A DNA stretch of 64,000 bases from Thermosynechococcus sichuanensis E542 (GTDB lineage: Bacteria > Cyanobacteriota > Cyanobacteriia > Thermosynechococcales > Thermosynechococcaceae): the NCBI RefSeq assembly GCF_003555505.1, contig NZ_CP032152.1:2093001-2157000 (forward strand). The letters are read 5' to 3'. Each line of letters opens with the position of its first letter. Positions within the stretch are counted from its first letter, which is position 1. The position numbers were made by a program, and so were the translations under genes. Under the pieces are notes generated by a model, which made no database searches, was not told the origin of the DNA, and saw nothing but the letters and a program-made list of their open reading frames with translations. Positions 1-64,000 of the stretch are shown piece after piece.

Positions 1-780
1 GTCATTCATCCCAGTGCTGAACTGCATCCCACAGTTCGGGTCGGCCCCTATGCCGTGATTGGTGAACAGGTGCGCGTCGGTGCCCATACGGAAATTGGTG
101 CCCACGTGATTATTGAAGGGCCAACGGAGGTGGGGGTAGGCAATCGTATCTTTCCGGGGGCAATTATCGGTACGGCCTCTCAGGATCAAAAATATACGGG
201 TGCCAATAGTGCCCTACGCATTGGTGATTACAACACGATTCGCGAGTTCGTGACGATTAACCGCGCCAATGGCGAAGGGGATGCGACGATCATTGGTAAC
301 CACAATCTATTGCTGGCCTATGTCCATGTGGCCCATGATTGCGTGATTGAGGATCAGGTGGTGATTACGAATGCCGCCTCGATCGCTGGCCATGTTTGCA
401 TTGAATCCAAAGCACGCATTGGGGGTATGGTGGGCATTCACCAGTTTGTGCATATTGGTCGTTTGGCGATGGTGGGAGCCATGGCACGAGTAGATCGGGA
501 TGTGCCCCCCTATATGCTGGTGGAAGGTCATCCGGCGCGGGTGCGTGCCCTCAATCAGGTGGGATTGCGGCGGGCAGGTGTGACAGAGGCGGAAATGCGC
601 GACCTCAAGGAGGCGTTTCGCATTCTCTATCGTCGTGAGTTACCCCTTGCTCAAGCGATCGCCCAGTTGGCGACCCTACCCCCTTCTGAGCATTTAGAGC
701 ATCTTCAGCGCTTTTTGACCTATGCCCGTGAAGAGGGACGGCGCGGCTTAACCCCCAGTGGCCGGGCGACAACGGATTAA
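1..780 (+). CDS. lpxA: UDP-N-acetylglucosamine acyltransferase LpxA (5' end outside window)
   Basis: LpxA transfers a 3-hydroxyacyl chain from acyl-ACP to UDP-GlcNAc, the first step of lipid A synthesis, in the cytoplasm. The open frame runs from base 1 (VIHPSAELHPTVRVG...) with no start in sight, so the first few codons lie upstream; the ATG at 55 is internal because the left-handed beta-helix hexapeptide repeats already begin before it. Visible features are the repeated I/V-G-x-x hexapeptides, the segment HVAHDC carrying the catalytic His, HQFVHIGR, and the C-terminal helical domain beginning around GLRRAGVTEAEM. LpxA genes in cyanobacteria usually follow lpxC and fabZ; that cannot be checked here. 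trmL follows after 27 nt on the same strand. The assignment is secure; only the 5' boundary is missing. Confidence 0.95.
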   Translation, partial: VIHPSAELHPTVRVGPYAVIGEQVRVGAHTEIGAHVIIEGPTEVGVGNRIFPGAIIGTASQDQKYTGANSALRIGDYNTIREFVTINRANGEGDATIIGNHNLLLAYVHVAHDCVIEDQVVITNAASIAGHVCIESKARIGGMVGIHQFVHIGRLAMVGAMARVDRDVPPYMLVEGHPARVRALNQVGLRRAGVTEAEMRDLKEAFRILYRRELPLAQAIAQLATLPPSEHLEHLQRFLTYAREEGRRGLTPSGRATTD

Positions 781-807
781 GTCTCTAGTTGCCACTCACT
801 CAACGCC

Positions 808-1272
808 ATGCCTGCTGTGGTGCTTGTCCATCCCCAAATTCCCCCCAATACAGGCAATATTGCCCGCACCTGTGCTGCCACCCACACACCGCTGCATCTG
901 ATTGAACCCTTGGGGTTTGAACTCAGCGATCGCTACTTGAAGCGAGCGGGTCTTGATTATTGGCCCTATGTCACCCTGCACTGCCACCCCGACTGGCCAA
1001 CGTTCCTCAAAACCACCCATAGCGGGGGGCGTCTGATTGCCTTTGAGCCTTCAGCACAGCAAATTTACTGGGACTTTAGCTTTGCTGAGAGTGATTGGCT
1101 GGTCTTTGGCAGTGAACCGGATGGCATCCCCGCCGATGTCTTAGCGACCTGTGACGCCTTTTTGAAAATCCCCATGTGGCAACCGGCAGTGCGCAGTTTG
1201 AATCTCTCGGCGTCGGTGGCGATCGCTCTCATGGAAGTTTACCGCCAACTGTACTCCTCAACTGCTTTATGA
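808..1272 (+). CDS. trmL: tRNA (cytidine/uridine-2'-O-)-methyltransferase TrmL (SPOUT)
   Basis: A 154-residue SPOUT-superfamily protein of exactly the short TrmL type. TrmL 2'-O-methylates the wobble nucleotide (position 34) of certain leucine tRNAs using S-adenosylmethionine. Family marks are the N-terminal VLVHPQIPPNTGNIARTC (with NxGNIxR), the internal FGSEPDGIP that forms part of the trefoil-knot SAM pocket, and RSLNLSASVAIALMEVYRQ at the C terminus. There is no added RNA-binding domain, as expected for TrmL as opposed to TrmH. The next gene begins inside its stop codon (ATGA), so the two are translationally coupled. Confidence 0.92.
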   Translation: MPAVVLVHPQIPPNTGNIARTCAATHTPLHLIEPLGFELSDRYLKRAGLDYWPYVTLHCHPDWPTFLKTTHSGGRLIAFEPSAQQIYWDFSFAESDWLVFGSEPDGIPADVLATCDAFLKIPMWQPAVRSLNLSASVAIALMEVYRQLYSSTAL

Positions 1273-1769
1273 CGGAATCCCGCCTCCTTGATGACCTCCA
1301 TATTTCAGAAAAGGGCTGTCTCTGGTACTTTGCCTATGGCAGCAACCTCTGTCGGACTCAGACAAAACGTCGCCTAGGTACGGTGCCCACCGCTCAAGTT
1401 GCTGAACTGCGGGGCTATCGCCTTGTGTTCAATAAACGCAGTAATGATGGCACTGGCAAAGCAAATCTTGTCCCTAACCCTCACCATTCTGTTTGGGGTG
1501 TCATTTACTGCTGTACAGAACCAGACATTAAACACTTCGATTTTTACGAGGGCGTCGAGTGGGGACATTACCGCCATGAATTTGTTAGAGTCATAACGGC
1601 TACGGGTCAGGCGATAACGGCTCTGACCTATGTGGCAGGGGAGGATTTTATTGATCAGGCCCTGTGGCCTTCAGCCGATTATTTAGAGACAATTCTTGAG
1701 GGGGCAAAGGAGCACGGGCTGCCTGCTGTGTACATTGCTCAGTTGTGGGAGTGGAAAGACCGAATATGA
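1269..1769 (+). CDS. gamma-glutamylcyclotransferase-like (GGCT/AIG2-type) protein
   Basis: A 166-residue protein with the hallmark YFAYGSNL motif near residue 21 of the gamma-glutamylcyclotransferase fold, followed by LRGYRLVFN and a central acidic patch EGVEWGHYRHEFV in the position of the conserved catalytic Glu. Members cleave gamma-glutamyl amino acids or related amides to 5-oxoproline, but many bacterial ones are uncharacterised, so the substrate is unknown. The frame is open upstream to 1176, but I chose the ATG at 1269, which overlaps the trmL stop as ATGA. Its own stop overlaps the HlyD gene start in the same way (ATGA at 1766), suggesting a coupled trmL-GGCT-hlyD transcript. Confidence 0.8.
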   Translation: MTESRLLDDLHISEKGCLWYFAYGSNLCRTQTKRRLGTVPTAQVAELRGYRLVFNKRSNDGTGKANLVPNPHHSVWGVIYCCTEPDIKHFDFYEGVEWGHYRHEFVRVITATGQAITALTYVAGEDFIDQALWPSADYLETILEGAKEHGLPAVYIAQLWEWKDRI

Positions 1770-3016
1770 ATACTTCATCTTCCAGTGCAGTTGCCACTAA
1801 ACCCCCGCAAACTGAGAAGCGGCGTCGCATTTTTCGGGTAGTGCGGATTGGCCTAGGGGTGACCCTGATTGGCTTAGCTATGTATCTCCTCTGGTGGCGA
1901 CAGCGGCATGTGGTCAGTCGCGTGGGCTACCTCAATGGTACAGTGATTACCCTCTATGCCACGATCCCCGGCATCTTAACCCTAGAAGACCTGCGCCCCG
2001 GCGAACTCCTGAAAGCAGGTACGGAAATTGGCACGATTCGCAATGATCGCAATCCCCAACTGGAAACCGATCGCCAGAATCTGGAAACTCGTCTCAATGT
2101 TGCCCTTGCCCAGCAGCAGGGTCTGCAACAGAAACGCAACAGCCGCATGGCTCTGATTTCTCAACTCGATCGCTACCAGCAGACTCAGCAAACCCTAGAA
2201 ATTCGCTTTGCCCAAGAGGCAGTGCAGCGCACCCTCGGTGAACTCCGCCAAGCCCAAGAAGCGCTGGCTATTGCCCGCATTGAAGCCGATCGCTATACCA
2301 GTTTGGTGGAAACAGGTGCTGTGGCGCGCCAACTCGCCGATGAAGCCGTTTCCCGTGCCAAGCAAGCAGCAAAATTTGTTGAGAGTAAACAGGCTGAACT
2401 GCGCCGCCAACAAACAGCCCTGCAAGCGGCTCGCCAAGGATTACAACTGGATGCGTCGCGCACCTTTAGCTTTCCCCAAATCCGCTTGATTGATTTACAA
2501 ATTGAACTAGTTGATATTGATGTTGAACTCTTGGCAGTGGCTACAACCATTGCCGAGCTACGCCGTGAAATTAGCAATATCAAACAGCAACTCTCCCTGC
2601 AACGGCTTGCTCCAGTGAAAGTACCGACGACCGCAGTCGTTTGGTCAGTCATCCACAAAACAGGGGATTTGGGTATTCCCCTGACCGCAGGGGATCCGAT
2701 CGTTAAAGTTCTCGACTGTAGCGATGTTTGGGCAACAGGTTTAGTGGCGGAGCGGGATAATCCTCGCCTGCGGGTCGGTCAGGAGGCAACAGTGCGTTTA
2801 CTAGATGGGAGCGATCGCCGACTGCGGGGCATTGTGCGTGCGATTCGTGGTGGTCCTGGCAAAGTTGAAGTCGGAGAAAACGTGGCCGTGCCCCCTCCTG
2901 ATCTAGTACGCAACGAACTGGCGGTTGACGTTCAACTCCACAACCTACCAGAGGATCTCAGCGCCGAGCGTTTCTGTGGGGTGGGTCAAAGCGTGGAAGT
3001 GGTGTTTGGAAGCTAA
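1766..3016 (+). CDS. HlyD-family membrane-fusion/adaptor protein upstream of cellulose-synthase genes
   Basis: A 416-residue HlyD-type periplasmic adaptor: a short cytoplasmic N terminus rich in Ser/Lys/Arg, one membrane segment at about residues 25-44, a split biotinyl-lipoyl domain (GTVITLYATIPGILT and later TAVVWSVIHKTGDLGIPL), a long Gln/Ala/Arg-rich alpha-hairpin coiled coil at about 95-260, and a C-terminal beta-barrel region. The ATG at 1766 overlaps the previous stop; an in-frame GTG at 1745 is less likely. The gene ends 3 nt before a PilZ cellulose synthase, so the two are almost surely co-expressed. From recollection, HlyD-like proteins have been tied to extracellular cellulose in Thermosynechococcus vulcanus, with a TolC-dependent tripartite exporter proposed; a similar role here is inference. 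No BcsB-like or ABC/peptidase partner is adjacent. Confidence 0.85.
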   Translation: MNTSSSSAVATKPPQTEKRRRIFRVVRIGLGVTLIGLAMYLLWWRQRHVVSRVGYLNGTVITLYATIPGILTLEDLRPGELLKAGTEIGTIRNDRNPQLETDRQNLETRLNVALAQQQGLQQKRNSRMALISQLDRYQQTQQTLEIRFAQEAVQRTLGELRQAQEALAIARIEADRYTSLVETGAVARQLADEAVSRAKQAAKFVESKQAELRRQQTALQAARQGLQLDASRTFSFPQIRLIDLQIELVDIDVELLAVATTIAELRREISNIKQQLSLQRLAPVKVPTTAVVWSVIHKTGDLGIPLTAGDPIVKVLDCSDVWATGLVAERDNPRLRVGQEATVRLLDGSDRRLRGIVRAIRGGPGKVEVGENVAVPPPDLVRNELAVDVQLHNLPEDLSAERFCGVGQSVEVVFGS

Positions 3017-3019
3017 ACC

Positions 3020-5227
3020 ATGCGCCTCAAGGTGTTGCAAACGGATGGCTGGCTTTTGCTCCTAGGCCTTCTCGCCCTTCTAGGGGTATTGCTGTGGCAA
3101 GTGGATTGGCGGGATCTGCTGCCGAATCTTGTGGGTCTCTGGCATGAGGGACAGGCCATCATGCGCCCCCAAGGGACAACGCTGGAAGCATTGCTACTCC
3201 CCGCTTTTGTTTGGCTCGCTATCACGTTTTTACTCAAGGAACTCTCCCCTAAACCCACTTTTTGGTCACGGCTCATCGTCAGTGTCGGCATTGCCCTACT
3301 GGGAATCCGTTATGAATTGTGGCGCTTTTTTGGCAGTCTCAACTTGGATGATCCCCTGAATGGCACGATCTCCGTTGTCCTCTTTTTGGCAGAATTACTG
3401 ACGGTTTTCAATAGTGTGGCCTTTTTCTTTCACTGTATTTTCTCCATTGACCGCACCCCTGAAGCCGATCGCCTGAGTCAAGCGGTGATTCGCGGTGAGT
3501 ATCTGCCTTGGGTAGATGTGATCTTGCCCACCTACAACGAAGGGGTGGATATCTTACGGCGGTCGGTGATTGGCTGCCAAGCAATGGACTATCCCCACAA
3601 GCGGATTTATCTGCTCGATGATACCCGTCGGCCAGCGGTGCGTGCCCTTGCCGCCGAACTGGGTTGTGAATATCGCGATCGCCCCGATAACCGCCATGCC
3701 AAAGCGGGCAACATTAACCATGCTCTCCCCACGCTCACGGGCGAATTGATAGCGGTCTTTGATGCCGATTTTGTCCCCAGCCGCAACTTCCTCACCCGCA
3801 CCGTTGGCTTTTTCCAAGATGCCAAGACAGCAATGGTGCAGACGCCGCAGCATTTTTTCAATGAAGACCCGGTTGCAGTCAATCTGGGACTAGAGGGCAT
3901 CCTCAACAACGAGCAAACACTTTTCTTTCGCTTTATTCAACCCAGCCGTGACTACTGGGATTCCGTTGTCTGCTGTGGCACCTGTTTTGTGATTCGCCGC
4001 AGTGCCCTTGATGAAATTGGCGGCATTCCCACCGACAGCATCACCGAAGACTACATGACAACGATTAAGCTGCAAACCCTTGGCTATCGCGTCAAATACC
4101 TCAATGAAGCCTTGGCGGCCGGTATGTCCCCGGAGACGATTAGTGCCTACATTAACCAACGGCTGCGCTGGGGGCAGGGCACACTGCAAATGCTCTTTTT
4201 GGGGGGCAACTTTTTCACCGCTCCCAATCTGCGGCTAACACAGCGGCTCTCCCATTCCCTGAGCATCATCTACTGGTTTCTCTCCATTCCCCGCGTGATT
4301 TTTCTTTTGGCACCGTTGGCCTTTTTGCTCTTTGGTATTGCCCCCTTGCGGGCGACAGTGAACGAGATTCTCTACTTTTACTTTCCCTACTATCTGGGGA
4401 ATATCATGGCCTTTTCATGGCTCACCGAAGGTCGCCGCTCCGCTTTTTGGTCGGATGTCTATGAAACGATTATTGCCTTTCCGATGGCAATCACAGTGAT
4501 TCGTACACTGATTAGTCCGAGGGGTAAAACCTTCAAAGTGACCCCTAAAGGGGTGGTGGATCCCCATCGCATCAATATCAACTGGCCACTGATTCGCCCC
4601 CTAATGATCATTGCCCTTTTGACGATTGTTGGCCTGATCTGGCGCAGTTCCCCCCTGCAGGATACGATTGTCAACCCCGATAGCTTGGCTGTGAATATTG
4701 TCTGGTCAATCTATAATTTGTCGCTGCTGTTGGTGTGTATGCTGGTGGCCATTGATGTACCGCAGCGTCGTTTTACCCGTTTCCTGCGGTCTGAACCCTG
4801 TGAACTCATTGTTGGGGGCGATCGCTATGTCGGGCAAACTGTGGATATTTCTGAAGAGGGCGCCCGCTTGCAAATCCGCCGCTGTGACACCTGTCGGGAA
4901 AGCCATCATTCGCCGCAGGGATTGCGAACCTACAGTGCCCAATTTCGCCTTTTACCCCCCAGTGAACTGGCAGATCTATGGATTTCAGCAGAGCTACGCT
5001 GGCACGATCAAGAACGCTTGATACAGCTTCAACAGGGAGGGAGTAGTGAACCCGTCGAAATGCGAATCCGCTTTCTGGATTTATCCTTGGCAGAGCAGCG
5101 TCGCCTGATTCCCTACCTCTACTGCCAACCGGGGCAATGGGATGAAATCCGCGTGCCCGAAATTAAAACGGCTTGGGCAATGATTCAAAGTGTCTTTCGC
5201 CTGCATCCCCTTGCCGAAAGTCGCTAG
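3020..5227 (+). CDS. cellulose synthase-like GT2 with C-terminal PilZ domain, copy 1
   Basis: A 735-residue membrane processive glycosyltransferase of the BcsA type, expected to polymerise UDP-glucose into beta-1,4-glucan while extruding it. Catalytic signatures are all present: DD at 200-201 in IYLLDDTRR, DAD at 248-250, TED at 342-344, and QRLRW at 380-384. There are about four hydrophobic segments before the GT domain (roughly 10-145) and four or more after it (about 415-580). A PilZ domain follows with the c-di-GMP motifs RxxxR (583-587) and DxSxxG (609-614) both intact, so allosteric activation by c-di-GMP is expected. It lies 3 nt behind the HlyD gene and is followed by a close paralogue; a roughly 250-bp patch is nearly identical to that paralogue. 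Polymer identity (cellulose versus another beta-glucan) is not proven by sequence. Confidence 0.9.
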   Translation: MRLKVLQTDGWLLLLGLLALLGVLLWQVDWRDLLPNLVGLWHEGQAIMRPQGTTLEALLLPAFVWLAITFLLKELSPKPTFWSRLIVSVGIALLGIRYELWRFFGSLNLDDPLNGTISVVLFLAELLTVFNSVAFFFHCIFSIDRTPEADRLSQAVIRGEYLPWVDVILPTYNEGVDILRRSVIGCQAMDYPHKRIYLLDDTRRPAVRALAAELGCEYRDRPDNRHAKAGNINHALPTLTGELIAVFDADFVPSRNFLTRTVGFFQDAKTAMVQTPQHFFNEDPVAVNLGLEGILNNEQTLFFRFIQPSRDYWDSVVCCGTCFVIRRSALDEIGGIPTDSITEDYMTTIKLQTLGYRVKYLNEALAAGMSPETISAYINQRLRWGQGTLQMLFLGGNFFTAPNLRLTQRLSHSLSIIYWFLSIPRVIFLLAPLAFLLFGIAPLRATVNEILYFYFPYYLGNIMAFSWLTEGRRSAFWSDVYETIIAFPMAITVIRTLISPRGKTFKVTPKGVVDPHRININWPLIRPLMIIALLTIVGLIWRSSPLQDTIVNPDSLAVNIVWSIYNLSLLLVCMLVAIDVPQRRFTRFLRSEPCELIVGGDRYVGQTVDISEEGARLQIRRCDTCRESHHSPQGLRTYSAQFRLLPPSELADLWISAELRWHDQERLIQLQQGGSSEPVEMRIRFLDLSLAEQRRLIPYLYCQPGQWDEIRVPEIKTAWAMIQSVFRLHPLAESR

Positions 5228-5660
5228 GCCATCGTTGAGTTTTTGCTTTAATTTTTCGGTGCAGGATTAGTTTTACTAAAGCATTGGGTACACTAAAGGT
5301 AAGTTCCCTACCTAGATGGATGAGCGCCATGGTGAAAGATCGTATCTATCCAATTCTTTCCAAGCCAAAGCTGCCATGCTTTTTAGCCTACGGATCCGCT
5401 CTCAATTATTTTAGGCAGTCAGAAATTTCACTGATAAGCTGATAATTAGTCCTGCGTTTAGAAGCGTTGTTATCCATCAAATTAATTATCAAATTAATTA
5501 ACGCGACTGCTACCTCCAAGACTCATTCATTAAAGCATTGAAAATAGTTGAAATCTCAAGAGTGGCTCACTCGAACGCAATTCTAAGGTTGTGGTGTGAT
5601 TCAGCTCTGAGTGAGTACAGGATGTAGGACTTCGACTTCATCCCAACTCAGTGTGTTCCC
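5228..5660 (+). other. 433-bp spacer between the two cellulose-synthase genes
   Basis: No convincing gene is present; the longest start-to-stop frame I translated is about 32 codons and lacks recognisable features. The segment is visibly more AT-rich than its flanks. It contains an exact 12-bp tandem duplication (ATCAAATTAATT at 5476-5487 and 5488-5499) and an inverted repeat CTCACTC (5566-5572) / GAGTGAG (5609-5615) that could fold in the leader of the second gene. Short T-runs follow the first gene, but no GC-rich stem precedes them, so a classical terminator is not supported. The length suggests the second synthase has its own promoter. Confidence 0.5.
5476..5499. repeat. 12-bp exact tandem repeat, AT-rich
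   Basis: Two adjacent copies of ATCAAATTAATT lie about 160 nt upstream of the second cellulose-synthase start. The unit contains the palindrome AATT/TTAATTAA-like core, which could bind a regulator or simply be slippage. Nothing in the sequence identifies a binding protein. Confidence 0.6.
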
Positions 5661-7892
5661 ATGAAGCTACTGGAAACTAATAATCTATCCCCTAGGGTTT
5701 CTCAGTCATCGAGGCTGCCTACGCCACGGGTACCTGCGCGATCGCGAGGTATTAGCCCTGATCTGTGGCTTTTCCTGTTGGGCGGTGGCGCATTTCTGGT
5801 CGTCCTGCTCAGCCAACTGGATTGGCAAAACTTTCTACCCAACTTAGTTGGTCTTTGGTACAACGGGAAGGCACTGTTGCGGGCTGAAGGCACGACGCTT
5901 CAAGCACTCCTGTTGCCCACGCTGGTCTGGATTGCGATTACGTTTTTCCTGAAGGAGATTTCACCCAAGCCCAATTTTTGGTCACGTCTGATTGTCAGTT
6001 TGGGGTTGACCCTGCTAGCTCTGCGGTATATCCTCTGGCGTTTTTTTAACAGCCTCAACTTGGATGATCCCCTCAATGGCACGATTTCGGTTCTCTTATT
6101 CATTGCTGAACTGCTGACTCTAACGAACACGATTTGTTTTTTTGCCCTTTGCATCTTTGCCAAAGACCGCAGTCCTGAGGCCGATCGCCTAAGTCAAGCA
6201 GTGATGCGGGGGGAATATTTGCCTTGGGTGGATGTGATCTTGCCCACCTACAACGAAGATGTGGAGATTCTGCGCCGCTCTGTGATTGGCTGCCAAGCGA
6301 TGGACTATCCCCACAAGCGGATTTATCTGCTCGATGATACCCGTCGGCCAGCGGTGCGTGCCCTTGCTGCCGAACTGGGTTGTGAATATCGCGATCGCCC
6401 CGACAACCGCCATGCCAAAGCGGGCAACATTAACCATGCTCTCCCCACGCTCACGGGCGAATTGATAGCGGTCTTTGATGCCGATTTTGTCCCCAGCCGC
6501 AACTTCCTCACCCGCACCGTCGGCTTTTTCCAAGACCCCAAGACGGCAATGGTGCAGACGCCACAGCACTTTTTCAACGAAGACCCCATCACCGTTAACC
6601 TTGGCCTTGAGGGTATTCTTAACAACGAGCAGACCCTTTTCTTTCGCTTTATCCAACCCAGTCGTGACTTTTTTGATGCCGTGATTTGCTGTGGGACGTG
6701 CTTTGTCATTCGTCGTAGTGCCCTCGATGAGATTGGCGGCATCCCCACTGACAGCATTACCGAAGATTACTTGACCTCCATGTATCTCCAAGGGCGCGGC
6801 TATCGGGTGAAGTACCTCAACGAAGCTCTCTCTGCGGGCATGTCCCCAGAAACAATTGGCGCCTACATTAACCAGCGGCTGCGCTGGGGGCAAGGAACAC
6901 TCCAGATGCTCTTTTTGAAGTCCAATTTCTTGACAATTCCCAACCTGAACCTGATGCAGCGGTTCTACCATAGCTTGGGGGTGCTCTATTGGCTGCTCTC
7001 GATTCCCCGCGTGATTTTTCTTTGGGCACCGTTGGCCTTTTTGCTCTTTGGGCTGGCGCCGCTGCGGGCAACGATTAACGAGATTCTCTACTTTTACCTA
7101 CCCTACTACCTTGGCAATGTGATGGCCTTTTCATGGCTTACCGAAGGCCGCCGCTCTGCCTTTTGGTCAGATGTTTACGAGACGATTATTGCCCTGCCGA
7201 TGGCGATCACGGTGATACGGACATTTATCAGTCCCAAGGGCAAGCCCTTCAAAGTGACGCCGAAAGGGATTGTTGACCCCCACCACATCAATATCAACTG
7301 GCCGCTGATTCGTCCCCTTCTGATTGTTGCTATTTTGACGATGATTGGTCTGATCTGGCGCAGTTCCCCTTTGCAGGATACACTGGTCAACCCCGATAGC
7401 CTTCTGATCAATATGGTTTGGTCAGCCTACAATTTGGCACTTTTGCTGGTGTGCGTCCTTGTGGCTATTGATGTACCGCAGCGGCGGCATCCACGCTTTT
7501 GTCGTCAGGAACCCTGTGAACTGATCCTAGGGGGCGATCGCTATGGGGGGAAAACGCTGAATCTATCAGAGGAGGGGGCCTGTATTCGCCTTACGGCTCC
7601 CACCCATATCCATTTGGGTGAAGGATTAGGTGAACTGCGCTTTACTGAACCTAGCCCCCTTGTCAACCTGACATTGCCAATTCAAATCCGCTGGTCACGC
7701 TCCAGTTCCCGCCAAGACATTGAAATGGGGGTGCAGTTCCAGACCTTTTCCTTGCCAAAGCGGCGCCGTTTCTTGCGCTATCTCTACTGCCAACCGGGTC
7801 AATGGGATGAAGTGCGCGTTCCCGAAATTAAAACCGCTTGGGCGATGCTCCAGAGTCTGTTTCGCCTCCATCCCCTTGCGGAGAGCCGCTAA
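5661..7892 (+). CDS. cellulose synthase-like GT2 with C-terminal PilZ domain, copy 2
   Basis: A 743-residue paralogue of the gene at 3020, with the same architecture and a 25-residue N-terminal extension rich in Ser/Pro/Arg. Catalytic DD (225-226), DAD (273-275), TED (367-369) and QRLRW (405-409) are intact. In the PilZ domain the c-di-GMP motifs are RRHPR (about 608-612) and NLSEEG (about 634-639), both matching RxxxR and D/NxSxxG. The C-terminal part after PilZ is more divergent than the core and about 17 residues shorter. Both copies end with the same segment around residues PGQWDE...EIKTAWAM...RLHPLAESR, so this tail is part of the family rather than random. No Shine-Dalgarno is evident before the ATG. 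Its stop overlaps the convergent gene by 4 bp. Whether both copies make the same polymer, or act as a pair, is unknown. Confidence 0.9.
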   Translation: MKLLETNNLSPRVSQSSRLPTPRVPARSRGISPDLWLFLLGGGAFLVVLLSQLDWQNFLPNLVGLWYNGKALLRAEGTTLQALLLPTLVWIAITFFLKEISPKPNFWSRLIVSLGLTLLALRYILWRFFNSLNLDDPLNGTISVLLFIAELLTLTNTICFFALCIFAKDRSPEADRLSQAVMRGEYLPWVDVILPTYNEDVEILRRSVIGCQAMDYPHKRIYLLDDTRRPAVRALAAELGCEYRDRPDNRHAKAGNINHALPTLTGELIAVFDADFVPSRNFLTRTVGFFQDPKTAMVQTPQHFFNEDPITVNLGLEGILNNEQTLFFRFIQPSRDFFDAVICCGTCFVIRRSALDEIGGIPTDSITEDYLTSMYLQGRGYRVKYLNEALSAGMSPETIGAYINQRLRWGQGTLQMLFLKSNFLTIPNLNLMQRFYHSLGVLYWLLSIPRVIFLWAPLAFLLFGLAPLRATINEILYFYLPYYLGNVMAFSWLTEGRRSAFWSDVYETIIALPMAITVIRTFISPKGKPFKVTPKGIVDPHHININWPLIRPLLIVAILTMIGLIWRSSPLQDTLVNPDSLLINMVWSAYNLALLLVCVLVAIDVPQRRHPRFCRQEPCELILGGDRYGGKTLNLSEEGACIRLTAPTHIHLGEGLGELRFTEPSPLVNLTLPIQIRWSRSSSRQDIEMGVQFQTFSLPKRRRFLRYLYCQPGQWDEVRVPEIKTAWAMLQSLFRLHPLAESR

Positions 7893-9142
7893 CCATTGAG
7901 GAGTGTGAGGAGGTTTTGAATTGCCATACTCGTGGCGCGAATCGCTGCATGGATATTGGCATTTTTCGGCTCAACTTGCAGCAGATAGGCCAAGCTAGAT
8001 TGGAGATACGTCAGTGCCATCTGAATGTTGGAATCAATGTGCTGGTAGGCTTGGGGCGGGTAGGGCTGACCATAGCTGGGATGGGGATAGCCCACAGAAT
8101 GCTCGTAGTTCGCTGCTGGATACCCTTGGGAATAGTCATAGCTGGGATGGGGATAGCCCACAGAATGCTCGTAGTTCGCCGCTGGATATCCTTGGGAATA
8201 GTCATAGCTGGGATGGGGATAGCCCACAGAATGCTCGTAGTTCGCCGCTGGATACCCTTGGGTGTAGTCATAGTTGGGGTGGGGATAGCCCACGGAATGC
8301 TCGTAGTTCGCCGCTGGATACCCTTGGGTGGCCTCAACCGGTTGCGCAGGCTGAGAGGGCGTTGACGCTGTTGCTGCCACTGCAGGGACTGGTGGCGCCG
8401 CAGGCAAAATGGCGGCGTGATCCTCTTCCTCCTCTGGTTCGCCAGCAGGGGAGGCAATTGGCGTTGATGGGGTGCCACTGGCCTTGGCAGTCATAATTTC
8501 CGTGGCCTCGAGGATTTGGGTGGGGGCGCTGTCAATTTCGCCCATGCGTTCTCCCCGTTTGTAGCCACTGATCTGGCTGGGACTCTCGGCGGTCTCTTTC
8601 TCTTCTTTTTTCAGCCACACCAGAAAGTCAGAGGCACTGTAGGTGGCTTCCCCACCCAAGGTACGAATGGCAACAAAGCCATTGGCCGCATTGACACTTT
8701 GAATGGGATACCACGTACCGCGATAGAGAATCATCGCATCCATACCAAGGGAGCCACCCCCCGTAAGAGCACTGCGTCGCTTGCCCCGTGCCCAGCGGTC
8801 TTTCCACAGCACTCCTGCTTCGGTGTATTGGATCACATAGCCTTCGGGAACGGTGCGATGTTCGTAACGTAAAAATCCGGGGGTTTGAGCTACACCGACT
8901 TGGAAGATCTCATAATCTACCATTACCTCTTGAATTAGAGGCCGATAGGGGGAGGCATCCCGTACTTCAATAGCAAGGGGGGAGGCATCTGTTTTTACTC
9001 GCGCAACGATACCATCTTTGTAGGAAATTAACTGCACTTCATCAAAGGTTGGCTCCACGCGCAGGTGCCGATTCGAGAGCATTCGCGAATTGTTCTGAAT
9101 CAAGTCTTTAATAAATTGGTCTATTAATTCGCGATCGCCCAT
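7889..9142 (-). CDS. unrecognised protein with C-terminal Tyr/Pro/His-rich 22-residue tandem repeats
   Basis: A 417-residue protein I do not recognise. The N-terminal half (about 1-190) is well ordered, mixed alpha/beta, with no signal peptide or membrane segment, and includes QYTEAGVLWKDRW and DAMILYRGTWYPI. A low-complexity linker rich in Glu, Ala and Pro follows. Then come four near-perfect 22-residue units of the type TQGYPAANYEHSVGYPHPNY (+DY), encoded by a 66-bp DNA repeat. The end (about 370-417) is a predicted helical tail ending in NLLTLLNG that has no repeats. The gene is convergent with the second cellulose synthase and overlaps it by 4 bp. The sequence does not say where it acts; the repeat resembles self-associating or liquid-like Tyr/Pro-rich tails, but that is only an analogy. 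Confidence 0.8.
   Translation of the reverse strand: MGDRELIDQFIKDLIQNNSRMLSNRHLRVEPTFDEVQLISYKDGIVARVKTDASPLAIEVRDASPYRPLIQEVMVDYEIFQVGVAQTPGFLRYEHRTVPEGYVIQYTEAGVLWKDRWARGKRRSALTGGGSLGMDAMILYRGTWYPIQSVNAANGFVAIRTLGGEATYSASDFLVWLKKEEKETAESPSQISGYKRGERMGEIDSAPTQILEATEIMTAKASGTPSTPIASPAGEPEEEEDHAAILPAAPPVPAVAATASTPSQPAQPVEATQGYPAANYEHSVGYPHPNYDYTQGYPAANYEHSVGYPHPSYDYSQGYPAANYEHSVGYPHPSYDYSQGYPAANYEHSVGYPHPSYGQPYPPQAYQHIDSNIQMALTYLQSSLAYLLQVEPKNANIHAAIRATSMAIQNLLTLLNG
8075..8332 (-). repeat. 66-bp coding tandem repeat, about four copies
   Basis: Copies begin at 8075, 8141, 8207 and 8273 with a 66-bp period and only scattered base changes; the last is slightly shortened before the sequence diverges into linker. 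They encode the 22-residue Tyr/Pro/His units of the surrounding gene. The near identity at synonymous positions implies recent copy-number change by slippage or unequal recombination, so repeat number probably varies between strains. Confidence 0.9.
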
Positions 9143-9363
9143 AGTTTTTGCTTTGAATCACGGCAAGAAGGCTGCCAGCCACTGGGCCTAGGGGACGGGC
9201 ATGTTGTTTTCATTATATTCTCTGTGAATTTCTTTCTATGGAAAGCATTGTCTAATGCAACTTTGCGACCCTAGGCTCGTTCTTGCATTGTGGCCACAAG
9301 TTGGCTGAGAAACACTATTGACGTCAGTCTAGGATAAAAAGCCTGCTGCCAACAACCGTAAAT

Positions 9364-9948
9364 TTACGGATTGAAGGTCTGGAAATACTCCCGCAGTCGC
9401 TGTAATGCCTGACCCCGATGACTGACCTGTTGCTTTTCAGTGGGATTCATCTCCGCAAAGGTGCGCTGCTGACTGGGCACCCAAAAGATAGGATCGTAGC
9501 CAAACCCCCCCTGCCCCCGGGGCGCCGTTAAAATCTCGCCTGCACACCGTCCTTCGGTTGTAACGGCAATGGTGCCATCGGGACGGGCGAGGGCAATGAC
9601 ACAAATAAATTCAGCAGCGCGATCGCTCACACCAGTCATTTCCCGCAAGAGGCGCTCAATGCGTTCAGCATCCGTCGCACCATAGCGAGCCGAATAAATC
9701 CCCGGTGCCCCCCCAAGGGCATGAACTGCTAGCCCTGAATCGTCGGCGATCGCCCACGCTCCCATCTCCTTGGCGGCAGTGGCGGCCTTCAAACAGGCAT
9801 TACCCACAAAGGAATCGGCAGTCTCAGCAATCTCAATGGTGGCGGGCAGGGGTAGCAACTCCCCAATCCACGGTTGTAACCAACCTTGAAACTCTTTGAC
9901 CTTACCGGCATTGTGACTGGCTAAGATCGCTTGGGCGAGAACGGGCAT
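9364..9948 (-). CDS. rdgB: non-canonical purine NTP pyrophosphatase RdgB/HAM1
   Basis: A 194-residue HAM1-family housecleaning enzyme that hydrolyses dITP, XTP and related deaminated purine nucleotides to the monophosphate plus pyrophosphate, keeping them out of DNA. The diagnostic N-terminal SHNAGKVKE (residues 11-19) binds the triphosphate; ADDSGLAV carries the catalytic metal-binding Asp; GAPGIYSARYG and GFGYDPIFW are the other family blocks. Length is normal. It begins 3 nt after the stop of the aspartyl protease gene, with AGGA just before the ATG, so the two are probably one operon. The stop codon is embedded in a 14-bp palindrome (9356-9369). Confidence 0.95.
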   Translation of the reverse strand: MPVLAQAILASHNAGKVKEFQGWLQPWIGELLPLPATIEIAETADSFVGNACLKAATAAKEMGAWAIADDSGLAVHALGGAPGIYSARYGATDAERIERLLREMTGVSDRAAEFICVIALARPDGTIAVTTEGRCAGEILTAPRGQGGFGYDPIFWVPSQQRTFAEMNPTEKQQVSHRGQALQRLREYFQTFNP

Positions 9949-9951
9949 TTC

Positions 9952-10605
9952 CTAAGGACGACGCTGCAACTGAATATGATCTTGCCGCAAACTGACATCA
10001 AAGTGCTGAAGAAAATCCTGCCCCAACAGGCCAATGGTCATTTCAGATCCGGCCACCGCAACGGGTAATTGCTTACGGTGGAAGCCGCCGACGCTGATGG
10101 ATTGGACATACACGATCGGCAAGACCACTTGACCATTGGCGGTATGAAACACGCGATTGTCCACCACTTGAGCGGGGGTAATGCCTAAAGCACGTGCCAT
10201 CGATCGCGTAATCACTGTCATACTGGCGCCTGAATCCACCAGCATCTCAAACCGCAGTCGTTGATTAAAGGTTACTGGGATAACGGGAATTCCCCCTTGC
10301 CGCCGCAGAATCGGTACGATGCCATTGGGCTGGGTGATCACTGTTGCCATAGGTGGCGCAGAAGTTCGGGGCAGTTGTTGCAGCCGTAGCAATTCTTGAC
10401 GATAGCTAGCAAGGGCCTGCGCCTGTTGGGGATGGGCACGAATGACCTGATCGAGAATTTGCACTGCTGTTGCCCAGTCTTGGTTGGCGATCGCCCGATA
10501 AAAACTTTCTGGTAGTGCCACCGCCGGCACCCCCTTGGCCGGGGCAATCAGGAACACCATTCCCACCAAGGTTGCCAGTGCCCAGTATCCGTAATGTTGG
10601 GTCAT
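9952..10605 (-). CDS. retropepsin-like aspartyl protease, secreted or membrane-anchored
   Basis: A 217-residue protein with an N-terminal hydrophobic signal or anchor (about residues 7-25), a helical region resembling a small TPR, then a clan-AA protease domain. The active-site triad is DSG at 124-126 in MLVDSGASMTVIT, and the flap/second psi-loop region is present (QVVLPIVYVQSISVGG, LLGQDFLQHFDV). These single-domain proteases work as homodimers, like retroviral protease. The physiological substrate in cyanobacteria is unknown to me. The gene leads the rdgB operon and is divergent from a Uma2 gene, with 62 bp between the starts holding both promoters. Confidence 0.85.
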   Translation of the reverse strand: MTQHYGYWALATLVGMVFLIAPAKGVPAVALPESFYRAIANQDWATAVQILDQVIRAHPQQAQALASYRQELLRLQQLPRTSAPPMATVITQPNGIVPILRRQGGIPVIPVTFNQRLRFEMLVDSGASMTVITRSMARALGITPAQVVDNRVFHTANGQVVLPIVYVQSISVGGFHRKQLPVAVAGSEMTIGLLGQDFLQHFDVSLRQDHIQLQRRP

Positions 10606-10667
10606 GCGTTTCTTCGTACCCTAGGATCAATAGTAGCGAGAGAACTGCTGGCTATTGCAGTCTGGCC

Positions 10668-11237
10668 ATGAACACGCAACCTTCGCCGCAACTGAGTCCT
10701 GAAGACTATTTGGAATGGGAAGCCCAAAGTGGCGTTAAGCACGAATATATCAATGGCCAAGTATCTGCAATGGCCGGAGTCAGTGATGCCCACGTTACCC
10801 TAGCCTTGAATTTGGCCACCCTCCTACGACCCACTGTGCGGCAGCGGGGTTGTCGTCTGTACATGTCAGATATGAAAGTGCGGCTTGAGCAGCGAAATTG
10901 CTTTTACTATCCTGATTTGTTGGTGACCTGTGACCCACGGGATCAGCAAACACCGCTCTATAAATCCTTCCCTTGCTTGGTAATTGAGGTGCTTTCTCCC
11001 TCAACAGAGGCCTTTGATCGCGGCGATAAATTCATTGACTACCAAAGCCTTGAGAGCCTCGAGGAATATGTGCTTGTGAATACCCGCCGACAGCGATTGG
11101 AGAGTTTTCGTCGCAGTGCTTCGGGGTTATGGGTTTGGCAGGCCTACTCCCCTCCAGAGGATTCGGTTGAATTCAAGAGCATTGGCTGGCAAGGCCACAT
11201 ATCGGATATTTATGAGGATGTCAGCCTAGAATTGTAA
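10668..11237 (+). CDS. Uma2-family (DUF820) putative endonuclease-fold protein
   Basis: A 189-residue protein of the Uma2/DUF820 family, a PD-(D/E)XK nuclease-like fold that is greatly expanded in cyanobacteria and has no settled role. Visible blocks are EDYLEWEAQSGVKHEYINGQV at the N terminus, YPDLLVTCD (metal-binding Asp of the PD motif), and LVIEVLSPSTEAFDRGDK, where the ExK-like catalytic residues lie. The frame extends upstream to 10470, but the ATG at 10668 begins the conserved fold and clears the divergent gene. It stands alone on the plus strand and is not closely related to the Uma2 pair at 22792-24168. Confidence 0.85.
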   Translation: MNTQPSPQLSPEDYLEWEAQSGVKHEYINGQVSAMAGVSDAHVTLALNLATLLRPTVRQRGCRLYMSDMKVRLEQRNCFYYPDLLVTCDPRDQQTPLYKSFPCLVIEVLSPSTEAFDRGDKFIDYQSLESLEEYVLVNTRRQRLESFRRSASGLWVWQAYSPPEDSVEFKSIGWQGHISDIYEDVSLEL

Positions 11238-11243
11238 TCTCAA

Positions 11244-11648
11244 TCAAAAGTTGGTGTGAATCGCCTCCATCGGGCACGCAGCCACACATTGCTCACAGAC
11301 AATGCAGCGGGAGCGGGTAAATTGCAGTTGAAACGTCTCTGGATGCAGCGTCAGTGCCTGAGTGGGACATACCCCTGTACAGAGGCCACAGTGGACACAG
11401 GCCTGCTCATCAATCACAATTTCACGGCTGGCAAGGGAAACCTCAATATTCTGCTGCCGCAACCATTCTAGGGCGGCCTCCATTTGATCAATGTCTCCAG
11501 CCAATTCGAGAACTAGTTTGCCCACTTGGTTAGGTGCCACTTGGGCACGGATGATATTGGCAGCAATGTTAAAGTCCTTGGCCAAGCGATAGGTGACGGG
11601 CATTTGAATTGTCCGCCGGGGGAATGTCAATGTGACTCGCTTTTTCAC
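11244..11648 (-). CDS. NIL-domain ferredoxin with two 4Fe-4S clusters
   Basis: A 134-residue fusion of an N-terminal NIL domain (about 1-75, a small ACT-like regulatory fold) and a bacterial-type ferredoxin. Two complete cluster motifs are present: CVHCGLCTGVCP and CIVCEQCVAACP. A cytoplasmic electron-transfer role is expected, but the partner is unknown. The long frame starts at 11732, overlapping the upstream CapA-like gene by 44 bp with a Ser/Pro-rich non-conserved lead. I chose the in-frame GTG at 11648 because conserved sequence (VKKRVTLTF) starts there and this leaves a normal 40-nt gap. No strong Shine-Dalgarno is visible, so the start is less sure than the identity. Confidence 0.85.
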   Translation of the reverse strand: MKKRVTLTFPRRTIQMPVTYRLAKDFNIAANIIRAQVAPNQVGKLVLELAGDIDQMEAALEWLRQQNIEVSLASREIVIDEQACVHCGLCTGVCPTQALTLHPETFQLQFTRSRCIVCEQCVAACPMEAIHTNF

Positions 11649-11688
11649 TGGTTGAAGCGTTGAATTGCAGTCTTGCTTTCTACTGTAA

Positions 11689-13212
11689 CTAGGATGGGGA
11701 ATCGGTGCTGACAATCTCACCGAGGCGTTCAATCTGCAAGGGGGTGCTGGGAAAGTCGGCTTGGGTTAAACGGCGAATCAGTTGCACACTAGCAAAGTTT
11801 TGATCAATGTGGGGAATCCCCTTGGCATCGAGGCGTACAGGAATGATTTTTCCTTGAAGGAAGCGGCCAGAACCGTCGAGTTCAACATCGAGGATTAAGG
11901 ACTTGCCAAGGGTGCCGTGACTGCTCAGGGTCTGATAGCCGACAAAGTTCCCCAAAGAATAGGCAATGAGGCGGCCTTTGTACAATTCAAGGGCACGGGG
12001 GACATGGGGACCATGACCTAGGATTAAATCGGCACCATTGTCAATCATAGTGCGGGCAAACTGAACCACATTGCCCCGGTCTTCGCCATAGAAGTACTCG
12101 GTGCGATCGCGGGTGTGAATTTGATCGCTGCCTTCGGCGCCCCCATGGAAACTGACAACCACAATATCAGCGTTTTGCTTGGCCTTCTGCACAAGAGCGG
12201 CACCGGCCTTGAGGTCTTGAATGCGATTTTGGCCGTAGTAGGTGGCAAAGCCAATAAATGCAGTTTTCAGCCCATTGGCTTCGAGGTAGGTCATTTGATT
12301 GAGATCGCCAATGGCGGTCATGCCAGCGGCGTTGATGTGGCGAATCGTATCGCGAAAACCCTGTTCGTTGAAGTCGTAGCTGTGGTTGTTGGCAATGTTG
12401 AGGACATTGAAACCGGCTTGGCGCAATACCTGCGCATAACTGGGTGGTGAGCGAAAGGCAAAACTGCGACCACTACTGGTGTTTTTGAAGGGATGGGGAT
12501 GATCGGTGAGGGTACTTTCGTAATTGCCAAAGAGGAGATCTGCCCCCTGAAGATAGGGTTTCACGTGGGCAAAGAGCTTTTGCGGCTCCGCAGGCAAACG
12601 GTTACTCGGAAAATTGGTGCCAAGGACAATATCGCCAACGGCCTTAATCCGTAAACGGCGATCGCTCGGGGCGGGTGGGGGGGGCACTAGGGGAACGTCC
12701 GGTTGAGGGGGCGTAAGGGCTGGACTCGGTGCCGCACTCGGCGGGGCATCGACACTGAGTTGATTTTGTAGGGTAAGGGCAACGGCACCCGTGCCCGCGA
12801 TCGCCAGTAAACTGAGGGCAAAGGCACTGACTGCCTGATGGGAGGGGGGGGTGGCAGGTGTCGCTGGATTTGAGCTGGAACTTGCTTGCACAGACGGCGC
12901 TGCTGGTAAGGTCTCCTGTAAGTCAACGGTCTGTGTCCATTCTGGCCATTCTTCGCCAAGGAGCCGAGCATGGAGCCGTACCCGCAAAATTCCTTGGGGC
13001 GCCAGTTGCTTGAGGCCTCGGCAAACAAACTGAACGCAGACTTGGGGGGGGAGCGATCGCGCCGCTTCAAACATAATTTGTAAACAATCACCCTGCCGCC
13101 GCACGAGGGCACGCACTCCCTTGGCCTGAAGCGTGCGGTTCATCAAATGGGCAATGGCCTCTGCTTGACCCTGCCGTGCCTGCTGCCAAATCAAATCAAG
13201 GGAAGCGGTCAT
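11689..13212 (-). CDS. CapA-type (poly-gamma-glutamate synthesis) metallophosphatase-fold protein
   Basis: A 507-residue protein. Residues 1 to about 105 form a separate N-terminal domain; about 105-165 is a Ser/Pro-rich linker with a hydrophobic stretch (SAFALSLLAIAGTGAVAL) that may be a membrane anchor. From RLRIKAVGDIVLG onward it is a CapA domain of the calcineurin-like fold. Metal-site blocks are GDIVLG, FGNYESTL, NIANNHSYDF, VVSFHGGAE and ILGHGPHV. CapA proteins are linked to poly-gamma-glutamate or other capsule export, but most cyanobacterial members are untested. I used the ATG at 13212, with GAGG about 12 nt upstream; a TTG at 13218 precedes it. No CapB or CapC neighbours are visible. 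Confidence 0.85.
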   Translation of the reverse strand: MTASLDLIWQQARQGQAEAIAHLMNRTLQAKGVRALVRRQGDCLQIMFEAARSLPPQVCVQFVCRGLKQLAPQGILRVRLHARLLGEEWPEWTQTVDLQETLPAAPSVQASSSSNPATPATPPSHQAVSAFALSLLAIAGTGAVALTLQNQLSVDAPPSAAPSPALTPPQPDVPLVPPPPAPSDRRLRIKAVGDIVLGTNFPSNRLPAEPQKLFAHVKPYLQGADLLFGNYESTLTDHPHPFKNTSSGRSFAFRSPPSYAQVLRQAGFNVLNIANNHSYDFNEQGFRDTIRHINAAGMTAIGDLNQMTYLEANGLKTAFIGFATYYGQNRIQDLKAGAALVQKAKQNADIVVVSFHGGAEGSDQIHTRDRTEYFYGEDRGNVVQFARTMIDNGADLILGHGPHVPRALELYKGRLIAYSLGNFVGYQTLSSHGTLGKSLILDVELDGSGRFLQGKIIPVRLDAKGIPHIDQNFASVQLIRRLTQADFPSTPLQIERLGEIVSTDSPS

Positions 13213-13308
13213 GACCAAAGAAACCTCAGGCGATCGCGAGCAAACCTGTGGTTATTTTATGGGAAGTCACCAATCTTGAAAGTTAGTGTCAGACCAATTT
13301 GACAAACG

Positions 13309-13779
13309 TCACGCAGAGGTTTCTTGGGTATGCAAGGCTCGCAACAGATCATGACGGCTAATAATGCCGACCAATTCCCCTTGGGCATTCAAGACCGGCA
13401 GGCGACTAATGTGGTGATTGACCATGAGGCGAGCTGCTTCGGAAATGGGTGCATCCACGTTAATCGTGTGGGGATTGGGGGTCATGACATCTTGCACCTG
13501 TTGGCCGAGGGTTTTCTTGAGGTGTTGATGAAAGGATTCTGGAGACTCAAAGTAAATGATGCTGCCTAGGAAGGTGATGTACAAGGGCGGCTCGAGGGGG
13601 GCTTCGCGCACGATCAGGTCAGCTTCAGACACCAATCCCACCAATTTGCCTTGGTCATCTACAACGGGGAGGCCGCGCACCTGTTTTTCTTCCATGAGGC
13701 GAACTGCCTCAGAAATTGGCGCATTGGCACGAATGGTAAAGGGGGTGGGGGTCATGTAGTCACGAACAAGAGCGGTCAT
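13309..13779 (-). CDS. two-CBS-domain protein
   Basis: A 156-residue protein made of a CBS pair: first repeat about 1-60 (VRDYMTPTPFTI...GLPVVDDQGKLVGLVSEADLI), second about 90-150 (VQDVMTPNPHTI...RLPVLNAQGELVGIISRHDLL). Such Bateman modules bind adenosine nucleotides or SAM and regulate partner enzymes; stand-alone pairs can control thioredoxin or other targets in photosynthetic organisms. A linker of about 30 residues separates the repeats. It starts 2 nt after the aroH stop, so it is cotranscribed with chorismate mutase. The ligand is not predictable. Confidence 0.92.
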   Translation of the reverse strand: MTALVRDYMTPTPFTIRANAPISEAVRLMEEKQVRGLPVVDDQGKLVGLVSEADLIVREAPLEPPLYITFLGSIIYFESPESFHQHLKKTLGQQVQDVMTPNPHTINVDAPISEAARLMVNHHISRLPVLNAQGELVGIISRHDLLRALHTQETSA

Positions 13780-13781
13780 AG

Positions 13782-14213
13782 TTAACCTAGGGAATGGGAG
13801 GACAGTTCAAGGGGATGGCAGTCGCCATGCATTGCTAAGTCAGGGCGCAGGCTCTGAGCATGGCGCAAATAGGCATGGTAAATCGGTTGATCGGGGTTAG
13901 GTGTGTTGAAGTAAATCAAGCAGCGGATACAGCGGGGTAGGTCTCCCTCCACGTGCATTTGCTGGACATCAAGGAGGGGAATGTTGCGCCAATGGGGGCA
14001 CTCACGGGCAATCGCCGCCGGAAAGATCTGATCGAGGTCGCGGGTGACAGAGAAGGTGACACTAATCACTTCCGAGAAGTCGAGGGCATTGCGCCGCTCA
14101 ATCTCGCCGAGGAGTTCCAAAACCGCCTCACGGATTGCTGGAATTGAATTTTCAGTGGCGGTAGTTGCTCCACGAATTGCTCGGACGCGCCAGCCCACAG
14201 TGTGCTCCTCCAT
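13782..14213 (-). CDS. aroH: chorismate mutase, AroH class
   Basis: A 143-residue AroH-type trimeric chorismate mutase converting chorismate to prephenate for Phe/Tyr synthesis. Family-defining segments are WRVRAIRGATTATENS (with the active-site Arg), VISVTFSVTRDLDQIFPA, RNIPLLDVQQMHVEGDLPRCIR and HAYLRHAQSLRPD. The ATG at 14213 starts shortly before the conserved WRVRAIRG block; an in-frame GTG at 14225 is an alternative. It is followed after 2 nt by the CBS-domain gene and lies 30 nt downstream of the short sppA, so several minus-strand genes here may share a transcript. Confidence 0.93.
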   Translation of the reverse strand: MEEHTVGWRVRAIRGATTATENSIPAIREAVLELLGEIERRNALDFSEVISVTFSVTRDLDQIFPAAIARECPHWRNIPLLDVQQMHVEGDLPRCIRCLIYFNTPNPDQPIYHAYLRHAQSLRPDLAMHGDCHPLELSSHSLG

Positions 14214-14243
14214 CAAGACAGCCACAAGGGTACTGTATCCAGC

Positions 14244-15068
14244 TTAGGGGCGATAGAGCCAGAGGGGAAGTCCATTGGTGGCCATTTCAAATTCCAACCA
14301 GTCCAAGGCGGCTGGCCACGGGAAGGGGAATCGTTCCTGCTGACGCGGAAACAGACGCGCTAAAGGGGACTTTGGTTCTTCAATGGTTTGCACCTTGGTT
14401 TTGTCCGGATCGAGTCCCGCCAGTTCCGCCAGCCAGCGCCGGGCATCCTCCTCAGTGCCTAGGCGATCCACGAGTCCGAGAGCAAGGGCCTGCTCACCGG
14501 TAAACACACGGCCATCGGCAAAACTGCGCACGGTTTCCACGTCAAGGTTACGCCCTTCGGCCACGGTTTGGACAAATTGGTGATAGCTGGTGTCAATGAG
14601 GTCTTGAAGAATGCGGATTTCTTCCTCAGTGAGGTCGCGATCGAAGGCAAGAATGTCTTTGTAGGGGCCAGATTTGATCACCTTGAAGGAGACCCCCACT
14701 TTGTCGAGGAGCCGTTGCAGATTGTTGCCCCGCAGGATGACGCCAATGCTGCCTGTAATGGTGCCGGGGTTGGCCATGATGTACTGTGCCCCCATGCCAA
14801 TATAGACCCCGCCAGAGGCAGAGATATTGCCAAAACTGGCAACAATTTTCATTTTTGACTGCAAGCGCTTGAGGGCGGCATAGATTTCTTGGGAGTCCCC
14901 CACGGTACCGCCGGGACTGTCAATGCGCACCAGCAGCGCTGGGTAGCCCCGTTCTTCAATCGTTTTCAGGGCTTTGAGGACACGGCGACGAGTACCGCCA
15001 GCGATCGCCCCTGTAATTTCGAGGCGGGCAATTTGACGACGGTAACCACGGGATATAGGCCAAGGCAT
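14244..15068 (-). CDS. sppA: signal peptide peptidase SppA, short form
   Basis: A 274-residue S49-family protease expected to degrade cleaved signal peptides at the membrane, using a Ser/Lys dyad. The catalytic Ser is in GNISASGGVYIGM, and the Lys in KSGPYKDILAFDR matches the SGxxKD motif of the 36-kDa class. The oxyanion region IDSPGGTVGDSQEIY is present. It lacks the clear N-terminal transmembrane anchor that the second SppA in this window (60548-61657) has, so it may be cytoplasmic or peripheral. It lies between the SLH lipoprotein and aroH, all on the minus strand. Confidence 0.92.
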   Translation of the reverse strand: MPWPISRGYRRQIARLEITGAIAGGTRRRVLKALKTIEERGYPALLVRIDSPGGTVGDSQEIYAALKRLQSKMKIVASFGNISASGGVYIGMGAQYIMANPGTITGSIGVILRGNNLQRLLDKVGVSFKVIKSGPYKDILAFDRDLTEEEIRILQDLIDTSYHQFVQTVAEGRNLDVETVRSFADGRVFTGEQALALGLVDRLGTEEDARRWLAELAGLDPDKTKVQTIEEPKSPLARLFPRQQERFPFPWPAALDWLEFEMATNGLPLWLYRP

Positions 15069-15128
15069 AGGCAGCAGTTAGTTCCGCAAATCGTAACAAT
15101 TGACTCAGATTTCTAATCTAGCAAGGTT

Positions 15129-16295
15129 CTAGGAGGCAGAGGGTGGCGCCTGTTTGACCATTGCTGCTGAGAGTCCCTCAGTGCCGTTGCCGATATACCA
15201 CAGGGCTGCGGCGGCTTCAGCATGGGTGACGGCTTTCTGGGGTTGGAGCAGGAGGGTTTCTCCCCAAACGCGGCGAATGTTCGAGAGATCCCCTGCCAGA
15301 TAGTCTGCGGCCACGGCATTGATGGCGGGTGGAGCAATCCGTTGACTGTCCTTGAAGCCCCAGGTTTGCTGAATGCGATCAATCGTGCTGGGACTCAGCC
15401 GCCCCTGTTGATCGAGGGGCACTTTCCACTGCAACAGCGTTTCGCGGGTGAGGGGCGCATTGGGGCGAAAGAGGGTGCTGGTCTCTCCAGTGAGGGGGCT
15501 AGGCAAAAAGCCTGCCATCGCCAGTCCCTGAATATAGGGAAAGTCGGGATTGTCACGGGGCACATCTTGAAAAATGGGCGTGTCGTTGCGGCTGCCCAAG
15601 CGGATTTGGCGGGCGGGGCGATCGGCATAGAAGCGGTTGTAGGTGGTCACCAACCAGCGCACAAACTGAGCGCGACTGATGGGGGTATTGGGTTGCAGGC
15701 GATCGCCCGTCGTACTGAGAACCCCTAGTTCTGCTAAATCGCGAATGGCAGGCTGGAGGGGAGTAGGAGCATCTTCAAGATCAGCAAAGGTTTGGGGTGA
15801 GGTAGCGTTGGGTTGGGGAGCTGGGGTGGCCGTGGCACTATTGACGGATGTGTAAGCAACTGTAAACGTTGTCAGGTTATTTTCTGGCACCGTGTTGATG
15901 GTGACGCTCACTTCCAGTTCATCACTGCGCCCCTTGAGGGTGATCGTATTATCCGCCACTTGCTGCGTCACCAGTTGCCAGCCGGATTGTTGAAATTGCT
16001 GGCTATAGAATTGCTGGATGGCGATCGCTGGTGCTTGTGCTTGCCAGCGGGTTTCCGTAGTTTGGGGTGCCCCCGCTTGCGGCTGAGTGGCTACAAGCAT
16101 CGCATTAGGAAACCGTAAATTCTCTGGCAGTGTTGTCGTTGGTTCTGGGGTGGGTGACGCTGTGGGAGGACGACCCGCCCATTGATCGGCATTGGGATCA
16201 GCAGCAAACCAATTTTGTAGCCCACTGCCCTCACAACTGCTGAGAAGCAGGGCACTCAAGAATAAAATCCATCCCAATGGGCGCGATCGCTTCAA
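15129..16295 (-). CDS. SLH-domain lipoprotein
   Basis: A 388-residue exported protein. The N terminus carries a signal peptide with a lipobox (LLLSSC), predicting a lipid-anchored Cys near residue 20, followed by a Pro/Thr-rich spacer. A region at about 65-155 looks like a small alpha/beta domain (AIQQFYSQQFQQSGWQLV). Three S-layer-homology-like units follow (about 170-365: FADLEDAPTPLQPAIRDLAELGVL, FQDVPRDNPDFPYIQGLAMAGFL, and a third ending in HAEAAAALWYI). SLH units bind pyruvylated cell-wall polymers or peptidoglycan. The only plausible start is TTG at 16295, 13 nt after the SRPBCC stop. Confidence 0.82.
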   Translation of the reverse strand: MKRSRPLGWILFLSALLLSSCEGSGLQNWFAADPNADQWAGRPPTASPTPEPTTTLPENLRFPNAMLVATQPQAGAPQTTETRWQAQAPAIAIQQFYSQQFQQSGWQLVTQQVADNTITLKGRSDELEVSVTINTVPENNLTTFTVAYTSVNSATATPAPQPNATSPQTFADLEDAPTPLQPAIRDLAELGVLSTTGDRLQPNTPISRAQFVRWLVTTYNRFYADRPARQIRLGSRNDTPIFQDVPRDNPDFPYIQGLAMAGFLPSPLTGETSTLFRPNAPLTRETLLQWKVPLDQQGRLSPSTIDRIQQTWGFKDSQRIAPPAINAVAADYLAGDLSNIRRVWGETLLLQPQKAVTHAEAAAALWYIGNGTEGLSAAMVKQAPPSAS

Positions 16296-16308
16296 CGTTC
16301 TTCCACTC

Positions 16309-16695
16309 TCAGCTTGCTACCGTTTCCTTCAGCACTGATTTCAGCCGCCATAGGAGGAAAGTCTGCCCCAACTCAAGAGGCAGGGGCGTCACCCCCTCAA
16401 TACAGGACTGTACCCAGCCATCTCCCCACGACCATTCCTGCCAGCCCTCAATGGCCTGCCGCAGCACCAGTACCAGTCGCTCTGCGGTCAGCAGTTCTAC
16501 GCGGTGTTCCAATTTCAGCCACAGAAATTCACTGGTGAAGCTGTCCCCCACTTGCAGGCGATCGCCCGTTGTCTGAATCTGTAGGGGCCACAACCACTGC
16601 CGTAACTGTCTTGGCTGTGTCAAATAATCCCGCAGTTGGTCGGCGGTGGCCGGCACCTCAATGCGCAAATGGCTTGATTGAAATGTTCCCAGCAT
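16309..16695 (-). CDS. SRPBCC-family small protein
   Basis: A 128-residue single-domain protein with the helix-grip (START/Bet v1) look: an opening beta strand FQSSHLRIEVPATADQLRDYLTQP, LRQWLWPLQ, then alternating strands (GDRLQVGDSFTSEFLWLKLEHRVELL) and a C-terminal helix. Bet v1-like folds bind hydrophobic ligands; no catalytic residues identify a reaction. It sits between speA (9 nt downstream of the speA stop) and the SLH lipoprotein on the same strand. Function unknown. Confidence 0.65.
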   Translation of the reverse strand: MLGTFQSSHLRIEVPATADQLRDYLTQPRQLRQWLWPLQIQTTGDRLQVGDSFTSEFLWLKLEHRVELLTAERLVLVLRQAIEGWQEWSWGDGWVQSCIEGVTPLPLELGQTFLLWRLKSVLKETVAS

Positions 16696-16704
16696 CGCTT
16701 TTCC

Positions 16705-18639
16705 CTAAGAGGATAGATACGTGTAGCTGCGCAGGCTCCGCTCGTAGTTTTCTAGAAGGTGTTGCGCTTCCGCTAGGGTAATTTGGCCTTCGGCAAGGGC
16801 GGCCTCGGCACGGCGGCGGATTTTTTCGAGGAGGGCATCACCTTGGTACTGCACATAACCAAGGACTTCTTGCATTGTATCGCCCCGCACCAGATGCTCA
16901 ATTTCGTAGCCCTTGGGTGTGAGACGGATATGAACGGCATTCGTATCCCCAAAGAGATTGTGGAGATTGCCCATGATCTCTTGGTAGGCTCCGTTGAGAA
17001 AGAGGCCAAGGTAGTAGGGTTCGCCGGGGCGAAAGGGATGGAGTTCCAAAACCGATTTCACATCCCGCAGGTCAATGAACTGGTCAATTTTACCGTCGCT
17101 GTCGCAGGTGAGATCCGCAAGGATCCCCCGTTCAGTGGGTTCTTCATCGAGGCGGTGAATGGGCATGATCGGAAACAATTGATCGATCGCCCAGCTATCG
17201 GGCACCGACTGAAACACCGATAAATTGATGTAGTAGATCGAAGCCATGATTTTCTCAAGGTCTTCGAGATCGTCGGGGACATATTCCTGCTGACGAGCAA
17301 TGCCGAGGATCTTGGCGCAACAGGCCCAAAAGAGACTCTCTGCCCGTGCCCGCTCCGGCAAACTCAAGTAGCCAAAGTTAAAAAGACTAATGGCTTCCCC
17401 CTTAAATTGCAGGGCATCGTTGTAGGCCTCTTGGTAGTTGTTCTCATCAATGTTTTGGTAGGTGTCATAGAGGTTGCGGATAATCAGGTGCTCCTCTTCT
17501 GTGGCGGGTTCGGGGGTAATTTTGGGCACTTCACTGACCCCCAAGACATTGAAAATTAACACTGATTGATGCGAGGCAATGGCGCGGCCACTCTCACTAA
17601 TGAGGATCGGATCAGGAATGCCCCGCTGCCGACAGGCGTCCTTAATCCCAGCCACGACATCACTGGCATAGTTTTGCATACTGTAGTTTTTTGAGGCATG
17701 GAAGTTGGTTTTTGAGCCGTCGTAGTCCACCCCCAAGCCACCACCCACATCGAGGTACCGCATGTTGGCACCGAGGCGCACCAGTTCGCCATAAATTTGC
17801 CCCGCCTCACGAATGGCATCCTTAATGACGCTAATGGCAGAGATTTGGGAGCCAATGTGAAAGTGCAACAGTTGCAGGGAGTTGAGCATTCCTGCTTCCC
17901 GCAGTTGTTCGACTGCTGCTAAAATCTCTGGCACCGTGAGACCAAACTTGGCGCGATCGCCAGCGGAGGTGCCCCAGCGCCCTACCCCTTGGGTACTGAG
18001 TTTTGCCCGCACCCCCACAATCGGCTCAATGCCCAAGGCCTGACTGACAGCAATCACTTCCGCTACTTCTTCGGGCTGCTCAAGGACAATGATGGGGGTG
18101 TGGCCAAGGCGACGGGCGAGAATAGCGGTTTCAATGTAGCTACGATCCTTATAGCCATTGCAGATCAGCAGTGCCCCCGGTGTATTGAGCATGGCCAAGG
18201 CAATCAGCAGTTCGGGTTTCGATCCCGCCTCTAGGCCAAACTGGTGGGACTGACCAAAGCGCACGAGGGCTTCAATGATGTGGCGTTGTTGATTGCACTT
18301 GACGGGAAAGACCCCCTTGTAGGCCCCCTGATAGCCATAACGGGCAATGGCGCGGGCAAAACAGGCATTCAATCGCTCAATGCGATCCTCAAGGATGTCG
18401 GAAAACCGCAGCAGCAGGGGGAGGCCAATGTTACGCTGTTGGAGCGCCTGTACCAGTTCATAAAGATCTAACGACCCACCGCGATCGCCCTTGGGAGAGA
18501 CGGTGACATGACCCGCAGCATTAATCCCAAAGTAGGGTTCGCCCCAGCCCTGAATGCGGTAGAGCTGCTCGCTGTCCTCAATTGTCCAATTGCTGGTTTT
18601 CGTAACGGTCAATGCCATCGTGGGTGACACAGCAGCCAT
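16705..18639 (-). CDS. speA: biosynthetic arginine decarboxylase SpeA
   Basis: A 644-residue PLP-dependent, fold-III decarboxylase that makes agmatine from arginine, the first step of polyamine synthesis. The PLP lysine is K114 in GVFPVKCNQQRH; other blocks are GLEAGSKPELL, LLHFHIGSQISAI, YLDVGGGLGVDYDGS, ILISESGRAIASHQSVL and CDSDGKIDQFIDL (with the substrate-binding Cys-Asp). The length matches cyanobacterial and E. coli SpeA. The start at 18639 gives MAAVSPTMALTV; a second ATG at residue 8 is possible. It is divergent from accC, with about 136 bp between the ATGs. Confidence 0.96.
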   Translation of the reverse strand: MAAVSPTMALTVTKTSNWTIEDSEQLYRIQGWGEPYFGINAAGHVTVSPKGDRGGSLDLYELVQALQQRNIGLPLLLRFSDILEDRIERLNACFARAIARYGYQGAYKGVFPVKCNQQRHIIEALVRFGQSHQFGLEAGSKPELLIALAMLNTPGALLICNGYKDRSYIETAILARRLGHTPIIVLEQPEEVAEVIAVSQALGIEPIVGVRAKLSTQGVGRWGTSAGDRAKFGLTVPEILAAVEQLREAGMLNSLQLLHFHIGSQISAISVIKDAIREAGQIYGELVRLGANMRYLDVGGGLGVDYDGSKTNFHASKNYSMQNYASDVVAGIKDACRQRGIPDPILISESGRAIASHQSVLIFNVLGVSEVPKITPEPATEEEHLIIRNLYDTYQNIDENNYQEAYNDALQFKGEAISLFNFGYLSLPERARAESLFWACCAKILGIARQQEYVPDDLEDLEKIMASIYYINLSVFQSVPDSWAIDQLFPIMPIHRLDEEPTERGILADLTCDSDGKIDQFIDLRDVKSVLELHPFRPGEPYYLGLFLNGAYQEIMGNLHNLFGDTNAVHIRLTPKGYEIEHLVRGDTMQEVLGYVQYQGDALLEKIRRRAEAALAEGQITLAEAQHLLENYERSLRSYTYLSS

Positions 18640-18775
18640 AGTGCGCTCCCAAATAAAACCCTGCTGATCCTAACTTGTTTTTGCCAGTGGCACCAATGCA
18701 ATTGCAGCTCGGTTTTTCGGTAGCGTTCGGCGGGCATGGTAGCATTAGGGATCGCTTCCCCTACCGTTGACCGCC

Positions 18776-20137
18776 ATGGCCTTTACGAAAATTTTGATTG
18801 CCAATCGTGGCGAAATTGCACTACGGATTCTACGCACCTGTGAAGAATTGGGCATTGCAACAGTTGCTGTCTATTCCACAGTAGATCGCCATGCCCTGCA
18901 TGTGCAATTGGCCGATGAGGCGGTGTGCATTGGCGAAGCCCCCAGTAGTCGCAGCTATCTCAATATTCCCAACATTATTGCTGCTGCCCTCACTCGGAAT
19001 GTCTCGGCGATTCACCCCGGCTATGGTTTTCTAGCGGAAAATGCCCGCTTTGCCGAAATCTGCGCTGACCACAAAATTACCTTTATTGGGCCGAGTCCTG
19101 CGGCGATGCGTGCCATGGGGGATAAGTCCACCGCCAAAGCCACGATGCAACAGGTGGGAGTGCCGACGATTCCTGGCAGTGATGGACTCGTTCAGGATGA
19201 GGAAACGGCCCGGGCGATCGCCCGCAAAATTGGCTATCCCCTGATGATTAAAGCCACCGCTGGAGGAGGGGGTCGCGGGATGCGCTTGGTGCGCTCTGCC
19301 GAAGAGTTGGGACGTGCCCTCAGTGCCGCCCAAGGGGAAGCGGAAGCCGCCTTCGGCAATGCCGGGGTCTATCTGGAGCGGTTTATTGAAAATCCCCGCC
19401 ACATAGAATTTCAGATTCTCGCGGATAGCTATGGCAATGTCATCCACCTCGGGGAACGGGATTGCTCCGTACAACGGCGTCACCAAAAGCTCCTTGAGGA
19501 GGCGCCTAGCCCTGCCCTCACCCCCGAACTGCGTGCCAAGATGGGAGCTGCTGCTGTCACTGCGGCCAAAGCCATTAACTATGTTGGTGCCGGCACCATT
19601 GAATTTCTCCTTGACGGCCAAGACAACTTCTACTTTATGGAGATGAATACCCGCATTCAGGTGGAGCACACCGTCACGGAAATGATTACGGGGCTAGATC
19701 TGATTGCGGAGCAAATTCGCATTGCCCAAGGGGAACCCCTCAGCTTGACCCAAGAGCAGGTGCAGTTGCGCGGACACGCGATCGAGTGCCGCATTAATGC
19801 CGAAGACCCAGAGCGCAATTTCCGTCCCCATCCCGGTCGCATTAGCGGTTACTTGCCCCCCGGTGGCCCTGGGGTGCGCATGGACTCCCACGTTTATACC
19901 GACTATGAAATCCCCCCCTATTATGATTCGCTAATCGGTAAATTGGTGGTGTGGGGGAACGATCGCCCCGCTGCGATTGCCCGCATGAAGCGCGCCCTAC
20001 GAGAATGTGCAATTATGGGGGTGCCGACCACCATTCCCTTTCATCAGCAGGTGATGGACACACCGGAGTTTCGCAGCGGCATTGTCTATACCAACTTTGT
20101 CGATAAGCTCATGACCACATTGGGCTGGAATGTTTAA
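18776..20137 (+). CDS. accC: acetyl-CoA carboxylase biotin carboxylase subunit AccC
   Basis: A 453-residue ATP-grasp enzyme that carboxylates biotin on AccB, the first half of the acetyl-CoA carboxylase reaction for fatty acid synthesis. The N-terminal [14 protein letters not shown], the glycine-rich ATP loop [12 protein letters not shown], EKxLEEAPSP-like [28 protein letters not shown] and the C-terminal [23 protein letters not shown] are all canonical. I preferred the ATG at 18776 over a TTG at 18767. The stop overlaps the murG start by one base (TAATG), unusual company that suggests coupling of lipid and wall synthesis genes. Confidence 0.97.
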
Positions 20138-21207
20138 TGCCTAGGCAAGGGAAACTACTGATTGCAGCGAGTGGTACCGGGGGGCATCTCTTTCCGGCGC
20201 TGGCGGTGGCAGAGGAGTTACCTGAATATGAGATCCATTGGTTAGGCGTGCGCGATCGCCTAGAACAGCAATTGATTCCGCCCCGTTACCCCCTCCATAC
20301 CATCCACTTTAGTGGCGTCCAAGGCAAGACCCCTTGGGCAAAGCTGCGCCCCTTGTGGCAATTTTGGGGAGCCTTTTGGCAAACGCGCCAGTTGTTAAAA
20401 CAGGGACACTTCCAAGGGGTGTTTACCACTGGTGGTTACATCGCGGCGCCGGCGATTTTAGCGGCTCGCAGTTTGGGGCGTGTCGCCCTGCTCCACGAAT
20501 CCAACGCCCTACCGGGTAAAGTCACCCGCTGGCTAGCGCCTTGGTGTACACTGGTGGCCTTGGGTACCCCAGCCAGTTTGGCCTACCTCAAATCCAAACG
20601 GCTGAACCTGCGGGTCACGGGCACACCGGTGCGTCCCGATATTCTCCATCCCGGCGACTTGGCGTTGCCGATTCCCAAAGATGTGCCCCTAATTCTAGTG
20701 ATGGGGGGGAGTCAAGGGGCAGTGGCTATCAATCGCCTTGTACGGGAAACGGTTCACCACTGGCTCGATGCTGGGGCTTGGGTAGTGCATCTCACGGGCA
20801 ATAATGATCCCGATGCTCAAGGTGTGCAGCATCCCCACTACCTCGTCTTTCCCTTCTTTGAACCCATGGGGCCACTCCTGCACCGCGCCGATATTGTCAT
20901 TAGTCGCGCCGGCGCCAGTGCCTTGGCGGAGCTAACCCTCACGGGAACCCCGGCGCTATTGATTCCCTATCCCCATGCCGCTGAGGATCACCAAACGGTG
21001 AATGCGGAAGTCTTGGTGAGTGCCGGTGCGGCTGAAATGATCCCACAATCGGCATTGACGGGCGATCGCCTCGGACGGATCATTTTAGAATGGCTAGGGC
21101 AGCCGCAAAAATTACAAGCCATGGCAGAGAATGCCCGCCAACTGGCCATGCCCAACAGTAGTCAGCAGGTCGCTGATCTCATTCGTATGCTAATTCCCAC
21201 CCCCTAG
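20137..21207 (+). CDS. murG: UDP-GlcNAc:lipid I GlcNAc transferase MurG
   Basis: A 356-residue GT-B glycosyltransferase making lipid II for peptidoglycan at the inner membrane face. The N-terminal [27 protein letters not shown], the nucleotide-binding [16 protein letters not shown] and [33 protein letters not shown] are diagnostic. Its ATG overlaps the accC stop (TAATG). The LMW-PTP gene begins 10 nt later. Confidence 0.97.
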
Positions 21208-21217
21208 GAAACGCGCT

Positions 21218-21712
21218 ATGCCCATCCGTCTTTTGTTTGTTTGTCTTGGCAATATTTGTCGCTCTCCTGCCGCCGAAGGAATCATGCAAGACCTGATCAA
21301 AAAGGCCGGCCTAGGGCATGAGATTCAGTGCGATTCTGCGGGTACCAGCAACTTCCACGTTGGCGATCCACCGGATGCTCGCATGGTGATGACGGCACGG
21401 CAACGGGGACTGCACTTGACCCATCGGGCACGCCAATTTCATGCTGCTGATTTTGAAGAATTTGATCTCATTTTGGCAATGGATCGGGAAAACTACTACG
21501 ATATTTTGCGCCTTGACCCTGAAGGGAAATACCGCGATAAAGTGCGGCTGATGTGCGATTTTTGCCGTCACCACGAGGCGAAGGAAGTGCCCGACCCCTA
21601 CTATGGCGGTCGTCAGGGGTTTGAGAAGGTGTTGGATCTGCTCACCGATGCCTGTGAGGGTCTCTTGGAGTATCTCAAGGTGCACTACCCCCAACTACAG
21701 GAGCAGCGCTGA
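21218..21712 (+). CDS. low-molecular-weight protein tyrosine phosphatase
   Basis: A 164-residue LMW-PTP. The P-loop is CLGNICRS with nucleophile C9 and R15 (Cx5R); the general acid Asp is in [13 protein letters not shown] near residue 127. These enzymes act on tyrosine-phosphorylated proteins, in bacteria often the Wzc-like kinases of polysaccharide export. No kinase is adjacent, and a regulatory role in surface polysaccharide is only inference. The stop overlaps the purM start (TGATG). Confidence 0.93.
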
Positions 21713-22737
21713 TGGACTACCGCAGTGCCGGTGTAGATGTGGCCGCTGGCCGTGCTTTTGTTGAGCAGATTCGCCCCTTGGTGCAGCGAACCCAACGACC
21801 GGAAGTGGTGGGACGACTGGGGGGCTTTGCTGGGCTATGTCAAATTCCCAGAGGCTATCGTCAACCCCTCTTGGTCTCAGGAACCGATGGGGTGGGCACC
21901 AAGCTCAAACTGGCTCAAGCCCTGAATCGCCACGAGACTGTCGGTATTGATCTGGTGGCCATGTGCGTCAACGATGTCCTCACCTGCGGTGCTGAGCCGC
22001 TCTTTTTCTTGGACTACATTGCCTGTGGTCGTCTGGCGCCGGAGATGATGACCGCTGTGGTGGCGGGTATTGCCCAAGGGTGTGAAGCAGCGGGTTGTGC
22101 CCTCTTGGGGGGGGAGACGGCAGAAATGCCGGGATTCTATGCCGAAGGGGTCTATGACCTTGCGGGGTTCTGTGTGGGGGTTGTTGAGCAGGATCAGGTG
22201 CTGGATGGCACGCAGGTGCAGGTGGGGGATGTGGTCTTGGGATTGGCCAGTTCTGGGCTGCACAGTAATGGCTTTAGTTTAGTGCGCAAAATTGTCAGCG
22301 ATCGCCAGCTCAGTTGGCAGGATACGCCTTTTGGTACCACTTCCCTTGGTGAGCTGTGCTTGGAACCAACGCGCCTCTACGTCCAACCCATTCGTGCTGC
22401 CTTAGGGCAAGGGATTCCCATTCACGGCATGGCGCACATTACGGGCGGTGGGTTGCCTGAAAATTTGCCCCGCTGCCTAGGCGAAGGGCGATCGGCACAA
22501 CTGGATCCACAGGCTTGGCCCATCCCGCCTCTGTTTCACTGGCTAGGGGAGATGGGGGAAGTTAGCTTGGGCGAACTCTTTAACACCTTCAATATGGGCA
22601 TTGGGTACACTGTGGTTTTACCCGCGTCAGCGGTTGCAGCGGCGCAGGCCTGCTTTGCCGAGTGGGGAATTGACAGTTGGCCCATTGGCACCGTTGTTGC
22701 GGGCAGCGGTGAGGTATTGGGATTACCTGCTGCTTAA
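21712..22737 (+). CDS. purM: phosphoribosylformylglycinamidine cyclo-ligase PurM
   Basis: A 341-residue AIR synthetase, fifth step of de novo purine synthesis (FGAM + ATP to AIR). It shows the expected [13 protein letters not shown] start, [54 protein letters not shown] and [16 protein letters not shown]. It is the last gene of the compact accC-murG-PTP-purM run; 54 nt follow before the first Uma2 of the pair. Confidence 0.97.
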
Positions 22738-22791
22738 TTCACTCCCGCCTAGAATAAAGGTGCTGGGTGCTATCACGGACTCTTGAGAAAA

Positions 22792-23466
22792 ATGACGACT
22801 CCTCTCCTCACCCTTGAAAGTGGCGATCGCCTCACCCGCGAGGAATTTGAATATCGCTACGCTCAGTGTCCCCACATTAACAAAGCTGAACTGATTAACG
22901 GAGTGGTGTTTGTGGCTTCACCAGTTCGGGTGAGAAACCACGCCCAGCCCCATAGCAACATTCTTGGCTGGCTCTTTCACTACAGCATTGAATTTAGCGG
23001 CTTCATGGTTTGCGATAACGCCACAGTACGACTCGATAACCAAAATGAAGTCCAACCCGATGTGCTATTACGCCTTGAGGAATCGGTGGGAGGTCAGTCC
23101 CGCATTAGTGCCGATGACTACATTGAAGGGGCACCAGAGTTAGTGATTGAAATTGCCTCTAGCAGTGCCGCCTACGATCTCCACGATAAGAAAGACCTCT
23201 ATTGCCGTTTTGGCGTCAAGGAATATCTGGTGTGGGTCGTCTCAGAACAGACCTTCTGCTGGTATCACCGCGAACAGGGGAGCTATGTTCAACAACAGCC
23301 CGATCGCGAGGGAGTGCTGCGCAGTCAAGCGTTTGCCGGTCTCTGGCTAAATTTACCTGCCCTTTTGCAAGGGGATATGAAAAGGGTGATGCTCACATTA
23401 CAACAGGGGCTAGCTTCCCCTGAAGGCCAACGGTTTGCTGAAGCCTTGAAGCAGCAATCACAATAA
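22792..23466 (+). CDS. Uma2-family protein, duplicate A
   Basis: A 224-residue Uma2/DUF820 protein. Conserved pieces are LTREEFEYRYAQCPHINKAELINGVVF, EVQPDVLLRL (the PD motif) and GAPELVIEIASSSAAYDLHDKKDLY with the E...K catalytic-type residues, followed by YLVWVV. The ATG at 22792 is preferred over a TTG at 22783. Its 3' half is almost the same as that of the next gene, while the 5' third is clearly diverged (VRVRNHAQPH versus VHYRLHGVPH). Role unknown; Uma2 genes are common in genomes with many mobile elements. Confidence 0.85.
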   Translation: MTTPLLTLESGDRLTREEFEYRYAQCPHINKAELINGVVFVASPVRVRNHAQPHSNILGWLFHYSIEFSGFMVCDNATVRLDNQNEVQPDVLLRLEESVGGQSRISADDYIEGAPELVIEIASSSAAYDLHDKKDLYCRFGVKEYLVWVVSEQTFCWYHREQGSYVQQQPDREGVLRSQAFAGLWLNLPALLQGDMKRVMLTLQQGLASPEGQRFAEALKQQSQ

Positions 23467-23476
23467 ATTTAGCGTT
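23287..23476 (+). repeat. 190-bp direct repeat, copy 1 (partner 23989-24178)
   Basis: Every base I compared between 23287-23476 and 23989-24178 is the same, offset 702 bp. The wider block from 23071 and 23773 has about 11 mismatches, mostly synonymous. The repeat covers the 3' ends of the two Uma2 genes and about 10 bp past the stop codon. Confidence 0.9.
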
Positions 23477-23487
23477 GAGGCTACGAA

Positions 23488-24168
23488 ATGACTCCATTAG
23501 TCAATGTCATCCCCCTTGAAAGTGGCGACCATTTAACCCGCGAGGAATTTGAAGACCGCTATGGCCGCTCTCCTCACATTAAAAAAGCTGAACTGATCAA
23601 TGGAGTCGTGTTTGTGGCCTCCCCTGTCCACTACCGCCTGCATGGTGTGCCCCACAGTCAAATGATGGTTTGGGCAGGCAATTATTGCATTGCCATTCCC
23701 CAGTTGTTGATGGCTGATAATGCCACAGTCAGACTCGATGACAAGAATGAAGTCCAGCCCGATATTATCTTGCGCCTTGAGGAATCGGTGGGAGGTCAGT
23801 CGCGCATTAGTGCCGATGACTACATTGAAGGGGCACCAGAATTAGTGATTGAAATTGCCTCTAGTAGCGCCGCCTACGATCTCCACGATAAGAAAGACCT
23901 CTATTGCCGTTTCGGCGTCAAGGAATATCTGGTGTGGGTGGTCTCAGAACAGGCCTTCTACTGGTATCACCGTGAACAGGGCAGCTACGTTCAACAACAG
24001 CCCGATCGCGAGGGAGTGCTGCGCAGTCAAGCGTTTGCCGGTCTCTGGCTAAATTTACCTGCCCTTTTGCAAGGGGATATGAAAAGGGTGATGCTCACAT
24101 TACAACAGGGGCTAGCTTCCCCTGAAGGCCAACGGTTTGCTGAAGCCTTGAAGCAGCAATCACAATAA
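23488..24168 (+). CDS. Uma2-family protein, duplicate B
   Basis: A 226-residue tandem paralogue of the gene at 22792, beginning 21 nt after its stop. The same family blocks are intact: EVQPDIILRL, PELVIEIASSSAAYDLHDKKDLY, YLVWVVSEQAFYWY. From about 23773 on it matches copy A at a constant offset of 702 bp, and the final 190 bp (23989-24178), including the stop and the following bases, are identical to 23287-23476. It borders the degenerate transposon patch directly. Confidence 0.85.
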   Translation: MTPLVNVIPLESGDHLTREEFEDRYGRSPHIKKAELINGVVFVASPVHYRLHGVPHSQMMVWAGNYCIAIPQLLMADNATVRLDDKNEVQPDIILRLEESVGGQSRISADDYIEGAPELVIEIASSSAAYDLHDKKDLYCRFGVKEYLVWVVSEQAFYWYHREQGSYVQQQPDREGVLRSQAFAGLWLNLPALLQGDMKRVMLTLQQGLASPEGQRFAEALKQQSQ

Positions 24169-24178
24169 ATTTAGCGTT
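23989..24178 (+). repeat. 190-bp direct repeat, copy 2 (partner 23287-23476)
   Basis: Second copy of the repeat spanning the 3' end of the downstream Uma2 gene. After it the sequences part at once: copy 1 leads into the next gene, whereas copy 2 leads into a short frame reading SELRFSRKWVSKQQRR then a stop (24179-24229), which looks like a stray 3' end of some other gene. Confidence 0.9.
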
Positions 24179-24234
24179 TCTGAACTGCGCTTTAGCCGCA
24201 AATGGGTGAGTAAGCAGCAGCGGCGTTAGGGAGA

Positions 24235-24502
24235 CTACTCAAAGTCCTGAAAAGCTCGACCATTGGGTTGGTCATAGACCTGAAAAAAGTGTTTTTCCCT
24301 CAAAGGCTCGACCACACCATAGAGCTAAAACGTCACTCGCCCTCCCGTGAGCGTGAGCAGTCCCCAGCGACTCTCGTCTTGACAGATGCACTGTCGGGTA
24401 GGCCACCTCAAGCAAATGCTCCTGTCGCAGCCACTGCACAATAGCTCTATAGCTGTCAAACCCGCTGGGGTCTTGCAGACGTTTCTGCAACTGTGCCATC
24501 AC
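24235..24502 (-). pseudogene. IS630-type transposase remnant
   Basis: On the minus strand the first frame reads LQKRLQDPSGFDSYRAIVQW then LEVAYPTVH, the helix-turn-helix region of IS630/Tc1-like transposases. A frame change then gives QDESRWGLLTLTGGRVTF, matching the catalytic-domain start (QDESRxGL...TG) of the same family. After a stop it continues LYGVVEPLREKHFF and AFQDFE. Relative to a full transposase there are internal deletions, at least one frameshift and one stop, so it cannot be functional. No terminal inverted repeats were found. Confidence 0.7.
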
Positions 24503-24798
24503 TACTGGGGGGACGATTCGTGGTTACAAAGAGCTGGTATAAGACAGAGTTTCGGATCGCGACGAATCTATGGAATCTAACCGATGAAGAAGTGGCTGAA
24601 CTGTATGGGCAGCGGGGGGCGATTGAGAATTTATGGAAATTCTTAAAAATGCATTTGAGAGTTAGTGGATATACCCGAATACTTTGATAGGAAGCTGTTA
24701 GATACATTACGATACGATATGTGCAACTGGAACTGAGTCGGCGATGTTCCATCATTCATTGGAGCTTTGATTGGCAGCCGGAGCTATGTGTGGCTTAG
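24503..24798 (+). pseudogene. IS4-like transposase C-terminal remnant
   Basis: The plus-strand frame reads VVTKSWYKTEFRIATNLW then LTDEEVAELYGQRGAIENLW and KFLKMHLRV, the Y-(2)-R-(3)-E-(6)-K signature region of IS4-family DDE transposases; the usual RW.IE is here RGAIE. It runs into a stop soon after. A different frame then gives YVQLELSRRCSIIHWSFDWQ and a stop at 24796-24798, which fits a frameshifted C terminus. The N-terminal two thirds, with the first two catalytic Asp residues, are missing. It abuts the IS630-like relic in opposite orientation. Confidence 0.65.
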
Positions 24799-24907
24799 AA
24801 CATTAAGTTTTGTTACAGGATTCAACACTTCTGATTCTGACGACGACCCAATTCAACCATACCTAGTGATTAGACTATAAAGCATCAGGTGGCTTGAGGA
24901 CAGTGTC

Positions 24908-26650
24908 ATGGTGAAATATCGGTTACGCTACTGGCCGGCGGGTCTTGCTCTTCTTTTAGGGGTGGGTCTTGAACCTGTCAAAGCAGCAGAGCTGTCCCTA
25001 CCCCAAACTGGTGTAGCAGAGGAGGAGTTGATTGCCCTCATTAAAGAAGACCCCTTTGCCCAAGCTCGCCTGCCGCAATCTGAAGGCTCTGCTATCGATC
25101 TATTGCCGCTACCACCCCAGCCCCCTGCAGAAGTAGTTCCGCCTGTAGAATCCCCTGCCTCTCTACCCACGAGCACTGAGATCAAGGGTGAGTCAGCAGC
25201 CCCCTCTATGGAACCTGCACCAAGAACGACTGCCAATTCTCCAGAGGCGCCAACAACACTGCAACTGACAGCAGAGCAAGCAGCACAGGAGGCGCGTTTA
25301 GCACTTCTACGGGAGGGCGATCGCCACTGGCAATTGGGAGATACTGTAACAGCTCAAACCTACTACCAAAAAGCCAAAGCTGACCTGAACCTACCACCCC
25401 CCCGTGTCACATCCCCCGCTGTACTGGAAATTAGTCAACTGCCTCCCGCTGCCCAAGTCTATTGGCGAGAAGTTCAAGGGGCATCTCAACTGTACAGTGC
25501 CCAAGCCGTGCCGCTGCGGCTGTTGGTGGAGCAATTCCCAGAGTTTATCCCCGGCCAAGTGCGCTTCGCTGAGTTTCTAGCCCAGCAGGGTTTCCTCAAA
25601 GAAGCCTATGCCCATCTCGAAAAAGCTACTAGTCTTTATCCCGATCAACCCGATATTCAACGTAGTCTCGTCACCCTCTACGATCGCCAGCAACAGTGGC
25701 TGGAGGCAGCCCTTGCCGCCCAACGTTTTGCTCTGCTAAATCCAGACCACCCCGCCACCCCTGAATTTCAGCAACTGGCCGCAGAGCGAATGCAACGATT
25801 CCGTCGTCGCCTGCAGGGGCAACTGCGCGAAGGCATGATTGTCGGCGCCCTCACGGGATTGGTGGGTGTAGCTGTCACAGGAAATCCCTTACTTTCGTTG
25901 GACTCGATTCAAATGATGGCCTTGATGATGCAGGGAGAGTCTGCCCTAGGCCGTTCAGCAGCGCGGCACATTAGCCGCCAAGTCAAGCTCCTTGAGGATC
26001 CTGAGGTTCAAGCCTATGTCAACGAAGTAGGGCAGCGCCTCGCCAAAGTGGCCGGTCGTAATGAGTTTGAGTATGAATTTTTTGTCATAAAAAATAATGA
26101 TCTCAATGCCTTTGCCCTGCCGGGGGGTAAGATTTTTATCAACGCCGGTGCCATTCTCAAAGCCAATACCGAAGCAGAACTTGCCGGCCTACTGGCTCAC
26201 GAAATTGCCCACGCGGTGCTCTCCCACGGTTTTCGCTTAGTGACCCAAGGCACCGCCACTGCCAACTTGACGCGGTTATTACCCGCGGGTGGCTATGTAA
26301 CAGGGATGCTCGTGACTCGCTATAGTCGAGAAATGGAGCGAGAGGCAGATATTCTGGGCACACAGATTCTGGCGAAGGCAGGCTATGCCGCTGACGGCTT
26401 GCTTAACCTAATGCACACCCTCAAGAAGGAATACCGCAATCAGGAGCCGCCGCTGCCGTGGTTTTCAACCCACCCGCCGACCAATGAGCGGATTCGCTAT
26501 ATTCGTGGTTTGCTCCGCGATCGCGGGTACACCCCCTTTGCCTTTGAGGGCGTCGAACGGCACCAACAGATTCAAGCCCATCTGCGCACGCTAGTGGATC
26601 CTCCCAATCCCAAAAAATCTAAACGGGAAACTGCCCAAACACCGCAGTAG
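24908..26650 (+). CDS. M48-family metalloprotease with TPR-like region, exported
   Basis: A 580-residue protein with a signal peptide (WPAGLALLLGVGLEPVKA), a Pro/Glu-rich spacer (about 45-125), a helical TPR-like segment (about 130-300) and an M48 zinc protease domain. The zinc site is HEIAH at 431-435 in GLLAHEIAHAVLSHG, with the third ligand Glu at about 479 in EREADILGTQIL. The final WFSTHPPTNERIRYI is typical of M48 (BepA/YfgC and LoiP relatives). BepA-like proteases act in the periplasm on outer-membrane protein assembly; here the TPR precedes rather than follows the protease, so the equivalence is loose. Confidence 0.88.
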   Translation: MVKYRLRYWPAGLALLLGVGLEPVKAAELSLPQTGVAEEELIALIKEDPFAQARLPQSEGSAIDLLPLPPQPPAEVVPPVESPASLPTSTEIKGESAAPSMEPAPRTTANSPEAPTTLQLTAEQAAQEARLALLREGDRHWQLGDTVTAQTYYQKAKADLNLPPPRVTSPAVLEISQLPPAAQVYWREVQGASQLYSAQAVPLRLLVEQFPEFIPGQVRFAEFLAQQGFLKEAYAHLEKATSLYPDQPDIQRSLVTLYDRQQQWLEAALAAQRFALLNPDHPATPEFQQLAAERMQRFRRRLQGQLREGMIVGALTGLVGVAVTGNPLLSLDSIQMMALMMQGESALGRSAARHISRQVKLLEDPEVQAYVNEVGQRLAKVAGRNEFEYEFFVIKNNDLNAFALPGGKIFINAGAILKANTEAELAGLLAHEIAHAVLSHGFRLVTQGTATANLTRLLPAGGYVTGMLVTRYSREMEREADILGTQILAKAGYAADGLLNLMHTLKKEYRNQEPPLPWFSTHPPTNERIRYIRGLLRDRGYTPFAFEGVERHQQIQAHLRTLVDPPNPKKSKRETAQTPQ

Positions 26651-26665
26651 CTCAGTTCGCTCTGA

Positions 26666-28093
26666 ATGTCTCACCATTGCTTTCAAACCCTTGAGTACGA
26701 ACCCGCGTTTCTCTCCCTAGGGGAAGAGTACTGGGACGAGGTACAGGCGGCAACCTTTCCGCAGCACATTCTGCGTTTTCGCAATGATGCCCTCTTGCCT
26801 TTGATGGGGTTAGATCCTGCCAAGGTAACCGATGCCGATTTTATTGCGGCCTTTGGCCAATTTCAGGGGCGAGAACCGTTTTTGGCCATGCGCTATCACG
26901 GTTACCAATTTGGGGAATACAATGCGCGCTTGGGGGATGGCCGAGGGTTCCTCTATGGCCAGTTTCGCGGTGTGGATGGTCAACTGTATGACCTTGGCAC
27001 CAAAGGATCGGGCACCACACCCTATTCGCGGGGGGGAGATGGTCGCCTGACATTGAAAGGGGGCGTGCGTGAAGTTTTGGCCAGTGAACTGCTGCATCGC
27101 TTGGGGGTGCGCACTTTTCGCAGTCTCAGCTTGGTGGAAACGGGGGAATCCCTGTGGCGGGGGGATGAGCCATCGCCGACGCGATCCAGTGTCTTGGTGC
27201 GTCTTGGCCGTTCTCATATTCGCTTTGGTACCTTTGAGCGGCTCCACTATCTACGGCGACCGGATCTGATTCGGCGGTTGCTTGATCACGTCATTTACTA
27301 CTACTATCCTCACTTGCTAGAGATCCCAGACCCCAAGGAACGGGACTGTGCCTTTTATCGTGAATTGGTGGCACGAACGGCAGATCTGGCAGCGCAGTGG
27401 TTGGTGGCGGGGTTTTGCCACGGTGTTTTGAACACCGATAATATGGCGATTACAGGCGAAAGCTTTGACTATGGCCCCTATGTCTTTTTGGAGCACTATG
27501 ATTTGGGATTTACAGCAGCCTATTTTGACTACTATGGTCGCTACGCCTATGGCAATCAGCCAGCCATTTGTGCTTGGAATCTAGAGAAGCTGCAAATCCC
27601 GCTGTCTTTGGTGATGCCCCTTGAGGAAATGCAAGCTGCCCTGAAAACCTTTGGCGATCGCTGTCAAACCACCTATTTCAAACTCATGCTCAAACGCCTC
27701 GGTTGGGCAGACCTTCCCCTAGAGCTTGGCCGTCCCTTAGTGGCAGAGACCCAAGCTTTTCTCAGTCGCAGCTCCATCAGTTATCCCCAGTTCTTTGTCA
27801 GTCTGCGGCAGGAATTTTCCCGCCAATGGGCTGTAGATGTTGGTCATATCTTTTGTGAAAGCCCAACACTCCCCTCCGCCGATCAAAAGCTTCTAGACCG
27901 TTGGAAAAAAATCTATTTTGAACTTCTTCAGCAAGCTACACCGTCACAACAAGCGTCAATTCCCCAAACCCTAGCGGCGGCCAATCCCCTTGTTATCTTG
28001 ACTCGTCCGCAGATAGAACATATTTGGCAGGCCATTGATCAGGGGGATGATTGGTCACGATTTACCGCAGCCCTTGAGTTAATGCAGACATGA
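26666..28093 (+). CDS. selO: SelO/YdiU-family protein AMPylase
   Basis: A 475-residue member of the SelO pseudokinase family, which AMPylates proteins using ATP bound in a flipped orientation. Family blocks include [29 protein letters not shown] (start of the nucleotide-binding loop), [20 protein letters not shown], and [23 protein letters not shown], which carries the metal-binding Asn and Asp. Selenocysteine or Cys near the C terminus, found in other SelO proteins, is absent here. The next gene overlaps its 3' end by 4 bp (ATGA). Confidence 0.9.
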
Positions 28094-29283
28094 AGCAACT
28101 CCTTTGCCTCAGTAATGGCCACGGTGAGGATGCGATCGCCAGCTCGATTTTGCAGGCCTTGCGGCACCGTTGTCCGGATGTAGAGCTGATGGCATTGCCC
28201 TTGGTAGGCTTAGGGTCTGCCTATACGCGCCTAGGGATTCCTTTGTTGCAGCCGGGAAAAATACTCCCCTCGGGGGGCTTTATCTACATGGATCTGCGAC
28301 AGCTATGGCGAGATCTCAGGGCAGGGCTGTTGGGACTGTTGGGGGCGCAAGTTCGTGCTATTCGGGATTGGCAGCGATTATCGGCAGGGCATCTCTTAGC
28401 GGTGGGGGATATTGTGCCGCTGTTGGTAGCCTATCTCACAGGGGGAACCTATAGTTTTATCGGCACTGCTAAGTCTGATTATTACCTATATGACGCAACG
28501 GGGCGTCCCTATCGCTGGGGCATGGGCTGGGCGGGAAGTGACTACCTGCCTTGGGAGCGATGGTTGTGGCGATCGCCCCGCTGTCGAGGCATTTTTGTCC
28601 GCGATGAGTTAACCGCCAAAGGGTTGCGGCACTTGGGCTACCCGGTTCACTACTGTGGCAATCCCATGATGGACTTAGTGATGCCACCCCCGGCGCCTTC
28701 TCCTTTTACTACCAAAACCATTGTGCTGCTGCCGGGGTCTCGTGCTCCTGAGGCCTACCGCAATTGGCAACAGATGCTACAGGCACTAACGCCCTATGCC
28801 GATCAGCCGCTAACCTGTCTTGCCGCTGTCAGTCCCAGCCTTGATTTGCGTGTTCTTGAGCAAGCTCTTGAGGGTTGGCAACCCATCGCCAGTCCATTAC
28901 CCCAGACCACCGCATGGCAGTTGGGTCAGCAACAACTGATTTTAAGTTCACACCACTTTCGTGAATTTTTGCATTGGGCGGAAGGGGGCATTGCCCTCGC
29001 CGGCACAGCCACGGAGCAGTACGTGGGCTTAGGGAAACCTGTGATCACCTTTGCTGGAGCCGGCCCCCAGTTTACCCGTGAGTTTGCCAGTCGCCAAAAA
29101 CACCTTCTCGGAGACTCGATTTTCTTGCTGGATAATCCTCAAGAGGCCATCCCCACCCTTTGGCAGATCTGGGAAGAGGCTGCCTTACTGGCGCGAATTG
29201 CCGCCAATGGGAAAGAACGCATGGGCGAACCCGGAGCGAGCGATCGCATTGCTGAACAACTGCTAAAAATACTCCGTGATTGA
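28090..29283 (+). CDS. lipid-A-disaccharide synthase-related protein (cyanobacterial type)
   Basis: A 397-residue GT-B-like protein of the family usually labelled lipid-A-disaccharide synthase-related, distinct from true LpxB. Its first strand [18 protein letters not shown] replaces the LpxB AGExSGD motif; later blocks are [51 protein letters not shown] and DRIAEQLL. The nucleotide-sugar and acceptor are unknown. It overlaps the selO stop (ATGA) and is convergent with psbC, whose terminator lies just past its stop. Confidence 0.85.
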
Positions 29284-29291
29284 GGCCTACT

Positions 29292-29322
29292 AAAAAAAAG
29301 ACCCCCATCCGTAGATGGGAGC
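29292..29322 (-). terminator. intrinsic terminator of the psbD-psbC operon
   Basis: Read on the minus strand, a stem CCCATC / GATGGG with a 4-nt loop (extended by G/C pairs and GU at the base) is followed within a few bases by a run of eight T. It lies about 40 nt past the psbC stop, the right place for a rho-independent terminator. On the plus strand no T-run follows, so it does not serve the convergent gene. Confidence 0.85.
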
Positions 29323-29360
29323 CAAGGAGTACTGAATTTGTTCAGATTGAGTCAGTGACC

Positions 29361-30746
29361 CTAGTCGAGGCTGGGCATCGAGAGCACGGGTTCAGACTCA
29401 CGGTCAATCCCCTTCTCGAAACCAGCGGCAGCCGCACGGGCGCGACCCGCATGCCACAGGTGACCTACCAAGAAGAAGAAGGCCAAGACAAAGTGGGAGG
29501 TAGCTAACCAAGAGCGGGGCGACACGAAGTTCACCGAGTTGATTTCGGTGGCCACACCACCCACGGAGTTGAGAGAACCAAGGGGAGCATGGGTCATGTA
29601 CTCCGCCGCACGACGCTCTTGCCAAGGCTGAATGTCATTTTTGATCTTGTTGAGATCAAGACCATTGGGACCACGCAACGGCTCCAACCAAGGACCACGG
29701 AAATCCCAGAAGCGCATTGTTTCACCACCGAAGATGATTTCACCCGTGGGAGAGCGCATCAGGTATTTACCCAAACCCGTAGGGCCTTGAGCGGAACCCA
29801 CATTCGCACCCAATTTCTGGTCACGGATCAAGAAGGTCATTGCCTGAGCTTGAGAGGCCTCTGGACCTGTGGGGCCGTAGAATTCACTGGGATAGACCGT
29901 GTTGTTGAACCAGACAAAGCAGGTGGCAATGAAGCCCATCATGGACAGGGCGCCCAAGCTGTAGGAGAGATAGGCTTCCCCAGACCAGATGAAGGCACGA
30001 CGTGCCCAGCCGAAGGGCGTTGTTAGAATGTGCCAAATCCCACCGGCAATGCAGATCAGACCGATCCAGATGTGACCACCAACAACGTCCTCAAGGTTGT
30101 TGACGCTAACGATCCAGCCCTCACCCCCAAAGGGAGACTTCAGCAGGTAGCCAAAGATTACCCTTGGGTCAAGGGTGGGGTTGGTAATGACGCGGACATC
30201 GCCACCGCCGGGTGCCCAAGTGTCATAGAGACCACCAAAGAACATGGCTTTGGCCACCAGCAGTAGAGCACCAATACCAAGGACGATCAGGTGGAAACCG
30301 AGGATCGTCGTCATTTTGTTTTTATCTTTCCAGTCGTAGCCAAAGAAGGAGGAGTATTCCTCAAGGGTTTCAGGGCCACGAATGGCATGGTAAACCCCAC
30401 CAAAGCCGAGAACGGCAGAGGAAATCAGGTGCACCACCCCAACCACAAAGAAGGGGAAGGTGTCCACGACTTCACCACCAGGGCCAACGCCCCAACCAAG
30501 GGTGGCAATGTGGGGGATGAGAATCAGCCCTTGCTCGTACATTGGCTTCTCAGGGATAAAGTGAGCCAACTCGAACAGGGTCATGGCACCGGCCCAGAAG
30601 ACGATCAGGCCAGCGTGGGCGACGTGGGCACCCAAGAGTTTGCCGGAGAGATTAATCAGACGAGCATTACCGGCCCACCACGCGAAACCGGAGGATTCTT
30701 GGTCGCGATTGGTGGCAAAGATCGAGTTACTAGAGAGCGTTACCAC
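29361..30746 (-). CDS. psbC: photosystem II CP43 chlorophyll apoprotein PsbC
   Basis: CP43 is the inner antenna of photosystem II; it carries chlorophyll and contributes a ligand to the Mn4Ca cluster. The protein has six transmembrane helices and the large lumenal loop containing [14 protein letters not shown], where the Glu ligand and the conserved Arg lie. I start at the GTG at 30746 (461 residues), 9 nt after GAGGTA on the minus strand; the mature protein begins near [10 protein letters not shown]. An in-frame ATG at 30782 would add 12 residues. Either way the start lies inside psbD: 17 bp overlap with the GTG, the arrangement known in plastids and cyanobacteria. Expression follows psbD. 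Confidence 0.97.
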
Positions 30747-31788
30747 GGGGGAGTACCTCTTCTGGGAAGACAAAGTTTTCATGGGGTTGGTCTTGGGGCG
30801 CCATCCAAGCGCGAATGCCCTCGTTCAAGAGCAGGTTCTTCGTGTAGAACGTCTCAAACTCAGGGTCTTCCGCTGCCCGAATCTCCTGCGAAATAAAGTC
30901 ATAGGACCGCAGGTTCAACGCCAGACCCACCACGCCAATCGCACTCATCCACAGCCCTGTTACCGGCACAAACAACATGAAAAAGTGCAACCAGCGCTTG
31001 TTCGAGAAGGCAATCCCAAAAATTTGGCTCCAAAAACGGTTCGCCGTCACCATTGAGTAGGTCTCTTCTGCTTGGGTCGGCGTAAAGGCGCGGAAGGTGC
31101 TCGCTGAGTCTCCATCTTGGAAGAGGGTGTTCTCCACTGTGGCACCATGGATGGCACACAAGAGGGCACCACCAAGCACACCGGCTACCCCCATCATGTG
31201 GAAGGGGTTCAAGGTCCAGTTGTGGAACCCTTGGAAGAACAGCAGGAAGCGGAAGATGGCGGCCACGCCAAAGCTGGGGGCAAAGAACCAACTGGATTGC
31301 CCCAAGGGGTAGATGAGGAAGACGCTGACAAAGACGGCAATGGGGGCGCTGAAGGCAATGGCGTTGTAGGGACGGACACCCACCAAGCGCGCAATTTCAA
31401 ACTGCCGCAGCATGAAGCCAATGAGGCCAAAGGCGCCGTGGAGGGCAATAAAGGTCCACAGACCCCCCAGTTGGCACCAGCGGGTGAAGTCCCCTTGGGC
31501 TTCAGGTCCCCAAAGGAGGAGGAGGGAGTGCCCCATGCTGTTGGCGGGGGTGGACACGGCAACGGTGAGGAAGTTGCAACCTTCGAGGTAGCTGGAGGCA
31601 AGGCCGTGGGTGTACCAAGAGGTCACAAAGGTGGTACCGGTCAGCCAGCCGCCGAGGGCAAGGTAGGCGCAGGGAAAGAGCAGAATGCCTGACCAGCCGA
31701 CAAAGACAAATCTGTCACGTTTGAGCCAGTCGTCGAGGATGTCGAACCATCCCCGTTCTGCTGGCGCTCGTCCAATCGCGATCGTCAT
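30730..31788 (-). CDS. psbD: photosystem II D2 reaction-centre protein PsbD
   Basis: D2 (352 residues) forms the reaction-centre heterodimer with D1, binding P680 chlorophylls, pheophytin, plastoquinone QA and the non-haem iron. Five membrane helices are visible, with chlorophyll/iron ligands in [11 protein letters not shown] (His198 region) and [13 protein letters not shown] (His214), plus the C-terminal [16 protein letters not shown]. The loop reads [14 protein letters not shown]; from memory T. elongatus D2 has slightly different residues there, so this may be another species or another psbD copy (cyanobacteria often carry two). A Shine-Dalgarno AGAGGA lies 9 nt before the ATG. It is the first gene of the psbD-psbC operon. 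Confidence 0.97.
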
Positions 31789-32321
31789 GGAATTAAATCC
31801 TCTTACAGATATAGATGCCAGATTTAGAACCTTACAGTTGCTGGTAGGGCATGATCAGCTCTCTAAAACTTAGGAGCGATCGCTCCAGCATCCTGTTAAT
31901 TTGGCTTCATAAATAAGAAACCCATCCCCCATAAACGCTTAAGTAAGTAGGCAGTTTTACCTAATCACTGTTGGCGTTTACCAAGGGTAGGCTCAGCTTC
32001 CCATCAGCATTTGCTGCGGGAGAACTATATTAACGTGATAGCGGAATTCTTACGAAATATCAAGGTGATTGTTGCCTAGTTTCTCAGCTTTCTCATTTTT
32101 GAGCAGGGGTTCCAATCTGGCAAAAGAGCAGGAAATTGAGGCCTCAACTTGCAGAGAACATCAGTAAGGAATGTTAACTTTTGTAACACTGCTGCCAGCG
32201 GTTACTGCCATAGAAGTCTTGAGCGATCGCCCACAATCCAGAAACAGAGCGATAGCTGTCTTGATAGGATAAGAAAGGTGCAGGATAGTCTTTGCCAACA
32301 ACTGAAAAAAGGAGGCCCGCC
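31789..32321. promoter_or_regulatory. 533-bp divergent regulatory region between psbD and rbfA
   Basis: No gene of normal size is present. The minus-strand half should contain the psbD promoter and leader, and carries a perfect 14-bp palindrome GGAGCGATCGCTCC (31873-31886) built around a HIP1 octamer about 85-100 nt upstream of the psbD start. The plus-strand half has an inverted repeat TGTTA-N7-TAACA at 32172-32188. An excellent Shine-Dalgarno (AAAAAAGGAGG) lies just before the rbfA ATG. I could not assign -35/-10 boxes confidently. Confidence 0.5.
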
Positions 32322-32708
32322 ATGGCGACCGAGCGACGGGTGGCACGGGTAGCAGAATTGATTAAACGAGAAGTGAGCCAGTTATTAATGTATGAAATTC
32401 GCGATGAGCGCGTGGGGGCAGGCATGGTTAGCGTCACCGATGTGGAAGTTTCCGGTGATTTGCAGCACGCCAAGATTTTCGTCAGTATCTACAGTACCGA
32501 TGAGGTACGGCGTTCAACAATGGCCGGATTGAAGGCGGCTTCAGGCTTTGTGCGACGGGAATTGGGGCAGCGCATTCGCCTGCGGCGGACACCTGAGGTC
32601 GTGTTTATTGAGGATCGATCCCTCGAGCGGGGCAGTCGCGTTCTTTCGCTGCTCAATCAAATTGGGCAACAGCAGGGTGCTTCAGAGGCGCCTGAGGCAG
32701 AGTCCTAA
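32322..32708 (+). CDS. rbfA: ribosome-binding factor A
   Basis: A 128-residue KH-fold protein needed for 16S rRNA 5'-end processing and 30S maturation, important under cold stress. The conserved start [17 protein letters not shown], the block [20 protein letters not shown] and the end [18 protein letters not shown] are clear. The ATG at 32322 follows GGAGG by 8 nt; an upstream TTG at 32292 is unnecessary. Its stop overlaps the convergent TauE gene by 4 bp. Confidence 0.95.
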
Positions 32709-33592
32709 GCGCGGTTTTGTCTGGGGGCAACGGATGCAGTAAGGTGGTGTCTTGGCGATAGGGAAGAGCTTTTGCTGCGCTGGGGAGGTGCCACTAGGGT
32801 TTTCAGGATCACAAAGGCCGCAATGCCAATTAAGAAGTAACCAAAGCCCTGCTGAAGTCGCTTTGCAGAAACGCGGTGACTGAGATAACTCCCAAAAAGG
32901 GATCCACTAGCGGCTGCTAAAGTGAGCGTCAGGGTCAAGCGTGGATCCAAGCTAACCGTGCCCAGATAGCCCCAAACCGCAGCTACGGAATTAGCAGTAA
33001 TAATCAGGAGTGAAGTCCCGATCGCCTGCCGCATTGGAATTTTCCCCAATAAAACAAGGGCAGGCACAATGGCAAAGCCGCCACCAACCCCCACCAACCC
33101 CGTGAGAATACCCACACCCAGACCTTCGGTGGGCAGCCAGAGCCAGCAGTACTTACATATCGGGGGGGCATAAAGCTGGCTTTCAAGGGAACTTTCTGGT
33201 GGGGTGAGTTCAGGAGAAGGGGGACGCTGTTGCCGCCGAATCATTAAAATAGCCGCTACCATCATGGCAACGGCAAAGAGCAAGAGTTGCACAGTGTCGG
33301 TTATCCAAGGCAAGGCTGCCAGTCGCGCCCCGAGGTAGGCACCAATCATCGTTGCCGAGCCAAAAATCAGTGCCAGACGCAAGTTGACATAGCCGCGCCG
33401 CCACTGGGGAATCACTGCCAGTAAGCTGACACTGCCGACAATCACAAGCGTCATCGGAATCGCGACCTTGGTTTCAATGCCCATGACATAGACTAGCACT
33501 GGCAGGGCAAGGACAGAGCCACCGCCCCCCAATAGACCCAGACTCAAGCCGATGGCGATCGCCAGACCATGCCCCAACCAGTAGCTCAGCAT
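32705..33592 (-). CDS. TauE/SafE-family sulfite/anion exporter
   Basis: A 295-residue inner-membrane protein with about eight hydrophobic helices, including [26 protein letters not shown] and the repeated half [22 protein letters not shown], the duplicated signature of the TauE family. Members export sulfite or sulfonates. It is the last gene of a minus-strand set with a persulfide dioxygenase and a rhodanese, starting 3 nt after the rhodanese stop, so export of sulfite made by persulfide oxidation is a reasonable inference. A short Pro/Ser-rich loop interrupts the two halves. Confidence 0.9.
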
Positions 33593-33595
33593 GGG

Positions 33596-34144
33596 TTATT
33601 TCCCCTGTGGGCGATTAAAGGGCAGCAGTGCCAACAGCCGCGCTAGGGCGCAGGTACCGGTCACACCGGCAAAGACCAAACCAGCACCCACAAAACCCGA
33701 CAGGAAGAAGAATCCCGGATTGACGGTAAAGCCCAAGATCACGCCCGTGAGAATCAGGCTACCCGCCACAATTTGCACCTGCCGCATCAGGCTGATGGGC
33801 GCACTCACCGCACCTGTGATCGGATAGCCTCCCTGTTTCCAGCGTTGAATGCCCCCTTCAAGGTTTTTCAGGTTTTTGAAGCCCCGACTGGCAAGGGTTT
33901 CGTAGGCCATGCGCGATCGCCGGCCAGATTCACAGTAGAGCACCACCGGGGTGTCAGAGCTACAGGGGGGTTCAAGTTCCTTCACATTGGCCAAGGGACA
34001 GAGTAGCGCCCCCGGAATGTGGGCATTGTTGTATTCGCTTGGCTCCCGCACATCAATCAGCAGTACCTGCTGGCGTTGCAGGGCATCGTGCAGTTCAGCC
34101 GCCGAAATGAGGGGAGACTCAGTCGTTGTTGTGGTCATCGTCAT
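33596..34144 (-). CDS. rhodanese domain fused to a DUF2892 membrane hairpin
   Basis: A 182-residue protein: a rhodanese domain (about 10-110) with LLIDVREPSEYNNAHIPGA and the active-site loop CESGRRSR (Cys71), then a C-terminal pair of membrane helices (QIVAGSLILTGVILGFTV and FFFLSGFVGAGLVFAGVTG) of the DUF2892 type. Rhodaneses pass sulfane sulfur between thiols. The membrane hairpin places the transferase next to the exporter encoded 3 nt downstream. It begins 57 nt after the persulfide dioxygenase gene, all one operon. Confidence 0.92.
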   Translation of the reverse strand: MTMTTTTTESPLISAAELHDALQRQQVLLIDVREPSEYNNAHIPGALLCPLANVKELEPPCSSDTPVVLYCESGRRSRMAYETLASRGFKNLKNLEGGIQRWKQGGYPITGAVSAPISLMRQVQIVAGSLILTGVILGFTVNPGFFFLSGFVGAGLVFAGVTGTCALARLLALLPFNRPQGK

Positions 34145-34201
34145 TGGTTCTCAACTTGTTACTCAAGGTTGTCTAGACAGGAGCGATCAGGGGTCAAGGG
34201 A

Positions 34202-34900
34202 CTAGACGGCAGCGGCAACCATGCCACACTGCTGGTTAGCGGGCACCGCCTCCATGATTTTCTTGGGATCCGGCAGGTTCAGGTTGGCCATGAATTCAAT
34301 GAACTGCTGGCGATCGCGACCCACAAAGCGGGGATTAAAGCGTTTTTCCTCCCCAATGGTAGAAACCGTGTGACCGCGGTAGTCATGGCCGGGATAGACT
34401 AAGGTGGTGTCTGGCAGCGTAAAGAGCCGCTGTGTTACCGCATCGTACATCGCACCCGCGTCACCACTTTGGAAATCGGTGCGCCCACAGCCACGGATAA
34501 AGAGAGAATCTCCCGTCAGTAGGTGGGTACCATTCACCAAAAAGGCCATGTGGCTATCGGTGTGCCCCAAGGTGGCGATCGCTTGAATGGGGATACTGCC
34601 GACGTGAATCACTTCACCGTCTTTAATATAGCCATCAGCACAATCCACATGGGCATTTTCGGGCACCAAGGTTTTGCAGCCTGTCCGTTCGCGGACTTTG
34701 CCTGCCCCAGTAATGTGGTCGGCGTGAACATGGGTTTCGAGGCAGTAGCGCAGTTTCAACCCCAGTTGCTCAATTAACTGCACATCGCGATCCACCTGTT
34801 CAAGGACGCTATCCACCAAAGCGGCCTCACCTGTCGCTTCATCAGCAATCAGGTAAGAATAAGTCCAAGTGTCGTAGTCAAAGAGTTGGCGAAACAGCAT
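34202..34900 (-). CDS. ETHE1-like persulfide dioxygenase (metallo-beta-lactamase fold)
   Basis: A 232-residue MBL-fold protein of the ETHE1/Blh class, which oxidises glutathione persulfide to sulfite with one iron. The metal motif HVHADH (H57-H62) is followed by LGHTDSHMAF, LTGDSLFIRGCGRTDFQ and VYPGHDYRGHTVSTIGEEKRFNP, the last being characteristic of ETHE1 rather than glyoxalase II. It is the first gene of the minus-strand sulfur operon. Upstream, a 12-bp palindrome TATAATTTTATA (34994-35005) lies in an AT-rich promoter region. No sulfide:quinone reductase is nearby, so the source of the persulfide is not visible. Confidence 0.9.
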   Translation of the reverse strand: MLFRQLFDYDTWTYSYLIADEATGEAALVDSVLEQVDRDVQLIEQLGLKLRYCLETHVHADHITGAGKVRERTGCKTLVPENAHVDCADGYIKDGEVIHVGSIPIQAIATLGHTDSHMAFLVNGTHLLTGDSLFIRGCGRTDFQSGDAGAMYDAVTQRLFTLPDTTLVYPGHDYRGHTVSTIGEEKRFNPRFVGRDRQQFIEFMANLNLPDPKKIMEAVPANQQCGMVAAAV

Positions 34901-35100
34901 AGGGGACTCCTTTATGGGGTAAAGCGTGAGCGGACTTGTTCAGCTAGAAAACAAGACTTAAAACGGTTACTACTTCAGCTTAGTTGTTCTAAGTATAATT
35001 TTATAACTATTTAGTAAATAAATGTCAAACCCCCCCTACCCCCATTTTTCCAAGGGGGAGCCAATTTAGGATAAGAGAAGGCGGTTTCAGAGCATTGGGG

Positions 35101-36564
35101 ATGTCCACACTACAGCAAATTACCCCTTGGCAGCGGGTAACGGAGGAGCTAACGGCCATTGTCGGCAAGGGAAGTGTCATCACTGATGTGGCGGAAGCCC
35201 TTGTGTATGAGTGTGATGGCCTATCTATGTATCGGCAGCGCCCCAAGTTGGTCGTGCTTCCCCAAACCACTGCCCAAGTCTCAGCCATCCTCAAAGTGTG
35301 CGATCGCTATCGGATTCCCTTTGTAGCCCGTGGCTCAGGGACGGGGCTATCGGGGGGGGCTTTGCCCCATACCGAGGGAATTCTCATTGTCACCTCCCGC
35401 ATGCACCAGATTTTAGACATTGATCTGGCCAATCAGCAGGTAGTGGTGCAGCCGGGGGTCATCAATGCTTGGGTCACCCAAGCCGTCGCCGATGAGGGCT
35501 TTTACTATGCCCCGGATCCATCGAGTCAAATTATTTGCTCCATTGGCGGCAATGTGGCCGAGAACTCCGGCGGTGTCCATTGCCTGAAGTATGGCGTCAC
35601 CACGAATCATGTGCTGGGACTGACGGTGGTTTTGCCCAATGGTGAGATTGTTGAACTCGGTGGTGCAGCCCCAGAAATGCCCGGCTATGATCTCATGGGG
35701 GTTTTTGTTGGGTCTGAGGGCACCCTAGGGATTGCTACGGAAATTCGGCTGCGGATTCTCAAACAGGCGGAGGCGATCGCCGTTCTATTGGCGGACTTCA
35801 CCACGATTGAAGCGGCCGGCGAAACCGTTTCCGCGATTATCCGTGCCGGTATCATTCCCGCTGGCATGGAAATTATGGACAACCTGAGTATCAATGCCGT
35901 CGAAGATGTCGTGGCCACCAACTGCTATCCCCGCGATGCTGGCGCTGTTCTCCTTGTGGAAGTGGATGGCTTGGATGCCGAAGTGCCGATTTTGCAGGAG
36001 CGGGTGACACGCATTTGCTATGAACAGGGGGCACGCCACGTTACTGTGGCCACAGAAGCCGAAGATCGTCTCCGTCTTTGGAAGGGGCGCAAAGCCGCTT
36101 TTGCTGCTGCCGGTCGCCTCAGTCCGAATTATTTTGTCCAAGATGGGGTGATTCCCCGCAGTCAACTGGCCACCGTCCTCAAGGAAATTGCACAACTGAG
36201 TCAGCGCAGTGGCTATCGCATTGCCAATGTTTTTCACGCGGGCGATGGTAATCTGCATCCTTTGATTCTTTATGATCAAGCGGTACCTGGTGCCCTTGCA
36301 GAGGTGGAGGCTCTCGGGGGTGAAATCCTCAAGCTCTGTGTGCGCTTGGGGGGGAGTATCTCTGGAGAGCATGGTATTGGCAGTGATAAAGCCTGTTTCA
36401 TGAGTGAAATGTTTAGCCCAGCGGATCTAGAGACGATGCAGCAGGTGCGCTCTGCCTTTGATCCAAAACGTCTGGCCAACCCCGAAAAGGTCTTTCCGAC
36501 ACCGCGAACCTGTGGGGAGGCAGCTCATCAACTCAAAGACTTTCCCAACATTGAGGCATTTTAA
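35101..36564 (+). CDS. glcD: FAD-linked oxidase, glycolate dehydrogenase subunit GlcD-like
   Basis: A 487-residue flavoprotein of the GlcD/D-lactate dehydrogenase family, expected to oxidise glycolate from photorespiration (or D-lactate). The FAD-binding PP-loop is [17 protein letters not shown]; further blocks are [42 protein letters not shown] and [15 protein letters not shown] start at the ATG at 35101 rather than a TTG at 35095. No GlcE or GlcF neighbours, so the cyanobacterial single-subunit form is likely. The stop overlaps the next ATG (TAATG), giving an unexpected pairing with a CobW GTPase. Confidence 0.92.
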
Positions 36565-37580
36565 TGAGTGCAAAAATTCCAGTCACGATTATTACCGGCT
36601 TTCTTGGCAGTGGTAAGACAACCCTGATTCGGCAGTTGCTCCAGAATGCAGGGGGCAGGCGCATTGCCGTGATTGTGAATGAGTTTGGTGATGTCGGTAT
36701 TGATGGCGAGTTGTTGCAGTCCTGTTGCGATCGCGCGGCGGGCATCTGGGAACTCACCAATGGCTGTCTGTGTTGCACGGTGCAGGATGAGTTTTTGCCA
36801 ACGATGCAAACCCTTTTGGCGCGGCGGCAGCAGATTGATCACATTGTCATTGAAACCTCGGGACTGGCCTTGCCCAAGCCTCTAGTTATGGCCTTTCGTT
36901 GGCCGGAGGTGCGCCATGCTGCCACTGTAGATGGAGTGGTGACTGTTGTTGATGGGCTAGCCTTAGCAGCGGGTCAAGTGAGTGCAGATCTAGAAGCGCT
37001 CTTTGCCCAGAAAGCAGCCGATCCCAGCTTGCAGCATGAGGACACCCCCCTTGAGGAACTTTTTAATGATCAACTGGCCTGTGCCGATTTAGTCATCCTC
37101 AGTAAAGCGGATCAACTGGCTCCCGATCAGGTTGACCATCTAATCACTGAACTGCGCCGTCAATTGCCCCCACGGATTAAGCTGCTGGCGGCTCAGCAAG
37201 GGCAGGTACCTGCGGATCTTTTGTTGGGATTTAATGCAGCAGTTGAGGAAAACTTGGGGCAGCGACCCAGCCACCATGATTTTGAGGAGGAGCATGACCA
37301 CGATGCAGAAATTCAGGCGGTTTGTTTAGAGTTGGGGACTTGGGATTTGCAACGCCTACGTCAATCCCTTGAGCGCTTGCTGCAAGTGCCAGATATTTAC
37401 CGCATTAAGGGCTTTGCAGCCATTGAGGGCAAGCCGATGCGACTGGTGGTACAGGGGGTCGGTCAGCGGTTAGACTCGTTTTACGATCGCCCGTGGCAAG
37501 CGGCAGAGTCACGCCAAACTCGTCTAGTGGTGATCGGTCGGCAGTTGAATCCACAGGAGTTACTGTCCCATTTTGGCTAG
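36564..37580 (+). CDS. cobW: CobW/COG0523-family GTPase metallochaperone
   Basis: A 338-residue G3E GTPase. Walker A is GFLGSGKTT (residues 12-20), the metal-binding CxCC motif is GCLCC (C68, C70, C71), the Walker B/ETSG region is [11 protein letters not shown], and SKAD gives nucleotide specificity. A His/Asp/Glu-rich stretch, [13 protein letters not shown] (about 231-243), could hold metal. Length and sequence fit the cyanobacterial CobW proposed to deliver cobalt to cobaltochelatase, but other COG0523 proteins handle zinc, so the metal is uncertain. It overlaps the glcD stop by one base. Confidence 0.88.
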
Positions 37581-37586
37581 GAGGCT

Positions 37587-39899
37587 ATGGCTAGCCTTGA
37601 GGACATCGTTGACCGCCAACTGCACCAACTATTGGGTAGTGGTGCAACGTGGTTCATTGATGTCGGCGATCGCCACCTCAGCATCTGGATTGAAGCCACC
37701 AACCTTGATCTCAATCGCCTCGCGAATTGGGGTAAGACCTTTTGGCAGCGGTGGCAGCGGGGCAGTCTCCAACTCTTTGCAGCAGAACCCCGTCAGCCTT
37801 TTCCCTATTGGTGGCAATTTTGGTCTGTTGCCTCAGCCACACCGCAGGCGACTCAAATAGGTGAAAATACTGCGGGCGATCGCTTTATTGTCTGCGGACT
37901 TGGCAGCTTGGGGCAATTTTGTATCCAAAGTCTGCGTCGCTTTGCAGGTGAGTATTTGAGTATAGAGATCTGTGCCATTGAACGCCGCGCCAACATTGAG
38001 TGGGAAATTCCCCAGTTGACAGAGTTACTCAGTGAACCGGTGATCATTGGTGATTGTCGCCAAGAGTCAGTTCTCAAGGCGGCTGGGATTGATCGCTGTC
38101 GTACCTTACTGGCGGTGACGAGTGATGAGGCTACCAATATTGCGACGGCAATTGTGGCTCGACGCCTAAATCCTGATGTCCATCTTGTGGTGCGCTCTAG
38201 TCGCGATAATCTCAACGCCCTCCTAGAGAAAAAACTGGGCAGCTTTGTAGCCCTCAATCCCACAGAACTGCCGGCACCGGCCTTTGCCCTTGCGGCCCTT
38301 GAGGAAAATATCCTTGCTGCGTTTACAATTGAGGGCCAGCAGTTTCGAGTCTTCCAACAACCAGTTACCGCTGATAGTCCCCTCGTGGGTACACCTGCCC
38401 ACCGCTGGCAGCGCCGTCACCAACGCCTGATTAGTATTCGCTCTTGCCATTCCCAATCCTCGATCTTCCAGCCGACTCGCCCCCACCGCCTCTTTAACCA
38501 TTGGCCACCCGATTTGCTGTTTGAGGTGGGCGATCGCCCGATTTGGATTGAACGGGTGGAAGTGGTGAAATCCTTGCCCGTTCCTGACCCCCATCCCATC
38601 CAGCGCCTCATTCAGCAGGGGCGCCAACTGCCTGAGCAGGCAGAACAATTTTGGCAGTGGATCCATAGCGATCGCTCCCGTGAGTTGATTTTCAATGGCC
38701 TTTGGATTGGCAGTGGTCTGTGGCTTTTGACCGCGATCCTGCTGCGCTACAACGTCCCCGAACTCACATGGCAAAAGGCCTTTGCTGCCGGCTTTATTCT
38801 CCTGCTGGGGGGCTTTGGCGATGTCTTTGGCGGGCTAGAAAACGATCCGATTCCCCCGTGGCTGCTGGTGGTCTGTATTCTGGTGGCGATCGTCAGTCTT
38901 CTTTTTATTGTCGGTGTCTTGGGACTTTTGGCCGAAAAACTGCTGCAGGCACGCTTTGAGTTCCTCAAGAAACGTCCGCCCCTACCTACAGCGGATCACG
39001 TGATTGTTGTTGGCCTCGATCGCATTGGTCAACAGGTGGTGCAAATTTTGCGTGCCTTCCGTCAACCCCTCGTGATCCTAGTGGATAACCCAGAGCAGAC
39101 CCAGCTTTTTGAAGACTTGCCCATGCTCCTTGGCAACATTCCAGAAAAGCTCCCCCAAGCTCATCTGGAGACCGCTAAGAGTGTGGTTCTCACCACTGCC
39201 GATGAAATGCTGAACCTAGAGGCAGCCCTAATTGCCCGCCAAGCCACGGAGCAGCGGGAGTCCCCCATTGGTTTAGTGATTGGTATTTATGATCCCACCC
39301 TCACCAGTGATCTGCGGGATCTGCTACCCCGTGCTCGCCCCCTCTGTGCCTATGCTCTTGCTGCTGAAGCCTTTGCCGGTGCTGCCTTTGGGGAAACGAT
39401 GCTGGGTCTATTTCAGATTGATCAGCAGACGGTACTGATTGCCGATTACACCGTTACTGCTGGGGATACCCTTGAGGGCAAGTTGATTGGGGAGGTGGCC
39501 TACGGGTATGCAGTCATTCCCATTTTTTACAATCGCCATGAGCACTTTTTAGGGGGTGAGACCAATTACCAATTTTTGCCCAGTGACACGCTGCAACTCA
39601 CGGTGGGCGATCGCTTGGTTGTCTTAGCCACAATTGATGGCCTACGGCGCATTGAACAGGGCAAAATGGCTCCCCGACGTCTCTGGCGGCTGTGGGTCGG
39701 TCCCCCTCGCAATGCGGAAGCCGCCCTAGAAATTGGCAATCTAATCACCAAGATTACAGGCCTGCCTCTGCCGCGATCGCGGGCTTTTATCGAACAACTC
39801 CCTGCCACGCTTACCCTCGAAATCTATGAACCCCAAGCCTTCCGCCTCGGACAACAACTGCAAGCCCTCGCCCCTGTCCGCCTCTTTCCTTTGACATAA
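37587..39899 (+). CDS. two-RCK-domain potassium-channel-like protein
   Basis: A 770-residue protein: N-terminal region of about 90 residues, a first TrkA-N/RCK domain (about 95-320, FIVCGLGSLGQFCIQSLRRF), a membrane section (about 365-460) and a second TrkA-N/RCK domain (about 465-700, HVIVVGLDRIGQQVVQILRAF). The membrane section has two hydrophobic helices flanking a short re-entrant stretch, LLGGFGDVFGG, with GGFGD at 408-412 where K+ channels have TVGYGD. I read it as a pore with a GFG-type filter; it could instead be a non-conducting relative. A GGAGG Shine-Dalgarno precedes the ATG, 6 nt after the CobW stop. Confidence 0.8.
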   Translation: MASLEDIVDRQLHQLLGSGATWFIDVGDRHLSIWIEATNLDLNRLANWGKTFWQRWQRGSLQLFAAEPRQPFPYWWQFWSVASATPQATQIGENTAGDRFIVCGLGSLGQFCIQSLRRFAGEYLSIEICAIERRANIEWEIPQLTELLSEPVIIGDCRQESVLKAAGIDRCRTLLAVTSDEATNIATAIVARRLNPDVHLVVRSSRDNLNALLEKKLGSFVALNPTELPAPAFALAALEENILAAFTIEGQQFRVFQQPVTADSPLVGTPAHRWQRRHQRLISIRSCHSQSSIFQPTRPHRLFNHWPPDLLFEVGDRPIWIERVEVVKSLPVPDPHPIQRLIQQGRQLPEQAEQFWQWIHSDRSRELIFNGLWIGSGLWLLTAILLRYNVPELTWQKAFAAGFILLLGGFGDVFGGLENDPIPPWLLVVCILVAIVSLLFIVGVLGLLAEKLLQARFEFLKKRPPLPTADHVIVVGLDRIGQQVVQILRAFRQPLVILVDNPEQTQLFEDLPMLLGNIPEKLPQAHLETAKSVVLTTADEMLNLEAALIARQATEQRESPIGLVIGIYDPTLTSDLRDLLPRARPLCAYALAAEAFAGAAFGETMLGLFQIDQQTVLIADYTVTAGDTLEGKLIGEVAYGYAVIPIFYNRHEHFLGGETNYQFLPSDTLQLTVGDRLVVLATIDGLRRIEQGKMAPRRLWRLWVGPPRNAEAALEIGNLITKITGLPLPRSRAFIEQLPATLTLEIYEPQAFRLGQQLQALAPVRLFPLT

Positions 39900-40024
39900 A
39901 GATGGTGCCTCAACCCCCGAATAGTCTTAGAACTTCCCATCTCAGGTTCATTGCAGGTGATGCCACGTACAGCCCTCAAGGTAAGATCCTAATGTAAAGA
40001 TCAACGTAACCTTGGGCTGTTGCC

Positions 40025-40690
40025 ATGAGTGGTAACCGTGAGCACCATCTACTGAACATTGAAGATGAAACGGGTAAGCGCACGATCCCTTTGGATGCAG
40101 CAACCTACTCCATTGGCCGCGATGTCACTAATGCGATTATCATTCATGGTCACGGTGTCTCACGGCAACATGCTCTACTGCTGCGGATTCCCTCCTCCAA
40201 TGGCTACCGCTATCGTGTCGTGGATGGCAATGCCGATGGTAAGCCCAGTGCCAACGGTATCTTTGTGAATGGCCAGCGGGTACAAAGCCATGAGCTAAAC
40301 GATGGCGATGAAATTAACTTTGGCGGATCTGTCAAGGCGCTCTATGCCACTGTGTCAATGGGCGAGGCGGAGTTTATTAAGTATTTGAAGAGCGTCAACT
40401 ACCACAGCATTAAGGCCGTGCCCCTGACCTCAACGATTACTCAAGCTGAAGAAGGCGCAGACGATAAACAAGCCGATAAACAATCAGAAGAAGCAACGCA
40501 ATTCAATGCCACTCCCCCACCGCTGCCAGCCAATGCTACCCCAGAATCAGCGCCAGCTCCCAAATCCTCTCCCCCTTGGCTGCTGATTGTTGGCGGGATT
40601 GTCATTGTTCTTTTGATTGCGGGAATTGGCGTTGTGATGATGAACCGACCACCTGCCCCCCAACCGCAGACCCCCACGCAAATGCAGTGA
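40025..40690 (+). CDS. FHA-domain protein with C-terminal membrane anchor
   Basis: A 221-residue protein. The FHA phosphothreonine-binding domain spans about 28-115, with GR (31-32), SRQHA (46-50) and GIFVNGQRVQSHELNDGDEI all in place. After an acidic, Gln-rich linker and a Pro/Ala-rich stretch comes one strong membrane helix (LLIVGGIVIVLLIAGIGVVMM, about 182-206) close to the C terminus, so the FHA domain should face the cytoplasm as a tail-anchored adaptor. FHA domains read Ser/Thr-kinase targets; none is encoded nearby. Its TGA overlaps the start of the methyltransferase gene (TGATG). Confidence 0.9.
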   Translation: MSGNREHHLLNIEDETGKRTIPLDAATYSIGRDVTNAIIIHGHGVSRQHALLLRIPSSNGYRYRVVDGNADGKPSANGIFVNGQRVQSHELNDGDEINFGGSVKALYATVSMGEAEFIKYLKSVNYHSIKAVPLTSTITQAEEGADDKQADKQSEEATQFNATPPPLPANATPESAPAPKSSPPWLLIVGGIVIVLLIAGIGVVMMNRPPAPQPQTPTQMQ

Positions 40691-41592
40691 TGGCCAATTC
40701 TCAAAACTTAGCGCCTACCTTGAACTCCATCTGGCAGCCCCAACCGACGGCGGATGGTTCTTTTACGTTTTTTTCTCCAGAATTTGGGGAAACGTTCCAT
40801 AGTCTTGGGGGGGCACGTCAAGAAGCCTTTGAAAAGTTCGCGATCGCCACCGATCTGCCCCGCAAAGCCCAAGCCTCCCATCTGCGCCTTTTGGACATCT
40901 GCTATGGTTTGGGATACAACACTGCTGCTGCCCTAGAGGTGATTTGGCAGCACAATCCCACCTGTCAAGTCACAGTCATCGGTCTAGAACTGGATCTGCG
41001 CGTTCCCCAAGCAGCTTTAGCAGTCATGCCCCCTTGGCCAGCATCGGTTCAAGCGATTCTTGCAGGACTAGCTCAGCAACAGCAGGTAAGCACCCCACAG
41101 TGTCAGGCACAGCTTTTTATTGGCGATGCCCGCCAAACGATTCAAGACCTTGTTCGTCAAGGATTCCAAGCAGATGCGATTTTTCTTGATCCCTTTTCAC
41201 CCCAGCGCTGTCCGCAACTGTGGACGGTGGAGTTTCTCAGCTTAGTGGCTCAGTGTTTGGCTCCTGAGGGGCATTTGGCCACCTATTGTCGTGCCGCTGC
41301 TGTTCGTGCCGCTTTGCAGGCGGCGGGTTTACACCTTGGAACGCTGCCGATTGCTGCCCCCCAGCACAGCCATGAATGGGCACAGGGAACGGTGGCTCGC
41401 TGGCAAGCCGATCAGCTTATTCCCCTGTCGCTGATGGAGCAGGAACATTTACAAACCCGCGCGGGTATTCCCTACCGCGATCCGCACCTGCGGGATAGTG
41501 CCGAGACCATTCGATCGCGCCGCCAGGCGGAACAGCAAAGCGCCAACCGTGAATCCACCAGTCGTTGGCGACACCGCTGGGGCATTACTTAG
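40690..41592 (+). CDS. MnmC-like tRNA 5-methylaminomethyl-2-thiouridine methyltransferase (MnmD domain)
   Basis: A 300-residue protein of the MnmC methyltransferase domain (DUF752) type. Family blocks are the opening PQPTADGSFTFFSPEFGETFHS, LLDICYGLGYNTAAAL (SAM loop), the glutamate of VIGLELD, and FLDPFSPQRCPQLW. In E. coli the domain is fused to an oxidase and completes mnm5s2U34; here it is alone, as in other cyanobacteria. The long frame begins at 40576, but the ATG at 40690, sharing TGATG with the FHA stop, fits the conserved N terminus. The 3' end overlaps the M50 gene by 8 bp in convergent orientation. Confidence 0.88.
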   Translation: MANSQNLAPTLNSIWQPQPTADGSFTFFSPEFGETFHSLGGARQEAFEKFAIATDLPRKAQASHLRLLDICYGLGYNTAAALEVIWQHNPTCQVTVIGLELDLRVPQAALAVMPPWPASVQAILAGLAQQQQVSTPQCQAQLFIGDARQTIQDLVRQGFQADAIFLDPFSPQRCPQLWTVEFLSLVAQCLAPEGHLATYCRAAAVRAALQAAGLHLGTLPIAAPQHSHEWAQGTVARWQADQLIPLSLMEQEHLQTRAGIPYRDPHLRDSAETIRSRRQAEQQSANRESTSRWRHRWGIT

Positions 41593-42328
41593 ACCGGGTA
41601 TAGGCCACTTTGAGACTCCACAGCAGCAACCCCAACGTCATCGCAGAAATCAGCGCCCCCCACAGCCAATAGGGGAGCCACAGGTACTGCTGGAGAAGCC
41701 CCGTATCGGAAAGCTGCCCCCCCGGAATGGCATAGGTAAAGAGGTAGTCCACCTGCTGAAAGGTACTAATACAGGCCTGCACCCCAAGGAACTGAATGGA
41801 AATCCCCTTGAGCCAGCGATTGCCGCGATAGGCCACCAGCAGAATGGCAATCCCCACCAACGTCATGAAGACAATGCCAAAGAGCGATCGCACCCACAGC
41901 AGCACTGAGGCGAGGATAATCATTCCTAGGGCTTTGAGGCAAATATCTGTGGCACGATGAGAGCGGCTCGACAAAATAAAGAGACTGCCAGCGATCGCGG
42001 GGCCTAGGGGTCCGCCAATGGCAACTAAGCCATGTCCTAAATTGCCCAGTAGCACCTCGCCCCCGTAGCGCGCAAACCCTGAACCACTGGGATAGATGAC
42101 TAATTCACGAAAGTAGCCCCCCAACAAAATCGCCGTGAGACCATGCCCCATCTCGTGGAACCACGTGGCCAGGATTGTAAAGGGATACAGCAGATAGTTC
42201 CCTAAGGGAATCTGCCAAAGAATAATCGTGACAAGGGCGGCGATCGCCAGCAGCAGTGCCGAACGGGGTTTCTCATGGGTTGAAACATCCAGTGGGGTGG
42301 ATTTGGGGTCTGGACGATAGCCAAACAT
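41585..42328 (-). CDS. M50-type membrane metalloprotease
   Basis: A 247-residue polytopic membrane protein of the M50/SpoIVFB-like class. The zinc motif HEMGH (58-62) lies in TWFHEMGHGLTAIL, and a second block GPLGPAIAG in helix four may carry the Asn/Asp-Gly motif of intramembrane proteases. Six or so membrane helices are visible. It is a short form without PDZ or CBS domains, and its substrate is unknown. It overlaps the convergent methyltransferase gene and begins 17 nt after the infC stop, so it is likely in the infC transcript. Confidence 0.85.
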   Translation of the reverse strand: MFGYRPDPKSTPLDVSTHEKPRSALLLAIAALVTIILWQIPLGNYLLYPFTILATWFHEMGHGLTAILLGGYFRELVIYPSGSGFARYGGEVLLGNLGHGLVAIGGPLGPAIAGSLFILSSRSHRATDICLKALGMIILASVLLWVRSLFGIVFMTLVGIAILLVAYRGNRWLKGISIQFLGVQACISTFQQVDYLFTYAIPGGQLSDTGLLQQYLWLPYWLWGALISAMTLGLLLWSLKVAYTRSK

Positions 42329-42345
42329 ACGCTCCCCAGCAGGAA

Positions 42346-42912
42346 TTACCGCTTCGGTGCCAAAAACATGATCATATTGCGCCCTTCTTGTTTCGGTGCC
42401 TGCTGCACTTCGGCCACCGCTTGCAGGTCATTGGCCATGCGGTTGAGGAGTTCTTCGGCCAAGTGGGAGTGCTGAATTTCCCGCCCTCGGAAGGTCACAG
42501 TGGCCTTCACCTTGTCGCCAGCCTTGAGGAAACGCTCGGCGCGGTTGATGCAAACGTTGTAATCGTGTTCCTCGATTTTGTAGCGCATCTTCACCTCTTT
42601 GACATCGGAGGTGTGTTGCTTTTTGCGAGCCTCACGCGCCTTCTTCTCCTGCTCAAAGCGAAACTTGCCGTAGTCAATAATTTTGCAAACGGGTGGATCT
42701 GCCTTGTCACTGACGAGAACAAGGTCAAGTTCCTTTTCACGGGCGATCGCGATCGCCTCTTGGGACGACATAATCCCCAATTGGGAACCATCACTATCCA
42801 CCACCCGCACCCGAGGAAAGCGGATGCGCTCATTAATCATGGGTTGTTCTTGCTGTGTTTTCTTGGTAAGAGCCACTGGTACCTGTACTGTCGTTGATAA
42901 AGGTTGGTGCAA
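42346..42912 (-). CDS. infC: translation initiation factor IF-3
   Basis: A 188-residue IF-3: N-terminal domain with [22 protein letters not shown], linker rich in Lys/Arg ([21 protein letters not shown]) and C-terminal domain with [17 protein letters not shown] and [20 protein letters not shown]-3 checks start-codon pairing and prevents 30S-50S joining. The start is TTG at 42912, preceded by AGGA with a 6-nt gap; in-frame alternatives are GTG at 42876 and ATG at 42840. The TTG has the best Shine-Dalgarno. A rare start codon in infC recalls the AUU autoregulation in E. coli. The upstream region is divergent with an RND adaptor gene. Confidence 0.93.
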
Positions 42913-43104
42913 GGACTGTCCTAGCCTCTGAGGGCAGCTAGAAATGACCCCCTGCCCCTTGCTCTACATCTTAGCCGAGGATTGCCAATAGGAGCTATTC
43001 TCTATCACAGCAACTAATTATTAAAGCAGCACTCGCCATAGGCGCCTCTAGGCTAAACTGAGGATACTTATTGCCCACTCTGGGTGACATTTAAGGTTTG
43101 AGGT

Positions 43105-44313
43105 ATGGCGCAACGGCAACGGCTCACGTCAGCTCTCCTAGGAAGTCTTTGCTTCCTTGCTACCGCCTGTGGTCAACCAAAGGCAACGGCGCCCCCACCA
43201 GCGGCACGGGTCAAACTTGCTGCGGTTCAGACGGAAATCCTTTCGCAAACTGCTGTTTACAATGCCTCTTTGCAATCGCGGGAGTCCATCACCCTACAAC
43301 CCCAAGTTTCGGGTCGAATTGCGCAAATCAATGTTCAAAACGGCCAGTTTGTCACTCAAGGTCAGCCCCTCATCCTCATTGACCCCTCAGAACAGCAAGC
43401 CGTTGTTGCCAGCAATCTAGCCGCGATTCAATCTGCCCAAGCCAATGTAGAGAATGCCCGCTCGATCCTCCGCGCCCTTGAAGCCCAGCGCCGCTCCAAT
43501 CTGGCCACCGTAGAGTTCAATCGGATTCAAGCGGAACGCTATACGGCACTCTTTGAAGAAGGGGCTGTGTCCAAAGAACAAGCACAATCCTTCATCACCA
43601 GCTTTCGCACGGCCCAAGCAACGCTCCAACAAACCGAGGCAGATATTCGTGCCCAACAGGCGACCATTGCCCAGTTAGAAAAAGTTCTCTTGGCTGCCCA
43701 AGCCAATGCCCAGCAGCAGGCCGTTGTCCTAAATTGGTTTCAGGTGCGTGCCCCCTTTAGTGGTGTTGTCGGCAATATTCCCCCCAAAGTGGGCGATTTT
43801 GTAACGCCCCAAACCGACCTCCTCACCCTGACCTCAAATCAACCCCTAGAGGTCTATATCCAAGTGCCCATTGAGCAAGTCCCCCGCATTCGGATGGGGA
43901 CACCGGTGGAATTAATAGACATGAATGGCAATGTCGTCGGTACGAGTTCCGTCTTTTTCATTGCCCCCAACACCACAAACAATACCCAAACCATCTTAGT
44001 TAAAGCACTCTACGACAATACGCGGAATAATCTCCGTGCTGATCAACAAATTCAAGCCCGCATTATTCTCGAGCAGCAACCAGGAATTCTGGTGCCGACT
44101 ACGGCTGTCTCCAATCTTGCTGGCCAAAACTTTGTCTTTGTTGCCGAAAAAGATGCCGAGGGCAACATGATTGCCAAGCAAAAACCCATTCAAGTGGGAG
44201 CAATCCAAGGGAATAGATATCAAGTTTTTGAAGGCCTCAAACCGGGAGAGCAGATTGTTGTCTCGGGAATTCAGCGCCTGCGCGATGGTGTGCCCATTAC
44301 TCCTGAGTCTTAA
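43105..44313 (+). CDS. RND-efflux periplasmic adaptor lipoprotein (MFP)
   Basis: A 402-residue AcrA-like membrane-fusion protein with a lipoprotein signal (CFLATAC, lipidated Cys about residue 22), a biotinyl-lipoyl pair (QPQVSGRIAQINVQNGQFV and QVRAPFSGVVGNIPPKVGDFV), an Ala/Gln/Arg-rich coiled-coil hairpin (about 90-200), and beta-barrel and membrane-proximal domains (GILVPTTAVSNLAGQNFVFV...). It is 6 nt upstream of the RND pump gene. The outer-membrane TolC partner is not in this window. Substrates are unknown. Confidence 0.92.
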   Translation: MAQRQRLTSALLGSLCFLATACGQPKATAPPPAARVKLAAVQTEILSQTAVYNASLQSRESITLQPQVSGRIAQINVQNGQFVTQGQPLILIDPSEQQAVVASNLAAIQSAQANVENARSILRALEAQRRSNLATVEFNRIQAERYTALFEEGAVSKEQAQSFITSFRTAQATLQQTEADIRAQQATIAQLEKVLLAAQANAQQQAVVLNWFQVRAPFSGVVGNIPPKVGDFVTPQTDLLTLTSNQPLEVYIQVPIEQVPRIRMGTPVELIDMNGNVVGTSSVFFIAPNTTNNTQTILVKALYDNTRNNLRADQQIQARIILEQQPGILVPTTAVSNLAGQNFVFVAEKDAEGNMIAKQKPIQVGAIQGNRYQVFEGLKPGEQIVVSGIQRLRDGVPITPES

Positions 44314-44319
44314 AAAAGC

Positions 44320-47300
44320 ATGATTAGCGATTTTTTTATTAAGCGCCCCGTTTTTGCAACCGTTTGTTCGCTACTGATTATTCTAGTGGGGACGATCGCG
44401 CTGCCAACGCTGCCCATTGAGTACTACCCTAACGTTACACCGCCAACAATTCAGGTGTCTGCCAACTATGCAGGTGCCAATGCTGAAACCGTTGAAACGA
44501 ATGTCACCACGATCCTAGAAACGCAAATTAATGGTGTGGAGGGGATGGATTATATTGACTCCACCAGTGACAGCTTTGGCAACAGCAATATCACGATCAC
44601 CTTTACTGAGGGCTACGACGAAAACATTGCTGCGGTGGATGTGAATAACTTAGTGGCATCAGTCACTTCCCAACTGCCACCAGAGGTCATTAACACTGGG
44701 GTGAATGTCAGCAAATCCACAAATCAGATTGTTTTGGCCTTAGCCCTGTACCCAGAGGAGGGATACAACTACGACGCCACATTCATCAGTAACTACGCGA
44801 CCCTCTACGTGGTGCAACCCCTGCAACGTCTGAACGGGGTAGGGAAAGTTCAGGTCTTTGGTCAACGCACCTATGCCATGCGGATTTGGCTTGATCCCAA
44901 TCGCTTAGCCAGTCGCGGTCTTACGGCTCAGGATGTGGTGCGTGCCCTCTCCGATCAAAACGTCCAGGTGGGGGCCGGGATTATTGGTGCCCCCCCAGCA
45001 CCAGAGGGACAGGAGTTTCAAATTTCGATTCAAGCCCAAAGTCGCTTGGCCTCAGAAGAAGAGTTTGCCGACATTATTATTCAGCGCGGCGATGACGGTT
45101 CTGTGATTCGCATTCGCGATGTCGGGCGCACCGAGCTAGGGGCACAAAATTACAGCACTAACTTTCAGTTTGATGGCCGTGACGCGGTTGGGATTGGTAT
45201 CTATCAACTCAGTGGTGCCAATGCCCTCGACATTGCCCGTGCTGTCGAAGCGGAGATGGCTATTTTAGCGGAGAAATTTCCCCCCGGCCTGAAATGGAGT
45301 GTGGGATTTAGCACCACCGATGCGGTGCAGGAGTCGATTAAAGAGGTGGTCATTACGCTGATTGTGGCCATCATCCTTGTGATTGCAGTGATCTTTTTAT
45401 TCCTTCAGGATTGGCGTGCCACGATTATTCCGTCGGTAACGATCCCCGTTTCGTTGGTGGGCACCTTTGCCTTCATGAAGGCTTTTGACTTCTCAATCAA
45501 TAGCTTGACCATGTTTGGTCTGGTGCTGGCCACGGGGCTGGTGGTAGATGATGCCATTGTGGTCGTGGAAAATGTCACCCGTCTCATGGAAGAGGAGGGC
45601 ATGACCCCCCAAGAAGCCGCCAGCCGCTCGATGGAGGAAGTGACAGGGGCATTGATTGCCACCTCGTTGGTGATGATGGCGGTCTTTATCCCTGTGGCCT
45701 TTTTTCCCGGGGTCACTGGGCGGCTGTATCAGCAGTTTGCTTTGACAATCGTCTTTGCGATCGCCCTTTCTACGTTTAATGCTTTAACCCTCTCTCCCCC
45801 TTTGTGTGCCCTGCTCCTGCGGCGGGAACGCCCCCCGATGGCGAACTTTATCTTGTTTCGCTGGATTAACCGCTTTATTGACGCGATGCGGCGGGGTTAT
45901 GAACGCAACCTGAATGTGGTCGTGCGCCTAAAATACTGGGTGCTGGCGGGCTTTGTGGCACTGCTGGGGGTGACCTACGGGCTATTTCAGATTGTCCCCG
46001 GTGGCTTTGTCCCCCAAGAGGATCAGGGCTATTTTGTTACCCTCGTACAATCGCCCCAAGGGGTTTCCCTAGAATACACGAGTAATATTGTCTTCAAAGC
46101 AGCGGACGCGATCGCCCAAAATCCAGCGGTCGAACATACCTTTGCCATTGGCGGTTTTAGCTTCTTCGGCACAGGTTCAGACAAGGGAATTATCTTTACG
46201 AGTCTCAAGCCTTGGTCACAGCGGCCAACCCTTGATCAATTGCTGCCCCAGTTTCAGAAGGCCGTCGTGGGTGAACTCGGAGCAGTGGTGTTTTCATCCA
46301 ATGTGCCGACCATTAACCTTGGTGGCAGTGGCCTTGGCGGCTTTGATATGCAGGTGATGGATCAGCAGAGTCTCGGCCTTGCAGCGCTTGCGAATTCGGT
46401 TAACGAGTTGATCCTAAAAGCCAATGCAACCCCCGGCTTGGTGTCAGTGAATACCCCCTTTGCCATTAACGCTCCTCAACTGAATGTGACCGTCGATCGC
46501 ACCCGCGCCCTCGCCTTGGGGATTCCCCTCAAGGACATTTTTAATGCCATGCAGATTTACTTGGGGTCGTTATACGTTAACCAATTCACAATCTTTGCCC
46601 GCAGTTACCAAGTAATTGTGCAGGCGGATAAGCAATTTCGCTCGAATCCCGATGACATCAACCGCATCTATGTGCGCTCAGAGCAAAATGCCCTCATTCC
46701 CCTCAGCAACCTCGTAACCATTGAACAGGTCTCGGCACCGCCGATTATTTATCACCATAACTTGTTCCGTTCAGCGCAGGTGACTGGTCAAAATGTGCCA
46801 CCCCTCAGTGATAGTCAAGCAATGATGACAATGGCATCCTTAGCTCAGGAGGTGCTCCCCAATGGCATCGGCTATAGCTGGACGGGGTTATCCCTAGAGT
46901 CCATCCGCTCCGCAGGCCAAGCACCCCTCATTTTTGGCCTTGGTCTCGTGTTTGTGTTCCTCGTGCTCTCGGCGCAGTACGAAAGCTATATTGACCCCTT
47001 GATCATTATTCTTTCGGTGCCTTTGGCGATCATGGGCGCTTTGCTGGCTCAGTGGTTGCGGGGGCTGAGTAATGACGTATTTTGCCAAATTGGTTTGGTA
47101 ATGCTGATTGGTCTTGCCAGTAAGAATGCGATTCTGATTGTGGAATTTGCCAACCAAATTCGTGAAAGCAAGGGCACGTCCATTGTCAAGTCGGTGATCA
47201 ATGCCGCCGAGGAACGGCTGCGCCCCATTTTGATGACGGCCATCTCCTTTATTCTGGGCATCTTCCCGCTGGTCATTGCTACGGGTGCTGGGGCAAAATC

Positions 47301-47454
47301 CCGTCACTCCTTGGGAACGAGTGTCACCGGCGGCATGCTTGCGGCCACATTTCTCAGTTTCTTTGTGGTGCCGATCATTTACATCCTCATCAAGGAACTG
47401 GTGGCACGGCTGACCAAGGAGAAGCTCGAGAAAGCAACCCCAACGGAATCTTAA
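44320..47454 (+). CDS. RND-family efflux pump inner-membrane subunit (HAE1 type)
   Basis: A 1044-residue AcrB-like pump: 12 membrane helices and two large periplasmic loops. The N-terminal FIKRPVFATVCSLLIILVG and the proton-relay Asp pair in GLVVDDAIVVVENVTRLM (helix 4) are intact, as are the second-half GRXXXXX-like LIGLASKNAILIVEFANQ and RLRPILMTAISFILGIFPLV. It likely forms a tripartite drug or amphiphile exporter with the preceding adaptor. Its stop is followed by 63 nt before the gyrA-type gene. Confidence 0.95.
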   Translation: MISDFFIKRPVFATVCSLLIILVGTIALPTLPIEYYPNVTPPTIQVSANYAGANAETVETNVTTILETQINGVEGMDYIDSTSDSFGNSNITITFTEGYDENIAAVDVNNLVASVTSQLPPEVINTGVNVSKSTNQIVLALALYPEEGYNYDATFISNYATLYVVQPLQRLNGVGKVQVFGQRTYAMRIWLDPNRLASRGLTAQDVVRALSDQNVQVGAGIIGAPPAPEGQEFQISIQAQSRLASEEEFADIIIQRGDDGSVIRIRDVGRTELGAQNYSTNFQFDGRDAVGIGIYQLSGANALDIARAVEAEMAILAEKFPPGLKWSVGFSTTDAVQESIKEVVITLIVAIILVIAVIFLFLQDWRATIIPSVTIPVSLVGTFAFMKAFDFSINSLTMFGLVLATGLVVDDAIVVVENVTRLMEEEGMTPQEAASRSMEEVTGALIATSLVMMAVFIPVAFFPGVTGRLYQQFALTIVFAIALSTFNALTLSPPLCALLLRRERPPMANFILFRWINRFIDAMRRGYERNLNVVVRLKYWVLAGFVALLGVTYGLFQIVPGGFVPQEDQGYFVTLVQSPQGVSLEYTSNIVFKAADAIAQNPAVEHTFAIGGFSFFGTGSDKGIIFTSLKPWSQRPTLDQLLPQFQKAVVGELGAVVFSSNVPTINLGGSGLGGFDMQVMDQQSLGLAALANSVNELILKANATPGLVSVNTPFAINAPQLNVTVDRTRALALGIPLKDIFNAMQIYLGSLYVNQFTIFARSYQVIVQADKQFRSNPDDINRIYVRSEQNALIPLSNLVTIEQVSAPPIIYHHNLFRSAQVTGQNVPPLSDSQAMMTMASLAQEVLPNGIGYSWTGLSLESIRSAGQAPLIFGLGLVFVFLVLSAQYESYIDPLIIILSVPLAIMGALLAQWLRGLSNDVFCQIGLVMLIGLASKNAILIVEFANQIRESKGTSIVKSVINAAEERLRPILMTAISFILGIFPLVIATGAGAKSRHSLGTSVTGGMLAATFLSFFVVPIIYILIKELVARLTKEKLEKATPTES

Positions 47455-47517
47455 CTTACTTTACAATTCGCAAAACTCTTGTATCGTGGGGAATGATCCT
47501 TTGGCTCGTTTGTGATC

Positions 47518-49953
47518 ATGCCCAAACAACTGGATTTGCTGACCTCTGGACAGGTGATTTCGACACCGCTGCACAGTGAAATGCAACGCTCCTATCTGGA
47601 GTACGCCATGAGTGTGATTGTGGGGCGGGCACTACCAGATGTGCGGGATGGGCTAAAACCAGTGCATCGGCGGATTCTCTATGCCATGTATGAGTTGGGG
47701 CTGACGCCCGATCGCCCCTTTCGCAAGTGTGCACGGGTGGTGGGGGATGTGCTGGGGAAATATCACCCCCACGGGGATCAAGCGGTCTATGAAGCACTGG
47801 TGCGCTTGGTGCAGCCCTTTAGCAGTCGCTATCCCCTCTTGGCCGGGCATGGCAATTTTGGCTCTATTGATGATGATCCCCCGGCGGCGATGCGCTATAC
47901 GGAAACGCGCTTGGCAGCGATCGCCCACCGCACACTCCTAGAGAATATCAGCGACGCCATTGTGGATTTTGTCCCCAACTTTGACAGTTCCCAAGAGGAG
48001 CCATTGGTGCTGCCGGCACAACTGCCGATTTTGCTGTTGAATGGCTCGACGGGAATTGCCGTGGGCATGGCGACAAATATCCCACCCCACAATCTAGGGG
48101 AAGTGGTGGATGCCCTGATTGCGCTCATTGATCGCCCCCATCTTTCCTTAGAGGAACTGCTCACCCACCTGCCGGGACCTGACTTTCCCACGGGGGGTGT
48201 GATTGTGGATGGGGCAGAATTGCGGCGCGCCTACGCCACGGGTCGAGGCACGATTACACTGCGGGGGGTGGCTACCCTTGAGGATATTCAGCCCGGACGC
48301 GGCCGTCACCGCCGCCAAGCAATTGTGGTGAGGGAGCTACCCTATCAGGTGAATAAGGCGGCATGGATTGAGAAGGTGGCGGATTTGGTAAATCAAGGTC
48401 GCCTTGAGGGGATTGCCGATCTGCGGGATGAGAGCGATCGCGAGGGGCTGCGGGTGGTCATTGAACTGAAGCGGGATGTCTCAGCAGGGCAACTGTTGGA
48501 GCAGCTCTACCGCTTAACGCCACTGCAAGTCACCTATGGTATTAACTTGATGGCACTGGTGGGCAATCAACCCCGCCAGCTCTCCCTCAAAGAAATTCTC
48601 AGTGAGTTTCTCCAGTTCCGTGAACAGACCCTGCTACGGCAGTATCGCCATGATCTCGAAACGGCTCAAGCCCGCCAGCATGTGGTGACGGGACTTCTCA
48701 TCGGTCTCAATGCCGTGGATCAGGTGATTGAAATTTTGCGATCGGCAGTGGATGGCAGTACTGCCCAGCAAGAATTGATGACCCGCTTGGGTTTGAGCGA
48801 TCGCCAAGCCAGTGCCCTGATTGCGATGCCCCTACGCCGTCTCACCCAACAGGAGCGCCAAGCATTGGAACGGGAACAGGCGGAGCTACAAGCGCGAATT
48901 GCCCAATTGGAAACCCTGATTAGCCAGCGTCCTGAGCGCCTCAAGGCACTGAAAAAAGAATTGCGTCAGTTAAAGAAAGCGTTTGCTGATCCCCGCCGCA
49001 CCCAACTGCTCACGGCAGCACCGCCGCCCCCCACAGCGGTGGAGACCAATGGTCGTGACGATACGCCCCTCTGGGTCGAAGTGAATCATCGTGGTTACGG
49101 GCGCTGTTTGTCCCAGCGCAGTCGGGGGAATATCCAATGGCAAACGTGGCTACCCTGGTCAGAGCCATTGCCCTTGGCCTTCTCGGTACAGGCTAGGGAT
49201 CGCCTGTGGGTGTTTACCGAAAGTGGCAAAGTCTATCCCCTGCCCGTAGAGCGATTACCCGTTACTAGCCGCCGTGAGGGCGATCGCGGTCAACCCCTAC
49301 TGACCCTCTTGCCGGAGTCAGCCCAAGGGGAAACTCTCCTCACTGTCCTCCCCAGTCAACCCACAGTAGAGAAGCTCATCCTCCTGACGCGCCAAGGCCG
49401 CATAAAGGTCATTCCCATCTCAGACCTCCAAGACCTGAGCGGGCGTGGCCTCCAACTCACGAAACTCAAGGCGGGGGATGCCCTTGGTTGGGTACTACCT
49501 GCGGACGCGGATCATTTGGTGTTAGCCACCTCGCGGGGGCGGCTCTTTCACTTTTTCATCCCTGATATTCCAGTTTTGGGACGGCTAAATCAAGGCCAAG
49601 CGGCGGTGCGCCTCAGTGGGCAAGAAACCTTGGTGGGGGCGATCGCCCTTGCGGAACTAGAGAATGTTATCCTCATTACTGCCTCAGGCCTTGGCAAGCA
49701 ACTGCCCCTACCCCTGATTGCAGTCGTACCCCTTGGTCATTTAGGCCAGTTGGCGATGCCCTTGCGGCAAAAATCGGATCGCTTGGCGGGCATTGGCCGT
49801 AGCGGTAGCTCCTTGGCACTAGTGACCACCCAAGAACGGGCATGGATCACCAACGGCGAAGAGATCCCCATCCTCAATAAAGAGGCGGTGGGGGTGGCGA
49901 TCGCTCCCCTTGATGCGGGGGAACAGATTCAGACGGTGGTGCCGTTGACCTAA
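47518..49953 (+). CDS. gyrA: type II DNA topoisomerase subunit A (GyrA/ParC)
   Basis: An 811-residue A subunit that cleaves and rejoins DNA. The catalytic Tyr is in [13 protein letters not shown]; the breakage-domain blocks [29 protein letters not shown] and [20 protein letters not shown] are classic. The long coiled-coil arm is [26 protein letters not shown]. The C-terminal beta-pinwheel starts after about 505, with a degenerate SRREGDR at the place of the GyrA box QRRGGKG. The poor box may mean a ParC-like paralogue, so the gyrA symbol is tentative. I start at the ATG at 47518; a GTG at 47512 is in frame. The 3' end overlaps the convergent tilS by 80 bp. Confidence 0.85.
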
Positions 49954-50917
49954 CCCATTCAAGCCACTGACCACAGACCCGCAGGTGGCACCCCCCCGGC
50001 AGTGTTGAGGTTTGGCTGCCATTGCCTGCCGCGATCAGGAGACGCACCGCTTCAATCAGGCTGAAATCAATGCCCCGTTTCAGGTGCTGACGCAGAAATC
50101 GCTGGATCAAGCGGCGTTGTAGCGCAAGGGGCAATTCCCGTAGGCGTAGCCGATCCAAGGCAGGGGGATGCTCGCGGATCACGGTGGGGGCAAGACGATC
50201 CACCTCAGCCTCGAAATAGGCGCGATCGCTGGCCAGCAGTTCAGCGGTTTGGGCAAGTACTGCTTCCACATTTGGATTAAAGTGCTGTTGCAGATAGGGG
50301 ATTAACTCCAAACGCAGCCGATTGCGGCGATAGTCCAAGTTCTGGTTGGTTTCATCCTGCCAGATAGGTAATCCGTAGGTTTGGCAAAAGGCAGCCGTTT
50401 CCGCTCGCGTCATCCCCAAGAGGGGGCGGACTAATTGAACTGACCCTAGGGAGCGCATGGGCAAAAGAGTGGCTAGGCCGTCGGGGCTGGTACCGCGCAA
50501 GAGATGCAGTAGGAGACTTTCGGCGCGATCGCTCTGGGTGTGGGCGGTCACCACATGGGTGCAATTCAAGGCCTTGGCCACGGTCTCAAACACTTGATAG
50601 CGCCATGCCCGCGCTGCTGCTTCTGTTTTGGGTACCTCAGGCGCACTCACCACCTCACAGGGCAAATGCCATTGCTGCGCTAGGACTTGGACAAAATTTG
50701 CATTGGCAGCACTATCGGCGCGCCAGCGGTGATCACAATGGACAGCCGTCAAAAACCACTGCCAGTGGGGCTGGAGATCCAGCAGCAGGCGAGTCAAGCA
50801 AACCGAGTCCTGCCCCCCCGATAGAGCAATGAGAATGCGTGACCCCACAGGGAGCCATTGTTGGGTTTTTAAGGTGGTATGCAGGCGGGCGTGGTCAATG
50901 CCCCACACTTGCGACAA
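49874..50917 (-). CDS. tilS: tRNA(Ile)-lysidine synthase TilS
   Basis: A 347-residue PP-loop ATPase that puts lysine on C34 of the AUA-decoding isoleucine tRNA. The P-loop is SGGQDS (33-38, where most have SGGxDS), and [23 protein letters not shown] and [15 protein letters not shown] complete the N-terminal domain. The C-terminal region is short, with a Pro/Ser-rich tail. The last 27 codons lie antisense to the end of the gyrA-type gene; the conserved part ends near where the overlap begins. It starts 4 nt after the ccsA gene on the opposite side of the same strand (ccsA stop 50922 lies just downstream of its start region). Confidence 0.93.
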
Positions 50918-50921
50918 CTTA

Positions 50922-51881
50922 CTAGAAAAACCAACCGTAGGAGTGGAGACCTTTCCCCAGCAGGTTGACCCCTAAATAGCAGACCCAGACCACGCCAAAA
51001 CCAACGGTAGCGAGAATCGCGGGTTTGCGCCCCTGCCAATCGCGGGTAATGCGGGCATGGAGATAGGCAGCATACACCAGCCAGACAATGAGTGCCCAAG
51101 TTTCCTTGGGATCCCAACTCCAAGGCGCACCCCATGCTTCGTTTGCCCACACGGCACCAGAGATAATGCCAATTGTCAGCAGCGGAAAGCCTAAACCAAT
51201 CATGCGGTAGCTCAAATTATCCAGAGTCTCGGCTAGGGTTAGGCGTTGCAGGCTCAGTTGCAGGGTGGGTTGGGTGAGTACCGTGGTGGCACCGCCGCCG
51301 GTCGAGGATTCTAAGGAGGGTTCTGGTGTGCGACTGCGGAAGCTGCCTGTCCCCACCGAGCTGCCCTTGAGGCTGACGGGTTTACCCCATGTCACCACTA
51401 GGAAGGCGATCGCCAGCAGTGACCCCACCATCAAGGTGGCATAGCTGAGCATCATCACACTGACGTGCATCATTAACCAATTGGACTTCAGGGCAGGCAC
51501 CAGAGGCGCTGACTGTTGCATTTCCGGAGGCAGGCAGAGGGCGGCAAAGGCGGTAATTCCCATGGCAACGGGTGCCGTCACAACACCCACAAGGCGCTGG
51601 CCACTAACGGACTCGGCAACAAAGTGCATGGCGGTCAGCCCCCAGCAGAGGAAAAAAAGGGATTCGTAGAGATTGCTGATGGGGAAGTAGCCCCCCTCAA
51701 TCCAGCGCGCCGCCAGCAGACCAGTAATACAGAGGTTGGCGATCGCCATCCCCGTGCGACCCGCCGCCGTCAAAACCGGCCATTGGGGAAACGCTGCCCC
51801 ACACCAGTAGAGCAACATGGTGGTAAAAAGCACCGCAAAGGCAGTGTTATCAAGCCAACCTTCTAGGGTCAATAAATCCAT
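50922..51881 (-). CDS. ccsA: cytochrome c biogenesis protein CcsA (system II)
   Basis: A 319-residue polytopic membrane protein of the ResC/CcsA family, carrying haem to apocytochromes c together with CcsB. The haem-handling tryptophan-rich motif is [21 protein letters not shown]; other blocks are [14 protein letters not shown] and [15 protein letters not shown] with ligand His residues. A Ser/Gly/Thr-rich loop (about 170-200) sits between helices. It is upstream of tilS on the same strand (gap 4 nt), so tilS is probably cotranscribed. Divergent from the YaaW gene, with about 180 bp between. Confidence 0.93.
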
Positions 51882-52063
51882 AGGTTTTCGCCTTGCCAGC
51901 CTGCTACTCTTTCGTATTGTACTGTCCGAGCCACGCTTTTATGGGATAGGGGAGCCTATTCCGGGCTTAATAAAGAGCCGTACCACAATTTCAGCCTGAG
52001 TCCCTATAATCAGGGGTGAAGAATCATCATGTTCTATTGTGCTGCTGCTGGAGCGAGAACCCC

Positions 52064-52846
52064 ATGAACGAGCTACGGGCTGCGCTGGAATTGGCAACGG
52101 AGGAGGAGTTGCAAGATTTAACAGAAATTCTGTTTCGTCGTCGGCTCAACCCCTTGGACTATCTAACAACGCCGGATCCCATTGCCGTCCAAGCTCAGGA
52201 TCGCCAAGCATGGCTGGATGACATTGAGGAGCGGTTTCGCTTTCTGGCAGCGGATGGCCTCACTGTTCTCAAGGGTAAAGCCCAACAAATCAGCTATCGG
52301 CAAACCCTGATGCGCGTCTGTCGCTATTTGAAAATTAAGTTTTCCCCCAGTTGGACAGTGCCCGAACTGGAAATGGAAATTTTCTTGAATGTCTTGCAGC
52401 GGATGTGGAAAAAGCTGGGGGATGACGATCGCAAGGTCTTGGCCGCCCAAATTCAAGATAGCTTGCCTGAACTGCGCAACGGCCACCCCATTTCTATGGA
52501 AACCGTACGCCTGATCCTAGAGGGGGGAGCAGCGATCGCCATCAGCTCCGTTGTCCGCTCAATGGTCCTACAGCAGGTGGCGCGGCAATTCGCGGTTCAT
52601 TTTGCGGGCTGCAAACTCTCCATTACCCCCTTAATCTCACGCGGAGCAGCGATGGGAGCAGCCAAATTTGCCGTGGGGCGCAGTGTCTTGGCCTTTGCGA
52701 GTACTGCCCTGTGGGTGTGGTTTATTGCCGATTTGGGTTGGCGCGCCATTTCCACGAACTATGCACGCATTATTCCCACCATTTTTGCGATCGCCCAAAT
52801 TCGTCTTTTGCGGGGTGAGCAGGCCTCTGAGTGGGCAATAGCCTAG
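52064..52846 (+). CDS. YaaW/UPF0174-family protein
   Basis: A 260-residue protein resembling the YaaW (UPF0174) family: NELRAALELATEEELQDLTEILF at the start, a helical middle, and a hydrophobic C-terminal region with GGAAIAISSVVRSMVLQQVA and VLAFASTALWVWFIADLGWRAI, so it may be membrane-associated. No enzymatic motif is visible. The long frame begins at 52016; I use the ATG at 52064 with GGAG about 10 nt upstream, since the extra residues (a Cys-rich CCCW segment) are not conserved. The stop overlaps the convergent helicase gene by 4 bp. Function unknown. Confidence 0.75.
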   Translation: MNELRAALELATEEELQDLTEILFRRRLNPLDYLTTPDPIAVQAQDRQAWLDDIEERFRFLAADGLTVLKGKAQQISYRQTLMRVCRYLKIKFSPSWTVPELEMEIFLNVLQRMWKKLGDDDRKVLAAQIQDSLPELRNGHPISMETVRLILEGGAAIAISSVVRSMVLQQVARQFAVHFAGCKLSITPLISRGAAMGAAKFAVGRSVLAFASTALWVWFIADLGWRAISTNYARIIPTIFAIAQIRLLRGEQASEWAIA

Positions 52847-55839
52847 AGTGTCATTACTCGCTCTTTATCCAACGTGAGTAGTTGTCGCAGTTGGTCGAGG
52901 TTGAGTTCGGTCAGCCAGTGCTCGCCGCTACCGACAATCATTTCCGCGAGGGCTTTCTTTTGCTCGATCTGCTCGTGGATCTTCTCTTCGAGGGTACCCG
53001 TGCAGACAAATTTATGGATTTGGACATTGCGGGCTTGGCCAATGCGGAAGGCGCGATCGCTAGCCTGATTTTCCACGGCGGGGTTCCACCAGCGATCGTA
53101 GTGGAAGACATGATTGGCACGGGTCAAGTTCAAACCGACACCCCCGGCTTTGAGGGAAAGAATAAAGACTGTGGGTGCCTCCGGATCGTGCTGAAAACGT
53201 TCCACCATCAGTTCTCGCTGCGCTTTGGGGGTGCGTCCTGAGAGGAAAAAGACCTCCTGCTGTAGCGCCTGCTCTAGATAGGTTTTCAGGTGCGTGCCAA
53301 ACTCCGCAAATTGGGTAAAGACAAGGGCGCGATCGCCCACTTCCTGAAGCTCTTGCAGCATTTCTATTAGGCGTTGCAATTTACCCGAGCGATCGGGGGC
53401 ATAGTCTTCCTGCTTGAGATATTGCGCCGGATGGTTACAGATTTGCTTCAGCTTGGTGAGAGTGGCCAAGATATTGCCGCGCCGCTGGATGCCTTCACTG
53501 TTTTCAATGGCAGTAAGGGACTCTTCCACCACCGCACTGTAAAGCTGCATCTGCTCTAGGGTAAGTCCGCAATAGACCAGCATCTCCTGTTTTTCGGGCA
53601 AGTCTTGGATAATGCTGCGGTCGGTTTTCAGGCGACGCAGAATAAAAGGCTGAACATAGGTGCGCAGGGCGTTGAGGGAGGTGGTATCGCCATAGCGTTC
53701 AATCGGGCGCACATAGCGGTGCTGAAAGTAGGTGCGATTGCCCAAGTATCCCGGATGTAGAAACTCCATAATCGACCAGAGTTCAAGAAGACGATTTTCT
53801 AGGGGGGTTCCCGTCAGGGCAATGCGAAACTGGGCGGCAAGGTCTCGCGCCGCTTGGGACTGTTGCGTGTTGGCATTTTTGATGTTTTGGGCTTCATCGA
53901 GTACTAGATGCTGCCATGACACCTGTTGAAGGGTAGCGCGATCGCGCTGCAGGAGGGCATAACTGGTGAGAATCAGATCGTGGGTTTCGACTTTTTTGAG
54001 AAACGCCTTGCCCTTGGGGCGATCGCTCCCGTGGTGGACATAGGCACGCAATGTCGGTGCAAATTTTTGACACTCCCGTAGCCAGTTCCCCAGTACCGAA
54101 GTGGGACAGATCAAGAGTGTGGGTCGGTAGGCACGTCCTGCTTCCTTGAGGTGGAGCAAAAAAGCCAACAGTTGAATTGTTTTGCCTAAGCCCATATCAT
54201 CCGCCAAGCAAGCCCCCAGCCGCCAGCGTTCCAAGAAACTCAACCACGCCACCCCCCGTGCTTGGTAGGGACGCAGTTCACCACAAAATTCCTGCGGTGT
54301 CGGCACTGGATCAAGGGTTTGTTTACCCGTGAGGCCATCGAGTAGTGCCTGAAGGGCATCATTGGCGTCTAAGCCAAGAATGGGTAGCTTGGCCACCGTC
54401 ACCGTATCCCCCGTCGCAATGCGCAGCGTATCGGCAAGGGAGAGTTGGATCTTTTGGGGAGACTGGAGAAACTCTTGAGCGGCCTTGACCTCTTGGGGAC
54501 GCAGCAGCACCCACTCACCATTGAGATAAACAAGGGGAGTCTCTTGGCGGCGCAGTTGATCAAAATCCGCTTCCGAGAGGGGATGCTGCCCCAACTGTAA
54601 TTGCCACCGAAACTGCATCAAGCTCTCAATACTCAAGCCGCTGGTGGCCGTGGGCGGCAATGTAGCAATCATCTTTAGACCCAAGCGATGCTGGGAGCTA
54701 TTGCGGCGGAGACTGGGCGGTAAGATAATCGCAACCCCCTGCTGCTCAAGGGGCGGAATGGCACTTTGCAAGAAGGCATAAACTTCCGTTGTTTGCAGCG
54801 TCAGATCCACAGGGGAGGGTTCTTGGAGAGCGCGATCTAGGGGGCGATAAATCCGTGAAGCCAAACCGAGTCCCCGCAGTAGGGTCTCTTGGGGCTGCCA
54901 GAGCACTTGTCCTTGATAAAGCAGGGACTCTTGGGTGCATTGCCAAATCTCCGCCGCTGCCAGCATGGTTTCTGTTTCGCCCTCAGTTTGTAAGCCAAAG
55001 GCCAAGCGCCAGTCACCCTCAGCAGTCTCCGGGGGCACCAGTTGCAGTGCCAATCGCCATTGGGGGCGCAGATCCAACTGCTCGCGGTAGGGTTCTTGCC
55101 AACGTTGGAGCCGTTCTACAAAAGAAGGCGGCAGCTCCGTCCCTTGCCCTGTTTTTAGGAAAGTTAGCCAGTGACTGTGCTCCTTGCCCAAGCCGACTTT
55201 GGGTAAGTCTAGGGCAGCAAGGGCAGTGTGGAGATAGCCCTGCAAGGTGTGGTGGAGAAAATCCGCTAATAGGTCTGTGGCATGGGGGGGAAATCGCAGA
55301 GCCGTGGCCTCTTCTTGATAACAGCGGCACAGATGCGGCATCAGTTGGCTAAATTGGCGAAAGCGATCGCGATCGCCCCTGTGGGTAAGGAGAATCCGCC
55401 AGCCCTCAGCCGTCGGCAGATATTGACCGCGCACAATTAAATCCAGCAACCAGCGACTCACGTGGAACCAATAGCGCAAGTCATCGCCAATGCCGCCACT
55501 GTCTTGGCCATGAAGACTCAGTTGATGCAGTTGCTCTAAAACCGCTGAGGCGGGAATTGACCAGCCCGGCACCTGCCAGAGAAACAGTGGTTCGCCGTTA
55601 GCTTCTGCTAGGGGGGATGGCACGAGGTCATTGCCCTGCACCTGGGCGGGTAAAGCCGCATACGTAAAACTGGGACTCGCCTTGGCAAGGGACAGCTTCA
55701 GGGGAGCCGCATAGGGATAGACAGGCACCATCGTTGACGCCCAAGGCGTGGTTGCCTGAGCCAGCGATCGCCATTCCTCTGCCCAAAGGAAAAACTGTGG
55801 CGTCGGCGTTGCCAGCCACGTTCCATGTAAAACCGCCAT
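52843..55839 (-). CDS. SNF2/RapA-type DEAD/DEAH helicase
   Basis: A 998-residue Swi2/Snf2 ATPase of the bacterial class. An N-terminal region of about 430 residues is non-catalytic. The ATPase has Walker A DDMGLGKTIQ, motif II LDEAQNIKN (DEAQ), motif III ALTGTPLENRLLELWSIMEF, and the C-lobe with LVFTQFAEFG, LSLKAGGVGLNLTRANHVFHYDRWWNPAVENQASDRAFRIGQ. It moves along DNA or remodels protein-DNA complexes; the specific role is unknown. It begins 4 nt after the stop of the PAS/GGDEF/EAL gene, so the two are cotranscribed. Confidence 0.93.
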   Translation of the reverse strand: MAVLHGTWLATPTPQFFLWAEEWRSLAQATTPWASTMVPVYPYAAPLKLSLAKASPSFTYAALPAQVQGNDLVPSPLAEANGEPLFLWQVPGWSIPASAVLEQLHQLSLHGQDSGGIGDDLRYWFHVSRWLLDLIVRGQYLPTAEGWRILLTHRGDRDRFRQFSQLMPHLCRCYQEEATALRFPPHATDLLADFLHHTLQGYLHTALAALDLPKVGLGKEHSHWLTFLKTGQGTELPPSFVERLQRWQEPYREQLDLRPQWRLALQLVPPETAEGDWRLAFGLQTEGETETMLAAAEIWQCTQESLLYQGQVLWQPQETLLRGLGLASRIYRPLDRALQEPSPVDLTLQTTEVYAFLQSAIPPLEQQGVAIILPPSLRRNSSQHRLGLKMIATLPPTATSGLSIESLMQFRWQLQLGQHPLSEADFDQLRRQETPLVYLNGEWVLLRPQEVKAAQEFLQSPQKIQLSLADTLRIATGDTVTVAKLPILGLDANDALQALLDGLTGKQTLDPVPTPQEFCGELRPYQARGVAWLSFLERWRLGACLADDMGLGKTIQLLAFLLHLKEAGRAYRPTLLICPTSVLGNWLRECQKFAPTLRAYVHHGSDRPKGKAFLKKVETHDLILTSYALLQRDRATLQQVSWQHLVLDEAQNIKNANTQQSQAARDLAAQFRIALTGTPLENRLLELWSIMEFLHPGYLGNRTYFQHRYVRPIERYGDTTSLNALRTYVQPFILRRLKTDRSIIQDLPEKQEMLVYCGLTLEQMQLYSAVVEESLTAIENSEGIQRRGNILATLTKLKQICNHPAQYLKQEDYAPDRSGKLQRLIEMLQELQEVGDRALVFTQFAEFGTHLKTYLEQALQQEVFFLSGRTPKAQRELMVERFQHDPEAPTVFILSLKAGGVGLNLTRANHVFHYDRWWNPAVENQASDRAFRIGQARNVQIHKFVCTGTLEEKIHEQIEQKKALAEMIVGSGEHWLTELNLDQLRQLLTLDKERVMTL

Positions 55840-55843
55840 GACG

Positions 55844-58800
55844 CTATTTTAGTTCGCAACTCAAAAGAGATTCGAGATCTTGAGGGGGCATGGGTCTAGC
55901 CAAAAGATACCCTTGGCCATAGTCACAGCCGAGTTGCTGTAGGGTTTGCAGTTGCTCAGAGGTTTCAATGCCTTCGGCAATGGCACGGTAGCCCAACTGG
56001 TGGGTGAGGAGCAAGATCATCTGCGTAATTTGAAAATTGCGTGCATTTTGCTCCAGTTGACAGACAAAGGAGCGATCCACTTTCAGGTGTTGAATGGGCA
56101 GGCTGTGAAGATAACTGAGGCAGGAGTAACCGGTGCCAAAGTCGTCAATACTAATGTCAATCTTGCGATCGCCCAAAGCTTGCAAGAGATTCATCATCTC
56201 ATTTCCCAATTCCAGCGCCATGCTTTCAGTGAGTTCCAGTACCAGTTGCCCCTTGGGGAGGGGATACTTTTGGCGCACGCGATCAACATGATTGAGGAAA
56301 CCGGGATGCTTCAGAGTTTTAGCAGAGACATTGACGCTGAGAACAAGATCTGAGGCCGCTGCATACTGCTGTTGCCAGTGCCAAAATTGCTCGCAGGCAT
56401 GCTCTAGCACCCACTGATCCAGAGCAACAATTAACCCCGTATCCTCAGCAACGGGAATAAACTGCGCCGGTGATATGAGACCCCGTTCGGGATGCTGCCA
56501 GCGCACCAAAGCCTCCATGCCCGCTAGTTGTTGATTTTGTAGGTTGAAAAAGGGTTGATACAATAGCCGCAGTTGATTGTGGTCGAGGGCATAACGCAGA
56601 TCATGTTCAAGGTGGAGGCGCTCCAACACTTGTTTGTACATCTGCTGATTAAAAATCACATAATGTCCCTTTTGCTGGGCTTTGGCTTGATACATGGCAA
56701 TATCGGCATCCCGTAGGACTTCTAGCCCCTGCTGATACTCGTTTTGAGCAAAGACCACGCCAATGCTGCCGCTCATGACTATTTGCCGTGCATCTACCAT
56801 CAAGGGTCGCTGGAGACAATGCAACATTTGCTCAGACAGGGCGATCGCCCCCTGAATGTCGGAAATTCCTGTTGCTAGGATTACAAATTCATCGCCACCA
56901 AAGCGAGCCAGCGTATAGCGATTATCAATGCAACGGCGCAGCCGATTAGCAAAGGCGACAAGAACGCGATCGCCGACCGCATGACCCAAGCTATCGTTAA
57001 CGATCTTGAAACGATCTAAGTCCAAAAACAGCACCGCATAGTGAAACTTGGGATTCATCTGAGCTTGGGTAATGGCCGTTTCCAACTGCTCCATGAGGTA
57101 GAGGCGGTTGGGCAACCCTGTCAATGAATCATGGTAGGCCTCATGGTGAAGCTGCATCTGCACCTGTACCCGGCTGGTGACATCGCGGGAGGTAGTCTGC
57201 AACTGCTGTAACTGCCCCTCACTGTCGTAGCGCGGTTTCACCAATGTTTCTAGCCAGAGGACATCCCCCTGAGCGGTGCAAACCCGATAGGTGATGGGCC
57301 AAAACTTGTGCTGCTGAATCATCTGTTGCAGTTCCTGTTGTACCCGCGATCGCTCTTGGGGATGACAGATTTCTGTGAAATGCTGGCCAATCAGTGTCTC
57401 GGCATGGCGCCCCAACAAGCTCTCACAGGAGGGGCTGACATACAAACAAATGCCCTTGCGATCGTAGAGACCGATAATATCGTTGATATTTTCCGCCAGC
57501 AGTCGATAGCGTTCTTCACTCTGCCGCAGGGCGATTTCTGATAGCTTGCGCTCTGTAATGTCAATGTGAGTACCCACCACTTTGCAGGGCTGACCGTGCT
57601 CATCCCGAATCAATACCGCATTACTGTGAAACCAGCGGTAGCTGCCATCGCGATGACGCAAGCGAAAGTCAATGGCGTACTCTGTCTCCCCCTGTAGAAA
57701 CTGCTGGAAGGCTTCAGTAGCGCGATCGCGATCCTCTGGGTGCAGTCGTGCTTCCCAATCCTTAGGGCTAGCCTCTTCAGCGGTGGGGGGATAGCCCAAC
57801 TGGGCTTTGTACGTGGGGGAGGCATAGGAGGTACCTGTGCGCAGATCACAAAAATAGAAACCGATATTAGAAGCCCGCACCGCCAAGTCTAACTGCGCCT
57901 GTTGTTCCTTGAGACGCGCCTCCGCCAGATACCGCTCAGTAACATCAAGAATTAGGGTGTACCACATGACAGCGCCATTGGGCAGTTGTTCCGGCTGACC
58001 AGCACCTTCGACCCAGCGGATGTCGCCATTGGGATAGCAAATACGCCATTGCCAAAACCAAGGTTGTAACGTTCGGGCGGAGACAAGTACCGACTCCCAC
58101 ATGGCCTGCCGATCCTCAGGGTGCACCATATTCCAGAGGAGGGAACTATCTTCAGCAACAGCCTCAGCAGGCACCCCCCAAAGCTGCTCGCACATGGGAT
58201 TAAGGTAAAATACCTGATTGCGGCCATCGGGATATTGGATGTAGCGAAAAATCGCACCGGGAACATTGGTTGCAGTGAGGCGAAAGCGTTCTTCACTTTC
58301 CCGTAGGACAGCTTCAATACGCCGGCGTTCAGCCAGTTCTTGCTGTGCCCGCTGATAGAGTGTGGCTTGGTAGATGGCCACCTCCAGTTGCGTGGAGATA
58401 GCGCGAGCAAGGGAAATTTCTGCCGTTGACCATTCATGGCATTGTTGAGCGGCAAAGAGAGTTAAGCTGCCCCAGATGCGACCCTCCACCAGTAGAGGAA
58501 TCAGCAACCAAGCTCCCGGAAATGCGGCGGCAATTTGTTGATTGACGGGATCAGTAATTTGACTAGAGTCAGCAACGGCGACAACTTCACCTGCCTTCAA
58601 GCGCTCGGCAAAGGGGTTATCGCGATCCGGAATGGCAACATCAGTCAGGAAGGGAAAGTTGGGATCATGGTGGTATTGTGCGATATGCCGCCACACTGCC
58701 TCCTCGGGTAAGTATTTGACGACAAAGGCATCAAACCCCAGCCCCAGTTGCGCCACTTCCCGCACTGCCGTCTCAAAGATCGTGTCGAGATCAAGGGAGT

Positions 58801-59719
58801 TGCGAATCGCCTGAATGACGCGGTTGAGGGCTTGCTCCCGCAGTAATTGCTCTTTAAGAAGACTAATGTCACGGCCCACGGATTGGATTTCCTGTAGGTT
58901 GCCTTGATCATCAAAAATTCCTAGATTAATCCATTGTGTCCAACGAACCCCCTGCTGCGGATGACAGACACGATTTTCACTGGCAAAGGAGGGGGCACTG
59001 GGAGTGAGTTGAGCAACCTGCTCCAACAGGCGAGGTAAATCTTCAGGAAGAACAAATTCAGACCAAGGGCGACCAATAACTTCTGTAGCCGAGCGGTTAA
59101 AAGCCCGACAAAACGCCTGATTCGCGAATGTAATGGTGGTGTCAGGACGGGAGCGCACAATGAAGTCCGTCTGACTTTGCACCATATCGTAGTAACGGCT
59201 GGCTTCTTTTTCCCAGTAATTTCTAATAATTTTTTGTTCAATTTCTGAGTGTTTGCGATCGCTCACATTAATATACGTCGCAAGACTAAACATCACTTCA
59301 CCAGCCGCATTAAAGATAGGAATGCCATAGACTTCAAATGTGGCACGCTGTTGGTTGCTATATCTCAGATCAATTTCTACAGGGCCAATCATTTTACCCT
59401 TGAGGGCTTGCACCCCCGGCAGTTCTTCCTTGGGATAGGGGCGATCGCTATCAGCATAATAGACCTCTAGGTGGGCACAAATTTCCGCAGGGGTTTGGCG
59501 CGAATCTGTAACCTGCAAAAGCCGACGCCCACAGGGATTGATATAGACAATTTGTCCCGATGTATTGTAGAGATTAATCCCTATCGGCAAAGCATCAAAG
59601 ACAGCCCCAAGATAGTACTCAATTTCCTCGCCCGCGACATTTTTGAGTAAACAGACAAGCATCTCCTCCAAGCGATCGCAGGGAGAATGCTGGACTAGGG
59701 GAAAATTTGGACTATCCAT
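55844..59719 (-). CDS. multi-PAS/GAF GGDEF-EAL c-di-GMP signalling protein
   Basis: A 1291-residue soluble regulator, order PAS-PAS-GAF-PAS-PAS-PAS-GGDEF-EAL. The GGDEF motif is at 941-945 and is intact, but the inhibitory I-site position reads DNRY rather than RxxD. The EAL domain is complete: EAL 1069-1071, NVSAKTL, LELTES, DDFGTGYS, KVDRSF, EGIET and GQGYLLARP, so phosphodiesterase activity is likely. The GAF domain resembles phytochrome-like GAFs but lacks the bilin Cys at the expected place. I begin at the ATG at 59719; a TTG at 59791 would add 24 poor residues. It heads an operon with the SNF2 helicase. Substrate c-di-GMP connects it in principle to the PilZ synthases here. Confidence 0.9.
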   Translation of the reverse strand: MDSPNFPLVQHSPCDRLEEMLVCLLKNVAGEEIEYYLGAVFDALPIGINLYNTSGQIVYINPCGRRLLQVTDSRQTPAEICAHLEVYYADSDRPYPKEELPGVQALKGKMIGPVEIDLRYSNQQRATFEVYGIPIFNAAGEVMFSLATYINVSDRKHSEIEQKIIRNYWEKEASRYYDMVQSQTDFIVRSRPDTTITFANQAFCRAFNRSATEVIGRPWSEFVLPEDLPRLLEQVAQLTPSAPSFASENRVCHPQQGVRWTQWINLGIFDDQGNLQEIQSVGRDISLLKEQLLREQALNRVIQAIRNSLDLDTIFETAVREVAQLGLGFDAFVVKYLPEEAVWRHIAQYHHDPNFPFLTDVAIPDRDNPFAERLKAGEVVAVADSSQITDPVNQQIAAAFPGAWLLIPLLVEGRIWGSLTLFAAQQCHEWSTAEISLARAISTQLEVAIYQATLYQRAQQELAERRRIEAVLRESEERFRLTATNVPGAIFRYIQYPDGRNQVFYLNPMCEQLWGVPAEAVAEDSSLLWNMVHPEDRQAMWESVLVSARTLQPWFWQWRICYPNGDIRWVEGAGQPEQLPNGAVMWYTLILDVTERYLAEARLKEQQAQLDLAVRASNIGFYFCDLRTGTSYASPTYKAQLGYPPTAEEASPKDWEARLHPEDRDRATEAFQQFLQGETEYAIDFRLRHRDGSYRWFHSNAVLIRDEHGQPCKVVGTHIDITERKLSEIALRQSEERYRLLAENINDIIGLYDRKGICLYVSPSCESLLGRHAETLIGQHFTEICHPQERSRVQQELQQMIQQHKFWPITYRVCTAQGDVLWLETLVKPRYDSEGQLQQLQTTSRDVTSRVQVQMQLHHEAYHDSLTGLPNRLYLMEQLETAITQAQMNPKFHYAVLFLDLDRFKIVNDSLGHAVGDRVLVAFANRLRRCIDNRYTLARFGGDEFVILATGISDIQGAIALSEQMLHCLQRPLMVDARQIVMSGSIGVVFAQNEYQQGLEVLRDADIAMYQAKAQQKGHYVIFNQQMYKQVLERLHLEHDLRYALDHNQLRLLYQPFFNLQNQQLAGMEALVRWQHPERGLISPAQFIPVAEDTGLIVALDQWVLEHACEQFWHWQQQYAAASDLVLSVNVSAKTLKHPGFLNHVDRVRQKYPLPKGQLVLELTESMALELGNEMMNLLQALGDRKIDISIDDFGTGYSCLSYLHSLPIQHLKVDRSFVCQLEQNARNFQITQMILLLTHQLGYRAIAEGIETSEQLQTLQQLGCDYGQGYLLARPMPPQDLESLLSCELK

Positions 59720-59831
59720 AGAAAAACTGTGGGGCTGATTCGCACACTTGGAATGATTGTAATGATTTTGCCCTTGTTGTTTGGAGGGCAATTTTAAGTT
59801 TTAATCATTCACGAGTATGCTGCCATAGATT

Positions 59832-60548
59832 TTAGTCTAATGGCATTCTCTTATTTTGCTCATGGCTGATCCACTTTTCATATAAATCCGGGCGCCGCTG
59901 ACGAGTGCGTTCGATCTGTTGTGCCCGCCGCCACGCAGCAATTCTCCCATGATGACCAGAAAGTAAGACGGGTGGTACAGTCCAACCCCGGAATTCGGCG
60001 GGTCGAGTGTAGTGGGGATAATCGAGTAAGCCATCTTCAAAGCTATCTTGATGGAGTGAGGCAGCTTTGCCTACGGTGCCCGGCAAGAGTCGCAGCACAC
60101 CATTGAGAATCACAAGGGCAGGAATTTCACCACAGGTCAAGACAAAATCGCCAATGGAGATCTCCTGGGTGACTAAATGTTCGACAACCCGCTCGTCCAC
60201 TCCCTCGTAGTGGCCACAGAGAATCACCAGTTGATCCCGCTCCTGTGACCAATGCCAGAGGTGCTGCTGCGTGAGGGGTTGCCCTTGGGGGGTGACATAG
60301 ATCACTTCACGGCGGGGCAAAGAGGGCAGCGATTCCACCGCAGCAAAGAGGGGTTCAGGTTTCATCACCATGCCCACACCACCCCCGTAGGGTTCATCAT
60401 CCACCCGCTGGTGCTTATCAGTACTAAAGTCACGCGGATTCGTCAGGACGACCTCGGCAATCCCCCGTGCCAAGGCTTTGGCCATTAAGCCACTGCTGAG
60501 GGGTGAAGCAAAGAACTCTGGAAAGAGGGTAATAATATCGAAACGCAT
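59832..60548 (-). CDS. trmD: tRNA (guanine-37-N1)-methyltransferase TrmD
   Basis: A 238-residue SPOUT enzyme that methylates G37 next to the anticodon, preventing frameshifts. The start MRFDIITLFPEFF, the block DDEPYGGGVGMVMKPEPLF, the knot YVTPQGQPLTQQ...LCGHYEGVDERV and LTCGEIPALVILNGVLRLLPG are canonical; DYPHYTRPAEFRGW is at the C-terminal domain. The frame is open to 60629, but the ATG at 60548 overlaps the sppA stop as TAATG. The proteins are translationally coupled. Confidence 0.96.
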   Translation of the reverse strand: MRFDIITLFPEFFASPLSSGLMAKALARGIAEVVLTNPRDFSTDKHQRVDDEPYGGGVGMVMKPEPLFAAVESLPSLPRREVIYVTPQGQPLTQQHLWHWSQERDQLVILCGHYEGVDERVVEHLVTQEISIGDFVLTCGEIPALVILNGVLRLLPGTVGKAASLHQDSFEDGLLDYPHYTRPAEFRGWTVPPVLLSGHHGRIAAWRRAQQIERTRQRRPDLYEKWISHEQNKRMPLD

Positions 60549-61657
60549 TACTGACGGTGGCAAGAGAGGGAACCGTAGTAGGCAAGGGCACGCAATTGGC
60601 TGAGGGCACAAAGTTGCTCCTGTTTCCACGCCTGCTGTAGTTCTGGTGCTGGAGGGGGTGACTGAATCCCAAAAAGTTGATTGATCAAAGGGGAGCGATC
60701 GCGCCGAAAACGAACGATGGCATACTCTCCCTCTTTGAGATGAGCGGCACTGGCAAGAGCGCTAAGGGTTTCTTGGCGGCTGCGGGTGCCATCAATGAGG
60801 CCATAGCTCTGCGCCTGATCGTTACTGAAAATCATCGCACCCATTTCGTTGCGGATGACATTAGGATCAATACCCCGTGCCTGCGCCAGGTGATTAATAA
60901 ACTTGCTGTACTCCTGTTCAAGGCCGGCTTGCAAAACCTCAATTTCTTGGGGAGTAAGGCGACGGAAGGGATTGCCAATATCTTTGCCACGACCGGCGCT
61001 CAGTGTCCGTTCTTCAATACTGTTGGCAGTGACGCCGCCCATCAATAGGCCATGATCGAGACTGGTGGGGCGATCGTAGTAGAAAACACTAGGGCCGAGA
61101 ATCCCAATACTGCCAATCATGCTGCCGTGATCAGCGTAGATCTGATCCGCTGTCACCATTGCCCAAACGCCGCCGGAGGCAGAAATGCCCTCAATAAAGG
61201 CATAGACCGGTTTTTGGGTGGCTGCGCGGTAGCTCCTAATGCCCGCGGCGATCGCCTGCGAGCCAAAGATCGTGCCACCGGGCGTGCTGATATTCACAAA
61301 GACGGCCTTAATCGTTTCGTCCTTAGCGGCCTCTGCCAACTGCCGCTGCACTTCATAGCCATAGGTGACGCCCACAAGGGGCGCAAAGAAGGTATCTTCT
61401 TCGTTTTGCGGGCTGCCGAGAATTGGCCCAGTAATGTCAATTCTAAGAATGCGATCGCGACTGCTCTCTTTGCCGCTGACATGCTCGTAGGGACTGGTTT
61501 CACTGGCGGGCGCCAACAAGATTCCGAGGAGGGCAAAGAAGATCGTGGCACTGAAGCCCACCACCCCCAGCGTGAAAAAAAAGGTCAGCGTGCCAAAAAA
61601 GATTACACCACAGCGGTGAAACACACTGGGCCAAAAGGGGGGAAGGGAGCGCGTCAT
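60548..61657 (-). CDS. sppA: signal peptide peptidase SppA, membrane-anchored form
   Basis: A 369-residue S49 protease with an N-terminal membrane helix (FFGTLTFFFTLGVVGFSATIFFALL) and the catalytic core. The nucleophile Ser is in EGISASGGVWAM and the general-base Lys in LSAGRGKDIGNPFRR; the substrate loop NISTPGGTIFGSQAI is present. It is a second, longer SppA, the other being at 14244. It is coupled to trmD (TAATG) downstream. Divergent from pipX with about 160 bp between the starts. Confidence 0.93.
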   Translation of the reverse strand: MTRSLPPFWPSVFHRCGVIFFGTLTFFFTLGVVGFSATIFFALLGILLAPASETSPYEHVSGKESSRDRILRIDITGPILGSPQNEEDTFFAPLVGVTYGYEVQRQLAEAAKDETIKAVFVNISTPGGTIFGSQAIAAGIRSYRAATQKPVYAFIEGISASGGVWAMVTADQIYADHGSMIGSIGILGPSVFYYDRPTSLDHGLLMGGVTANSIEERTLSAGRGKDIGNPFRRLTPQEIEVLQAGLEQEYSKFINHLAQARGIDPNVIRNEMGAMIFSNDQAQSYGLIDGTRSRQETLSALASAAHLKEGEYAIVRFRRDRSPLINQLFGIQSPPPAPELQQAWKQEQLCALSQLRALAYYGSLSCHRQ

Positions 61658-61783
61658 AGAGGAGGAGAGGCTTTGGGTATAATCTGGAAAGTTTTTCAGT
61701 CAAGTGTTTTACTTATTTTAGCCACAGTCCGTGGTGTTCCCTTATTTTTACTCCTCACGACCCATCCTTGCCGTGCTAACCTA

Positions 61784-61800
61784 TCACAATCCTTTTGTGA
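61784..61800 (+). promoter_or_regulatory. 17-bp inverted repeat ahead of pipX
   Basis: TCACAA-N5-TTGTGA is a perfect dyad ending 18 nt before the pipX ATG. It could be an operator for a CRP-type or other dimeric regulator (arms resemble TGTGA/TCACA reversed in order) or form a small RNA hairpin just before the GAGG that may act as Shine-Dalgarno. No NtcA box (GTA-N8-TAC) is visible nearby. Confidence 0.4.
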
Positions 61801-61818
61801 GGTAGGTTCTCTCTACTA

Positions 61819-62100
61819 ATGAAGCCCTCGATGACCGCTGAGCAGTATCTCAATCACCCCACCTTTGGCTTGCTCTATGGGGTCTGCCCTCTGGATGAGC
61901 ATCGGCAACTCTTTACCACGTTGTATGCACAGCGGCTGTTCTTCATCGTTAGCCAACGACCGGCGGGAATGGAGTTTGAGTCCATTAGCCGCACCGATGC
62001 GCGGATGCTCATTGAACAGCGGTTGCGATCCCTACGCCGCCTTGGCAAAACCGCTGAATACCAAGCCCTCCAAGCGATTCATCGCCAAGCCTTCATGTAG
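61819..62100 (+). CDS. pipX: PII-interacting protein X (NtcA coactivator)
   Basis: A 93-residue PipX. The N-terminal Tudor-like domain is recognised in YLNHPTFGLLYGVC and LFTTLYAQRLFFIV, and the C-terminal helices in RTDARMLIEQRLRSLRRLG. PipX switches between the PII protein GlnB and the nitrogen regulator NtcA, depending on 2-oxoglutarate and ATP/ADP, coactivating NtcA when 2-oxoglutarate is high. The length matches the known ~90 residues. A second in-frame ATG at 61831 is possible. In several cyanobacteria pipX is followed by pipY; here a MerR regulator follows after 15 nt. Confidence 0.92.
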   Translation: MKPSMTAEQYLNHPTFGLLYGVCPLDEHRQLFTTLYAQRLFFIVSQRPAGMEFESISRTDARMLIEQRLRSLRRLGKTAEYQALQAIHRQAFM

Positions 62101-62115
62101 GGAGACGACCATTCC

Positions 62116-62541
62116 ATGACACCAAGGACATGGCACATCAAAGAAGTGGCCAAAGAGTTGGGGATTCATCCGCAAACGCTGTACTATTACGAGCGCATTG
62201 GCTTATTACCATCGCCCCACCGCACACCAAGGGGCTACCGCGAGTTTACCGAGGTGGATATGAGGCGACTGCAATTTATTCAACGGGCAAAGGTATTGGG
62301 ATTTCGCCTCAAAGAAATTCGTCAGATGCTAGATCTGCGCGAACAACGCACCCTTACCTGTGTTGCTGTGTATGAGCAACTTCAGCAGAAAATTGCTGCC
62401 ATCGAAGCACAGATGATGCAGTTGCAAGCTCTCAAAAGTGAACTGGAGAGTCTCCTGCAAGAATGTCGCAGCCGCCTTAGGGAAGCGACCACGGATCAGG
62501 CCTGTACCCTTTTGGAGGATTCGGAGGAACTTACCCCTTGA
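62116..62541 (+). CDS. MerR-family metal-/thiol-responsive regulator
   Basis: A 141-residue MerR protein: winged helix-turn-helix (about 6-75, HIKEVAKELGIHPQTLYYYERIGLL and RGYREFTEVDMRRLQFI) and a dimerisation coiled coil. Cys82, Cys117 and Cys130 are at or near the positions of the mercury ligands of Tn501 MerR (82, 117, 126), so a thiophilic metal or redox ligand is plausible, though the ZntR/CueR details do not match exactly. It begins 15 nt after pipX, so it may ride on the pipX transcript. Its TGA is part of the -35 element of the promoter it probably controls. Confidence 0.88.
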   Translation: MTPRTWHIKEVAKELGIHPQTLYYYERIGLLPSPHRTPRGYREFTEVDMRRLQFIQRAKVLGFRLKEIRQMLDLREQRTLTCVAVYEQLQQKIAAIEAQMMQLQALKSELESLLQECRSRLREATTDQACTLLEDSEELTP

Positions 62542-62569
62542 CCCTATAGTTAGGTATAGGGTTTAGCCT
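62538..62569 (+). promoter_or_regulatory. predicted MerR-type promoter and operator for the thioredoxin-permease genes
   Basis: A -35 TTGACC (62538-62543) and a -10 TAGCCT (62564-62569) are separated by 20 bp. Within lies the perfect dyad ACCCTATA-N6-TATAGGGT (62541-62562), which overlaps the -35 box. A dyad inside an over-long (19-20 bp) spacer is the hallmark of MerR-activated promoters, which the activator untwists. The start of transcription would be about 30 nt before the small gene at 62602. Confidence 0.72.
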
Positions 62570-62601
62570 AGCGTTAGAGCAACGCATTTAGGAAGGCTGG
62601 T

Positions 62602-62844
62602 ATGAGTGAACTCACGGTGGAGGTTCTTGGTACAGGCTGTAAAAAGTGCCATGAATTGGAGGCTAATGCCCGCGCTGCTTTGGCTCAGTTGAACTTGATC
62701 GCCAACGTTAATCATATTACCGATCCCCTGGCGATCGCCGACTGTGGCGTGATGCGAACCCCCGCCTTGCGGATCAATGGTCAAGTGGTCTCCCAAGGTA
62801 AAGTACTGAGTGCGGATGAAATTGCTGCATTACTCCCCCACTAA
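62602..62844 (+). CDS. small thioredoxin-fold redox protein (TM0996/MTH895-like)
   Basis: An 80-residue protein with a thioredoxin-like fold and a CKKC active site (C13-C16) in LGTGCKKCHELE, and a conserved cis-Pro in MRTPALRINGQVV. Cys48 could be a third redox residue. Its relatives (redox-active disulfide proteins) are often beside COG0701 permeases; their partner is unclear. AGGAAGG is 5 nt before the ATG. It follows the predicted MerR operator by about 40 nt, and the permease starts 20 nt after its stop. Confidence 0.88.
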   Translation: MSELTVEVLGTGCKKCHELEANARAALAQLNLIANVNHITDPLAIADCGVMRTPALRINGQVVSQGKVLSADEIAALLPH

Positions 62845-62864
62845 GATTTCCAAAGGAGAGAACA

Positions 62865-64000
62865 ATGCAAGGCAGTACCTTTTGGCAGGGGCAGTGGAAG
62901 TCCCTGTTGACAATAGTTGCCGTTTTTCTCCTGTGCTTCTACTTGCCCATTGAGCAGTTGCAGCAGTGGCCGCGCTTGCATGCTGCCTTTTGGAATGCGC
63001 TCTATCTCGTGCGCTGGTATGCCCAAGAGCACGTTATTCTCTGTTTGGTGCCGGCCTTTTTTATTGCTGGGGCGATCGCGGTCTTTCTCAGCCAAGAGGC
63101 GGTGATGAAATATCTGGGAGCCGAGGCACCGAAAGCCTTGGCCTATGGGGTAGCAGCAGTATCAGGGACTATTTTGGCGGTGTGCTCCTGTACCGTCTTA
63201 CCCCTGTTTGCTAGCATCTATCGGCGGGGGGCGGGGTTGGGGCCAGCGATCGCCTTTCTCTATTCTGGGCCGGCCATTAATGTACTGGCCATTATCCTGA
63301 CAGCACGGGTGTTGGGGTTATCCTTGGGAATCGCCCGGGCGATCGGTGCCATTCTCTTTAGTGTGGTGATTGGGTTGATAATGCAAGCTCTCTTTCCTAG
63401 CCCCGTTACAGCACCCGCCGCCACTACCGCACCACTCGTGAGCGATGAACCCCCCCGCCCTTTGTGGCAGCAGGTCATCTTCTTTGCGGTGTTGGTGGGA
63501 ATTCTGGTTTTTGCCAACTGGGCACAACCCACCACCGATGCGCCCCTCTGGCAGGCGATCGCCCTTGGCAAGTGGTGGCTGACGGGCTTCTTGGCTCTAA
63601 TCCTCAGTGGCCTGTTGGTTTACTGGTACCAACTCAGCCCCTCCAAAGTCTTGCTCGTTGTCAGTGTCACCGCAGTCTTGGCATGGCGATTTGCCTCGGT
63701 GCCTTTGGTAGCCTTCAGTGCCGGCATTGTTGGCTTGGGCTGGTTAACGAGCACCAGTCGGGGTGATGCCAAAGCTTGGTTTGAATCTACGTGGGAGTAT
63801 GCGCAGCAAATTTTACCTCTCTTGTTGCTGGGGGTGCTCATTGCCGGTGCGCTACTAGGACGACCGGGGAGCGAAGCACTCATTCCTAGTCAATGGATTA
63901 CCCAAGCCGTGGGTGGCAACTCAATACTGGCGAATTTCGTGGCGGCGATCGCTGGCGCGTTCATGTATTTTGCAACACTGACAGAAGTTCCTATCCTGCA
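62865..64000 (+). CDS. COG0701/DUF318 permease (ArsP-like), 3' end outside window
   Basis: The frame starts with ATG at 62865, 4 nt after AAAGGAG, and stays open for 378 codons to the window edge, so it is incomplete. It is a polytopic membrane protein with at least eight hydrophobic helices. The family core GTILAVCSCTVLPLFASIYR has the conserved CSC (107-109), followed by RGAGLGPAIAFLYSGPAINV. Members include ArsP, which exports trivalent organoarsenicals, and other permeases of unknown cargo. It is the third gene of the merR-thioredoxin-permease set; a role in exporting a thiol-reactive compound is inference. Confidence 0.88.
   Translation, partial: MQGSTFWQGQWKSLLTIVAVFLLCFYLPIEQLQQWPRLHAAFWNALYLVRWYAQEHVILCLVPAFFIAGAIAVFLSQEAVMKYLGAEAPKALAYGVAAVSGTILAVCSCTVLPLFASIYRRGAGLGPAIAFLYSGPAINVLAIILTARVLGLSLGIARAIGAILFSVVIGLIMQALFPSPVTAPAATTAPLVSDEPPRPLWQQVIFFAVLVGILVFANWAQPTTDAPLWQAIALGKWWLTGFLALILSGLLVYWYQLSPSKVLLVVSVTAVLAWRFASVPLVAFSAGIVGLGWLTSTSRGDAKAWFESTWEYAQQILPLLLLGVLIAGALLGRPGSEALIPSQWITQAVGGNSILANFVAAIAGAFMYFATLTEVPIL

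Follow-up and report, generated by a model that had tools for sequence, protein, structure and literature searches.

Among the described systems that come closest to the locus presented here is the ArsE/ArsF/ArsG aromatic-arsenical system, reportedly described by Chen, Zhang and Rosen in 2019. ArsP, a second point of comparison, is a methylarsenite permease. Of the two regulator types, ArsR acts as a repressor that its ligand releases, and MerR as an activator that sits at a distorted promoter. In a review (PMC12193353), bacterial metal sensing is assigned to MerR, CadR, CueR, ZntR, CoaR and PbR, and arsenic sensing to ArsR-SmtB. Among the papers listed in searches of the open-licence PMC literature, no title or abstract opening concerns a MerR-family arsenic regulator.

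The locus lies at the end of a stretch of 64,000 nucleotides of the Thermosynechococcus sichuanensis E542 genome, which is the whole DNA analysed and is called the window below. Judging from sequence comparison, it is probably a module for arsenical efflux, with a three-cysteine MerR activator in the place held elsewhere by ArsR. As in ArsR-controlled ars operons, a permease gene and a gene for an ArsE-like thioredoxin form a pair beside a metal(loid) regulator. However, the regulator of the window is a MerR and the order at the cyanobacterial MerR loci is trx-permease, whereas outside cyanobacteria it is mostly permease-trx. The coordinates and Pfam matches (Table 1) bear out the gene order of the preliminary description, namely merR, a CKKC thioredoxin and a CSC permease with small gaps; these measure 60 bp (merR-trx) and 20 bp (trx-permease), with start and stop codons checked. 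The module had also been called self-contained. The three genes are indeed contiguous, but their surroundings are not empty: pipX ends 15 bp ahead of merR, and gor, the glutathione reductase gene (TIGR01424, 627.8 bits versus a cut-off of 606.05), begins 35 bp past the permease gene, outside the window. Judged by the 15-bp gap, pipX and merR are probably co-transcribed. A near-identical pipX ORF also adjoins merR in L093 and L094, where trx-permease is on other contigs. The window holds 378 residues of the permease; the last 63 codons lie beyond its end, and the full-length gene (441 aa) ends at window-equivalent 64190 (L002:3866-5191).

Table 1. Features of the merR-trx-permease locus, in window coordinates
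Feature	Position	Strand	Evidence
pipX (PII-interacting protein X)	61819..62100	+	PF12058 135.7 bits; NF045912 over cut-off
merR-family regulator gene, 141 aa	62116..62541	+	Pfam MerR_1, MerR-DNA-bind; Cys82, Cys117, Cys130
-35 TTGACC, overlaps merR stop codon	62538..62543	+	sequence; TTGA-20 bp-TANNNT conservation
candidate MerR operator ACCCTATA-N6-TATAGGGT	62541..62562	.	8-bp arms, 9/11 pairs; conservation
-10 TAGCCT, 20 bp from -35	62564..62569	+	sequence; conservation
ArsE/MTH895-family thioredoxin-like gene (trx), 80 aa, CKKC	62602..62844	+	PF13192, TIGR00412, PDB 1ilo
ArsP_1/COG0701 permease gene, long type	62865..64000 (window end)	+	PF03773

The candidate operator, ACCCTATA-GTTAGG-TATAGGGT, has two perfect 8-bp arms; of the three pairs in its 6-bp centre, one matches. 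Thus, the perfect 22-bp dyad announced earlier pairs at 9 of its 11 positions, while the 20-bp spacer reported between the -35 and -10 elements around it is exact. A test set beforehand was whether related cyanobacteria keep the dyad next to the gene pair, and the proposal passed it: with at most three mismatches, the consensus ACCYTATA-N6-TATARGGT occurs at every one of the 23 MerR-adjacent trx-permease loci, and with at most two at 21 of them. We consider the operator real because its sequence is conserved across loci. Within 600 bp of a gene of the same MerR subfamily, it is found at 44, 50 and 53 of 57 distinct loci when up to one, two and three mismatches are allowed, respectively. The 58 fetched loci contain 28 sites with at most one mismatch, versus none in ten mononucleotide shuffles of each locus, and five versus 0.5 sites with two mismatches. 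A TTGA-20 bp-TANNNT promoter accompanies 54 of the 58 distinct operator sites with up to two mismatches, so that the operator/promoter geometry is shared among loci. The coupling of operator to regulator is most apparent among 11 genomes of the genus. All six genomes with a close merR have a site with at most one mismatch, exactly one each and always at trx-permease, versus none of the five others. In G168 and G202, the operator is kept at trx and merR is located elsewhere. G044 and G147 have a decayed merR and, upstream of trx, no site below six mismatches; the trx, permease and gor ORFs of these two genomes are still full-length.

The regulator matches MerR_1 (68 bits) and MerR-DNA-bind (65.7 bits), with both the winged helix-turn-helix and the dimerisation helix present. 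It shares the domain architecture, a promoter spacer of 20 bp, within the 19-20 bp of the metal-responsive MerR branch, and the positions of Cys82 and Cys117 with the regulators for mercury, copper, lead and cadmium (MerR, CueR, PbrR and CadR). These two cysteines occupy thiol-sensor positions and align with cysteines of PDB 4ua1, which we take to be the mercury MerR, 5gpe, presumably PbrR, and CadR 6jgv. The regulator differs from these sensors in a third cysteine at position 130, 13 residues from Cys117, and in that its relatives with the same operator adjoin arsenic-type genes. All three cysteines are invariant in the 18 aligned rows (16 trx-linked, including that of the window, and two pipX-linked). 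The best NCBIfam matches are the MerR, CueR, ZntR and CadR models, all below their equivalog cut-offs: 98.4 versus 150.85 bits for mercury MerR, 91.6 versus 147.4 for CueR, 79.9 versus 167.95 for ZntR and 86.3 versus 151.45 for CadR/PbrR. A search of plasmids returned at least 5000 records, and among the matches listed all have less than 60% identity. Members of the same subfamily, together with the operator, are found beside ACR3+ArsC in L151, L174, L176, L178, L179 and L180 (phmmer, with NCBIfam confirmation for L179 only) and beside GAPDH+ArsJ in L100. An acr3 label for a neighbour in L095 was rejected, as the match is weak (2.1e-11) and the genome has no acr3 at 1e-40. Other members with the operator stand beside genes for MerT-HMA fusion and zf_CopZ-type proteins (L152, L158, L175), heme oxygenase (L155, L156) and desaturase-like proteins, the last mostly of family f24; the labels desaturase, zf_CopZ and ho/hemN were set by hand, with family tests covering L181, L152 and L158. 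L157 has MerT-HMA/zf_CopZ-type genes beside the MerR gene, but no operator site. Because of these neighbours the subfamily is not restricted to arsenic, and the presence of the operator therefore does not by itself mean arsenic.

The small protein encoded next to the regulator gene matches Thioredoxin_3 (PF13192) and belongs to the ArsE/MTH895 family (TIGR00412, 87.5 bits versus a cut-off of 62), with PDB 1ilo (MTH895) matched at 2.8e-10. Of the 50 thioredoxin loci in cyanobacteria, 47 have the motif GCxKC, a count made on rows chosen independently of the motif. The exceptions are L127 (NCKKC), L121, which is divergent and has no CxxC at that place, and L120, where a thioredoxin with adjacent MerR and operator reads CKKG and is devoid of the second cysteine. 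The thioredoxin gene is paired with that of an ArsP_1 permease at 49 of the 50 loci, and a MerR gene is adjacent at the window and 22 more of them. Among genomes with a match to the long-type permease, 23 of 24 also have trx, and the remaining one (G128) is cut at a contig end. In genome contigs of other bacteria, trx is located within 5 kb of the permease gene at 73 of 80 loci. Comparison of loci thus establishes the thioredoxin-permease pairing. A dedicated thioredoxin under MerR control had been called little described; the thioredoxin is in fact the usual companion of the permease, and it is the MerR regulator that is unusual. Some short-type loci adjoin a gene for a sulfur-transferase/phosphatase-like protein or a rhodanese.

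The permease belongs to the same Pfam family as ArsP, ArsP_1 (PF03773; 186.2 bits versus a gathering score of 32.3), and has the same CSC motif. Its identity as ArsP is putative, as is its substrate: no ArsP-specific model is among the NCBIfam matches listed for it, and it differs from ArsP in its 441 aa and in that genes of its type usually come with one for a thioredoxin. The part within the window (378 residues) scores far below the equivalog cut-offs of SO_0444 (NF033936, 71.7 versus 300 bits) and SaoE (NF040736, 78.9 versus 325 bits). Cys60 and the two cysteines of the CSC motif, Cys107 and Cys109, are invariant in all 20 cyanobacterial rows; Cys64, Cys111 and Cys113 of the homologue L184, equated with them by neighbouring residues, are invariant in 54 rows from genome contigs of other bacteria. 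A sequence search of solved structures with the permease returned no relative at E<=1, and Foldseek with the structure model of L184 (pLDDT 81.9) no match at E<=0.001. The model was also compared with NaDC1 and ArsB for a shared fold of the ion-transporter superfamily (DASS/INDY, ArsB, TRAP). The Z scores of 12.5 for NaDC1 8w6d (311 aligned residues, 4.9 A) and 10.5 for ArsB 10tp (264 aligned residues, 5.8 A) fall short of about 13, the level below which helical bundles call for caution.

The genomic context of the permease in other bacteria points to arsenic. Upstream, an ArsR gene is common, with HTH_5 in 43 of the 49 upstream genes scanned; downstream neighbours match the ArsG and ArsF models in 18 and 13 of 97 genes scanned, respectively. 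ACR3 is found within 5 kb at 12 of 80 loci and ArsC at 13 of 80. The order in a Methylococcaceae locus (L185) is arsR, ArsI/CadI, permease, trx, ArsC-like, acr3, and in L104 and L112 a short-type trx-permease pair stands beside ArsJ. Compared with the ArsE/ArsF/ArsG system, the window shares a thioredoxin of the ArsE family but has an ArsP_1 permease and a MerR rather than an ArsR regulator. ArsF and ArsG were not seen alongside, the neighbours in L002 being pipX, merR, permease and gor. The genome of the window has ArsJ, without a copy of the operator, and two weak PF02040 (ArsB) matches passing the Pfam score. It has no ACR3 at 1e-40, no match to ArsC (TIGR02689) or ArsI and no ArsM match at 1e-20; with the ArsM model, none of 242 genomes reached the cut-off, which makes ArsM co-occurrence uninterpretable. 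Co-occurrence of trx and ACR3 at the genome level is absent, with ACR3 in 28 of 48 trx-bearing genomes versus 144 of 242 overall (hand count). Of the cargoes proposed in the preliminary description (an arsenical, another thiophilic metal(loid) or a reactive sulfur species), it is the arsenical that the gene context, with ArsR, ArsE, ArsF, ArsG, ACR3, ArsC and ArsJ, favours.

Three other explanations of the locus were weighed. The inverted repeat might be fortuitous, with merR a mere neighbour and trx and the permease gene otherwise regulated. Perfect 8-bp arms spanning 18-26 bp occur twice in the window, and five mononucleotide shuffles of the window contain 7 to 12 each; since arms this long arise by chance, the dyad alone is no evidence and was rejected as significant on its own. 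Moreover, 16 of the 26 short-type loci have neither MerR nor operator. With up to two mismatches, the 11 genomes of the genus contain nine forward operator sites and nine sites of the reversed control pattern, so that enrichment by number was rejected; because the control equals it, site number alone proves nothing there, and in the genus only sites with at most one mismatch and their positions count as proof. Yet over many genomes the site keeps its sequence and spacing and is present or lost together with merR, and this explanation, already unlikely, deserves hardly any credence. A module for a soft metal, Hg(II), Cd(II), Pb(II) or Cu(I), with an ordinary MerR sensor and an SO_0444-like metal exporter, agrees with the aligned Cys82 and Cys117, the top NCBIfam matches of the regulator, the MerT-HMA and zf_CopZ-type neighbours of its subfamily and the weak SO_0444 similarity of the permease. 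In addition, the gene ahead of trx encodes a cation-efflux (CDF) protein in L132, as it does by eye in L135, and is an HlyD-like ORF in L119. However, the equivalog cut-offs are missed widely for both MerR and SO_0444, and the genes around the permease in other bacteria include those of ArsR, ArsE, ArsF, ArsG, ACR3 and ArsC, which leaves a soft metal unlikely.

Even less probable is a function in which the thioredoxin would reduce a persulfide and the permease would export a sulfur species, the substrates being reactive sulfur (persulfide, polysulfide, thiosulfate) or thioarsenicals. It draws on a BLH/sulfur-transferase-like gene ahead of trx in L098 (family search), the same gene type by eye in L106, L114 and L141 and a rhodanese at this place in L137. 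PMC4307280 also connects arsenic and sulfide responses through SuoR/SuoS/SuoT of Synechocystis. However, no sulfur gene was recognised by eye beside the module in L002, the BLH-type match is under the Pfam and NCBIfam cut-offs, and the permease is more often linked with ACR3, ArsC and ArsG.

For the arsenical-efflux module, we infer the following scheme of binding, activation, ligand, transport direction and thioredoxin role. A MerR dimer on the 22-bp operator would keep the promoter off, its 20-bp spacer being over-long. The ligand bound by Cys82, Cys117 and Cys130 would be trivalent and thiophilic, As(III) or an organoarsenical(III) being the likeliest candidate; once it is bound, MerR would re-align the promoter, switching on trx, the permease gene and probably also gor. 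The ArsE-like thioredoxin may keep the arsenical or the CSC site of the permease reduced, or pass the arsenical on, and the permease would export it. More tentatively, and as a joint proposal that we regard as possible rather than probable, a new branch of the MerR family would sense trivalent arsenicals through these three cysteines and act through the operator ACCTTATA-N6-TATAAGGT; in cyanobacteria it would have replaced ArsR at several targets for arsenic export, namely trx-permease, ACR3+ArsC and GAPDH+ArsJ, and the thioredoxin, which two genomes have as a fusion with the sensor, would also reset the sensor cysteines.

If this is true, an arsenical activator of the MerR type would be a second regulatory solution, one that works by activation instead of de-repression, and would provide a new part for biosensors. 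The natural experiments, in which merR has moved and the operator is kept or merR has decayed and the operator is gone, make the link between regulator and operator directly testable, and the tight thioredoxin-permease pairing points to an assayable redox step in COG0701 transport. As a common form, the MerR-Trx fusion was rejected: a fused merR-trx frame without a stop is found in 2 of 388 genomes.

In the window (positions 2093001-2157000 in a genome of 2.65 Mb on a single contig), an arsenic-type thioredoxin-permease pair is very probably controlled by a MerR-type promoter that is both real and conserved. The pair is already known in kind, since the thioredoxin belongs to the ArsE family and the permease to ArsP_1. 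What appears to be new is that the regulator here is MerR; no description of MerR control over such a pair was found in searches of open-licence PMC papers. The genes follow one another closely, with gaps of 15 bp (pipX-merR), 60 bp (merR-thioredoxin) and 20 bp (thioredoxin-permease), and the glutathione reductase gene directly 3' of the permease recurs in the other four genomes of the window clade (loci L122, L123, L124, L126). The gene preceding merR (61819-62541 for both), pipX, encodes a nitrogen-control co-activator, and this pairing is kept in genomes G168 and G202, in which the thioredoxin and permease genes lie elsewhere.

Features in and next to the window (L002, the window's own locus)
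Feature	Position	Strand	Basis or remark
1315-aa protein, PAS-like repeats, GGDEF and EAL motifs	55844-59791	-	motifs by eye
pipX	61819-62100	+	sequence, family match
merR	62116-62541	+	sequence, family match
Dyad	62541-62562		
Thioredoxin-like protein, 80 aa, CKKC	62602-62844	+	sequence, family match
ArsP_1 permease, full length 441 residues	from 62865, cut by window end	+	
Glutathione reductase	L002:5227-6618 (window-equivalent 64226-65617)		35 bp after permease

The dyad reads ACCCTATA-GTTAGG-TATAGGGT and matches in 9 of 11 pairs; the perfect 22-bp dyad of the preliminary description is thus imperfect. Its placement in a 20-bp -35/-10 spacer was borne out, as TTGACC and TAGCCT are 20 bp apart, the TGA of the former being the merR stop codon. 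Dyads with such arms occur twice in the window versus 7 to 12 times per shuffle (five shuffles), which rules out the dyad as evidence by itself. Because such dyads are not rare by chance, the case rests on conservation.

MerR, the permease and the thioredoxin were each searched in one and the same sample of 242 genomes from the class (E ≤ 0.001) and matched in 202, 70 and 48 genomes, respectively. The thioredoxin search gave 52 places, of which the strongest 50 were mapped; at 49 of these a permease ORF in the same orientation lies no more than 260 bp downstream, the sole exception being L121, with a 44%-identical protein. Some permease ORFs are incomplete, being short in L125 and L147 and interrupted in L107, L110 and L113. 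Two permease types accompany the thioredoxin: a long, window-like one (23 loci) and a short one of about 330 aa (26 loci). A merR gene adjoins 23 thioredoxin loci, two of these as an in-frame fusion, and the operator (ACCYTATA-N6-TATARGGT) is present at all 23 with at most three mismatches and at 21 with at most two. Conservation of the dyad beside the gene pair in related cyanobacteria, on which the earlier proposal depended, was thus found. Where merR is not adjacent, long-type loci have the operator in six of nine cases (five with at most two mismatches); two of the other three have a decayed merR and one offers just 175 upstream bases. Among short-type loci without adjacent merR it was found in one of 17 (L114, three mismatches), which has a MerR gene some 5 kb upstream. 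Six short-type loci without MerR have in common another dyad upstream of the thioredoxin gene, about ATATATYGATATATATCRATATAT, with an ArsR/SmtB-like look (L112, L132, L135, L136, L138, L143).

The same association emerges from the regulator. In 57 distinct loci of the MerR subfamily, an operator lies within 600 bp in 44 at up to one mismatch, 50 at up to two and 53 at up to three; L093, L094, L157 and L177 have none at this distance. In a set of 58 retrieved loci there are 28 occurrences of the pattern with at most one mismatch versus 0 in ten shuffles of each, and 5, 14 and 30 with two, three and four mismatches versus 0.5, 5.0 and 46.3. TTGA-20 bp-TANNNT surrounds 54 of 58 distinct operator sites. 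Automatic hexamer scoring of 59 rows placed the spacer at 20 bp in 48, 18 bp in ten and 21 bp in one, and the ten 18-bp rows also have TAAGCT at 20 bp.

Among 11 Thermosynechococcus genomes, operators with at most one mismatch occur exactly once each in G000, G030, G102, G133, G168 and G202, always at the thioredoxin-permease pair, and are absent from G044, G058, G092, G140 and G147. In each of the former six, MerR finds a close match (E of 3.6e-35 or lower), and the best match in the latter five is no better than 3.6e-24; of these five, G044, G058 and G147 carry the gene pair and G092 and G140 neither gene. Three further sites have two mismatches, and at up to two mismatches there is no excess (9 forward sites, 9 for the reversed control pattern), so that in the genus only the closeness and place of the sites carry weight. 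The closest merR orthologues, in G168 and G202 (77 and 80% identical), sit behind pipX with no operator nearby. Since the operator stays upstream of the thioredoxin gene, on a contig other than that of merR, this suggests control in trans. G044 and G147 both have pipX followed by decayed merR, thioredoxin, permease and glutathione reductase, the last three as full-length ORFs, and a search of 1000 bases before and into the thioredoxin gene gave no site with fewer than six mismatches. The genus loci with a decayed merR between pipX and the thioredoxin gene and no recognisable operator are L122 and L123, in two genomes. Such joint loss is what one expects if a 20-bp promoter is useless unactivated, once MerR is lost.

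A tree of 55 MerR rows puts the window clade (own, G202, G168) on a long stem, and the other genus members group elsewhere. A tree of 72 permease rows has a branch with 19 of the 20 cyanobacterial rows on one side; the twentieth, L116, is paired with a row from Methylococcaceae. Support for the five-genome window clade is 100/100, and G102, G133 and G030 fall into other clades. Because genus members are separated in both trees, repeated acquisition of the module within the genus is probable. G058 has a short-type permease with a divergent ArsR-family gene.

MerR Cys82, Cys117 and Cys130 are unchanged in 18 of 18 aligned rows, and the first two line up with cysteines in 4ua1 and 5gpe, which we take to be a mercury MerR and PbrR, and in CadR (6jgv); the window MerR scores under every metal-specific MerR cut-off listed. 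Activation by DNA distortion is established for MerR and CueR, and this classical mode, by which MerR would activate the thioredoxin promoter, fits because of the promoter geometry and the cysteines. The thioredoxin may reduce the arsenical or hand it over; alternatively, it may reset cysteines of the permease or the sensor. CxxC is not found in all members: L121 lacks it at that place, and L120 (2535-2777) has CKKG, yet comes with MerR, operator and permease. In-frame MerR-thioredoxin fusions (L105:2665-3327 and L116:2503-3201; two of 388 genomes) make contact between thioredoxin and sensor conceivable, though they may simply reflect lost stop codons. Permease Cys60, Cys107 and Cys109 are kept in both alignments. 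In the model of the L184 homologue, CSC sits where helix 94-108 breaks off before helix 112-124, and a second structure comparison retrieved ion-transporter-superfamily proteins including ArsB (Z from 10 to 12.5), at most a hint.

The neighbours point to arsenicals as cargo. The long permease is encoded in at least 536 stretches of a wider sequence set (genome_contigs), from which 80 loci were retained, including two from cyanobacteria (L183, L184). Of the 80, 73 have a thioredoxin of the same family no more than 5 kb away, and in 63 it is the immediate neighbour in the same orientation; within 5 kb there are also ACR3 (12), ArsC (13), and ArsJ and GAPDH (one); MerR was found within this distance in none of the 80. 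Upstream neighbours in the same orientation were scanned at 49 loci, L183 and L184 not included, and 43 of them matched HTH_5 (ArsR). Among 97 downstream neighbours, to which L183 and L184 contributed two, the ArsG model matched 18, ArsF 13, TsoB 23 and thioredoxin 20, by E ≤ 0.001 rather than model cut-offs and with several models possible per neighbour; Pfam matches include DsbD_TM (15), DGC (8) and FmdE (5). The Methylococcaceae locus L185 reads arsR, ArsI/CadI (130.5 versus 116 bits), permease, thioredoxin, ArsC-like (below cut-off) and acr3. In cyanobacteria, the MerR subfamily and operator precede ACR3 and ArsC in L151, L174, L176, L178, L179 and L180, and GAPDH and ArsJ in L100; ArsJ also adjoins the short-type loci L104 and L112. 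It is these ArsR, ArsG/ArsF, ACR3, ArsC, ArsJ and GAPDH neighbours taken together that indicate arsenicals. Against this, the window's genome lacks ACR3 (at 1e-40) and any match to TIGR02689 ArsC or to ArsI; two weak PF02040 matches above the Pfam score and one ArsJ are present. The pair is thereby left as a candidate dedicated exporter of arsenite or organoarsenicals, but just as much no arsenic gene adjoins it. A sulfur species as cargo is supported to some extent by BLH-like and rhodanese neighbours of other thioredoxin-permease loci and by the link between sulfide and arsenic in Synechocystis (PMC4307280). A 138-145-aa phosphatase/sulfur-transferase-like protein precedes the thioredoxin in L098:5750-6178, L106:345-782, L114:2314-2742 and L141:3616-4032; that of L098, the one scanned, is under the Pfam and NCBIfam cut-offs.

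Also counting against an arsenical cargo, besides the lack of CxxC in some thioredoxins, is that the MerR subfamily adjoins MerT-HMA/zf_CopZ-type, heme oxygenase and desaturase-like genes too. L152:3454-5241 has in a row an operator (two mismatches), MerR, a MerT-HMA fusion protein and a zf_CopZ-like protein (the last by eye), possibly a mercury or copper unit under this subfamily. By reading of sequences, MerR and operator stand beside heme oxygenase in L155:3132-6174, with hemN next, and in L156:2785-4035. A near-identical operator and MerR accompany a 274-288-aa ORF in L154, L159-L164, L166-L173 and L181, which is desaturase-like in L181 (DesA-family, below cut-off) and elsewhere recognised by length alone.
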